Position numbers and translations under genes: made by a program. The notes below the pieces were generated by a model. The model was not told the DNA's origin and searched no databases. It saw only the letters and a program-made list of their open reading frames with translations. A stretch of 36,553 bases of DNA from Gemmatimonadota bacterium (GTDB taxonomy: Bacteria > Gemmatimonadota > Gemmatimonadetes > Gemmatimonadales > Gemmatimonadaceae): positions 1 through 36,553 of the forward strand of contig CANHTA010000011.1 in NCBI GenBank assembly GCA_947463135.1, in the 5' to 3' direction. Every line of letters begins with the position of its first letter. Within the stretch, counting starts at the first letter, position 1. This document shows positions 1-36,553 of the stretch, piece by piece.

Positions 1-20
1 CACCCAGTACCCGCAGACGC

Positions 21-52
21 GAACGGGGTCGGGCAGAAGCCCGACCCCGTTC
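21..52. terminator. Perfect 13-bp hairpin downstream of the first pilin gene
   Basis: Positions 21-33 (GAACGGGGTCGGG) pair perfectly with 40-52 around a 6-base loop. It lies about 30 bases beyond the stop of the minus-strand pilin gene and could end or stabilise its transcript. There is no T-run on either side, so it is not a classical rho-independent terminator. A second small inverted repeat (CCGCGG) follows at about 56-77. Confidence 0.5.
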
Positions 53-83
53 ACCGCCGCGGCGTGAATGGCCGCGGTGACGC

Positions 84-458
84 TTACTTACAGTTCGCGC
101 CGCCCGGCTGGCCTTCGGCCAAGCCCGTCGGCGTCGACGTGCCGGCGCCGATCGTGCAGCTGGCGCTCGCGGCCTGCGCGTGCGTGGCGGTGCCGGTCCA
201 TCCGGTGGCCGTACCGGTGAACGTCAGCGCCACACCCGACGAACCGGTCGGCGCGGTCATGCCGGCGTAGGTATTGTTGTCGGCGAAAAAGCCTTCCGCG
301 GTGGACACCATGTTCTTGAGGTCGGACTTCATGGCCGCCACATAGGCCTTGCGCTTCGTGTCGGCAAACTTCGGGATCGCGATGGAGGCGAGAATGCCGA
401 TGATCACCACGACGATCAGCAGTTCGATGAGCGTAAAGCCCTTGCGCGTGCGCTGCAT
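84..458 (-). CDS. pilA: Type IV pilin (PilA-like), paralogue 1
   Basis: This is a 124-residue prepilin, the subunit of a type IV pilus (or pseudopilus) fibre. It has a short basic leader (MQRTRKG) and a prepilin-peptidase site between Gly7 and Phe8. The mature N-terminus starts FTLIE, so Glu5 needed for assembly is present, and is followed by a long hydrophobic helix. The C-terminal head has two Cys residues (in ASCTIG and the terminal ANCK) that could form the D-loop disulfide. A longer reading frame starts upstream at 557, but the ATG at 458 gives a normal leader and has GGAG about 8 bases upstream. It is a tandem paralogue of the gene at 671-1045, with near-identical helices and diverged heads. 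A sigma-54-type promoter lies about 60-75 bases upstream. Whether it is the major pilin is inferred from size and the PilSR neighbours. Confidence 0.93.
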   Translation of the reverse strand: MQRTRKGFTLIELLIVVVIIGILASIAIPKFADTKRKAYVAAMKSDLKNMVSTAEGFFADNNTYAGMTAPTGSSGVALTFTGTATGWTGTATHAQAASASCTIGAGTSTPTGLAEGQPGGANCK

Positions 459-519
459 AGTAAATCTCCAATTGGGGGGGCGACCGGGCCTCAGTGCCCG
501 TTTCGATGCCATGACGTAT

Positions 520-535
520 GGCAACGCGCGTACCA
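520..535 (-). promoter_or_regulatory. Sigma-54 (-24/-12) promoter for pilin 1
   Basis: Read on the minus strand this is TGGTACGCGCGTTGCC, against the sigma-54 consensus TGGCACGNNNNTTGCW. The -24 GG and -12 GC are present with exact spacing; only the C at position 4 and the last base differ. Predicted transcription would start near 509, giving a leader of about 50 bases before the pilin ATG at 458. Pilin genes are classical targets of sigma-54 with PilR, and a PilR-like activator is encoded nearby at 1198-2580. Confidence 0.72.
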
Positions 536-670
536 CTCGGGCCGAGTTACGTAACACGTTGTCAATGCGTACGTTACGAAGGACATGCCCAAACCGGCCG
601 CTGCGCCCGCCCTGTCATTTCGCCATTTTCTTGCAGAGTGCAAGGCCAACGCCCGCCCAACCCACGGGGG

Positions 671-1045
671 CTACTTGCAGGCTGGCCCGCCCGGCTGGCC
701 TTCGGTCAAGTTGGCTGGGGTACTCGTCCCAGTGCCTATCACACAGGTAGCGCCGTCTACATTCGCATGCGTGGCGGTTCCCGACCATCCCGTTGCCGCC
801 CCCGTAAAGGTGAGCGTGACGCCGGGGGAACCCGTTGGTGACGCGAAACCGACGTAACTGTTGTTGTCCGAAAAATACGATTCCGCCGCTGACACCATGT
901 TCTTCAGGTCGGACTTCATGGCCGCGACGTAGGCCTTGCGCTTCGTGTCGGCAAACTTCGGGATGGCGATCGCGGCAAGGATGCCGATGATCACCACAAC
1001 AATAAGGAGTTCAATCAGGGAGAAGCCCTGGCGGGTGCGCTGCAT
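671..1045 (-). CDS. pilA: Type IV pilin (PilA-like), paralogue 2
   Basis: A 124-residue prepilin with leader MQRTRQG, cleavage before FSLIE (Glu5 present), and a hydrophobic N-terminal helix almost identical to the pilin at 84-458. The segment after the helix (IPKFADTKRKAYVAAMKSDL) is shared exactly. The head has the same layout, a GW-S/T-GTATHA stretch and two Cys near the end (GATCVIG and PACK), but many substitutions. ATG at 1045 has a GGAG-type ribosome site about 8 bases upstream. It lies between pilR and pilin 1, with 152 bases after pilR and 212 before pilin 1. It may therefore be co-transcribed with pilSR or have its own promoter. No convincing sigma-54 site was found upstream. The pair looks like a gene duplication followed by head-domain divergence. 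Confidence 0.92.
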   Translation of the reverse strand: MQRTRQGFSLIELLIVVVIIGILAAIAIPKFADTKRKAYVAAMKSDLKNMVSAAESYFSDNNSYVGFASPTGSPGVTLTFTGAATGWSGTATHANVDGATCVIGTGTSTPANLTEGQPGGPACK

Positions 1046-1197
1046 GGTATGTGCTCCAGTAAGGTAGGCGATTGGGGGAAAGGCGCCGCGCTATACCGCG
1101 GCGTTGCCCGCACGCTAACCCTCGACACGACCACGCCCTGTACCATTCCCTTGCACCTCTACTCGGCGCTCCGCCTTGCCCAGCCTCGCCCGTCGGT

Positions 1198-2580
1198 TCA
1201 GGCCACGCCGTAGCGAGCGAGCTTGCGATAGAGCGTGGACGGATCAATCCCCAGCATGTCGGCCGCCCGGCTCTTATTGCCCCCTTCGTTTTGCAGCGTC
1301 CACTGGATGTAGGCCCGCTCGATCGCCTCCAGCGTGGGTGACACGGGGGCGCGCTCGGTCACAAGGGGCTCGGCGCGACGGGCGGTGACGCGTTCCGGGA
1401 GCGCCTCCGGCTCAATCACCGATCCCGTTGACAGAATCACAGCCCGCTCCAAGGCGTTCTCAAGCTCACGGACGTTTCCCGGCCACGGATACGCGATGAG
1501 CGCGTCCAGCGTGTCGTCGCGGAGCATCTTCACCCCTTCGCTGCGCAGCGTTGCGCTGCGGGCAAGAAATGACTCGGCAAGGAGCGGGATATCCCCCTGA
1601 CGCTGACGCAGCGGCGGCAAATGCAGCGCGATCACGTTGAGACGATAAAACAGATCGGCGCGGAAGCTGCCCCGCTTGATCTCCTCCTCCAAATCCCGAT
1701 TCGTCGCCGCCAGCACGCGCGTATCCACCGGGACCGCTTCAATGGCACCCACCGGGATCACTTCGCGCTGCTGCAACACGCGCAGCAACTTCACCTGAAT
1801 GGACGCCGTGGTTTCGCCGATTTCGTCAAGGAAAAACGTGCCCTGATTCGCCGCCGTAAACAAACCCGTCTTGTCTTTCACGGCGCCGGTGAAGGACCCC
1901 TTCACATGACCGAACAGCTCACTTTCCAGCAAGGATTCGGGAAGGGCTCCACAGTTGATTGAGCGAAACGTATGCTCCGACCGCGTACTCAAATCGTGGA
2001 TGTAACGCGCAATCACTTCCTTACCCGTTCCCGACTCTCCCGTGATCAGCACGGTGGAATCCGTAGGCGCGACGGTCTCCGCCAGATGCAACACGTCGAG
2101 CCACGGCTTACTCTGGCCGATCGGGCGTCCGGTGGTGTTCCGCTCCCGCCGCTTGAGATCCTGCTTGAGCGTGGTGTTCTCGGCGCGCAGCTTCCGGTGT
2201 TCGGCGGCGCGGCGAAGAATCGTGACCAGCTCATCGTTGCGGAACGGCTTCTGGATGTAGTAAAACGCCCCTTCGTTCACCGCCTGCATCGCCGACTGCA
2301 GCGTGGCCTGCGCCGTCATCAGGATGACCGGCACCTCAGGATCAACCTGCCGCGCCGTGCTCAACACCTGGACGCCGCTGACCTCCGGCATCCGCACGTC
2401 CGTTAACACGATATCGGGACGAAGCTCTGCGATGCGCTCAACACCGGCCCGACCGCCCTGTGCGGTAAACGGAATGAAGCCTTCGTTCTTCAGCAAGATG
2501 CGTAAGGAATCAAGGATGCCGGTTTCGTCATCAACGATTAACACGCGCGGGGCATCACTTGCGAGAACGGAAGGGGTCAC
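1198..2580 (-). CDS. pilR: Sigma-54-dependent response regulator, PilR/NtrC family
   Basis: A 460-residue NtrC-type activator in three parts. The receiver domain (about 10-125) has acidic residues in VLIVDDE, phospho-acceptor Asp61 in LTDVRMP and the conserved Lys in IQKPF. The AAA+ domain (about 160-400) has Walker A GESGTGKE, the sigma-54 contact loop as GSFTGA (usual GAFTGA), Walker B FFLDEIGE and the FRADLFYRL arginine-finger region. A Fis-type helix-turn-helix lies at the C-terminus (NKSRAADMLGIDPSTLYRKL). I chose GTG at 2580 because it overlaps the stop of the upstream kinase as GTGA and has GGAG 7 bases before it. Overlap with the PilS-like kinase shows a cognate pair. Its likely targets are the downstream pilins, one with a -24/-12 promoter. 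Calling it PilR rather than another NtrC-type regulator rests on the kinase topology and pilin neighbours. Confidence 0.93.
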   Translation of the reverse strand: MTPSVLASDAPRVLIVDDETGILDSLRILLKNEGFIPFTAQGGRAGVERIAELRPDIVLTDVRMPEVSGVQVLSTARQVDPEVPVILMTAQATLQSAMQAVNEGAFYYIQKPFRNDELVTILRRAAEHRKLRAENTTLKQDLKRRERNTTGRPIGQSKPWLDVLHLAETVAPTDSTVLITGESGTGKEVIARYIHDLSTRSEHTFRSINCGALPESLLESELFGHVKGSFTGAVKDKTGLFTAANQGTFFLDEIGETTASIQVKLLRVLQQREVIPVGAIEAVPVDTRVLAATNRDLEEEIKRGSFRADLFYRLNVIALHLPPLRQRQGDIPLLAESFLARSATLRSEGVKMLRDDTLDALIAYPWPGNVRELENALERAVILSTGSVIEPEALPERVTARRAEPLVTERAPVSPTLEAIERAYIQWTLQNEGGNKSRAADMLGIDPSTLYRKLARYGVA

Positions 2581-4334
2581 GATGGAACTCCAGTGAGACG
2601 GGGAAGCACAGCATCCGCCCAATCGTAGGTAGTCGGGTCTATTGGCAACGCACTCAGCACCGGCATGTCTCCACCGTACACATCACCGGTGGAAGCAGCC
2701 GTGGGTAACAGCATCGTGAAGCGGGTCCCGCGAGGAGGCGTGTCCACCAACACCACCCCGCGATGCGCTTCCACCGCACGATGTACTACGGGGAGACCGA
2801 GCCCGGTGCCGCCAACCTTCCCGGTGACGAACGGCTCGAAGAGCCGGTCTTTCAGCTCAGGGGGCACGCCGGGCCCGTCATCCGACACCGTGACGGCCAG
2901 GAGTTCGCCCGTAAGCAGCGTGGAGGCCAAGCCGTGCTCCCCCGCCGGGCGGAAGCGATCAACGCTCACGAGCACCTCTCCACTCGCCCCCACCGCCTGC
3001 ACCGCATTCAACACCAGATTGAACACCGCGCGATGCAGCAGATCTTCGTCGCCTTCTACCGGTGGCAGCCCAGGGGTGACCGTCACCTGCACCCGCACGC
3101 CATCCCCACGGTCGGGGTGTGCCGATGCAAGCCGTGCGGCCGAGTTAGCCAGCGTTCCCAGATCGAGACGGGTGATGCGTGTAACCCGGGCACGGGCAAA
3201 GTCCAGAAACTCAGCCAGTAATCGACTCAGCCGATCGGCCTCGCGAACCACGAGATCATGGAGCACGGCATTGTCGGCATCGTCCTCACTGGTCTCAATC
3301 GTCGCAACGCGGCGGCGCGACAACTGTTCCGTCGCGCTGCGAATCGAGGCCAATGGATTCCGAATCTCGTGCGCCAGCGACGCACTGAGCTCGGCCACCG
3401 CCTGCAAGCGTTCGGCACGAATGTGCAGCGCCTGGACACGCTTGCTGTCCGAAATATCCTGAAAGATGGCGGTGGCGGTGGCGCCGCCATCTTGAGGGGT
3501 GCCGCTGGAAATCGTGGTGGTCACGCCGATTTCCAGCGCTTCATCCGCTCGCATGATCACCCCCTCGGCACGGGTGGTGCGCACACCATCGCGCGAGGAT
3601 TGCTCAAGCAGCGTGGCCAGTTCAGGGGCGACGCCAAGCAAGGTGTTGAGGATCGGCCGTCCAACCAGCGCACGAAGCTCAAGGCCGAGCAACTCAGAGG
3701 CCGCCGGATTGGCGTAGAGGAGCCGTCCGTGCGCGTCCACCGTCATAATGCCCGACCGAATGGTGCGCAGAATATCAGCGGCCTCGAGCTGTACCTTCAC
3801 CAACCGCGCCGCGAGGGCCTCACGCCCCTTCCCCGCTTGCCGCAGTCGGGAGAACACGTAGCCGGACCCGATGGCCACCACCACGAAAACCACGATCTGT
3901 ACGGCCACGCCCACATAGGGCGTTCCGGATCGGAGGAGCAGGACGTCGGTGGCATACAGCACGCTGGCGCCAACCGCCACCGCGAGCCCTCCCTGGAAGG
4001 GGAGGAGCATGGCCGCGCTGGCAATCACCAAAATGTAGAGGGCCGCAAACTGGGAGCTCCAGCCACCGGTGATGTGCACCACCGCAGTAACCAGCGCCAA
4101 ATCCACCGTACACTGCAGGCCGTAGTACGCCACCCCGGGGGTGCGGCGCTCAAATTGGACATAGAGCGCCGAGAGCATCGTTGCCGCCGCTGACCCCGCG
4201 AAGGCCAGTGTGGCGATCAGGGTATCGCGCGGGGCCGCTTCGCTCCAGACGAACGCGGCCGCGATGAGGATGGCGCAGGAGAGCACCGCACGGCCCAGCC
4301 AGACCCAACGCAGTACCCTGCTCGGGTCAAGCAT
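2577..4334 (-). CDS. pilS: Membrane sensor histidine kinase, PilS-like
   Basis: A 585-residue inner-membrane kinase predicted to phosphorylate the co-encoded PilR-like regulator. About six hydrophobic segments fill residues 10-185, followed by a PAS domain (SGIMTVDAHGRLLYANPAA). The HisKA domain carries phospho-accepting His322 in SLAHEIRNP. The HATPase_c domain has N-box NLVLNAVQAV, G1 SDDGPGVP and G2 GGTGLGLPVV. The many-helix sensor, PAS, HisKA order is that of PilS. The frame is open further upstream to a GTG at 4439. I prefer ATG at 4334, which puts the first helix near the N-terminus as is usual and leaves a 144-base divergent promoter region. Its purine-rich AGGAA abuts the ATG, which is closer than ideal, so this start is uncertain. 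Confidence 0.88.
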   Translation of the reverse strand: MLDPSRVLRWVWLGRAVLSCAILIAAAFVWSEAAPRDTLIATLAFAGSAAATMLSALYVQFERRTPGVAYYGLQCTVDLALVTAVVHITGGWSSQFAALYILVIASAAMLLPFQGGLAVAVGASVLYATDVLLLRSGTPYVGVAVQIVVFVVVAIGSGYVFSRLRQAGKGREALAARLVKVQLEAADILRTIRSGIMTVDAHGRLLYANPAASELLGLELRALVGRPILNTLLGVAPELATLLEQSSRDGVRTTRAEGVIMRADEALEIGVTTTISSGTPQDGGATATAIFQDISDSKRVQALHIRAERLQAVAELSASLAHEIRNPLASIRSATEQLSRRRVATIETSEDDADNAVLHDLVVREADRLSRLLAEFLDFARARVTRITRLDLGTLANSAARLASAHPDRGDGVRVQVTVTPGLPPVEGDEDLLHRAVFNLVLNAVQAVGASGEVLVSVDRFRPAGEHGLASTLLTGELLAVTVSDDGPGVPPELKDRLFEPFVTGKVGGTGLGLPVVHRAVEAHRGVVLVDTPPRGTRFTMLLPTAASTGDVYGGDMPVLSALPIDPTTYDWADAVLPRLTGVPS

Positions 4335-4478
4335 TTCCTGCTTCGGGACTGGAGTAATCGATGGAGTAGGGTGCACGGCAGCCGGAAGTCTTGCAGAATG
4401 CCCCAGAGGCGGAATGCCCGGCACTCTCGCAGATTGCACTACCCTGACGAATCAGTCGCCTGTCCGTTTCTATTCAGT

Positions 4479-5834
4479 ATGATTGCTGACCCTGTTTCCC
4501 CCGTGGTCGACCACCTGAGCTTCGGTTCAGCTTCGGGACGATTGCTGTTGGTGCTGCTTTTGGTGCTGCTCAACGCCTTTTTCGTGGCCGCTGAGTTTGC
4601 GCTGGTAGCGGTGCGGCGAAGCCGCATTGATCAGATGGCGGCGGAGGGGGACCGGAGCGCCAAGGTCGTGCAACGGGCGCTCAGCCAACTCGACCGATAC
4701 ATCTCAGGCACGCAACTCGGCATTACCCTGGCCTCGCTGGCGCTGGGCTGGGTTGGCGAGCCGGCCATCGCGGTGCTCGTCGATCGTGCCCTGCATCTGG
4801 TTGGCATCGAACCAGCCGTGGGCGCCGTACATACGGGGGCGGGGATCGCGGTGGCCTTTCTCGTGATCACCTTCCTGCACATCGTCCTCGGCGAGCTCGC
4901 CCCCAAAAGCATCGCGTTGGCCCGCCCGGAAACCGTCAGCCGATGGGTGGTTCGTCCGCTGATCCTCTTCTCGCAGGTGATGTCGCCCTTCATTGGCATG
5001 CTCAATGGCACGGCCAATCGCCTCCTCGCCTTGCTGGGCGTTGAGCCCGTGTCCGAAGGGGGGCATGTGCACAGCCCGGAGGAGCTGCGCCTGCTCGTGA
5101 TGCAGGCCCGCGCCCATGGGACGCTGGATGAGTCGGACTCCGCGATGCTCGCCGGGGTGTTCGACTTCCATAACAAAAAAGCCTTGGACGTGATGCGCCC
5201 CCGTACCGATATGATCGCGATTGCCGAGGACGTGGAGCTCGACGAACTCGTTGTGATCCTGCGGCGTGAGCGTTACTCGCGCTATCCGGTGTATCGTGAG
5301 ACCGCCGACGATATTGTCGGCGTCTTTCTGGCCAAGGACTTCTGGCTCCATGCGCATCCGGAATCCTTCTCGCTACGCGATCACTTACGGGAGCCGATTT
5401 TTGTGCCGGCGACCCGTGCCGCCGAACGCGTCCTCGACGATTTGCGACGGACGCGCGCACACCTCGCCGTTGTGCTCGATGAATACGGGGGGACGGCTGG
5501 CATCGTGACGATGGAGGATCTGATTGAGGAAGTCGTCGGCGATATCGCCGATGAGTATGATCCGTTGTCGCGCGACGCCCTCCTGTTCGATGGCGTCCTT
5601 GAGCTGGCCGGCTCCATGTCCCTGGTAGACGTGCGCTCCGATCATTCGCTCCCCATTCCGGAGGGGGACTGGTCCACCCTTGGCGGGTATGCCTTTGCCA
5701 TGCTGGGACGTCTGCCCCGCATCGGGGACCGCGTCACCTACCCCGGAGGGGAATTGGAGATCGTCGCGATGGAGGGCCGTCGTGTCGCCGCGTTGCGCGT
5801 CCACTTGCGCTCCGAACCCGTGAGCCCGTTATGA
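4479..5834 (+). CDS. CNNM/CorC (hemolysin C) family membrane transporter with CBS pair
   Basis: A 451-residue protein of the family annotated as hemolysin, CorC/HlyC, TlyC or CNNM, linked to Mg2+/Co2+ transport or tolerance. An N-terminal DUF21/CNNM domain (about 15-200) has several hydrophobic helices, beginning [20 protein letters not shown] with the typical AAEFALV motif. Two CBS domains follow (about 215-340), including [18 protein letters not shown] at the end of the second. A C-terminal CorC_HlyC domain (about 360-445) ends the protein. I chose ATG at 4479 rather than the longer frame because the extra 36 residues are Arg/His-rich and precede the first natural hydrophobic segment. It is transcribed divergently from the PilS-like gene and overlaps the next gene by ATGA. 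True substrate is unknown. Confidence 0.9.
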
Positions 5835-6631
5835 CCCGTATCTGGTGGCCCCTCCTGATTGTGACCACCGCCTTCGCGTGTGGTGCCTCGGCAGACCGCG
5901 CGCAACGCGGCCCGTCAGAGACCGTGGGCGTTGGCCAGGACACCATTGGCCCAGCCGCGCCACCAGGCGCTCCTGCCGACCGCTTCCCGGCTCCAATGCG
6001 ACCGGTGGCGGACATTGTGGCCCCCCGGTGGAGCGCCGAGGACGACCGCGATGATGCCGGGGAATTCGCGCGCGTGGTGGCCCTGGCAAAAATCCGCCCC
6101 GGACAGCAGGTGGCCGATATCGGCGCGGGCGACGGCTACTACGTCTCCCGGCTGTCGCCGCTGGTCGGCCCACGCGGCCGGGTCTTCGGCCAGGACATTA
6201 TCCCCGACTATCTCGCGCTGCTGCAGCGCCGCGTGCGCCGCGAGGGGATGGCGAACGTGCAGGTGGTACAGGGCGATGCCCACGATCCACGGCTACCGAC
6301 GGCCAGCGTTGACGTGGCCTTCATGATTCACATGTATCACGAGATCGAGCAACCGTTCGCGCTGCTCTGGAACCTGGCCACCGCCTTACGGCCGGGTGGA
6401 CGTCTGGTGATCCTTGATCTGGACCGCCCAACCTATGGCCACGGGACGCCGCGAAGCCTGTTGCGCTGCGAGTTAGCGGCCGTGGGCTATCGCCAGCTGT
6501 CGTTGACCACCACGGCCCCGGCCGAGTATGTGGCCGTCTTTGTCGCGCCGGACTCGGCATCTCGACCGGCGCCGGCCGCGATCACGGCTGCGCTCGGAGC
6601 ATCGCCCTGCCGGGCGCCGGGGGACCGCTAA
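5831..6631 (+). CDS. Class I SAM-dependent methyltransferase with exported or lipoprotein-like N-terminus
   Basis: A 266-residue protein whose residues about 75-235 form a Rossmann methyltransferase. It has the SAM motif VADIGAGDGYY, an acidic residue after the second strand (GQDIIPDY), VVQGDAHDPRLP, and a late GGRLVILDLDRP strand typical of UbiE/Methyltransf_11 proteins. The N-terminus ([20 protein letters not shown]) looks like a Sec signal with Cys17 at a possible lipobox, although the -3 residue is Ala rather than Leu. A Pro/Ala/Gly-rich linker follows. If exported it would lie outside the cytoplasm, where SAM is not expected, so this is odd. Its ATG overlaps the previous stop as ATGA, and the ArfB-like gene follows one base after its stop. 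Substrate is unknown. Confidence 0.85.
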   Translation: MTRIWWPLLIVTTAFACGASADRAQRGPSETVGVGQDTIGPAAPPGAPADRFPAPMRPVADIVAPRWSAEDDRDDAGEFARVVALAKIRPGQQVADIGAGDGYYVSRLSPLVGPRGRVFGQDIIPDYLALLQRRVRREGMANVQVVQGDAHDPRLPTASVDVAFMIHMYHEIEQPFALLWNLATALRPGGRLVILDLDRPTYGHGTPRSLLRCELAAVGYRQLSLTTTAPAEYVAVFVAPDSASRPAPAAITAALGASPCRAPGDR

Positions 6632-6632
6632 G

Positions 6633-7070
6633 GTGAGCACCACGTCGCCGGATGACGTGCCCGTGGCGCCGGGCGTGCGTATTCCGGCGCACGAGCTCGA
6701 CATCTCGGCCATTTCCGCCAGCGGGCCGGGGGGACAACATGTGAATCGCAGCGCCACGCGCATTGCGCTGCGGTGGAACGTACGCCAAAGCCGGGCACTC
6801 CGGGACGACCAACGGGTGCTGGTCCTGGCGCGCCTCGCGTCGCGGCTGGACGGGGAAGGCGCGCTGCGTATCGTGGCCGGCGAGTATCGGAGTCAACAGC
6901 AGAACCGCCGGGCAGCGATTGAGCGATTGGTGCAGCTCCTCTCGCGGGCGCTCGTGGTTCCGAAGTCGCGTCACGCCACTCGGCCGAGCCGAGGCGCGGT
7001 GGAGCGTCGGCTTAGCGAGAAGCGGCAGCGCAGTGAGGTGAAGCGGCAACGACGACCCGACGACCTGTAG
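6633..7070 (+). CDS. arfB: ArfB/YaeJ-like peptidyl-tRNA hydrolase (RF-1 GGQ domain)
   Basis: A 145-residue protein with a single class-I release-factor catalytic domain. The motif SASGPGGQHVN puts GGQ at residues 33-35; the Gln-containing loop hydrolyses peptidyl-tRNA in the ribosome. The C-terminal tail is strongly basic (RLSEKRQRSEVKRQRR), matching the tail by which ArfB enters the empty mRNA channel of stalled ribosomes. It lacks the stop-codon-recognition domains of RF1/RF2. I chose GTG at 6633, one base after the preceding TAA, because it gives a normal ArfB length; the open frame upstream has no conserved sequence. GGQ is followed by His where Asn is more usual. The gene ends convergently 29 bases from the beta-barrel gene. 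Confidence 0.88.
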   Translation: MSTTSPDDVPVAPGVRIPAHELDISAISASGPGGQHVNRSATRIALRWNVRQSRALRDDQRVLVLARLASRLDGEGALRIVAGEYRSQQQNRRAAIERLVQLLSRALVVPKSRHATRPSRGAVERRLSEKRQRSEVKRQRRPDDL

Positions 7071-7099
7071 CCATCATCGGGCCATCGAAGGGCGCCGAA

Positions 7100-7843
7100 C
7101 TAGAAGGCGATCACGTTGACGCCAAGATAGTACGTCACGAAATCGGCACGGCCTTCAATCGCTACGGGGGGCCGGTCTGTTTGATAGGCCGTCCGGACAC
7201 GATCGGCGTTCAGGTAGCTGACATCGTCGTGGCGCAGGAACCTGGCGCCAAGATCCAGGCGAACCGGATGCGCTCCGGAGGTCAGGCGAAAGTATCCACC
7301 AACCGCCCCACCGTAGGCCAACGCCACATCACTCGCGTTGGTAGTGGTGGCAAAGGGGTCCTGCTGATTGTTGGATCCTTCAATGGAACTCGACGTCCAG
7401 AACACGGAGAATCCACCCAGGGCGGTGGCGTATGGCGTAAACGTGCCCGTGGGGCCGAGCAGCTGCGGACCGACGACAAACGAAGCGATGCTGCTGGTGG
7501 TCCGCAGGTTGAGTTGAATGAGCCCACCGGTTCCACTCAGCGGGATGGCGCGTCGGGTGTTCCCATAGGTAACGAAGGAGAGATCGCCGCGCAGATTAAC
7601 GATGGCATTGGGATCGAGCCGCCACAGGGCGTACCCGCCAACGCCGAACCCGTTACCAGTATTTTGACCGAACTCCCCTCTGGGCTCGGTAACCTGCAGA
7701 TGGCCCCCGAACGACCCGCGACCGGAAGGGGCGCCGGCCGCCGCGGAAGATTGTGCGCCAGCAGGACCGGCCAGCAGTGCCGCCGCGAGGGCCGAAATGA
7801 TGGCCGCCGTGGCAGCCGAAGAAGGAAGGGAAACGCGAGTCAT
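7100..7843 (-). CDS. Predicted outer-membrane beta-barrel protein, function unknown
   Basis: A 247-residue protein with a clear Sec signal peptide (MTRVSLPSS, then an Ala-rich hydrophobic core ending AGPAGAQ at about residue 30). The mature part has alternating amphipathic strands rich in Gly, Ser, Thr and aromatic residues, such as GVGGYALWRL and SFVVGPQLLG, and ends with aromatic Phe (YYLGVNVIAF). This is typical of 8-10-stranded outer-membrane barrels. I recognise no specific family. ATG at 7843 was chosen because it starts the signal peptide; the frame extends to 7924 but the added residues do not resemble a signal. There is no clear Shine-Dalgarno. It is monocistronic and converges on arfB. 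Confidence 0.78.
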   Translation of the reverse strand: MTRVSLPSSAATAAIISALAAALLAGPAGAQSSAAAGAPSGRGSFGGHLQVTEPRGEFGQNTGNGFGVGGYALWRLDPNAIVNLRGDLSFVTYGNTRRAIPLSGTGGLIQLNLRTTSSIASFVVGPQLLGPTGTFTPYATALGGFSVFWTSSSIEGSNNQQDPFATTTNASDVALAYGGAVGGYFRLTSGAHPVRLDLGARFLRHDDVSYLNADRVRTAYQTDRPPVAIEGRADFVTYYLGVNVIAF

Positions 7844-8028
7844 GGATGGGAGCGTTGAAGCGCCAGTAGGCACACGCCTCAGGATCACGGAATGCAATCC
7901 GGAGTTCCTGCAAGAATACGCCAAAGTGGGGGAAAGGTGTCGTACATTACGGGAAATGCCAGCGCCTCGACCACGTGGCGACCCGTACCGCTTGAATCCC
8001 GACTAGTTATTTCGTATTTGTTCAGCTT

Positions 8029-8439
8029 ATGACTTTCCCCCCGCGACTCATGTGGTTGCTGCACCTTGTGGTGGCCGTCGTGGCCACCACGGGGATCGCG
8101 CGCGCCGGTGCGTCGGACGGTCGTGGGACAAGCCCGTCGGTGGAAGTGGCCACCCATGCGCCGGCGGCATCGCTGCGTGCCGCAGTAGTTGGTGGACCGA
8201 TGATCCGCCTCTGGTCGCCGCGCGCCGCGAGCACGCGTGCCGCGTGGCAGCGCGGGAGCCGTCGGACATCGCGATCGGCGGCCTCGCAGCTCACCGAGGT
8301 GCAGCGGGCTCCGGGGACGGCCTCACTCGTGCGGCGTGCGCATGATCGCGGGGCGTGGCACACGTGGCACCATAGCCGGGTCCATCGGCACGCGCGGCTT
8401 CGCGTCGCAGCACCCAGAGCGCCACCACACGGTTTCTAA
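8029..8439 (+). CDS. Small possible secreted protein, His/Arg-rich
   Basis: A 136-residue open frame with a credible Sec signal (a basic/aromatic start, hydrophobic WLLHLVVAVVATTG, then ARAGAS). The rest is rich in Ala, Arg and His, with a basic histidine-dense tail (HTWHHSRVHRHARLR). I recognise no family. Support comes from the signal peptide and from codon choice: by hand count about 102 of 136 codons end in G or C, like real genes here. Against it, there is no Shine-Dalgarno, and a minus-strand frame covers much of the same stretch. It precedes the ABC/adaptor/TolC operon by about 150 bases and could be part of it, but nothing proves this. Confidence 0.45.
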   Translation: MTFPPRLMWLLHLVVAVVATTGIARAGASDGRGTSPSVEVATHAPAASLRAAVVGGPMIRLWSPRAASTRAAWQRGSRRTSRSAASQLTEVQRAPGTASLVRRAHDRGAWHTWHHSRVHRHARLRVAAPRAPPHGF

Positions 8440-8591
8440 CCACCGCGCTGGTACCCGTCGGCTATTCGCGACGGCGCCAACGCCCTGTACCGTTCGGAGC
8501 GCACGGGCACTCAGGCCCGGCGCGTATCGCGTTGGCCCGCTCATCACCGTTGAGGCGGGTCCGCTATGCTCACTGCTCACGCCATGGCGTC

Positions 8592-10814
8592 ATGTCGGCT
8601 CAAGCCACTCGTGTAAACCAGCTCGTCTCCGCGGCCCTCGGCCTCGATGTTGAACAGGGGCGCTGGCGCGCATTAACGCGTCAGATTTCTCCCGATGATC
8701 CGCTGCCGGTGCGCGTGCGTTCCATCGGTGGTGCGGTCGACGTCGGCTATCTCGATCGCTCCATCACGCACGATACGCTGCGCCTCGCCATTGCCGAGGG
8801 GACCGTACCGATTGTCTTGCTGGATGTGCTGCATGACGATGCCATCGTGTTGTGCCGGAATGAGGAGGAGGAGGTCCACGCCGTTCTTGTGCCACGGGAT
8901 GGGGACGCGGTGACCCTCCCGGAGCGCGGCGACGCGCTGGCTAATGCGCTGATTGCCCGGTTAGGGGTGGGAGATCTTCTCACGGCGCTGGCGCCCATGG
9001 CGCTGCGACCGGCGAATAGCGCCACGTCGCGGGCCAACCCCCACAGTCCACTCGGGCACGCGCCGCATGAAGACGACAGCGAACCCCGATCCCCCCTCGA
9101 TCGCACGCTGGCGCTGTTCGCCCGTGAGCGCCGCGAGATTCTCACGGTGTTCTTCTACGCCACGCTGTCGGGGGGATTGAGCCTAATCCTGCCGCTCGCC
9201 GTGGGCGGCATCGTTCAGATTGTGCAGGGGCGTTTGTACCTGCAGCCCGTGATTGTCCTCATTTCCTTCGTGGTACTCGGCACTATCGTCGCCGGCGTGC
9301 TGCAGATCGGCATTTTGAAAGTGGTGGAGCGCATTCAGCAGCGTGTCTTCGCGAGAATGGCGTTGGAGTTTGCCTTCCGCATTCCGCGCTTACGCTACGC
9401 CGCGTCTTTGGAGTCTAATCTGCCCGAACAGATGAACCGCCTGTTCGAAGCGATCGCGATTCAGAAGGGGGTGCAGAAGCTGTTGTTGGACGTGCCGACG
9501 GCGCTGCTCACGATTGTGTTCAGCCTGCTGCTGCTCACGCTCTACAGTCCGTGGTTCTCGGTGTTCGCGGTCGCGGTGTCGGCGGCGCTCTGGTTCATTA
9601 TCCGCTGGTCGGGCCCGGAGGGGCTTGAGACCTCGATTGTGGAGTCGAAGTACAAGTACAAGGCCGTGCACTGGCTGCAGGAAATCGCCCGCGCGTTTCA
9701 CGCGTTTAAGTATGCCGGGGACTCCACGCTGCCCGTGGAGCGCATGGACGACGTGGTCACGGGCTATCTCAAGTATCGCCGCAAGCATTTCGCGGTGCTC
9801 GTGAAGCAAACCATTGCCCTGATCGGCTTCAAAACGTTTATCACCGCGGCTGTGCTGATCATCGGCGCGACGTTGGTGCAAACCAACCAGCTTCTCCTTG
9901 GTCAGTTTGTGGCGGCCGAGGTGGTGATTGTCACCGTGCTGGCCGGCGTTGAGAAGCTCATTACCAGCCTGGCGACAGTGTACGATGTGCTTACCAGCGT
10001 CGACAAATCAGGCCACGTGGCGGACCTGCCACTGGAAGCGCGCGGCGGCCTTGCGCCGGTGCACGTCCCGGGCGTCGGTGTCTCCATTGCTACCAAGGAT
10101 CTCCGGTTTCGCTATCCCTCGGCACGTTCGGCCAGCATTGACGGCATCTCCGTGCAGATTGAGCCAGGCGAACGCGTTGCCATTATGGGGTCCGACGGAT
10201 CCGGCCAGTCCACGCTGCTGAAGCTGCTGGGGGGGCTCATCGACGAGTACGACGGGTCGATCCGGTTTGACGGCGTGACGCTGCGCGATCTCGATCGCCC
10301 TGCCCTACGCACGCGGATCGGACAGATGTTGTCGTGGACCGACCTGTTCGACGGGACGGTTGAGGAAAACGTGAGCGTGGGTCGGTCGCACATTACGCCA
10401 CGCGATGTCCGCGAAGCGCTGGATGACCTCCTGCTGACCGACGACATCCAACAGCTGCCGCAAGGGATTCAAACCGAACTCTCCAACGGAGGGCGCACCC
10501 TCCCCGCGCATCTCGCGAACAAGTTGCTCGTGGCACAAGGCATCGTCGGACGTCCCCGGCTCATTGTGCTCGACGACTTCTTCCAGAATCTCGATGCCGC
10601 CTCGCGCACGCTCATCATAGGGTTGCTCACCGACCGCAGTCGCCCGTGGACGGTCATTGCCGTGTCACACGATCCACAACTGCTTGCCGTGTTCGATCGC
10701 GTGTTGCTCATCGATCGGGGACAAATCGTGCGCGAAGGACCCTTCAGCGTGCTGCGTGACGATCCGATGTGTCGCAATCTGCTGCACGAGTCGCCTATGA
10801 CCACGGGAGCCTGA
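8592..10814 (+). CDS. ABC transporter (type-I-secretion-like) with degenerate nucleotide-binding domain
   Basis: A 740-residue fused membrane and ATP-binding protein. Residues 1-170 form an N-terminal domain of unknown type with no visible C39 peptidase motif. About 185-440 hold the transmembrane region (helices around LSLILPLAVGGIVQI, PVIVLISFVVLGTIVAG and LLTIVFSLLLLTLY). About 490-740 form the ABC domain. Walker A reads GSDGSGQST, with Gln539 where Lys is expected. The LSGGQ signature is replaced by LSNGG (630-634), and the usual Glu after Walker B is Asp662 (IVLDDFF). H-loop His693 (AVSHD) is intact. Adaptor and TolC genes follow in one operon, so it is probably the inner-membrane part of an envelope-spanning exporter. 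The family resembles HlyB/LapB-type permeases. Start ATG 8592 was chosen to give a soluble N-domain; no Shine-Dalgarno is evident. Confidence 0.88.
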   Translation: MSAQATRVNQLVSAALGLDVEQGRWRALTRQISPDDPLPVRVRSIGGAVDVGYLDRSITHDTLRLAIAEGTVPIVLLDVLHDDAIVLCRNEEEEVHAVLVPRDGDAVTLPERGDALANALIARLGVGDLLTALAPMALRPANSATSRANPHSPLGHAPHEDDSEPRSPLDRTLALFARERREILTVFFYATLSGGLSLILPLAVGGIVQIVQGRLYLQPVIVLISFVVLGTIVAGVLQIGILKVVERIQQRVFARMALEFAFRIPRLRYAASLESNLPEQMNRLFEAIAIQKGVQKLLLDVPTALLTIVFSLLLLTLYSPWFSVFAVAVSAALWFIIRWSGPEGLETSIVESKYKYKAVHWLQEIARAFHAFKYAGDSTLPVERMDDVVTGYLKYRRKHFAVLVKQTIALIGFKTFITAAVLIIGATLVQTNQLLLGQFVAAEVVIVTVLAGVEKLITSLATVYDVLTSVDKSGHVADLPLEARGGLAPVHVPGVGVSIATKDLRFRYPSARSASIDGISVQIEPGERVAIMGSDGSGQSTLLKLLGGLIDEYDGSIRFDGVTLRDLDRPALRTRIGQMLSWTDLFDGTVEENVSVGRSHITPRDVREALDDLLLTDDIQQLPQGIQTELSNGGRTLPAHLANKLLVAQGIVGRPRLIVLDDFFQNLDAASRTLIIGLLTDRSRPWTVIAVSHDPQLLAVFDRVLLIDRGQIVREGPFSVLRDDPMCRNLLHESPMTTGA

Positions 10815-10819
10815 GCACC

Positions 10820-12181
10820 ATGGCCCGCACGGATATTGATATTGAGCGCGAGCTCAAACACTTGCCCTTAGAGACCACCTCCCTGCTCGGTGAAGCCAAC
10901 GCCATTCGCATTGTGTCGCGATGGCTGGCCGGCATTCTCATCACGCTGTTCCTCGTGTTGTTCCTGCCGTGGCAGCAGAATGTCCGCGGCGAGGGAACGG
11001 TCACGGCGCTCGACCCCGCCCATCGTCCGCAAGAGTTGCCCACGCGCATCGATGGCCGCATCGAGCAGTGGTACGTGCAGGAAGGGCAGTACGTCAATGA
11101 GGGGGACAGCATCGTCAGAATCTCCGAGATCAAGGAGGAGTATCTGAATCCGAGCGTGCTCCCGCTTACGGCTCAGCAACAGTCCGCCAAGGAATCGGCG
11201 ATCGGCGAGAAGCAGAACAAAGCGGCTGCGCTCACCATGCAGATCTCCCAGCTTGAAGCACAGCGTGACTTCAAACTGCGGCAGACCGCCAACAAGATTG
11301 AGCAGTACCGCGCCGAAGTGCGCCAAGCCACACTCGAAGACTCCGTGGCGCGCGACCAGCTGCGCCGCCGCGAGCGGTTGTTCCGGGACACCCTCGGCCT
11401 CGTCTCGGTGAATGAGCTGCAGGCCTTTCAGATTCGTGTGCAGTCGGCCTCCGCCAAACTGGTGGAGAAGCAACAGGCGCTACTCATCACGGAAACCGAT
11501 CTCTCCAGCATTCCGGCGGAGTACGGCGAGAAGATCTCCAAGTCGCAATCCGATCGTGCCTCCACATTGGCCGAGGTGAGCGAGGGCCGTGCCGAGGTGG
11601 CCAAGCTGCGGGACAAAGTCGGCTCGTTAACCATCCGGAACGGCTTCTACCTCATTCGGGCGCCGCAGGATGGCTATGTGGTCCGCGCCACCAAAGCGGG
11701 TCAGGGAGAGATCGTGAAGGCTGGCGAGCCCATCGTCACCATTCAGCCGGCACGGCCCAGCAAAGCCGTTGAGCTCTTTGTGAAGCCGATGGACGTGGCC
11801 CTGCTCAAGCCGGGGCGGCATGTGCGGATCTTTTTTGACGGTTGGCCCGCGCTGCAGATTTCGGGATGGCCGCAAGTCGCATCCGGCACCTTTGGGGCGC
11901 AGGTGGCCGTGATTGACCAGTTCCCCAATCGGGCGGGGCAGTTCCGCGTGCTGCTCGTGCCTGATACCACCCACGACGAACCGTGGCCGGCGCAGCTGCG
12001 GCTCGGTACCGGGGTTCAGGGATGGGCGATGCTCGACAATGTCACGGTCGGCTGGGAAATCTGGCGTCAGCTCAACGGATTCCCGCTCTCCATTAATCCG
12101 AACGATGCGTTGCCAGCCGATGCCGTTGCCGGGGGGAAGGGTGGCGGCGCAGCCAGCGCCAAGGGTGGAGGCAAGAAGTGA
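10820..12181 (+). CDS. HlyD-family periplasmic adaptor (membrane fusion protein)
   Basis: A 453-residue adaptor that should link the ABC protein to the TolC-type channel. A cytoplasmic N-terminus is followed by one transmembrane helix (about 35-57, GILITLFLVLFLPW). A lipoyl-like half-motif follows (GRIEQWYVQEGQYVNEGDSI). Residues about 115-270 form a long Gln/Glu/Lys/Ala-rich coiled-coil hairpin. The second lipoyl half (IRAPQDGYVVRATKAGQGEIVKAG with IVTIQPA) and beta-barrel domains come next. The C-terminus is an odd Gly/Lys-rich tail (GGKGGGAASAKGGGKK). ATG at 10820 lies 5 bases after the ABC stop with GGGAG upstream, and its TGA overlaps the next GTG. A longer upstream frame overlapping the ABC gene is less likely. 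Confidence 0.92.
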   Translation: MARTDIDIERELKHLPLETTSLLGEANAIRIVSRWLAGILITLFLVLFLPWQQNVRGEGTVTALDPAHRPQELPTRIDGRIEQWYVQEGQYVNEGDSIVRISEIKEEYLNPSVLPLTAQQQSAKESAIGEKQNKAAALTMQISQLEAQRDFKLRQTANKIEQYRAEVRQATLEDSVARDQLRRRERLFRDTLGLVSVNELQAFQIRVQSASAKLVEKQQALLITETDLSSIPAEYGEKISKSQSDRASTLAEVSEGRAEVAKLRDKVGSLTIRNGFYLIRAPQDGYVVRATKAGQGEIVKAGEPIVTIQPARPSKAVELFVKPMDVALLKPGRHVRIFFDGWPALQISGWPQVASGTFGAQVAVIDQFPNRAGQFRVLLVPDTTHDEPWPAQLRLGTGVQGWAMLDNVTVGWEIWRQLNGFPLSINPNDALPADAVAGGKGGGAASAKGGGKK

Positions 12182-13638
12182 TCAGGCGTGGGCGTACGGC
12201 GCTCGCGTTCGGGTTGTCCGTGGTCTTCTCGGCGTCACTACAGGCCCAGGCACCGGTCGCACCCACGCGGCTCGATACCTTGGGCACCCCGTTCCCATTT
12301 CCGGCCTTTGTTGACGGCATTCTCGCGCATCACCCGGTTGCCTCGCAGGCACGCTTGGTGGCCGATCAGGCACGCGCGGACCTGCGCACCGCGTGGGGGG
12401 CATTTGACCCCACGGTCACCGCAACGTGGGATCAGAAGAAGTTCGGCGGGACCACGTACTACAACTACTTCGACGCCGAGCTCAAGATTCCGCTCCCCGT
12501 TGGTGCTGACGTCACGCTGGCGTTTGACCGAACGATGGGCCGGTACTTCAATCCCGACCGCCGCACCGCCGGCGCTGGCACCTTCGAAGCGGGCATTTCT
12601 ATTCCGCTTGGTCAGCGCATTCTCACCGACGAGCGGCGCAATGCGCTGCAGCAGGCGCGCGCGGCGCGTGACGCCGGAGAGGCGGACCGCACGGCGATCG
12701 TGAACAAGCTGCTCTTCTCCGCCGCGAAGGACTACGGCGTCTGGTACGAAAGCTGGCGTCGGCGCGTGATTGCCCAGGAGGGCGAAGCGCTGGCCGAGTT
12801 CCGGTTGCAGGCCATTCGCCGGCGGGTGGCGAACGGGGAAAGCGCGCCCATTGATACAATCGAAGCGTTGTTGGAGCTGCAGCGCCGCGAGGTCACCCGC
12901 TTTGAAGCCGAAGCGTCCTTTTACCTGTCGTCGCTCAATGTGACTGCCTACCTCTGGGATGAGGCTGGACGCCCGGCGCCGTTGCCTGCCGACGCCAAAC
13001 CGGTGCTGCTCGGTATTGACCGCGTTGGGATGGATTCCACCCGACTTGAGGCGCTCCTTGAGTTGGCGACCCGGCGCAATCCGGACTTGCTCAAAATTCA
13101 AGCGCGCGTGAAACAGGCCGAAGCGCAGCGCTTGTTCACCACCCAAGCGTTGCTCCCGCTGGCCGAGGCGAAGCTCTCAGGCTTTGGGTCCAACGAGAGC
13201 GAGCAGGCGTTTTTTGACGACGACCGGCTCAGCAACAACTACAAGGCCGGCCTCAGCATTAAGTCGCCGCTCCTCTTTCTGCGGGAGACGGGCCGTTTTT
13301 CGGCGGCCGGTCAACGCTTGGAGTTCCAACGACTGGAGCGGGATCGGCTTCGGCGCGACGTCGAGTTTGATACGCGGGTGGCCATCTTTGATTTGTTCAA
13401 CCTCGAACGGCTGCGGCAACGACAGGTGGCGAACGTGCGCAATGCCAGTCTGCTGCGCGATGCGGAACAGATACGATTTGAGAATGGCGAGAGCACCCTC
13501 CTCATTCTGAACATCCGCGAGCGGCTGGTGTTGGACGAAGCGGTGAAACTCGCGGCCGTTGAAGCCAAGGTGGCCGGCGCCCGCGCCGCGCTGGCGGTGG
13601 CAACCGGAGACCGGACGCTGCTGTTGAATCGAAACTAG
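12178..13638 (+). CDS. TolC-family outer-membrane channel protein
   Basis: A 486-residue protein with an N-terminal signal peptide (MIRRGRTALAFGLSVVFSAS, cleaved near LQAQ). Two repeats of long alpha-helical hairpins follow, rich in Ala, Glu, Gln, Arg and Leu (for example QARAARDAGEADRTAIVNKL and IQARVKQAEAQRLFTTQALL). They alternate with strand segments carrying Phe/Gly/Asn. This is the architecture of the trimeric TolC channel that spans the outer membrane and periplasm. GTG at 12178 overlaps the adaptor stop as GTGA, indicating translational coupling. It completes an ABC-adaptor-channel set. No cargo gene is evident, apart from the uncertain small secreted protein at 8029-8439, whose Sec signal is not typical of type I substrates. 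Confidence 0.9.
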   Translation: MIRRGRTALAFGLSVVFSASLQAQAPVAPTRLDTLGTPFPFPAFVDGILAHHPVASQARLVADQARADLRTAWGAFDPTVTATWDQKKFGGTTYYNYFDAELKIPLPVGADVTLAFDRTMGRYFNPDRRTAGAGTFEAGISIPLGQRILTDERRNALQQARAARDAGEADRTAIVNKLLFSAAKDYGVWYESWRRRVIAQEGEALAEFRLQAIRRRVANGESAPIDTIEALLELQRREVTRFEAEASFYLSSLNVTAYLWDEAGRPAPLPADAKPVLLGIDRVGMDSTRLEALLELATRRNPDLLKIQARVKQAEAQRLFTTQALLPLAEAKLSGFGSNESEQAFFDDDRLSNNYKAGLSIKSPLLFLRETGRFSAAGQRLEFQRLERDRLRRDVEFDTRVAIFDLFNLERLRQRQVANVRNASLLRDAEQIRFENGESTLLILNIRERLVLDEAVKLAAVEAKVAGARAALAVATGDRTLLLNRN

Positions 13639-13701
13639 GAGGCGCGCTTGGAGACGAGCCGCCGAAACGTTTGATTAGCCCTATGCCTTGGCGAAACAGA
13701 G

Positions 13702-14010
13702 ATGCGTGATCACGACGATTGGGAGCTACCGGATGACGCCGAGGGGGGCGACGACGGCCACGAGGACGACCTCGACGACGAGTTCCCCCTTGGAGACAGC
13801 GTCGCCGATGTGGTGGGCGACGTCCACTGCCCGTACTGCGGAGAGCCGGGTGAGATCACCCTCGACCCCGGCTCGGGCATGCATCAGCAGTACATCGAGG
13901 ACTGTCAGGTATGCTGCCGTCCGTGGCTGGTGTCCGTGAGCTACGATGACGAGGGCACGGCCCACGTGCACGTTGATGCCAGCGACGACCATGAGGATTA
14001 CGATGGCTGA
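13702..14010 (+). CDS. CPXCG-motif cysteine-rich small protein
   Basis: A 102-residue acidic protein. Its first 40 residues are mostly Asp/Glu (DDAEGGDDGHEDDLDDE). A zinc-ribbon-like core follows: HCPYCGEPGEI then CQVCCRPW, giving the two Cys pairs of the CPXCG family (PF14255-type), whose role is unknown. It ends with another acidic run (DASDDHEDYDG). A metal-binding fold is inferred from the Cys pairs. The known family members are usually about 60 residues, so the long acidic N-terminus is an extension. It is the first gene of a tight four-gene set and its 3' end overlaps the CHAD-CYTH gene by 8 bases. Confidence 0.85.
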   Translation: MRDHDDWELPDDAEGGDDGHEDDLDDEFPLGDSVADVVGDVHCPYCGEPGEITLDPGSGMHQQYIEDCQVCCRPWLVSVSYDDEGTAHVHVDASDDHEDYDG

Positions 14011-15475
14011 GCGGGCAAACCTCAGCGCGGACGACGTACGTGCACTGCTGCCGGACGCCCTTCGCCGACCAGCGCAGGAAGGGGCTCGGCTTATGGCGCT
14101 GCATTGGCTCGCGCAGCTCAGCGAGGCGCGAGCCCAGTGGTCGGACAGCGAAATCACTGATGGGGTGCGAACGACATCGGGACGCAACACCGCCGTACTG
14201 CACCGCGCGCGCGTAGCGTTGCGACGACTCCGCGCCGTGCTCCGCGAGCATGAGAGTGCCCTCGACAACGCCGTAGACCGGCGCACGCTGCGTGCCTTGC
14301 GTGCGTTGGGGCAGGCCACCAACACCGCGCGGGATGCCGATGTCCAGCGCGCCTGGCTTGATGCGGAAGCCGAACAGCTTCCCGCAGCGGCGCGCGACGA
14401 AGCCATGCAACTGCGCGCCACGCTCAACGAGGGCGCGGCGCGCTCAGCCCCGGCGATCACCCGCGCATTCGCCAAGCATTTTGACCCCATCGTCGATCAC
14501 CTCGGCGGTCGTCTCTCCACGTATCGCCTGTTGCATCGCGTGGGCGTGCCATCCACGCCAACGCCATTCGCCCGGCATCTCGCCACGCGGGTCGAACGCG
14601 TTGGCGCCCGACTGCGACGTGATCTGGAACGCGTGACCAGTGTGGAGGCACGTGACGCCATGCACCGGGTGCGCATTCGACTCAAGCGTCAGCGTGCCAT
14701 GCTGGCGCCGTTTGCCAGATCGCGACCGGCCCTTGGTGCCTGGTATGATCTCGCCACGCGCGGTCAGGATCTCCTGGGTGCCGTGCGCGATGCCGATCTC
14801 TTGGCGGAGCGCGCGCGCAAGGCCGATCTCCCCGCCTTGCAGCACGCGTTGGAAGCGGTGGCCCTCGCGCACTATCAGGCGTTTGCGCTTGATTGGTGTG
14901 CGCGCATGGACCACGTCATGCACACCATTGCGCTGTCCGTGGTTGAGCTGCGGCGCGACAGTGCCCCCGTTACCGATGCCGGGGTCCCACTGGAGATTGA
15001 GCGGAAGTATCTCCTCACCGCGGTGCCACCCGTTGCGGCCGAGGTGCCCCCCACCCTCATCGAGCAGGGGTGGATCCCGGGAACGGCGCTGCGTGAGCGC
15101 TTGCGTCGGTCCACCACACCCGGTGGGGCGGTGTCCTGTTGGCGCACGGTGAAACTCGGTCCGGCGCAGGCGCGCATAGAAATTGAGGAAGCCACCAGCC
15201 GCGACCTGTTCGAGGCCATGTGGCCCCTCACTGTGGCGGCCCGTGTCCACAAGCACCGGCATGTGGTGCGGGACGGCGCCTATCAGTGGGAGATCGACGT
15301 GTTCCGTGATCGTGATCTGGTGTTGGCTGAAGTGGAGCTCTCCGGCTTGGATGATCACCCTGCACTTCCCGCTTGGCTTGCACCCTATGTGGAACGTGAC
15401 GTCACGGGCGAGCCGGCCTACTTCAACGCCGTCCTGGCGAGCGCTGCCCACCCGCTTCCGCACGCCGGCTCATGA
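14003..15475 (+). CDS. CHAD-CYTH fusion protein (polyphosphate-linked), inverted domain order
   Basis: A 490-residue two-domain protein. Residues about 20-310 are a CHAD domain: all-helical, Arg/His-rich, with duplicated conserved His-containing helices (LHRARVALRRLRAVL and MHRVRIRLKRQRAML). CHAD domains bind inorganic polyphosphate. Residues about 328-480 form a CYTH triphosphate-tunnel domain, starting LEIERKYLL, so the ExExK motif is Glu331, Glu333, Lys335. Later Arg/Lys/Glu strands follow (RLRRSTTPG, KLGPAQARIEIEE, WEIDVF, LAEVELSG). In most fusions I know CYTH precedes CHAD; here the order is reversed. ATG at 14003 was chosen because GAGGA lies 6 bases upstream. Its stop overlaps the next gene by ATGA. 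A role in polyphosphate or nucleotide-triphosphate metabolism is inferred. Confidence 0.9.
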   Translation: MAERANLSADDVRALLPDALRRPAQEGARLMALHWLAQLSEARAQWSDSEITDGVRTTSGRNTAVLHRARVALRRLRAVLREHESALDNAVDRRTLRALRALGQATNTARDADVQRAWLDAEAEQLPAAARDEAMQLRATLNEGAARSAPAITRAFAKHFDPIVDHLGGRLSTYRLLHRVGVPSTPTPFARHLATRVERVGARLRRDLERVTSVEARDAMHRVRIRLKRQRAMLAPFARSRPALGAWYDLATRGQDLLGAVRDADLLAERARKADLPALQHALEAVALAHYQAFALDWCARMDHVMHTIALSVVELRRDSAPVTDAGVPLEIERKYLLTAVPPVAAEVPPTLIEQGWIPGTALRERLRRSTTPGGAVSCWRTVKLGPAQARIEIEEATSRDLFEAMWPLTVAARVHKHRHVVRDGAYQWEIDVFRDRDLVLAEVELSGLDDHPALPAWLAPYVERDVTGEPAYFNAVLASAAHPLPHAGS

Positions 15476-15903
15476 CGACCACCGCCCGGGATTACCTGAT
15501 TGAGCGGTTTGAATCCGACGCCGCCATGCTGCGCGAACGGGTAGCGGTGCTGGCGCGTGGCACCAAGGTGGCCGGCCCCGATGCGGCGACCTCGCGTGGC
15601 ATGGCCGATGGCTGTGAGGAAGTCGCCGCCATGTTGCGCGCCATTGTCAGCACCGGCGAGGCAAGCCGCGACTTGGAGGCGGTCATGGCGTTGATACCGC
15701 TGCTGGAGCATCGAGCCGCGGAGCCCAAGCTGCTGCCGGCGGTCCGGGCGGTGTACGTTGGCGCGGCCACGCGGATTCGCGAGGTGTGGTTGGCCGAGGC
15801 GCGTTTGGCCGAGGCCGCTTTGGCCAACGGCGACGCGCCCGAGGACGCCGATACCGATGCCGATGGGCCGGACGACGATGACTCGCTCGACGAGGTGGAC
15901 TGA
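15472..15903 (+). CDS. Unknown helical protein with acidic tail
   Basis: A 143-residue protein I do not recognise. It appears all-helical, with Ala/Arg/Glu/Leu-rich segments (DYLIERFESDAAMLRERVAVL, MADGCEEVAAMLRAIV, ATRIREVWLAEARLAEAAL). A long Asp-rich C-terminal tail follows (DADTDADGPDDDDSLDEVD). There is no signal peptide or transmembrane segment. Its ATG overlaps the CHAD-CYTH stop as ATGA, and the Hsp15-like gene starts 4 bases after its stop, so it is co-translated within the operon. The acidic tails here and on the CPXCG protein contrast with the basic CHAD and S4 proteins. Codon use is normal for the window, so it is very probably real. Confidence 0.82.
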   Translation: MTTTARDYLIERFESDAAMLRERVAVLARGTKVAGPDAATSRGMADGCEEVAAMLRAIVSTGEASRDLEAVMALIPLLEHRAAEPKLLPAVRAVYVGAATRIREVWLAEARLAEAALANGDAPEDADTDADGPDDDDSLDEVD

Positions 15904-15906
15904 CCG

Positions 15907-16311
15907 ATGGACGAGAACGCATCGACTCCATCGGGGAAGGTCCGCCTCGACAAATGGCTCTGGGCGGCGCGGTTCTTCAAAACGCGCGCGCTGGCCGCGG
16001 AGGCCATCGACGGGGGGAAAGTGGACGTGCATGGCGAGCGTGCCAAGCGTGCGAAACTGGTGCAGGCCGGCGACCTCATTCGCCTCCGCCAAGGCCCCGT
16101 GGAGTGGAACCTCCGCGTGAAAGACGTTGCCGAGCGACGGGGGTCGGCCGAGATCGCGCAAGGTTTGTATGAAGAGACCGCCGACGGCAAGCGTGCGCGC
16201 GAAGCTTCGCAGGAACAGCGGCGACAGGCACCGCTCTCCTTTGCGTACGGGGACAGCAAGCCCGGCAAGCGCGACCGGCGCGCCATTCGTCGTTTAAAGG
16301 GCGACGGCTAA
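15907..16311 (+). CDS. hslR: S4-domain RNA-binding protein, Hsp15 (HslR) family
   Basis: A 134-residue protein with an S4 RNA-binding domain at about residues 12-75: VRLDKWLWAARFFKTRALAAEAIDGGKV, then NGERAK-like VHGERAKRAKLVQAGDLIRL. This matches Hsp15, which binds 50S subunits carrying stalled nascent peptidyl-tRNA and aids their recycling. The C-terminal part is strongly basic (ASQEQRRQAP, KPGKRDRRAIRRLKGDG), as expected. It follows the unknown gene by 3 bases and ends with an 18-base tail-to-tail overlap with the minus-strand gene at 16294. The window also encodes an ArfB-like rescue factor at 6633. Confidence 0.9.
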   Translation: MDENASTPSGKVRLDKWLWAARFFKTRALAAEAIDGGKVDVHGERAKRAKLVQAGDLIRLRQGPVEWNLRVKDVAERRGSAEIAQGLYEETADGKRAREASQEQRRQAPLSFAYGDSKPGKRDRRAIRRLKGDG

Positions 16312-16596
16312 CGTGGCCAGTACCCGGCCAACAAACACGGGCACCGTTTCGTTGTTGCTCTGCGGCAGCACGGGGATGCGCGAGCGCGAGGCGTCCGCCA
16401 CCATGCGCGCCACCGCCGCATCATGGTCATCATCGCTCACCAGAATGGCCGCAATGCTCCCCTCACCAATTGCCTTGGCCAGCTCGGCTTGGCGACTGGC
16501 CAGCCGCGCAGGCACCCCGGACGCACCCAGCAGCGCCTCACACGCCAGACGAAACGGTCGCTGCTGGCCATATACCACCACCCGGGGTGCGGTCAC
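16294..16596 (-). CDS. Small unknown protein with receiver-like fold pattern
   Basis: A 100-residue protein I do not recognise. The order of strands and helices (VVVYGQQRPFRLACEALLGASG, PARLASRQAELAKAIGEG, AAILVSDDDHDAAVARMV, IPVLPQSNNETVPVFVGRVLATL) resembles a Rossmann or CheY-like alternating fold. It has Asp residues (SDDD) after the third strand but no clear phospho-acceptor/Lys pair. GTG at 16596 is 9 bases after the RidA stop, so the two genes are probably co-transcribed. There is no good Shine-Dalgarno. Its 3' end overlaps hslR by 18 bases in opposite orientation. Confidence 0.65.
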   Translation of the reverse strand: MTAPRVVVYGQQRPFRLACEALLGASGVPARLASRQAELAKAIGEGSIAAILVSDDDHDAAVARMVADASRSRIPVLPQSNNETVPVFVGRVLATLAVAL

Positions 16597-16605
16597 CGTT
16601 CGGCG

Positions 16606-17016
16606 CTACAGCGCAGCCACAGCGGAAATCTCCACGAGAATCCCGCGGAGTGACGCACCCACCACGGCGCGCGCCGGGTAGGGTGGAGAAAACACCGTGC
16701 GATACACCCGGTCAAACGTTCCCCAGTCGTTCTCATCGGCGAGATACACCGTGAGGCTCACGACATTGGCGAAGGTGGCGCCACCGGCAAGGAGGATACG
16801 CTCCATATTGGCTAGGGTAAGCCGCGTCTGGGCCTCAATGTCCCCCTCGACAATCTGCCCGGTGGCCTGATCCCGCGGAGTCTGCCCGGAGACAAAAAGC
16901 AGCGTTCCGGCATTTGCGGTGCGCACGCCCGGCGAGTAGGCTCCCGCAGGGGCCGGCACATCGGGGAGCACCACCGGAGTCCATGGGCGATCGGTCCGTG
17001 CCTCAGCATCTGGCAT
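16606..17016 (-). CDS. ridA: RidA/YjgF-family enamine/imine deaminase
   Basis: A 136-residue member of the RidA (YjgF/YER057c/UK114) family, trimeric enzymes that hydrolyse reactive 2-aminoacrylate-type enamines released by PLP enzymes. Conserved pieces are GAYSPGVR, LLFVSGQTPRD, QTRLTLANMERILLAGGAT, VVSLTVYLADENDWGTFD, YPARAVVGAS and LVEISAVA. The catalytic Arg is Arg116 and the partner Glu is Glu129. The loop between Arg and Glu is slightly shorter than in E. coli RidA, so subfamily assignment is open. It is divergent by 28 bases from a fold-type III PLP enzyme that could generate such enamines, a functional hint. Confidence 0.92.
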   Translation of the reverse strand: MPDAEARTDRPWTPVVLPDVPAPAGAYSPGVRTANAGTLLFVSGQTPRDQATGQIVEGDIEAQTRLTLANMERILLAGGATFANVVSLTVYLADENDWGTFDRVYRTVFSPPYPARAVVGASLRGILVEISAVAAL

Positions 17017-17033
17017 TTTTCTGTCTCACAGGA

Positions 17034-17039
17034 AGGAGG
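17034..17039 (+). promoter_or_regulatory. Strong Shine-Dalgarno for the PLP enzyme
   Basis: AGGAGG lies 5 bases before ATG 17045. It is the best ribosome site in the window, where most genes have weak ones, and it fixes this start. Confidence 0.85.
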
Positions 17040-17044
17040 GCGCG

Positions 17045-18196
17045 ATGACAACGTATCTCGAACAGCTCGAGACACCGGTACCGATCGTTGATCTGGATCG
17101 GCTCGCGTTCAATCTGGACCGGATGGCGGCGTACGCCACCCTGCACGGCCTGCAACTTCGGCCGCATGTGAAAACACACAAGTCCCCACGGATCGCGGCC
17201 GAGCAGTTGCGCCGCGGTGCCGTTGGACTCACCTGTGCAACGCTCCGCGAGGCCGAGGTGATGGCCGAGGTGTGCGACGACCTGCTGGTGGCATACCCAC
17301 CGGTTGGCGCCGCGCGTCTTGAACGACTGGCCCGGTTACCGCAGCAGGTCAACGTCACGGTGGCGGTTGACGATGCCCAGGCACTGGACGCGCTCAACGT
17401 CGCGGCTCGGCTTGGTCGTCGGCAGTTCGAGGTGTTGGTGGAGGTGGACCTGGGGATGCATCGCGTGGGGGTGTCCTCACCCGAACGCGCCGTCGCGATT
17501 GCGCAACACATCGAGCGGGCCTCGGCGCTGCACTTTGCGGGGCTGATGTTCTATCCCGGACATATCCGGGAGGCGGTTGATGACCAGGCGGAGGCGCTTG
17601 CGACCTTGGGGTCCGACCTTGCCACCTTCGTTCACGCCCTCACCGCCGTGGGACTGCCGCCGAAGCGGGTGAGTGGTGGGTCCACCCCGGCCGCGTGGCG
17701 CATGCATGAAGTGCCCGCGGTGAATGAGGTGCGACCGGGGACGTACGTCTACAACGACCGCACCACCGCCTTGATTGGTGCCTGCGAATGGGACGAGTGC
17801 GCCCTTACCGTGCTGGCCACCGTAGTGAGCGTGGCGGTGCCCGGGCAGGCCGTGATCGACGCGGGCACGAAGGCGTTGGGCCGCGAGCCCCTCCGCGCGG
17901 CGAGCGATGGCCAGGAGCCCGGCTACGGCGCCCTGCTCGATCATCCCGAGGTGGTGGTGACACGGATGTCGGAGGAGCATGGCATCCTCGATCTCTCGAA
18001 GACCAGCTGGCGGCCGCGTCTGGGCGATCAGGTGCGCGTGGTCCCCAACCATGTCTGCATTGTGGTCCACTTGTTTGACGAGATCATCGGCGTCCGCGGC
18101 CACGCCGTGGAAACGCGGTGGCCCGTCACCGCGCGCGGCCGTGGGCCCGCCCTCGGCGAGCTGGCCGATGGACCATCCCGCCCCCGGGCCGTGTAG
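17045..18196 (+). CDS. Fold-type III PLP enzyme: D-threonine aldolase / D-serine dehydratase-like
   Basis: A 383-residue PLP enzyme of the DSD1/D-threonine aldolase family. The alanine-racemase-type N-terminal barrel contains RPHVKTHKS, so Lys43 is the likely PLP Schiff base. VEVDLGMHRVGV and VSGGSTPAAWRM are barrel strands and a phosphate-binding region. The C-terminal beta domain has PNHVC, whose His336 and Cys338 are the conserved metal ligands (Zn or Mn) of the family. It may cleave D-beta-hydroxy-amino acids to glycine plus aldehyde, or dehydrate D-serine/D-threonine to 2-oxoacids with an enamine intermediate. The divergent RidA neighbour slightly favours the dehydratase reading; sequence alone does not decide. 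The last 20 residues are a basic/Pro-rich extension. dinB follows 46 bases downstream. Confidence 0.88.
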   Translation: MTTYLEQLETPVPIVDLDRLAFNLDRMAAYATLHGLQLRPHVKTHKSPRIAAEQLRRGAVGLTCATLREAEVMAEVCDDLLVAYPPVGAARLERLARLPQQVNVTVAVDDAQALDALNVAARLGRRQFEVLVEVDLGMHRVGVSSPERAVAIAQHIERASALHFAGLMFYPGHIREAVDDQAEALATLGSDLATFVHALTAVGLPPKRVSGGSTPAAWRMHEVPAVNEVRPGTYVYNDRTTALIGACEWDECALTVLATVVSVAVPGQAVIDAGTKALGREPLRAASDGQEPGYGALLDHPEVVVTRMSEEHGILDLSKTSWRPRLGDQVRVVPNHVCIVVHLFDEIIGVRGHAVETRWPVTARGRGPALGELADGPSRPRAV

Positions 18197-18242
18197 TCGT
18201 GCCTCGTGGTCTTGGCCGTCGCGGCCGCTACGGGCCCATCCC

Positions 18243-19541
18243 ATGACCACCGTTGTACCCCGCCGCATCCTCCTGGTGGACGCCGATGCCTTCTTCGTGG
18301 CCGTCGCGCGCCAGGAGGACCCCAGCGGGGCCGGCCAGGCGACGTTGCTTATCGTGGGCGGTCGACCGGGATCCCGTGGGGTGGTGTGCAGTGCGTCCTA
18401 TGAGTGTCGGGCGTACGGGGTGCGATCAGGCATGCCCATCGCGCGCGCCCTCAAGCTCTGTCCTCAGGCCACCTGCGTGCCGGTTCCGCGCGGCGCGTGC
18501 AGTACGCGGAGCGCCGCCATTCAGCAGGTGCTGGCCACCTTCGCACCGGTGGTGCAGGCGGCCAGTATCGATGAGTGGTATTGCGATATGGGAGGCACGG
18601 AGGCGCTCTATGGCCAGGAATCCTTAACGGCCACAGCGCATCGAATCCGGACGGCGGTGTTCAACGCCACCGGTCTGTCCGTATCAATCGGTGGCGGCAC
18701 CTCGCGACTGGTGGCCAAGATGGCCGTGGAGCTGGCCAAGCCGAAACCTGGGAGTGGTGCCACCGGCGTGCACTGTGTCGCCCCCGGCGGTGAAGCCGCT
18801 TTTCTGGCCCCGTTCCGGCTGGCGGATCTTCCCATGGTGGGGCCGCGATTTGCCGCCACGCTTGACCGCATGGGGCTTGAGACCATCGCCGACGCACAGC
18901 GTTGGAGCGAGACCGCGTTACAGGCACGGCTTGGCGTGCGCGCCGGGAGTTGGTTGCACGGACGCGTGCGTGGTGTTGACCACAGTGTCGTGATACCGCG
19001 CGCGGTACAAAAGCAGGTGAGCCGCGAGGAGACGTTCGGACGCGACCTGCACGATGACGATGTGCTGGAACGGGAGCTGCTGCGCCTTGCGGTGCGTGTC
19101 AGCACCGACCTTCGGCAACAGGGGCTGCATGCTCGAACGGTGACCGTGAAGGTGAAGGATGCCGACTTCACCACCCGGTCCGCCCAGCGTACGCTCACGT
19201 CGCCCATTGAATCGGAACAATCGGTGCTGAAGGTTGCCCGGCTCCTCTACCGTTCCCTGCGGGCAAAACGGCGGGTGGGGGTCCGCCTGCTCGGGATTGG
19301 CCTGTCGCACTTCGACGCCGACAGCGCCCCCGGCGGGGAAGCCACGCAATTGACGTTCTTTGCGCCCACGCCGGTTCGTGCGGTGGAGGGAGAGCCCGTG
19401 GAGAATGCGCGGGATCGGGCCCTTACCCGGGCCCTGGATCAGATCCGATCCCGCTTTGGCCGGACCGCCATCGTACCGGCCCGCTTGGTTGAAGGGCCAA
19501 CCGGAACGGCGGAGGATACGGGACCAAGGGTGGAAGAATGA
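18243..19541 (+). CDS. dinB: Y-family DNA polymerase IV (DinB-like)
   Basis: A 432-residue translesion polymerase. The palm metal ligands are Asp13 (LLVDADAFF) and Asp110-Glu111 (SIDEW). VSIGGGTSRLVAKMAVELAKP is the classical Y-family finger/palm block. A helix-hairpin-helix thumb follows (LADLPMVGPRFAATLDRMGLETI). The C-terminal little-finger domain runs from about 240 to 350 (SREETFGRDL...RTVTVKVKD). ATG 18243 was chosen because it precedes the catalytic strand by the normal short distance; the frame is open far upstream only as an overlap with the previous gene. SIDEWYCDM differs from the usual SIDEAYLD at two positions, so it may be a DinB-related branch. I see no beta-clamp motif with certainty. 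No LexA-type operator was recognised. Confidence 0.9.
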   Translation: MTTVVPRRILLVDADAFFVAVARQEDPSGAGQATLLIVGGRPGSRGVVCSASYECRAYGVRSGMPIARALKLCPQATCVPVPRGACSTRSAAIQQVLATFAPVVQAASIDEWYCDMGGTEALYGQESLTATAHRIRTAVFNATGLSVSIGGGTSRLVAKMAVELAKPKPGSGATGVHCVAPGGEAAFLAPFRLADLPMVGPRFAATLDRMGLETIADAQRWSETALQARLGVRAGSWLHGRVRGVDHSVVIPRAVQKQVSREETFGRDLHDDDVLERELLRLAVRVSTDLRQQGLHARTVTVKVKDADFTTRSAQRTLTSPIESEQSVLKVARLLYRSLRAKRRVGVRLLGIGLSHFDADSAPGGEATQLTFFAPTPVRAVEGEPVENARDRALTRALDQIRSRFGRTAIVPARLVEGPTGTAEDTGPRVEE

Positions 19542-19647
19542 CGAAGTGTGCTTTACCTTTGTTCAGGTTCCGCCCCGACCACGGGGCGATCATCCGCGCA
19601 GACGCCCGTTCACGTCGCTCTGTGCGCTTACCTGTCGGGGTGTCTTC

Positions 19648-19872
19648 ATGAGTGTCGCGTACGATCCGAACAAGCAAGGCTGGGCTGCCGCCGCCGTGAC
19701 CACCGTGGCCACGTTAGGGCTCCTGTTTATGGCCTACACGATTCATAAAAACACGTATCGGCATCCTCGCGACCCGATGAATTTTCAGGTGTATCACGCG
19801 GAAGACAGCGCACCGCACCAGAGCGCCGAAAGCCACGGCGCCACCGAGTCTGCTCCAGCAGCCAAGCACTAA
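19648..19872 (+). CDS. Small one-helix membrane protein, unknown
   Basis: A 74-residue protein with one transmembrane helix (AAAAVTTVATLGLLFMAYTI, about residues 13-32). A soluble His/Ser/Ala-rich tail follows (HKNTYRHPRDPMNFQVYHAE onward). I recognise no family. The longer open frame upstream overlaps dinB and has no conserved character, so the ATG at 19648 is preferred; ribosome-site evidence is weak. A strong rho-independent terminator 32 bases after its stop supports a transcribed gene here. Confidence 0.65.
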   Translation: MSVAYDPNKQGWAAAAVTTVATLGLLFMAYTIHKNTYRHPRDPMNFQVYHAEDSAPHQSAESHGATESAPAAKH

Positions 19873-19903
19873 AGCGCTTGGCGCTGACGGTTGCGCGATG
19901 AAC

Positions 19904-19935
19904 ACGCCGCCATCCCTTGGGATGGCGGCGTTTTT
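19904..19935 (+). terminator. Rho-independent terminator
   Basis: ACGCCGCCATCCC at 19904-19916 pairs perfectly with 19919-19931 (13 bp; in practice a 4-base loop), followed by TTTTT. It ends the transcript of the small membrane protein and probably dinB. The stem also lies directly after the stop of the minus-strand kinase (19935), so it may work in both directions. Confidence 0.9.
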
Positions 19936-21578
19936 CACAGCGGCGCAGTGCCGGTTGGGAGCACGGCGGCGCTTGGAATCGTAAACCAGAATTCGCTGCC
20001 GTTGCCCGATGTGCTGTCCACACCAATCGCACCACCGTGGGCTTCCACAATGCCCTTCGCAATGAAGAGCCCAAGCCCCGATCCGGCGCGGAGTAACCGC
20101 GGCGCCTGCCAGTAACGCTCGAAGAGTCGCGGCACATCGGCGGCGGCCACCCCCGGCCCGGTGTCGCGCACCGAGATGCGCACGCCGCCCTCGTACCGCG
20201 TAGCCGTGAGGACAATCTCGCCGCCCTCCGGCGTGAACCGCACCGCATTGCCAAGCAAATTGGAAAGCACTTGTTGTATGCGATGCCCATCGGCGTGCAC
20301 CATCGGCAAGGGCTCGTCAATGACACGAACAAAGCGCAGCACCGCCTCCTCCATGACCGGCTCGAAGATGTCGGCGGATTCCTTGAGCCACTCAGCCAGA
20401 TGCACCGGCCGACGCTCCACGCGGAGACGGGCGTTCGCAATGCGCGAGACATCCTGCAAATCCTGAATGAGTCCATCGGCCTGACGCGCGGCCCCACGAA
20501 TGGCTTCGACATCCTCACGTTCCATGAGCGGGCGCCCGTCGTCCGGGTCGCGCTGCAGCACCGCCCCCGTGAGCATCACGATCGCATTCACCGGATTGCG
20601 CAGATCATGCGACACCACCGCCAGCATATCATCGCGCTCACGAACCGCGCGTCGCGCCTCTTGATACAACCGTGCGTTTTCCAGTGCCAGCGCGGCAAGC
20701 CCGGCGAACTGATCGGCCGTAAACACCTCGTCGGCACTATGCGTGGCATCCGGTTGCGTTCGCACCAGATGCAACGCCCCGATCGCCCGTCCACCAGCGC
20801 GCAGGGGCACCATCAAGACCGCCGTTGCCCCGAGCGATGCCGCCCGCTCGCGCGCCATCGGCTCGTGAAAATTTGCGGCGAGCCACGACGGGATGTCCGT
20901 GATGCGTTGCGCGTCGGTTTCGTAGGCGATGCGTCCCGCACTCGTTGCGGGGAACTCCCGTTCCATCGCGTCAGACGCGCGCGAGATCAGCGCCATGGTG
21001 TCATCGTGCCGTCGCGGATCGGTGTGCGCCGCCGCGGCACGCCGACTGTTGCCATGTGGGGAGAGCAACTCCAGCACACTCCACTCCCCCAGCAGCGGCA
21101 GCGGTAACTCAGCGATGGCGGCCATCGTGGAGTCAACGTCCAGCGATGCGGCGAGTACCCATCCTGCTGTGGCCAACAGCGCCTGCCGATCTTCACTCCG
21201 TCGCCGCTCACTCACGTCCCGTAGCATCACCATGAAGGTGCGCTCACCGTCTACAGTCACGCGCGCAATCGACGCCTCGGCAGGGAACTGCTCTCCGTTG
21301 CGACGCAGTCCGGCAATTTCCCGACGTTGCGCCATACGACGGGACTCCGTACTGCCCTCCGCAAAGGCCTGCTCATGCGTGCGGTGCACGGCGCGAACCG
21401 CCATCGGCAGCAGCCGATCGATTGGCTGCCCCAACATGATCTCCTCCGTCCACCCAAAGATCTGCTCGGCGCCTCGGTTAAAGCGCACAATGCGAAACGC
21501 GCTATCCAGCGCGATGATCGCATCGGCCGCAATATCAACGATGGCCGCGAGCGCGGCGTCTGAGTGGGTATCTGCCAT
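19935..21578 (-). CDS. PAS-GAF soluble sensor histidine kinase
   Basis: A 547-residue cytosolic kinase with no transmembrane helix. A PAS domain (about 10-125) has ADAIIALDSAFRIVRFNRGAEQIFG and the PAC tail FMVMLRDVSERR. A GAF domain follows (about 140-300: AVLMVPLRAGGRAIGALHLVR). The HisKA domain carries His324 in AVVSHDLRNPV. HATPase_c has N-box LLGNAVRFTPEGG, G1 RDTGPGVA and G2 GSGLGLFIAKGIVEAHGG. No response regulator is adjacent, so it is an orphan and its partner is unknown. ATG 21578 starts directly before the PAS domain; an in-frame GTG at 21599 is an alternative. It is divergent from the metal ATPase by 78 bases. The sensed signal cannot be read; PAS could bind haem, flavin or other ligand. 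Confidence 0.92.
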   Translation of the reverse strand: MADTHSDAALAAIVDIAADAIIALDSAFRIVRFNRGAEQIFGWTEEIMLGQPIDRLLPMAVRAVHRTHEQAFAEGSTESRRMAQRREIAGLRRNGEQFPAEASIARVTVDGERTFMVMLRDVSERRRSEDRQALLATAGWVLAASLDVDSTMAAIAELPLPLLGEWSVLELLSPHGNSRRAAAAHTDPRRHDDTMALISRASDAMEREFPATSAGRIAYETDAQRITDIPSWLAANFHEPMARERAASLGATAVLMVPLRAGGRAIGALHLVRTQPDATHSADEVFTADQFAGLAALALENARLYQEARRAVRERDDMLAVVSHDLRNPVNAIVMLTGAVLQRDPDDGRPLMEREDVEAIRGAARQADGLIQDLQDVSRIANARLRVERRPVHLAEWLKESADIFEPVMEEAVLRFVRVIDEPLPMVHADGHRIQQVLSNLLGNAVRFTPEGGEIVLTATRYEGGVRISVRDTGPGVAAADVPRLFERYWQAPRLLRAGSGLGLFIAKGIVEAHGGAIGVDSTSGNGSEFWFTIPSAAVLPTGTAPL

Positions 21579-21656
21579 GGTACGAGAATAGCGCGCCACA
21601 CCGGTATCTTTCCAGCGTGGGGGCGATTTCCTCCCGAACGCGTTCCCGCTCGCCCT

Positions 21657-23591
21657 ATGACGTTCACCCTTTTCACGGGTTTACCGATGCGTTGGACGTC
21701 CATCCCCCGACTCCCGGCCGCCGCCCTCGCCTTCTTGCTGGCGGGAGCGGTTGCGCCGCTCGCGGTCAGCGCCGATCCCTGGCGGAACCGGATATGGTTT
21801 GCCGGACTGCTGCTCACCGGCGTCCCCGTGGTGTGGCGCACCTTCCGTGGCCTGCTGCGTGGCGAGTTCGCCGCCGACGTGGTGGCCATGCTGGCCATCG
21901 CAGGATCGATGCTGCTGGGACAGCCGCTGGCGGGACTGATCGTGGTGCTCATGCAAACGGGCGGCGAGGCGCTCGATGCGTATGCGGTGGCCCGCGCCTC
22001 GAGTGCCGTGGCCGCGCTGGAGGCTGATGCACCGCGCACCGCACACCGCGTGGTGCAGGGGCAGGTGCACGACATTGGCGCCACCGAGATCGTGCCGGGC
22101 GATGACCTTCTCGTGCGCCCCGGTGAGTTGGTGCCCTGCGACGGGACCGTGCTGAGCGGCTCGTCGCACGTGGACACCTCCCGCCTCACCGGAGAACCGC
22201 TACCGGTACGCGCGGCCATTGGTGCGATGTTGCTGTCGGGCAGTGTGAATCAGGAGGGCGCGCTGACCCTGCGCGCCGTACGGACATCACAGGAAAGCCA
22301 ATATGCCCGGATCGTGGAGTTGGTGCGCTCGGCACAGGCGTCCAAGAGTCCGCTCCAACGTACCGCGGATCGATGGGCCGTTTGGTTCACACCGCTCACG
22401 CTCGGCGCCTGCTTGCTGGCGTGGTTGATTTCGGATGACTGGAACCGTGTGCTGGCCGTGCTGGTGGTGGCAACCCCCTGCCCCCTCATCTTGGCGGCGC
22501 CGGTGGCGATTATCGGCGGCATCAACCGGGCCGCGCGGCGATCCATCATCGTGCGTCATGGAGGCGCGCTGGAAGCGCTGGCGTCTGTGAACACGGCGGT
22601 GTTTGACAAAACCGGAACGCTCACCGTCGGGAAGCCGCGGGTCCATCAGGTGGTCACCGACGACGGCCTGTCGCCGGAGCGCCTGCTCGCACTGGCCGCC
22701 GCGGTGGAGCAAGCGTCTGGTCATCTATTGGCCCGTGTCATTGTGGCCGAGGCTGAGCGGCGCGGGGCCACGATCTTGATGGCCACCGATGTGGTGGAAA
22801 CGCCCGGGCGTGGTGTGATTGGTCGCGTGAGCGGACGGCTGGTCGCCGTTGGGTCCCCGGAGTTCGTCCGCGAGGCGGTGCCCGGCATCGCGGCGAGACT
22901 CACGGCACTCGATGCAGGGAGCGCAGGGCTTCGCGCCTACGTGGCAGCAGAACATGCCGCAGAGGAGGCGGCAGGTAATCAGGATGACGGCGTATCTGGT
23001 GATCAAGGACTCGCCGTGGCGCGCATCGAGTTTGCCGATCAACTGCGAGAGGAGTTGGGGCCGATGTTCGCGGAGCTGGCGGCGCTGGGGATCCGCGATG
23101 CGTACCTGCTTTCCGGTGACACCAGTGCCAACGTGGCGAAGATCGCCCGCGATGTGGGGATCACCCAGTACGAGGGGGATCTCACCGCGGAGGCGAAGGT
23201 GGCGCGCATTGCCGCGCTGGAGCAGCGCGGACGACGGGTGGTGATGGTGGGCGACGGGACCAACGATGCGCCTTCCCTTTCAACGGCCACCGTGGGGATC
23301 GCCCTCGCGGGTCACGGCGGCGGCGTGGTGGCGGAAGCAGCTGATGTCGTGCTCCTCATCGATGATCCGCGCCGTGTACCCGAAGCCGTGCGCATTGGCC
23401 GACGGTCGCTGCTCATCGCGAAACAGTCGATTGTCGTGGGGCTGGGGTTGAGTCTCATCGGCATGGGGTTTGCCGCAGCCGGCCTGCTCACGCCCATTGC
23501 CGGCGCCTTCTTGCAAGAGGCGATCGACGTGGCGGTAATCCTGAACGCTTTGCGCGCCGCCACCGCGGGCCGCGCGACGACAACGTCGTAG
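21657..23591 (+). CDS. P1B-type heavy-metal-translocating ATPase (TPC motif)
   Basis: A 644-residue P-type ATPase. The actuator domain carries SRLTGEPLPV and the phosphorylated Asp317 lies in FDKTGTLTVGKP. The hinge is VMVGDGTNDAPSL, and SGDTS serves as the (S/T)GD motif. The metal-site motif in the membrane is Thr273-Pro274-Cys275 (ATPCPLILAAP), rather than CPC, CPH or SPC. There is no N-terminal HMA or His-rich metal-binding domain, only about 90 residues with two or three helices before the A-domain. The nucleotide-domain HP dipeptide is His356-Leu357 (SGHLLA) instead of HP. Metal specificity is unknown; the TPC class has been discussed for Ni-type P1B-5 pumps. ATG 21657 is preferred; an ATG at 21687 is also possible. 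Confidence 0.9.
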   Translation: MTFTLFTGLPMRWTSIPRLPAAALAFLLAGAVAPLAVSADPWRNRIWFAGLLLTGVPVVWRTFRGLLRGEFAADVVAMLAIAGSMLLGQPLAGLIVVLMQTGGEALDAYAVARASSAVAALEADAPRTAHRVVQGQVHDIGATEIVPGDDLLVRPGELVPCDGTVLSGSSHVDTSRLTGEPLPVRAAIGAMLLSGSVNQEGALTLRAVRTSQESQYARIVELVRSAQASKSPLQRTADRWAVWFTPLTLGACLLAWLISDDWNRVLAVLVVATPCPLILAAPVAIIGGINRAARRSIIVRHGGALEALASVNTAVFDKTGTLTVGKPRVHQVVTDDGLSPERLLALAAAVEQASGHLLARVIVAEAERRGATILMATDVVETPGRGVIGRVSGRLVAVGSPEFVREAVPGIAARLTALDAGSAGLRAYVAAEHAAEEAAGNQDDGVSGDQGLAVARIEFADQLREELGPMFAELAALGIRDAYLLSGDTSANVAKIARDVGITQYEGDLTAEAKVARIAALEQRGRRVVMVGDGTNDAPSLSTATVGIALAGHGGGVVAEAADVVLLIDDPRRVPEAVRIGRRSLLIAKQSIVVGLGLSLIGMGFAAAGLLTPIAGAFLQEAIDVAVILNALRAATAGRATTTS

Positions 23592-23624
23592 CGACACACC
23601 GTGGGGTATCCCCATAAACGCACG

Positions 23625-23650
23625 CGGGCCCGGTCAATCGACCGGGCCCG
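23625..23650. terminator. Perfect hairpin between convergent genes
   Basis: CGGGCCCGGTC at 23625-23635 pairs with 23640-23650 (11 bp, 4-base loop AATC). It lies 34 bases after the metal ATPase stop and 48 bases after the minus-strand GGDEF gene's stop. There is little T-run (TTATGCATT on plus), so termination is plausible in both directions but not certain. Confidence 0.6.
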
Positions 23651-23697
23651 TTATGCATTCCGTACGACTTCCCATTAGCCCTGCGCCGCCAACCTAA

Positions 23698-24903
23698 TCA
23701 GGCCGTCCGGAGCAACAGACCTTCCGACACACAGACACGATACAGCCCGTTCTTTTTCGCCGTTTCCAGGGCATTGTCGGCACGGGCAATCCATTCGTCC
23801 AACTCCTCATGCGCTTCCAACTGCGCAATCCCAACCGAGGCGCTGACCGCGAATTCCATCGCGGGATGCGGCGTCGGTAAGCCCACCATCTGTTCCTGCA
23901 ATCGACGCGCCAATGTCTGCGCCATCTTCGCGTCGGTATTGTGGAGAATCACGGCGAACTCGTCACCGACATACCGGCAGAGCACGTCGCTTTGGCGCAG
24001 GAACACCTTGGACAGCGCATTGGCGATGTTGATGATGGCCTGATCCCCGGCACGACGCCCGTACATGTCGTTCACGAGTTTCAGATTGTCGAGATCAATC
24101 AACAGCAACACCACCGGCTGACCACTCAATGCATACAGGTGCACCGCCCGCGGCCCCATTGTTTCGAAGAGCTTGCGGTTCCCGATGCCCGTTAACTGAT
24201 CGGTTGTGATTTCCTGACGGGCCTCTTCCAACTGCTTGCCCATCTTGTCCAGCTTCGTGGCCAGCGAGACAAACTGCTCGTGCTGCTGCGTACGTCGCGC
24301 CTTCAAGGCCACGTCGATCGCGGCCATGGCATCAAGCACCTCTTGTTTAATGGTGCCCGGCTGCATCCGTTTGAGGGCGTGTTTGGCCCGGTCCATCTGT
24401 TCATTGGTGCTGGCGTCGGCGGTCCGATCGATCCGGACGGCATTGTGCACCGTTTCCACACACGACCAGAGCGCGTCGCGGAGTTCCGCAATAGCAGACT
24501 CCGTATACTGGTGCTCAGCGCGCCGCTGCTCAGCAACCACGCGGACCACACCATCCCAGTCGCGCTCCATCACGCTGAGCGAAACCGATTCACTCACATC
24601 ATCGACCGCATAGCCATAGGTCACATGACGCGACCATTTGGCAATCTCCTCCGCACGATCGCTCCCAGCCCGATCTGGCAGATCGATGGGGTATCGGGCA
24701 ATGGCCCCCAAGACACCGCTCAACGCATCCAGTACCAAACCGAGTTCGGTACTGGCCGTGTCGGCACTGGGCGCGCCGGCGGCCCCGTGGGTGGGAGCGC
24801 CGCTTGCCGGGATCTCGTATTGTTCGGGCGAGGTCAGCACCCCGTTCGACCCACTGCGGTCGGGAACGGGGCGTGACTCAAACAGGAACTTTCTGAGTGA
24901 CAT
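23698..24903 (-). CDS. Diguanylate cyclase-type GGDEF protein (VGDEF active site)
   Basis: A 401-residue protein. Residues 1-215 are an uncharacterised, mostly helical N-terminal region containing Ala/Glu/Arg-rich helices and a predicted coiled coil just before the catalytic domain (LATKLDKMGKQLEEARQEIT). The GGDEF domain starts TDQLTGIGNRKLFE and runs to about 395. Its signature is Val312-Gly-Asp-Glu-Phe (RYVGDEF) where the first Gly is usual. An inhibitory I-site RxxD (Arg303-Asp306) sits at the correct 5-residue distance, so product binding is expected. It probably makes c-di-GMP from GTP, but the Gly-to-Val change may affect activity. There is no transmembrane segment, so the input is cytosolic. 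The acyl-CoA dehydrogenase stop lies 74 bases upstream. c-di-GMP could link to the type IV pili encoded here; that is inference. Confidence 0.88.
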   Translation of the reverse strand: MSLRKFLFESRPVPDRSGSNGVLTSPEQYEIPASGAPTHGAAGAPSADTASTELGLVLDALSGVLGAIARYPIDLPDRAGSDRAEEIAKWSRHVTYGYAVDDVSESVSLSVMERDWDGVVRVVAEQRRAEHQYTESAIAELRDALWSCVETVHNAVRIDRTADASTNEQMDRAKHALKRMQPGTIKQEVLDAMAAIDVALKARRTQQHEQFVSLATKLDKMGKQLEEARQEITTDQLTGIGNRKLFETMGPRAVHLYALSGQPVVLLLIDLDNLKLVNDMYGRRAGDQAIINIANALSKVFLRQSDVLCRYVGDEFAVILHNTDAKMAQTLARRLQEQMVGLPTPHPAMEFAVSASVGIAQLEAHEELDEWIARADNALETAKKNGLYRVCVSEGLLLRTA

Positions 24904-24977
24904 GCGAAGGATGAAAGGTTACTAGCATCATCGGCACATCACCCCAAAGAGTTAAGCGTTCGGTATCACCGCGCTTC

Positions 24978-26768
24978 CTAGAACTCGTTGTCCGCGAACG
25001 CCATGATAGGCGCCGAACCGGCTTGAATGGCCGCCAACAGGGTGGCCGTTTCCGGCAGAACGCGCCCGAAGTAGAAGCGCGCGGTCTTGAGTTTTGCCGT
25101 GAGGAACGGCGTTGCGGTGCCCCCTGCCGCCAACTGCTGCTGGGCAACGGTAGCCATCCGCAGCCACTGCCACCCCACCGCGACGTACCCCATGAGGTGC
25201 AGGTATTCGGTGGCCGCCGCGCCCACCTCATCAGGGTTGGCAAACCCCTTCTCCGCCAGCAGCATGGTGGCTTTCTGCAGCTGATACAACGACCCCCCGA
25301 GGGCCTTGGCGAACTCCTCAAGGCCTTCCACCGACGCGGCCGCGTCCACATCGCCTTTCACCAAGGCGAAGAACCGGCGCACCAAGCGCCCCCCTTCCAT
25401 GGGCAACTTGCGACCCACGAGGTCCAACGCCTGAATGGCATTGGTCCCCTCGTAAATCTGCGCGATGCGGGCATCACGCACATACTGCTCAATGCCATAC
25501 TCCTTGATGTAGCCGTGCCCACCAAGCGTTTGCAACGCCGCATTGGTGTTGTCAAACCCTTTGTCGGTAAGAAACGCTTTGATCACGGGCGTCATGAGCG
25601 CCACCAGATCCTCCGCCTCTTCGCGCGCCGCGGGGTCGGGGTGGCGATGTTCGAGATCAATCCGAATGCCCACCCAATAGGCCAATGACCGCATCCCTTC
25701 ATTGAACGCTTTGATGCGCAGCAGTCCCTTGCGCACATCGGGATGCACCAGAATGGAATCAGCCGGTCCCGACGGATTCTTCACCCCCGTAAGCGCGCGC
25801 CCCTGCAACCGGTCTTTGGCGTACGACAGCGCATTCTGATAGGCGACTTCGGCCAAGCCCAACCCCTGCAGACCCACGGCAAGCCGTGCGCCGTTCATCA
25901 TCACGAACATGGCACGCATGCCTTTGTGTGGCTCCCCGACCAGCCACCCGGTGGCCTGCTCGAAGTTCAGCACGCAGGTGGCCGACGCCTTGATGCCCAT
26001 CTTGTGTTCGATGGAGCCCACCGTCACACCGTTCCGGTTGCCGGGGGTGCCGGCATCCGTGGGGAGATACTTTGGCACCAGGAACAGGGAGATCCCCTTG
26101 GTGCCGCCAGGGGCATCGGGGAGCTTCGCCAACACGAGGTGCACAATGTTCTCGGTCAGGTCGTGGTCGCCGGCCGAGATGAAGATTTTCGTGCCGGTAA
26201 TCCGATAGGCACCGTCGCCGTCGGGCACCGCTTTGGTGTGAATCATGCCGAGATCGGTACCGGCATGGGCTTCTGTGAGGCACATCGTCCCGCCCCAGGT
26301 CCCGTCAATCAGTTTCGGGAGGAACCGGTCCTTGAGGGCATCCGACCCGTGGCTCAGCAGGGCACTGACCGCGCCATGGGAGAGCCCCGGGTACATGCTG
26401 AAGGAGAGATTGGCGGAACAGAGCATCTCTTCCATCACAAAACGGACGGCTTCGGGGAGCCCTTGTCCACCATACGCCGCATCAGCCGACACGCCCGTCC
26501 ATCCCCCGGCCGCGTACTGCGCGTACGCCTCCTTAAAGCCGGCTGGCGTGCGCACCTCCCCCTGTTCATGGTGCACCCCCTCCGCATCGCCGCTCTGATT
26601 GATGGGGAACAGCACCTCCTCGCAGATCTTGGCGCCTTCGGTGAGGACGGCGTCAATCACATCGGGGGTGGCCTCCTCAAACCCGGGGATCGCGGCCAAC
26701 TGCGCCACGTCATGGACGTCGTGCAGGAGAAACCGGATATCGTCGAGGGGGGCTTTGTAGGTGGGCAT
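24978..26768 (-). CDS. Acyl-CoA dehydrogenase, large DmdC-like type
   Basis: A 596-residue FAD enzyme, about 200 residues longer than short-chain acyl-CoA dehydrogenases. It has an extra N-terminal segment (MPTYKAPLDDIRFLLHDV) and an acyl-CoA dehydrogenase C-terminal extension, as in 3-methylmercaptopropionyl-CoA dehydrogenase (DmdC) and related enzymes. Core motifs are MCLTEAHAGTDLG (FAD/substrate), KIFISAGDHDL, QTLGGHGYIKEYGIEQYVRDARI and the catalytic base Glu440 in IYEGTNAIQ. It oxidises an acyl-CoA to the 2-enoyl-CoA in the cytosol; the chain substrate cannot be read from sequence. ATG 26768 has GGAGGA about 10 bases upstream. No other beta-oxidation gene is adjacent. Confidence 0.93.
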   Translation of the reverse strand: MPTYKAPLDDIRFLLHDVHDVAQLAAIPGFEEATPDVIDAVLTEGAKICEEVLFPINQSGDAEGVHHEQGEVRTPAGFKEAYAQYAAGGWTGVSADAAYGGQGLPEAVRFVMEEMLCSANLSFSMYPGLSHGAVSALLSHGSDALKDRFLPKLIDGTWGGTMCLTEAHAGTDLGMIHTKAVPDGDGAYRITGTKIFISAGDHDLTENIVHLVLAKLPDAPGGTKGISLFLVPKYLPTDAGTPGNRNGVTVGSIEHKMGIKASATCVLNFEQATGWLVGEPHKGMRAMFVMMNGARLAVGLQGLGLAEVAYQNALSYAKDRLQGRALTGVKNPSGPADSILVHPDVRKGLLRIKAFNEGMRSLAYWVGIRIDLEHRHPDPAAREEAEDLVALMTPVIKAFLTDKGFDNTNAALQTLGGHGYIKEYGIEQYVRDARIAQIYEGTNAIQALDLVGRKLPMEGGRLVRRFFALVKGDVDAAASVEGLEEFAKALGGSLYQLQKATMLLAEKGFANPDEVGAAATEYLHLMGYVAVGWQWLRMATVAQQQLAAGGTATPFLTAKLKTARFYFGRVLPETATLLAAIQAGSAPIMAFADNEF

Positions 26769-26979
26769 GAGCGGGTGTCCTCCGGGCGGGAAAACAGCAA
26801 TCAGGATGGGATTTCATGGAAGCTGTGACGGGGGTCCGTCTTGAGCAAGCCCCAATTGCGACGCCAGCGTCATGTTTTGCGGACCCCCGTTCCCGCGTGT
26901 ACGCTTCTGAAGCTTTTCCCACGTGGGGCCCGTAGAGCTTTCGGTTGTCCGAATCGTGTCCACCCGAGTCCACCGCCCA

Positions 26980-28920
26980 ATGAAGTCGTTTCTTACTGCT
27001 ATCGCCGCCAACCTGCTCACCATCGCGATTTGCGTGGTGGGCGGCCTGTTGCTGATTATCGGTATCGCCGCCTCAGCGGGTTCGAAACAGCCCGTCACGA
27101 TTGCCGATGGCGCCGTGTTGGTCATCGATTTGGAGCGCGCCTTCTCCGATCGTCCGGCGGAGACCAAGCCAGGGACGTTCCTCGACGATGCGCTCGCCGC
27201 CGGTGCGGGTGACGCGATGCCGCTGCGGGCCGCCACGCTGGCGCTCAAGGCTGCGGCCGAGGACGATCGCATCAGTGGCATTCTGCTGCGCGGATCCATC
27301 CCCGCCGACGGCAATGCCTCAGGGTTTGCGGCGTTGCGTGAACTGCGGGCGGCACTCATCAGCTTCCGCCAATCGAAGAAGCCGGTGCACGCCTACCTCG
27401 TGAATCCGGAAACCCGCGACTACTACGTGGCCTCTACCGCCAGCGTGATCACCATCGATCCGTTCGGGTCACTGCTCATGCCCGGCCTCGCCTCGGAGCA
27501 GATCTTTTTTGCGGGGCTGTTTGAGAAGTTCGGGATTGGCATGCAGGTCAGCCGCGTGGGTCGCTTCAAGGCCGCCGTGGAACCGTTCACGCGTCGTGAC
27601 ATGAGTGCCGAGAGCCGTCGTCAGACGGAATCGTATCTGGGCGACATGTGGAGCGAGGTGAAGCGTGGCATTGCTCAGAGTCGTGGCATTGATACGGTGG
27701 CGCTGCAAAGCATGGTGGACAGCCAAGGCATCATTTTGCCGGCCGACGCGAAGGCCGCCAAACTGGTGGACCGGATTGCGTATTTCGACGACGTGCTCGA
27801 CGACTTACAGAAGATTGCCTCATCGGGACGCACGGCAGACGCGGACCGTTCGAGTGCGAAGGACAGTGTCCGGGCGATGGAGTTAGCGGCCTTGCTCGAC
27901 CGCCCATCGCTGCCGCAGATCACGTTGGCGGAGTACGCCCCTATCGCCGTTGGTAAGGACCGTAGCTTCCGCGCCAGTCAGACCATTGCCATCGTGTATG
28001 CCGAAGGCGACATCGTTGATGGCGAGGGGGGCGACGGCACCATCGGTGGGGCGTCGCTCTCGCGCGAACTGCGGCGGGTGCGGAATGACGCGAAGGTGAA
28101 AGCCGTGGTGGTGCGCGTGAACAGCCCCGGCGGCAGCGCGATTGCGTCAGAGCAGATCCAGCGCGAGTTGATGCTCATCCGCAAGTCGAAACCGATTGTG
28201 GTGTCTATGGGGACGGTTGCCGCGAGCGGGGGCTACTGGATCAGTACCGCCGCAGCGCGCGTTTTCGCCCAACCCAACACGATTACCGGGTCCATTGGAG
28301 TCTTCGCTCTGGTGCCCAACATCAAGGAGCTCGCCAACCGGAATGGCGTGACCTTCGATACGGTGAAGACTGGGCGGTATGCGGACCTGTTCTCACTGGC
28401 GCGTCCACGAACCGACGCCGAACTGGCCGTACTGCAGCGCGGTACCGACGCCGTGTATGAGGCGTTCATCGCGCGGGTGGCCACGGCGCGTTCGCTCACG
28501 CCGGATTCGGTACGGATGATCGCCGAAGGGCGCGTCTGGTCGGGGGAGGACGCCATGCGCATTGGCCTTGTTGACTCGATCGGCGGCCTGGATGCGGCGC
28601 TCAAGAGCGCGGCCTCCTTGGCGAAGATCACCGGCGACTACGATGTGCTCGAATACCCACGGGTGAAGAGCGCCACCGAGAAGCTCACCGAGCTCTTGGA
28701 GAATAAGCCGACGCCAGTGGCGGCGGCCATCGGTTCGGCCGCCGCGCTTGGCAGCAGTGCAATTGGCACCAGCGCGCCGGGCGCCAGTGCGCTGCTTTCC
28801 GGGCGAGGGTCAGCCAGCACCCTCGCGCGGGACATTACGCACGAGCTGAACGTGCTGCTGCGCTATAACGATCCGCGCGGGGTGTATGCGCGTATGCCGT
28901 TTGTGTTGCGTATTCGCTAA
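26980..28920 (+). CDS. sppA: Signal peptide peptidase SppA, 67-kDa type
   Basis: A 646-residue membrane serine protease with two tandem S49 domains, the long type found in E. coli. An N-terminal membrane anchor (FLTAIAANLLTIAICVVGGLLLIIGIA) is followed by the first domain. That domain supplies the catalytic Lys197 (VGRFKAAVEPF). The second domain carries the nucleophile Ser416 (TVAASGGYWIST) after VNSPGGSAIASEQIQRE. Both catalytic residues of the Ser/Lys dyad are present at the normal spacing. It digests remnant signal peptides in the membrane. ATG 26980 begins the anchor; the upstream in-frame start at 26923 only adds residues without character. It is divergent from the acyl-CoA dehydrogenase by about 210 bases. 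The C-terminus has an Ala/Ser/Gly-rich linker near 595-620. Confidence 0.94.
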   Translation: MKSFLTAIAANLLTIAICVVGGLLLIIGIAASAGSKQPVTIADGAVLVIDLERAFSDRPAETKPGTFLDDALAAGAGDAMPLRAATLALKAAAEDDRISGILLRGSIPADGNASGFAALRELRAALISFRQSKKPVHAYLVNPETRDYYVASTASVITIDPFGSLLMPGLASEQIFFAGLFEKFGIGMQVSRVGRFKAAVEPFTRRDMSAESRRQTESYLGDMWSEVKRGIAQSRGIDTVALQSMVDSQGIILPADAKAAKLVDRIAYFDDVLDDLQKIASSGRTADADRSSAKDSVRAMELAALLDRPSLPQITLAEYAPIAVGKDRSFRASQTIAIVYAEGDIVDGEGGDGTIGGASLSRELRRVRNDAKVKAVVVRVNSPGGSAIASEQIQRELMLIRKSKPIVVSMGTVAASGGYWISTAAARVFAQPNTITGSIGVFALVPNIKELANRNGVTFDTVKTGRYADLFSLARPRTDAELAVLQRGTDAVYEAFIARVATARSLTPDSVRMIAEGRVWSGEDAMRIGLVDSIGGLDAALKSAASLAKITGDYDVLEYPRVKSATEKLTELLENKPTPVAAAIGSAAALGSSAIGTSAPGASALLSGRGSASTLARDITHELNVLLRYNDPRGVYARMPFVLRIR

Positions 28921-28934
28921 CGGCAACGCGCCCC

Positions 28935-28970
28935 GGGTGATCTACGCGTCCTTCGCGGCGTAGATCACCC
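28935..28970. terminator. 13-bp inverted repeat at a convergent gene junction
   Basis: GGGTGATCTACGC at 28935-28947 pairs with 28958-28970 around a 10-base loop. The stem contains the stop codon (28942-28944) and the last codons of the minus-strand small gene. It lies just after sppA. There is no T-run in either direction, so it may be a bidirectional hairpin or an RNA-stability element. Confidence 0.55.
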
Positions 28971-29268
28971 GCACCCGCTCGGCCCAGTGCGCCCGATCGG
29001 CGCGTGCCGCGGCGAGCGTTTCCTCAGCCTTAGCGATACAGGCCGGGAGCTGCTTGGCCGTGACATCGGCGAGCGCCCACTCAGCCACCCGTTCACGATC
29101 GGTGGCCTCTTGCAAACGCTGCGTGTAGCGCTCGGCGTGCGGACGGCTCCAAGCCGCAACCGGCCGATCATCATCAATGCCAGCCAAGCTCCACACTCCG
29201 TCATGCACGGGAATGGAGTCAAGCACGAAGCCGTCGATATCCTCTGGTACATTCGGAGTAGTGTTCAT
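28942..29268 (-). CDS. Small unknown soluble protein
   Basis: A 108-residue protein I do not recognise. The first half has short strands and an acidic stretch (PEDIDGFVLDSIPVHDGVWSLAGIDDD). The second half is helical and charged (HAERYTQRLQEATDRERVAEWALADVTAKQ, then AKAEETLAAARADRAHWAERVRVIYAAKDA). There is no signal peptide. ATG 29268 is the first Met before this ordered region; the frame opens at 29322 but the added residues are mostly Pro/Ser. It lies between convergent sppA and the TonB-dependent receptor, whose stop is 83 bases upstream of this start. Codon use is normal. Confidence 0.65.
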   Translation of the reverse strand: MNTTPNVPEDIDGFVLDSIPVHDGVWSLAGIDDDRPVAAWSRPHAERYTQRLQEATDRERVAEWALADVTAKQLPACIAKAEETLAAARADRAHWAERVRVIYAAKDA

Positions 29269-29351
29269 AGCAGCACGAGGGGGTGGAGGGGAGCTGGGGA
29301 TTGGCGGAAAGACACGGGACACAACGCTGAAGCGGCCACGGTGACGGACGG

Positions 29352-31598
29352 TTACTCAGCTTGAAGGCGCAGGACTACAGTGAAACGTCGCGGCAGCCCG
29401 GGTTCAAAAAACCGGGACCGTGTGGCATTGATGACCACCGAACTGGCGTAGCGACGGTCGAACAGGTTTTCGACGCCGACGGTTGGTTCGACCCGAAACC
29501 GCCCCCGGGTGGAAACGGCGTACCCCGTGCGCACGTTCCATGCGGCAAAGCCCGCCGCGAACACCGTGGTGGCGTCGTTGGCACTCACGCGTGACGACGC
29601 CGTTCCATCAACGGTGGTAAACCATCCCGCGTGACGCGCCGTGACGTACGCCTGCAGCAGGTGCGCGGGGATACCCGGAATAATCTGACCGTCGTAATTG
29701 GCGCTGCCCACGCGGTAGCGCTCAAAGGCAAAGCGTGACCATGTGTGCGCCACGCCGATGTCGGCCACCGATGTGGAGGTGGAGAGGCTCGTTTCAATAC
29801 CCTGCCGCAACGTGCGCCCCGCGTTGCGAAAGGCGCGACGCCCCGGCTGGTTCGGGACATCGAAGGGCACGAGCTCGTCGCGCACCACCGCACGAAAGAG
29901 CGCGACATCGGTACGGACACGCGACCAGAGCAGCCCCTGCACACCGAGCTCTGCGGTGCGCGTCCGCTGCGGATCGAGCAACCCATTCAGACCGGCGGCC
30001 CCGTTGTCTTGGTTGGTGAGCTCCGTAACCGTTGGCGTTTCAAAAGCGGTGCTCAGGTTGGCGTACACCGAGAGCAGCGGCTTCGCGCGCCAGGTGAGGC
30101 CAACCATGGGGCTCATCGCGCTGAGTGTGCGGTTTCCGGAGTCGTCGGGATTCGTGGCCGTGATCAATTGATCCCGTACCGCGAAGCGGACGCGATCATA
30201 GCGGAGCGCCGCACTCGCGAAGAGGCGATGTGGTGCTTCCAGCTCCGCACGCACATACCCGCCAAGGCCACCCACCCGCTCCTGCTGGTGAAGGCGCGTC
30301 GCGCCGCGCTCATTCCCGGGGCGTGGGCAGAGCGCGGTTGCCGGCGCGGTGGCAACCAGCGCCGTACAATTCTCAAAGTTGAGGCGGTCATCCACCTGAT
30401 GCTGCACATCTACACCGCCGCCAAGCCGAACAGGCCACGGCCAAGGTGTAAGCCGCCATGCGCCGTGCAGCGACCCCCCGGCCACCTGCCGATCAACGGC
30501 CACCATGGCAAAGGGCAGTGGATTGTCGAGCGTCCGGGTGCCGAGGAAAAGAGACGCATTCACGGTGTTCTCCCCACGGCCACGCGACGCCAGCAGGGCC
30601 ACGTGCGACTGCTGAACCGCCTTGCGCGATCGGCGGATCAGGTTCAACGAATCCGGCAGTCGGGGATCACGCGCCAGCTCGGACGCCGTGAGCGCCCCGG
30701 TGTTCTCGGCGCGAGGCGCGTCATAGCGCGTGCCCTGCACCTCCAGTCGCGTCCCCCCAACGGTGGCGAATGCCCGGGCGAAGGCGCTGGTGGCATCCAG
30801 CTGCGACCACTGGCGCATTCCGGAACCGGTTGTCCGCGTGACCGAGCCGAGCCAACCACCGCCCTGCACCAGCCCGCTGGTGTCACGGCGACTCCCGGAC
30901 ACGATCACCGAGCCACGCTGCAGCCCTCCGCCATTCCACAGCCGGGTATCCACGGCAAAAGGACGCTCTGTTGGGGCGCGTGAACGGAAATCGATCACCC
31001 CACCGGCGGCATTGCCATACAAGGCCGCCGCGGTACCGCGCACTACATCAACGCGCCCCACCGTCTCCAGATCGAGCCAGTCGATAGGCGTTTGTCCATC
31101 GGGGAGCGAGAGCGGCACTCCGTCGCGGAGGATCCGCACGCCGCGGACGCCAAAGGCCGACCGCGAGCCGAATCCACGAATGGCAATGCGCGGGTCTTGC
31201 GCGGGGTTCGCGCGTTCCTGCACCTGCACGCCAGGAACACCGAGCAACAGGTCCCCCACTCCGGTGCGACGCAGTGCCGGGCGATCATCGATGGTCGCAC
31301 GCGACCAGGCGAAGGGCAATTCCAGCGGAGAGCGGGCGGCCTCACGGGTGAGCGTAACCCGCAGGCCTTGCAGCGTTTGGGCCTGACGTGGCGGTGAGGC
31401 GCTGACCACGGTGCCTCCGGTGGCGACACTGTCCGCCTTGGTTTGGCGGGCGACGACCGTATCAGACGCCGTGCTCGGTCGGACGGGCCGACGCTCTTGT
31501 GCGGATGCCGATGTCACCGGGAGCACCAGCACCAGTGCGCCGAGGAGTCGCGTGATGCCGGACGAGCGGGACGGCCGTGTCACGCGGTGGGCACTCAT
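29352..31598 (-). CDS. TonB-dependent outer-membrane receptor
   Basis: A 748-residue receptor. A Sec signal (MSAHRVTRPSRSSGITRLLG onward, ending TSASAQ near residue 35) is followed by a low-complexity linker. The plug domain (about 75-215) has VGDLLLGVPGVQVQ, IAIRGFGSRSAFGVRGVRILRDGVPLSLPDGQ and VDVVRGTAAALYGNAAGGVIDF. A roughly 500-residue barrel of aromatic strands ends RRFTVVLRLQAE, without the usual terminal aromatic residue. The family imports iron-siderophores, haem, cobalamin or other large ligands with TonB energy. The ligand is not readable, though the plug resembles FecA-type ferric receptors. No TonB/ExbBD or iron-regulator gene is in the window, and no Fur-box was recognised upstream. 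Confidence 0.93.
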   Translation of the reverse strand: MSAHRVTRPSRSSGITRLLGALVLVLPVTSASAQERRPVRPSTASDTVVARQTKADSVATGGTVVSASPPRQAQTLQGLRVTLTREAARSPLELPFAWSRATIDDRPALRRTGVGDLLLGVPGVQVQERANPAQDPRIAIRGFGSRSAFGVRGVRILRDGVPLSLPDGQTPIDWLDLETVGRVDVVRGTAAALYGNAAGGVIDFRSRAPTERPFAVDTRLWNGGGLQRGSVIVSGSRRDTSGLVQGGGWLGSVTRTTGSGMRQWSQLDATSAFARAFATVGGTRLEVQGTRYDAPRAENTGALTASELARDPRLPDSLNLIRRSRKAVQQSHVALLASRGRGENTVNASLFLGTRTLDNPLPFAMVAVDRQVAGGSLHGAWRLTPWPWPVRLGGGVDVQHQVDDRLNFENCTALVATAPATALCPRPGNERGATRLHQQERVGGLGGYVRAELEAPHRLFASAALRYDRVRFAVRDQLITATNPDDSGNRTLSAMSPMVGLTWRAKPLLSVYANLSTAFETPTVTELTNQDNGAAGLNGLLDPQRTRTAELGVQGLLWSRVRTDVALFRAVVRDELVPFDVPNQPGRRAFRNAGRTLRQGIETSLSTSTSVADIGVAHTWSRFAFERYRVGSANYDGQIIPGIPAHLLQAYVTARHAGWFTTVDGTASSRVSANDATTVFAAGFAAWNVRTGYAVSTRGRFRVEPTVGVENLFDRRYASSVVINATRSRFFEPGLPRRFTVVLRLQAE

Positions 31599-31696
31599 AA
31601 TGTGGTGTTCGGTGGGCACGCTGGGATTTATCGCCCGCCGCAACGAATAGGAACCCGTTCCGGCCCCCTCAGCACCGATTGTCGCGAGTGGCTGCG

Positions 31697-32224
31697 CTAA
31701 TCGCCCTGCTCACGGCACGATGGCCGGAGATCGGCCACCCCGGCGTCGAAGAGTTCACCCGTAGTCTCGCAGATCAGCCCCGTCTCGTGATCGAGGACGG
31801 CGACGAACCAGTGGGACGAGGTGGCATTGACCTTCACAATCTCCTGGTGAGGGGGGAGGCGCATCCCTCGCACCTCCAACTCGCGCCACGTGGCGAACCG
31901 CTGGTTGGTGAGTCGGAAGATGGACTGCCGCTCATGGAACGCCTTGATGGTGCCGATCACCTCAGTCTGGCTCTGCGTGCGGCGAGCGGTGCCACTGAAG
32001 TTGGAGGTGGTGGCTACCCCGACCACTGCGAGCAACACGATCACCAACTTCAGCACGATGCTGCCGCCCGGCCTCACCGCACTGCGGGTAGCCGTGGCCG
32101 CACGTCCCGGTGACGGCGCGGCGGCGGCAGGCGGTGCAACGCGAGGCGCGGAGCCGGATGGCGGCGCGGGGACGATCTTTCTTGGGAGAGGCGCCAGTGG
32201 GCGCTGCGGACGTTTGGTAGGCAC
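31697..32224 (-). CDS. Pilin-like membrane protein with Pro/Ala-rich N-terminus
   Basis: A 175-residue protein of no recognised family. Residues 1-52 are Pro/Ala/Arg-rich and probably cytoplasmic. One hydrophobic helix follows (about 53-73, GGSIVLKLVIVLLAVVGVAT). After it, the order of elements resembles the two type IV pilins at 84-1045. NFSGTARRTQSQTEVIGTIK corresponds to their KFADTKRKAYVAAMKSDLK, ERQSIFRLTNQRFATW to their AEGFFADNNTYAG region, and a late HWFVAVLDHETGLICE to their GWTGTATHA and first Cys. It has no prepilin-peptidase site or Glu5, so it is not processed like a pilin. A GTG start at 32224 is the only one preserving the N-terminal region. It is isolated between the receptor and the M1 peptidase. 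A remote pilin relationship is inference. Confidence 0.72.
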   Translation of the reverse strand: MPTKRPQRPLAPLPRKIVPAPPSGSAPRVAPPAAAAPSPGRAATATRSAVRPGGSIVLKLVIVLLAVVGVATTSNFSGTARRTQSQTEVIGTIKAFHERQSIFRLTNQRFATWRELEVRGMRLPPHQEIVKVNATSSHWFVAVLDHETGLICETTGELFDAGVADLRPSCREQGD

Positions 32225-32580
32225 GACACCATGCTACGCGGTTGGGATCCGCGGGAAAATAGCAGGGGCGGCACCAGTGTCACGCTGCTGGCATTTTTTT
32301 CGACGTGATGGCGCGCGACCCACGCGACTCCCCCAGCCGCCTTTGACACCCCTTTGACGATGGCGCCTAACATAGATGGGCACGTCAAATCGACCTGCTC
32401 GGTGACCGTTCACCCTGTCACTGAAATCCCCTGTGCTCTGTGTTGCATGGTCGGTTGTGCCGCTGTTCCGCTGATTGAGTGCTGTTAATGCAATGAATAC
32501 AATGCCTGGCTGAGCCCGCCTCGTGACCCACACACTCGCGGAGGGCTGCGCCGCCCCGGACCCTCCAGCCGTGCTGACCC
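32225..32580. other. 356-base intergenic region
   Basis: No gene is supported here. It separates the M1 peptidase stop (32581) from the GTG of the pilin-like gene (32224) on the minus strand, so it must hold the latter's promoter. A possible -24/-12 element lies at 32261-32276 (minus strand TGGTGCCGCCCCTGCT: GG and GC spaced correctly, other positions poor). On the plus strand TTGACA (32343-32348) and TAACAT (32368-32373) are 19 bases apart, with no plus-strand gene behind. A weak GGAGGG/CCCTCC hairpin is near 32541-32568, after the peptidase. No tRNA or riboswitch was recognised. Confidence 0.5.
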
Positions 32581-34608
32581 CTACGGCGAACCACGCGTGG
32601 CCACCCATCGGTTGTTGGTGCGATCGATATCGAGCAAACGCTGCCCGGGGTCGAGCTCGATCTGTTGCAGCCGTTTCCCGACAAAGGCATACTCGCGACG
32701 GTAGTGCTGTGAGTTAGTGCTCCACACTTCGGCCGGATACACAAATTCCTGCGTGGTGCCGTCGCTGAAGGTGAACAGCGCACGCACCGGGAGCACCCCA
32801 CGCTCACGATTGCCGTACACCACCGCCACGAAGGTGGTATCCCCCTTGGTGCGGGTCCGTACCGTATCGATACGCTGATCGAAGCGGGCATTTTCCACGA
32901 ACCACTGGCGCCAAAACCAGTCCAGTCGCCGCCCCCCCACCTCTTCCATCGTTCGAAAGAAGTCCGCCGGTGTGGGGTGTTTGTAGGCCCACCGGGCGAT
33001 ATAGCTCCGGAAGGCCTCATCAAAGGCTACGGGCCCCAGGATTTCCTGTCGCAACAGTTGCAGCCCTACGCTGGGCTTCACGTAGGCCGCCTCCCCAAGC
33101 AGCGCCGGATCGATTCGATCGGGGGTGATGTCCACCGGCCCATCCGCCCCCTCCGCCATATACTGCTCCACCATCCGCCGCTCTTCAGCCGCGCGGGCGA
33201 GCTGGTCGCCACGTTCGGGGTAGCGTCGTCCTTCCGCAAAGGTGTTGATGAAGGTGTTGAAGCCTTCATCCTGCCACATGTACGACCGCTCGTTGCTCCC
33301 CACGATCATCGGGAACCACATGTGCCCGATCTCGTGGGTCACCACGTTGAACAGGTCGTACACGTCGTTGCTGATGTTCTCCATCGCGATCATCGGATAC
33401 TCCATCCCGCTGATCGGCCCTTCAACCGCCGAGATGTGAGGCCATGGATACGGGAACCAACGCTCGGAGTATTCCATGATGGAGAGGCGGGACTGGTCGG
33501 CCGCATCATGCCAATTCACGGCCGCGGTGGGGCGGTAATAGGCGTAGGCCATAATCCCCTTCCAGCTTGTGGCGTCCCACTGGTAATCAGGGGACGCCGC
33601 CCAGACGGCATCACGCACCTGTTTCGCACGAAAACGCCAGGTGACCATGCCGGTGGTGCGTGGGCGCGCGGTACCATTGGCCAGCTCGTCCGCCGTAATC
33701 AGGCGGACCACGGTATCCGACTTGGCCGCGATCGCATGGCGTGCGATCTGCGTGGGTGTGAGCACCTCGTTGGCGTTCTGGAGCGCCCCCGTGGCGGCAA
33801 CGATATAGCCGGCGGGTACGGTGACAGCGAGGGTGTAATCACCGTAGTCGAGATAGAACTCACCTTGGCCAAGGTAGGGCTCGATGTTCCACCCACGCAC
33901 GTCGTCATACACGGCGGCCCGTGGAAACCACTGCGCAATCTCGTAGAGATCCCCCTCGCGACCCATGCGATCGGCACCGTGCTCCGGCACCGGAAAGGTC
34001 CACGCCATCTCCAGCACCGCAGTACGCCCCGGCACTAGCGGTTCCGCGAAGTCCACCTTCATCATGGTTTCGTTCGTGCGATGCCGGAGCGGCATGCGCC
34101 GTGGCGCTCCGCCATTCGCTGAGGGCACAAGTTGATCGAGCCGCGAAAAGGTGTAGCCGCCCTCAAAGCCCCGGGCGCCAAAGCGCGACTCGTCGGGGAA
34201 GATGTATGAGCTCAACGACTTGCTGCGAAAGGCATTCTGTTCAACCTGCAACCACATGAAGCGCAGCGTGTCCGGCGAGCGGTTTGTGTACCGCAGGGTG
34301 AGCGCCCCCTGGACCTGCTTGGCAGCCGTATCGAGCGTCGCGGCCAGCGTATAGTCGGCGCGGTTCTGCCAGTACCTGGGGCCCGGCGCACCACTCCCCG
34401 TGCGGTATTCGTTAGGGGTGGGGAGCAGCAAGGGGGCAAACACGGAGGTATCGCCCACCGCCCGGGGCCGCGCGGCAGGCGGCGCGGCCTGTGCGCCCCC
34501 GGACAACGGCGCGAGCAGGAGCAGCACACCCAGCGCGACCAGGGCGCCGCCCGGTTGGCGGCCGCACACCGCGCGATCGCGCGCGTGAGAGATGGGGCGA
34601 AGGGGCAT
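32581..34608 (-). CDS. Secreted M1-family zinc aminopeptidase
   Basis: A 675-residue metallopeptidase with an N-terminal signal peptide (basic start, then GALVALGVLLLLAPLSGGAQA). The exopeptidase motif GMEYPMIAMEN is followed by the zinc site His425-Glu426-xx-His429 (VVTHEIGHMW). Glu448 is the third ligand, with 18 residues between it and His429 (HEXXH-X18-E). A catalytic Tyr is expected later but was not pinned down. The C-terminal region is short compared with ERAP/PepN-type enzymes, fitting the bacterial secreted M1 branch. It probably trims peptides outside the cytoplasm. ATG 34608 begins the signal; the open frame upstream runs into the argJ 5' region. It is divergent from argJ by 79 bases. 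Confidence 0.92.
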   Translation of the reverse strand: MPLRPISHARDRAVCGRQPGGALVALGVLLLLAPLSGGAQAAPPAARPRAVGDTSVFAPLLLPTPNEYRTGSGAPGPRYWQNRADYTLAATLDTAAKQVQGALTLRYTNRSPDTLRFMWLQVEQNAFRSKSLSSYIFPDESRFGARGFEGGYTFSRLDQLVPSANGGAPRRMPLRHRTNETMMKVDFAEPLVPGRTAVLEMAWTFPVPEHGADRMGREGDLYEIAQWFPRAAVYDDVRGWNIEPYLGQGEFYLDYGDYTLAVTVPAGYIVAATGALQNANEVLTPTQIARHAIAAKSDTVVRLITADELANGTARPRTTGMVTWRFRAKQVRDAVWAASPDYQWDATSWKGIMAYAYYRPTAAVNWHDAADQSRLSIMEYSERWFPYPWPHISAVEGPISGMEYPMIAMENISNDVYDLFNVVTHEIGHMWFPMIVGSNERSYMWQDEGFNTFINTFAEGRRYPERGDQLARAAEERRMVEQYMAEGADGPVDITPDRIDPALLGEAAYVKPSVGLQLLRQEILGPVAFDEAFRSYIARWAYKHPTPADFFRTMEEVGGRRLDWFWRQWFVENARFDQRIDTVRTRTKGDTTFVAVVYGNRERGVLPVRALFTFSDGTTQEFVYPAEVWSTNSQHYRREYAFVGKRLQQIELDPGQRLLDIDRTNNRWVATRGSP

Positions 34609-34687
34609 GCGGGCGCGAATCAGGTGGGGGGACGGGTACCCAACGGGCAAGGCTACGGCGAGCTGCTGCACAATAGTAGCTTTCCGT

Positions 34688-35866
34688 ATGTCCTCCGCTC
34701 CTACTTTCCATGACATCGCGGTGTTCCCGCGTGGTTTTCGCTGCGCCAGCCGGAACGTTGGCCTCAAACCGTCGGCACGTGATCTGACGCTCTTTGCCAG
34801 CGATGTTGACGCCACGGCCGCGGCCGTGTTTACCCGCAATCATTTTCCGGGCGCGCCCATCATTCTTGGCCGCGAAACGATCAAGGGTGGCGTGCTGCGG
34901 GCGATCATCGCCAACAGTAAAGTCAGCAACGTGGCCACGGGCTTACGTGGCGTTGAGCATGCACGCCGTATGGCGGCAGCGGCAGCGGCGGAACTGGGCA
35001 CCAGTCCCGACCGCGTGCTGGTGAGTTCAACGGGCGTGATTGGCGTCCCGCTGCCCATCGAGAAGATCGAGGCCGGAGTGGTTGGTATGACCGCCGACCT
35101 GCAATCGGACCCGCTCGTCGGGGCCGAAGGCATCATGACCACGGATACGCACCCGAAGGCGCTCTCGGCGTCGGTTGGTAACGCCACCATCACGTGGGTG
35201 GCCAAAGGGTCCGGCATGATCGAGCCGAATATGGCCACCATGCTGTCGTACATCTTCACCGACGCGGCCTTCGACGCATCCACGCTGGATCAACTCCTGC
35301 GGTCAGCCGTGGCAACCACGTTTAACCGGCTCTCGGTTGACACGGACACGAGCACCTCGGACACCTGCGCCATTCTGGCGAACGGGCTCGCCGGCACCGT
35401 GGAGGCCTCAGCGTTTCTTGCGGTCCTCACCGCGGGGTGCCGGCGGATGACGGAAACGCTGGCGCGTGACGGCGAGGGTGCGGAGCACTTGGTGCGGGTT
35501 ACCGTGCGCGGCGCCCTGAACGAGGGCGAGGCACAGGTTGTGGCCAAATCCATTGTGAATTCGCCCTTGGTGAAGACGATGGTTCACGGGGCGGACCCGA
35601 ATGTGGGTCGTTTACTCATGGCGGTCGGCAAGTGTTTCGACTGCACCATCCATCCGGGGTCCACCGACGCGTGGATCAACGGGTTTCAGGTGGTTGGTCA
35701 TGGCGAACGGTTGCCCTTTGACGACGCCGTGGTGCGAGAGACGCTCTCCCGCGAAGTCGTAGACCTGACGGTGGAGTTAGGAGTGGGGAGCGGCGACGCG
35801 GTGGCGTACGGCTGCGATTTAACCAAGGGGTATGTAGACGAGAACGCCTCGTACTACAGCAGCTAG
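34688..35866 (+). CDS. argJ: ArgJ-family bifunctional ornithine acetyltransferase / N-acetylglutamate synthase, divergent
   Basis: A 392-residue ArgJ-type protein. ArgJ transfers acetyl from N-acetylornithine to glutamate and, in bifunctional forms, uses acetyl-CoA. The self-cleavage/nucleophile site is intact as PNMATML, with Thr184 the predicted new N-terminus of the beta chain. VLVSSTGVIGVPLP and LSVDTDTSTSDT are also family-typical. Two places deviate. The usual NSG-x-AN loop is NSKVSNVATG (residues 76-85). The usual D-x-NWGR is DPNVGR (303-308), with Trp replaced by Val. These residues line the substrate pocket as I recall, so substrate preference may differ from standard ArgJ. ATG 34688 is the first Met before the conserved core, with little Shine-Dalgarno. 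No other arginine gene is adjacent. Confidence 0.88.
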   Translation: MSSAPTFHDIAVFPRGFRCASRNVGLKPSARDLTLFASDVDATAAAVFTRNHFPGAPIILGRETIKGGVLRAIIANSKVSNVATGLRGVEHARRMAAAAAAELGTSPDRVLVSSTGVIGVPLPIEKIEAGVVGMTADLQSDPLVGAEGIMTTDTHPKALSASVGNATITWVAKGSGMIEPNMATMLSYIFTDAAFDASTLDQLLRSAVATTFNRLSVDTDTSTSDTCAILANGLAGTVEASAFLAVLTAGCRRMTETLARDGEGAEHLVRVTVRGALNEGEAQVVAKSIVNSPLVKTMVHGADPNVGRLLMAVGKCFDCTIHPGSTDAWINGFQVVGHGERLPFDDAVVRETLSREVVDLTVELGVGSGDAVAYGCDLTKGYVDENASYYSS

Positions 35867-35876
35867 CCGGTTGCGT

Positions 35877-35915
35877 CACCACCGCCCGCCGACCCGCGTG
35901 CGGTAGGCGGTGGTG
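35877..35915. terminator. Hairpin between convergent argJ and amidase genes
   Basis: CACCACCGCC at 35877-35886 pairs with 35906-35915 across a 19-base loop that could itself fold (CCG/CGG). It sits 10 bases after argJ and 8 bases before the amidase stop. No T-run follows, so function as a terminator is uncertain. Confidence 0.5.
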
Positions 35916-35923
35916 GAACGTGT

Positions 35924-36553
35924 TTAGCGCAACGGCAGCACGGGTGCGCGGCGGTGTGCGGTACCCTGCTCGTAATCGTACACGAGCTGAATGAGCCGCC
36001 CCTCACTCCACGGACGTCCGAGAAAACTGACGCCGGCCGGAAGTGTGTTGTTGCGGGTGTATCCCATGGGGACGGTAATCGCCGGAAAGCCGGTGCTTGG
36101 GGAAAAGAGCTGGCTATTGTCGCCGTGCGGGGTGTTCAAATCGCCAATCAACCGGGGCGGGTTGCTCCACGTGGGATAAATGGCGGCATCGATGTGCAGC
36201 GAGTCCATCATCTGCATCACGGCAACCCGTAAGGCCGCTCGAACGCGCTCGCGACTCTGGCACCCCGGGCTCGACTCAGGAAGCTCCGTCGTGAGCGCGG
36301 CATCGCGGAGTCGCTGTTCCACCGTGGGATGGAACTTCCGGCTGCGAAGAATGTCGTCAATGGTTTTCACCGGCGCATTGGCACCCCGCGCGGCGAAATA
36401 GCGTTCGAGATCGGGCTTGAAGCGATTACAACCGCCCTGCTGCTGGCGTTGAATCACCTCGAGCCCATCAATGGTGGCGTCAACGATGACGGCGCCCTGC
36501 GCGCGCAAGTCGGCCACCGTGCGTTCGAACACGCGCTGCACTTCGGCATCAAG
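35924..36553 (-). CDS. Amidase-signature family protein, C-terminal part (cut by window edge)
   Basis: The 209 C-terminal residues of a larger protein; the frame is open to the last base of the window. The segment GFPAITVPMGYTRNNTLPAGVSFLGRPWSEGRLIQLVYDYEQ is the typical end of amidase-signature enzymes. These hydrolyse C-N bonds in amides using a Ser-Ser-Lys triad. That triad lies in the N-terminal half, outside the window, so activity cannot be confirmed. The substrate and any signal peptide are likewise unseen. An internal GTG at 36541 is not the true start. Confidence 0.9.
   Translation of the reverse strand, partial: LDAEVQRVFERTVADLRAQGAVIVDATIDGLEVIQRQQQGGCNRFKPDLERYFAARGANAPVKTIDDILRSRKFHPTVEQRLRDAALTTELPESSPGCQSRERVRAALRVAVMQMMDSLHIDAAIYPTWSNPPRLIGDLNTPHGDNSQLFSPSTGFPAITVPMGYTRNNTLPAGVSFLGRPWSEGRLIQLVYDYEQGTAHRRAPVLPLR

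What the first reader, a model, noticed from the sequence alone, without database searches (positions are those of the whole stretch)
8592..13638. Type-I-secretion-like operon whose ABC subunit lacks canonical ATPase residues
The ABC domain (8592-10814) reads GSDGSGQST at Walker A, with Gln539 replacing the lysine that contacts the ATP phosphates. The LSGGQ signature is LSNGG (630-634), and the catalytic Glu after Walker B is Asp662. The H-loop His693 is intact. The gene has no frameshift and is coupled to adaptor and TolC genes, so it looks maintained rather than decayed. Either this is a family trait with a different catalytic logic, or the ABC domain is not a usual ATPase.
Basis: partly seen in the sequence, partly recalled or inferred. 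Interest (0 to 1): 0.72.

Follow-up and report, generated by a model that had tools for sequence, protein, structure and literature searches.

The report
ABC exporter family without working ATPase
A three-part bacterial export machine that should run on ATP belongs to a widespread family whose ATP-burning part is altered beyond its usual chemistry, and in some relatives is missing altogether, so it probably runs on something else.

Summary
Window 8592-10814 encodes an exporter whose nucleotide-binding domain (NBD) lacks the Walker A Lys (Gln539) and the Walker B Glu (Asp662). The Q-loop Gln is also lost (Ser581). None of 22 genus orthologues has Lys (7 Gln, 15 Arg), and the NBD is under purifying selection: a family trait, not decay or assembly error.

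A transmembrane-only profile found the family in six phyla, usually beside HlyD and TolC genes (Nitrospirota often differ). Of 217 aligned proteins, 0 have all six catalytic residues (10 of 10 ordinary exporters do) and 4 have no NBD. Two Bacteroidota orders list 70 NBD-less genes in 68 genomes; the 40 read all run straight into HlyD and TolC genes and form one clade.

Best reading: a type-I-secretion-derived tripartite exporter not powered by its own ATP hydrolysis. Gemmatimonadota keep a non-catalytic NBD; some Bacteroidota lost it. SbmA is a proton-driven precedent for the fold without NBD. Energy source and cargo are unknown.

The parts
8592..10814 (+). ABC-exporter-like protein (740 aa) with degenerate NBD
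8592..9005 (+). N-terminal C39-like domain (residues 1-138); no Cys in the first 80 residues
   Evidence: AlphaFold pLDDT 91.8; best Foldseek match 3b79, C39-like domain of a Vibrio toxin-secretion ABC protein, TMq 0.58, E 0.004, with 0 matches at E 0.001 or better; no Pfam match
9093..10061 (+). transmembrane domain (residues 168-490), the conserved core of the family
   Evidence: A2 profile; dN/dS 0.032
9918..9920 (+). Glu443 in predicted TM6, 94% of 217 family proteins and 40 of 40 NBD-less proteins, 0 of 10 ordinary exporters
10080..10757 (+). degenerate nucleotide-binding domain (residues 497-722)
10188..10214 (+). Walker A GSDGSGQST (533-541), Gln539 for Lys
10332..10334 (+). Q-loop position, Ser581 for Gln
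10473..10493 (+).
10500..10514 (+). true ABC signature position, LPAHL (637-641) for LSGGQ
10572..10577 (+). Walker B Asp661-Asp662 (Asp for the catalytic Glu)
10668..10670 (+). H-loop His693, retained
10820..12181 (+). HlyD-type periplasmic adaptor (frame open from 10769)
12178..13638 (+). TolC-type outer-membrane channel, GTG start overlapping the adaptor stop by 4 bp

Best explanation
The 8592-13638 operon encodes a tripartite envelope exporter that descends from type I secretion but is not powered by ATP hydrolysis in its own NBD. SHOWN by sequence: the inner-membrane subunit has an ABC-exporter TMD, a C39-like domain, and an NBD in which Walker A Lys, Q-loop Gln, signature and catalytic Glu are all replaced; these replacements are fixed in the genus sample and the gene is under purifying selection; the same TMD family occurs in six phyla, usually with HlyD and TolC genes, with an NBD that is never fully canonical in the proteins aligned and is absent in one Bacteroidota clade. 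INFERRED: a homodimer of the TMD is the inner gate, docked on an HlyD ring and a TolC exit duct. The remaining NBD in Gemmatimonadota is a folded structural, nucleotide-sensing or cargo/adaptor-contacting module, dispensable in evolution. The work comes from another source, most likely the proton-motive force as in SbmA, perhaps through conserved TMD acidic residues (Glu443 in TM6, Glu246), or from a cargo gradient. The cargo is unknown.
For: Motif loss in 22 of 22 genus orthologues. 0 of 217 family proteins carry all six catalytic residues against 10 of 10 ordinary exporters; 4 of 217 have no NBD. In two Bacteroidota orders 52 of 84 matches and 18 of 137 have NBD-less frames; 40 of these 70 were read, and in 40 of 40 the TMD frame stops 0-5 aa after the TMD profile, an HlyD match starts 1-90 bp after the frame end, and TolC follows. 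In clusters of neighbouring proteins only TMD, HlyD and TolC recur in 40 of 40 of these loci. The 40 are diverse (pairwise TMD identity 42-98%, mean 63%) yet keep Glu443, Glu246, Lys292, Lys296, Ser352, Lys355, Asp386, Arg396 and His399 in 40 of 40, and lie on one side of a branch in a tree with 64 other rows (SH-aLRT 99), so the NBD-less form has persisted and diversified. The window's TMD is more constrained than its NBD: dN/dS 0.032 against 0.100. SbmA precedent (PMC13316013, passages).
Against: No direct evidence of transport, of an energy source or of a cargo. 10 of 217 members keep 5 of 6 catalytic residues (2 Vampirovibrio-type, 8 Bacteroidota) and may hydrolyse ATP. Walker A Lys is kept in 147 of 213 NBD-bearing members (sum over), so its loss is lineage-specific. 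The Gemmatimonas NBD and its motif codons are under purifying selection (dN/dS 0.10 and 0.05), so the domain does something, possibly with nucleotide. In Nitrospirota the NBD is as conserved as the TMD (0.564 against 0.551), and HlyD lies downstream in only 2 of 31 loci. The conserved charges may serve structure rather than proton coupling; SbmA lost its coupling helices, while these proteins keep many coupling-loop residues, though three otherwise conserved positions (361, 406, 428) have drifted. A trans-acting NBD encoded elsewhere is not excluded.
Confidence: 0.64

Rival explanations
1. It is the degenerate half of a heteromeric exporter: an ordinary ABC half-exporter encoded elsewhere pairs with it and hydrolyses ATP, as in TAP, TM287/288 or Pdr5-type asymmetric pumps.
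For: Degenerate sites with a replaced Walker A Lys are known in asymmetric ABC pumps (ABCG5/G8 Lys to Arg; Pdr5 Lys to Cys; passages of PMC7756269). The window genome has many other ABC domains (50 matches). Some Nitrospirota loci carry two family genes in tandem.
Against: Only one family member in the window genome and no second ABC gene seen in the operon. Walker A/B and signature are both lost here, so any mixed dimer would have no fully canonical site. Tandem Nitrospirota copies are both degenerate. NBD-less proteins could pair with an ordinary half only to give a one-NBD dimer; 39 of 40 such loci have no other NBD frame within the locus.
Confidence: 0.14
2. The NBD is still an ATPase with altered chemistry: Gln or Arg does part of the Lys job and Asp662 with His693 supports slow hydrolysis.
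For: H-loop His kept in 44 of 48, Walker B Asp in 48 of 48 and an A-loop aromatic residue in 48 of 48 Gemmatimonadota proteins. Motif codons constrained (dN/dS 0.05). Near-canonical relatives exist (10 of 217 with 5 of 6).
Against: Four elements are lost together, including the whole signature; 4 of 22 genus orthologues have Asn at the H-loop; NBD-less relatives keep the operon.
Confidence: 0.1
3. It is not a pump but a gated or passive conduit or an envelope tether: the TMD anchors an HlyD-TolC bridge, and the NBD, where present, is a nucleotide sensor or scaffold.
For: The trio is maintained without a recurring further gene in 40 of 40 NBD-less loci; the TMD shows strong constraint in Gemmatimonas.
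Against: Family-specific charged residues within the TMD are conserved, and ABC-fold TMDs without NBDs are known to pump (SbmA, PMC13316013, passages). No test here separates gate from pump.
Confidence: 0.17
4. Assembly or sequencing error, or a decaying gene.
For: Draft genome of 294 contigs.
Against: 22 of 22 genus genomes with the gene lack Lys; no stop inside the 22 orthologous matches; dN/dS 0.03-0.10 over TMD and NBD.
Confidence: 0.01

Closest known systems
Type I secretion system HlyB/HlyD/TolC (PDB 8dck, 7sgr)
   Same: Same three parts; top Foldseek match of the full model is HlyB of the HlyB/D complex (8dck, E 1.5e-28); the N-terminal domain resembles C39-like domains; adaptor and channel match Pfam HlyD_3 and OEP above cut-off.
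   Different: HlyB is a working ATPase (established knowledge); here catalytic motifs are replaced and in relatives the NBD is gone. NCBIfam T1SS models score below their cut-offs for all three proteins (ABC 186.8 of 693.1, adaptor 78.6 of 208.65, channel 38.9 of 225.15 bits). No RTX cargo gene was recognised among the neighbours scanned.
SbmA/BacA (SLiPT) peptide transporters
   Same: An ABC-exporter-fold TMD that works without an NBD; proton-driven, with conserved glutamates (PMC13316013, passages).
   Different: SbmA is proposed to derive from YddA, imports peptides and lost its coupling helices; that it has no HlyD/TolC operon is recalled. NBD-less proteins here match ABC_membrane PF00664 (two of three tested above its cut-off) and no SbmA family, and keep coupling-loop residues.
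Degenerate-site ABC exporters (TAP, TM287/288, Pdr5, ABCG5/G8)
   Same: Replaced Walker A, Walker B or signature residues in natural pumps (PMC7756269, passages; PMC8277102, passages).
   Different: Those keep one canonical site in an asymmetric pump; here no partner is encoded in the operon and whole-NBD loss occurs in relatives.
PCAT/NHLM bacteriocin exporters (TIGR03796, TIGR03797)
   Same: Among the closest curated models for the TMD of NBD-less members and for the window protein.
   Different: Scores are far below the cut-off (TIGR03796: 38-51 of 853.3 bits in four NBD-less members; 176.8 for the window protein); no Cys at the expected peptidase position in the window protein (read from the sequence).

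Membership tests
Type I secretion system | Operon of ABC-type inner-membrane protein, HlyD adaptor and TolC channel | tested here: met
   Window. Family loci with enough sequence: HlyD downstream in 31 of 31 Gemmatimonadota, 44 of 45 Bacteroidota, 2 of 2 Cyanobacteriota, 2 of 31 Nitrospirota; adjacent in 3 of 3 Pseudomonadota and 4 of 4 Planctomycetota loci mapped
Type I secretion system | Canonical ATP-hydrolysing NBD | tested here: not met
   Gln539, Ser581, LPAHL, Asp662; 0 of 217 family members canonical. This tests the residues; hydrolysis itself is not testable here
Type I secretion system | Cargo with RTX or double-glycine signal encoded nearby | tested here: inconclusive
   None recognised among the 20 window proteins and the relatives' neighbours scanned with Pfam; not every neighbour was scanned and genome-wide cargo was not searched
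ABC exporter (type IV fold) | ABC_membrane TMD and ABC_tran NBD folds | tested here: met
   PF00664 28.6 bits (cut-off 28), PF00005 62.6 bits (cut-off 25); Foldseek
ABC exporter (type IV fold) | At least one canonical ATP site in the working dimer | tested here: inconclusive
   Not met for a homodimer; single family copy in the genome, but a trans partner of another family cannot be excluded
SbmA/BacA (SLiPT) | SbmA/BacA sequence family | tested here: not met
   No SbmA family among Pfam matches up to E 1 for three NBD-less members nor for the window protein at 0.001
SbmA/BacA (SLiPT) | Proton-driven transport without NBD through a glutamate ladder | not testable with these tools
   NBD absence shown for relatives; conserved acidic residues seen; coupling to protons needs an assay

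The most novel reading that the evidence does not exclude
A secondary-active (proton- or gradient-driven) counterpart of type I secretion: an ABC-derived TMD plus HlyD plus TolC that exports cargo across both membranes in one step with no ATPase, evolved through NBD degeneration and, in one Bacteroidota clade, complete NBD loss. It would be a second origin of NBD-independent transport in the ABC-exporter fold besides SbmA, and a tripartite one.
Probability: 0.38. Interest if true: 0.92.

Novelty: new variant of a known kind. Interest (0 to 1): 0.83.

Why it matters
ATP hydrolysis by the NBD is taken as the defining motor of ABC exporters and of type I secretion. A widespread family that keeps the transmembrane core, adaptor and channel while the motor degenerates or is lost offers natural intermediates (near-canonical, degenerate, NBD-less) for asking how a primary pump becomes something else, and whether HlyD-TolC conduits can be driven without ATP. 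Because the window NBD still passes Pfam's ABC_tran cut-off, such proteins are likely to be annotated as ABC ATPases (inference), which would mislead counts of type I secretion systems in these phyla.

Tried and rejected
Rejected: (1) assembly error or decay. (2) LSNGG as the signature: it is the X-loop. (3) CHAD, S4 and other downstream genes as part of the system: syntenic in the genus; in L018-L023 some lie within the locus but in other places or strands, and none was found in the five Cyanobacteriota/Nitrospirota loci of the same call, L025, L027, L028, L030 and L031. (4) TetR as a universal partner: Pfam-confirmed for 3 of 3 upstream genes picked, but by profile only 13 of 47 NBD-bearing and 0 of 39 NBD-less Bacteroidota loci. 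(5) A simple rule 'NBD always more conserved than TMD in ordinary exporters': across 10 unrelated references NBD exceeded TMD in 97.8% of 45 pairs, but in six sets of related ordinary exporters only in 62 of 78 pairs, with two sets going the other way; so the inversion is strong only at larger divergence. (6) Structure comparison by VIA-align: library not available. (7) Paper searches for a description of this family: none recognised in the listings (one search showed 20 of 311); many subscription papers are not held.

Full report
What is there. The frame at 8592-10814 encodes 740 residues: a C39-like N-terminal domain (1-138), an ABC-exporter transmembrane domain (168-490) and an NBD (497-722). 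HlyD-type and TolC-type genes follow with a 5 bp gap and a 4 bp overlap. Pfam gives PF00664 just over and PF00005 well over its cut-off; NCBIfam T1SS models for the ABC protein, adaptor and channel are all below their cut-offs. AlphaFold folds the protein with mean pLDDT 81 (pTM 0.58), and the best solved match is HlyB of the HlyB/D complex. The N-terminal domain alone matches a C39-like domain best (3b79, E 0.004, TMq 0.58). The window lies in a draft genome of 3.55 Mb in 294 contigs; the closest homologues come from Gemmatimonadota genomes.

Motifs. Walker A is GSDGSGQST (Gln539), the Q-loop Gln is Ser581, the signature position is LPAHL, and the Walker B Glu is Asp662; His693 stays. In 22 genus orthologues (own plus 21) the Lys position is Gln in 7 and Arg in 15, 581 is Ser in 22, 662 is Asp in 22, and the H-loop is His in 18 and Asn in 4. 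Of the 24 same-genus genomes searched besides the window's own, three show no match above the level of ordinary ABC exporters (G002, G008, G018). In seven close orthologues (21 pairs) dN/dS is 0.032 for the TMD, 0.100 for the NBD, 0.050 for the NBD motif codons and 0.191 for the N-terminal domain.

Family. A profile of the TMD alone (18 rows) separates the family (E mostly below 1e-60) from ordinary exporters, the best of which scored E 2e-10 in the 16 genomes. Genomes with a match: 35 of 298 in the window's phylum, Gemmatimonadota, 29 of 148 Nitrospirota, 75 of 296 Bacteroidota, 7 of 349 Pseudomonadota, 10 of 146 Cyanobacteriota (one of these, the weakest, has in-frame stops) and 18 of 199 Planctomycetota. 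The last five phylum names rest on the named locus from which each search was centred. From 331 sequences 232 unique frames were found and 217 kept. Scored against 10 ordinary exporters from the same searches, 0 of 217 have all six of Walker A Lys, Q-loop Gln, signature Ser/Gly, Walker B Asp, catalytic Glu and H-loop His, while 10 of 10 references do; 10 have five; 4 have no NBD. Walker A Lys itself persists in 147 of the 213 NBD-bearing members, the catalytic Glu in 36, the Q-loop Gln in 9 and the H-loop His in 63 (sums over). Different lineages lost different residues.

Operon. Where enough sequence was held, HlyD lies downstream in 31 of 31 Gemmatimonadota, 44 of 45 Bacteroidota and 2 of 2 Cyanobacteriota loci, and TolC in 15 of 15, 15 of 17 and 2 of 2. 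Nitrospirota differ: HlyD downstream in 2 of 31 (on either side 8 of 31), TolC downstream in 0 and upstream in 6 of 11, often with two family genes in tandem. Pseudomonadota and Planctomycetota loci were too short; in the maps HlyD is adjacent in 3 of 3 and 4 of 4 (in one Planctomycetota locus TolC lies on the other side, in another only a short TolC piece was seen).

NBD-less members. Four Bacteroidota proteins of 334-349 aa end 1-5 residues after the TMD profile and are followed by HlyD and TolC genes. Two Bacteroidota orders were then searched: 81 of 171 genomes with 84 matches, of which 52 (51 genomes) have frames of 333-371 aa; and 128 of 167 genomes with 137 matches, of which 18 full TMD matches (17 genomes) have frames of 334-374 aa (partial matches in three genomes not counted). 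I counted these by eye from the listings; the first four are among them, so 70 genes in 68 genomes. Forty of the 70 loci were read: 40 of 40 have HlyD then TolC directly downstream; 1 of 40 (L341) has another NBD frame, at the locus edge on the other strand. Only the three trio genes recur in all 40. TMD identity among the 40 runs from 42 to 98%. In a tree of 104 TMDs the 40 NBD-less rows lie on one side of a branch (SH-aLRT 99); in the wider tree of 138 rows the four included lie beside an NBD-bearing Bacteroidota protein and near the Gemmatimonadota clade. One origin of the NBD-less form is thus compatible with the data. Nine charged or polar TMD and coupling-loop residues, Glu443 among them, are kept in 40 of 40, while positions 361, 406 and 428, conserved in NBD-bearing proteins, have drifted.

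Conservation pattern. Mean identity within phyla is higher for TMD than NBD in five groups (for example Bacteroidota 0.46 against 0.32, Planctomycetota 0.55 against 0.36), and about equal in Nitrospirota (0.55 against 0.56). Between phyla TMD exceeds NBD in 13 of 15 comparisons; the exceptions are Gemmatimonadota-Nitrospirota and Bacteroidota-Nitrospirota. Ten unrelated references show 0.22 against 0.48. Six sets of related ordinary exporters are mixed: NBD higher in 62 of 78 pairs, two sets lower. Glu443 is conserved in 94% of the 217 and in 0 of 10 references.

Mechanism. Loss of four catalytic elements here, and of the whole domain in relatives with intact trios, makes ATP hydrolysis by this NBD an unlikely motor (inference). 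The precedent for the fold without an NBD is SbmA, proton-driven, proposed to derive from an ABC transporter that lost NBD and coupling helices (PMC13316013, passages read). These proteins differ: they sit with HlyD and TolC, keep the coupling loops, and are not SbmA by Pfam. Proton coupling is therefore a proposal, not a result. A trans-acting partner remains possible: asymmetric ABC pumps tolerate very degenerate sites, with Walker A Lys to Arg in ABCG5/G8 and Lys to Cys in Pdr5 (PMC7756269, passages).

Literature. Searches for NBD-less or degenerate T1SS, and for T1SS in Gemmatimonas, showed no description in their listings. Passages of a review of tripartite efflux and T1SS (PMC8277102), of a survey of SbmA/BacA (PMC12003926) and of a HlyB domain-swap study (PMC11026475) were seen; none reports such a family in those passages.

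Noticed in passing
window 7100-7924 (-): A protein without Pfam match that reads like an outer-membrane beta-barrel (impression from its sequence) stays near the trio in farther Gemmatimonadota (L019, L021-L023), there downstream instead of upstream; it may be linked to it.
   Followed up: partly
window 13946-15475: CHAD domain (57-290) followed by a C-terminal stretch with EIERKY, which from memory resembles a CYTH/triphosphatase motif; Pfam found only CHAD.
   Followed up: no
L259 1544-5105, L260, L263 4931-8416: Nitrospirota carry two degenerate family genes in tandem, in L263 after HlyD and TolC; both copies lack catalytic residues.
   Followed up: partly
L264, L265, L268: Single Nitrospirota family genes with no recognised HlyD or TolC in the fetched stretch.
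   Followed up: no
G1739 (L362, L363, L364) and G1675 (L365, L368): Genomes carrying NBD-less and NBD-bearing copies together; a natural comparison.
   Followed up: no
L207 1429-3183: In a Pseudomonadota member the NBD region is no longer recognised by Pfam PF00005 (E 0.25) though the protein keeps its length.
   Followed up: partly
L341 (-) and 12 other NBD-less loci: A small (up to 122 aa) gene that looks like a membrane protein recurs about 0.5 kb upstream in 13 of 40 NBD-less loci; in L241 such a gene follows genes that look, unverified, like an RND pump and its adaptor.
   Followed up: partly
window 6528-7070: A small protein with GPGGQHVN, which from memory resembles a release-factor-like (ArfB-type) motif.
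   Followed up: no
L221 (G1116:C13): A Cyanobacteriota family copy with three in-frame stops, apparently a pseudogene.
   Followed up: no
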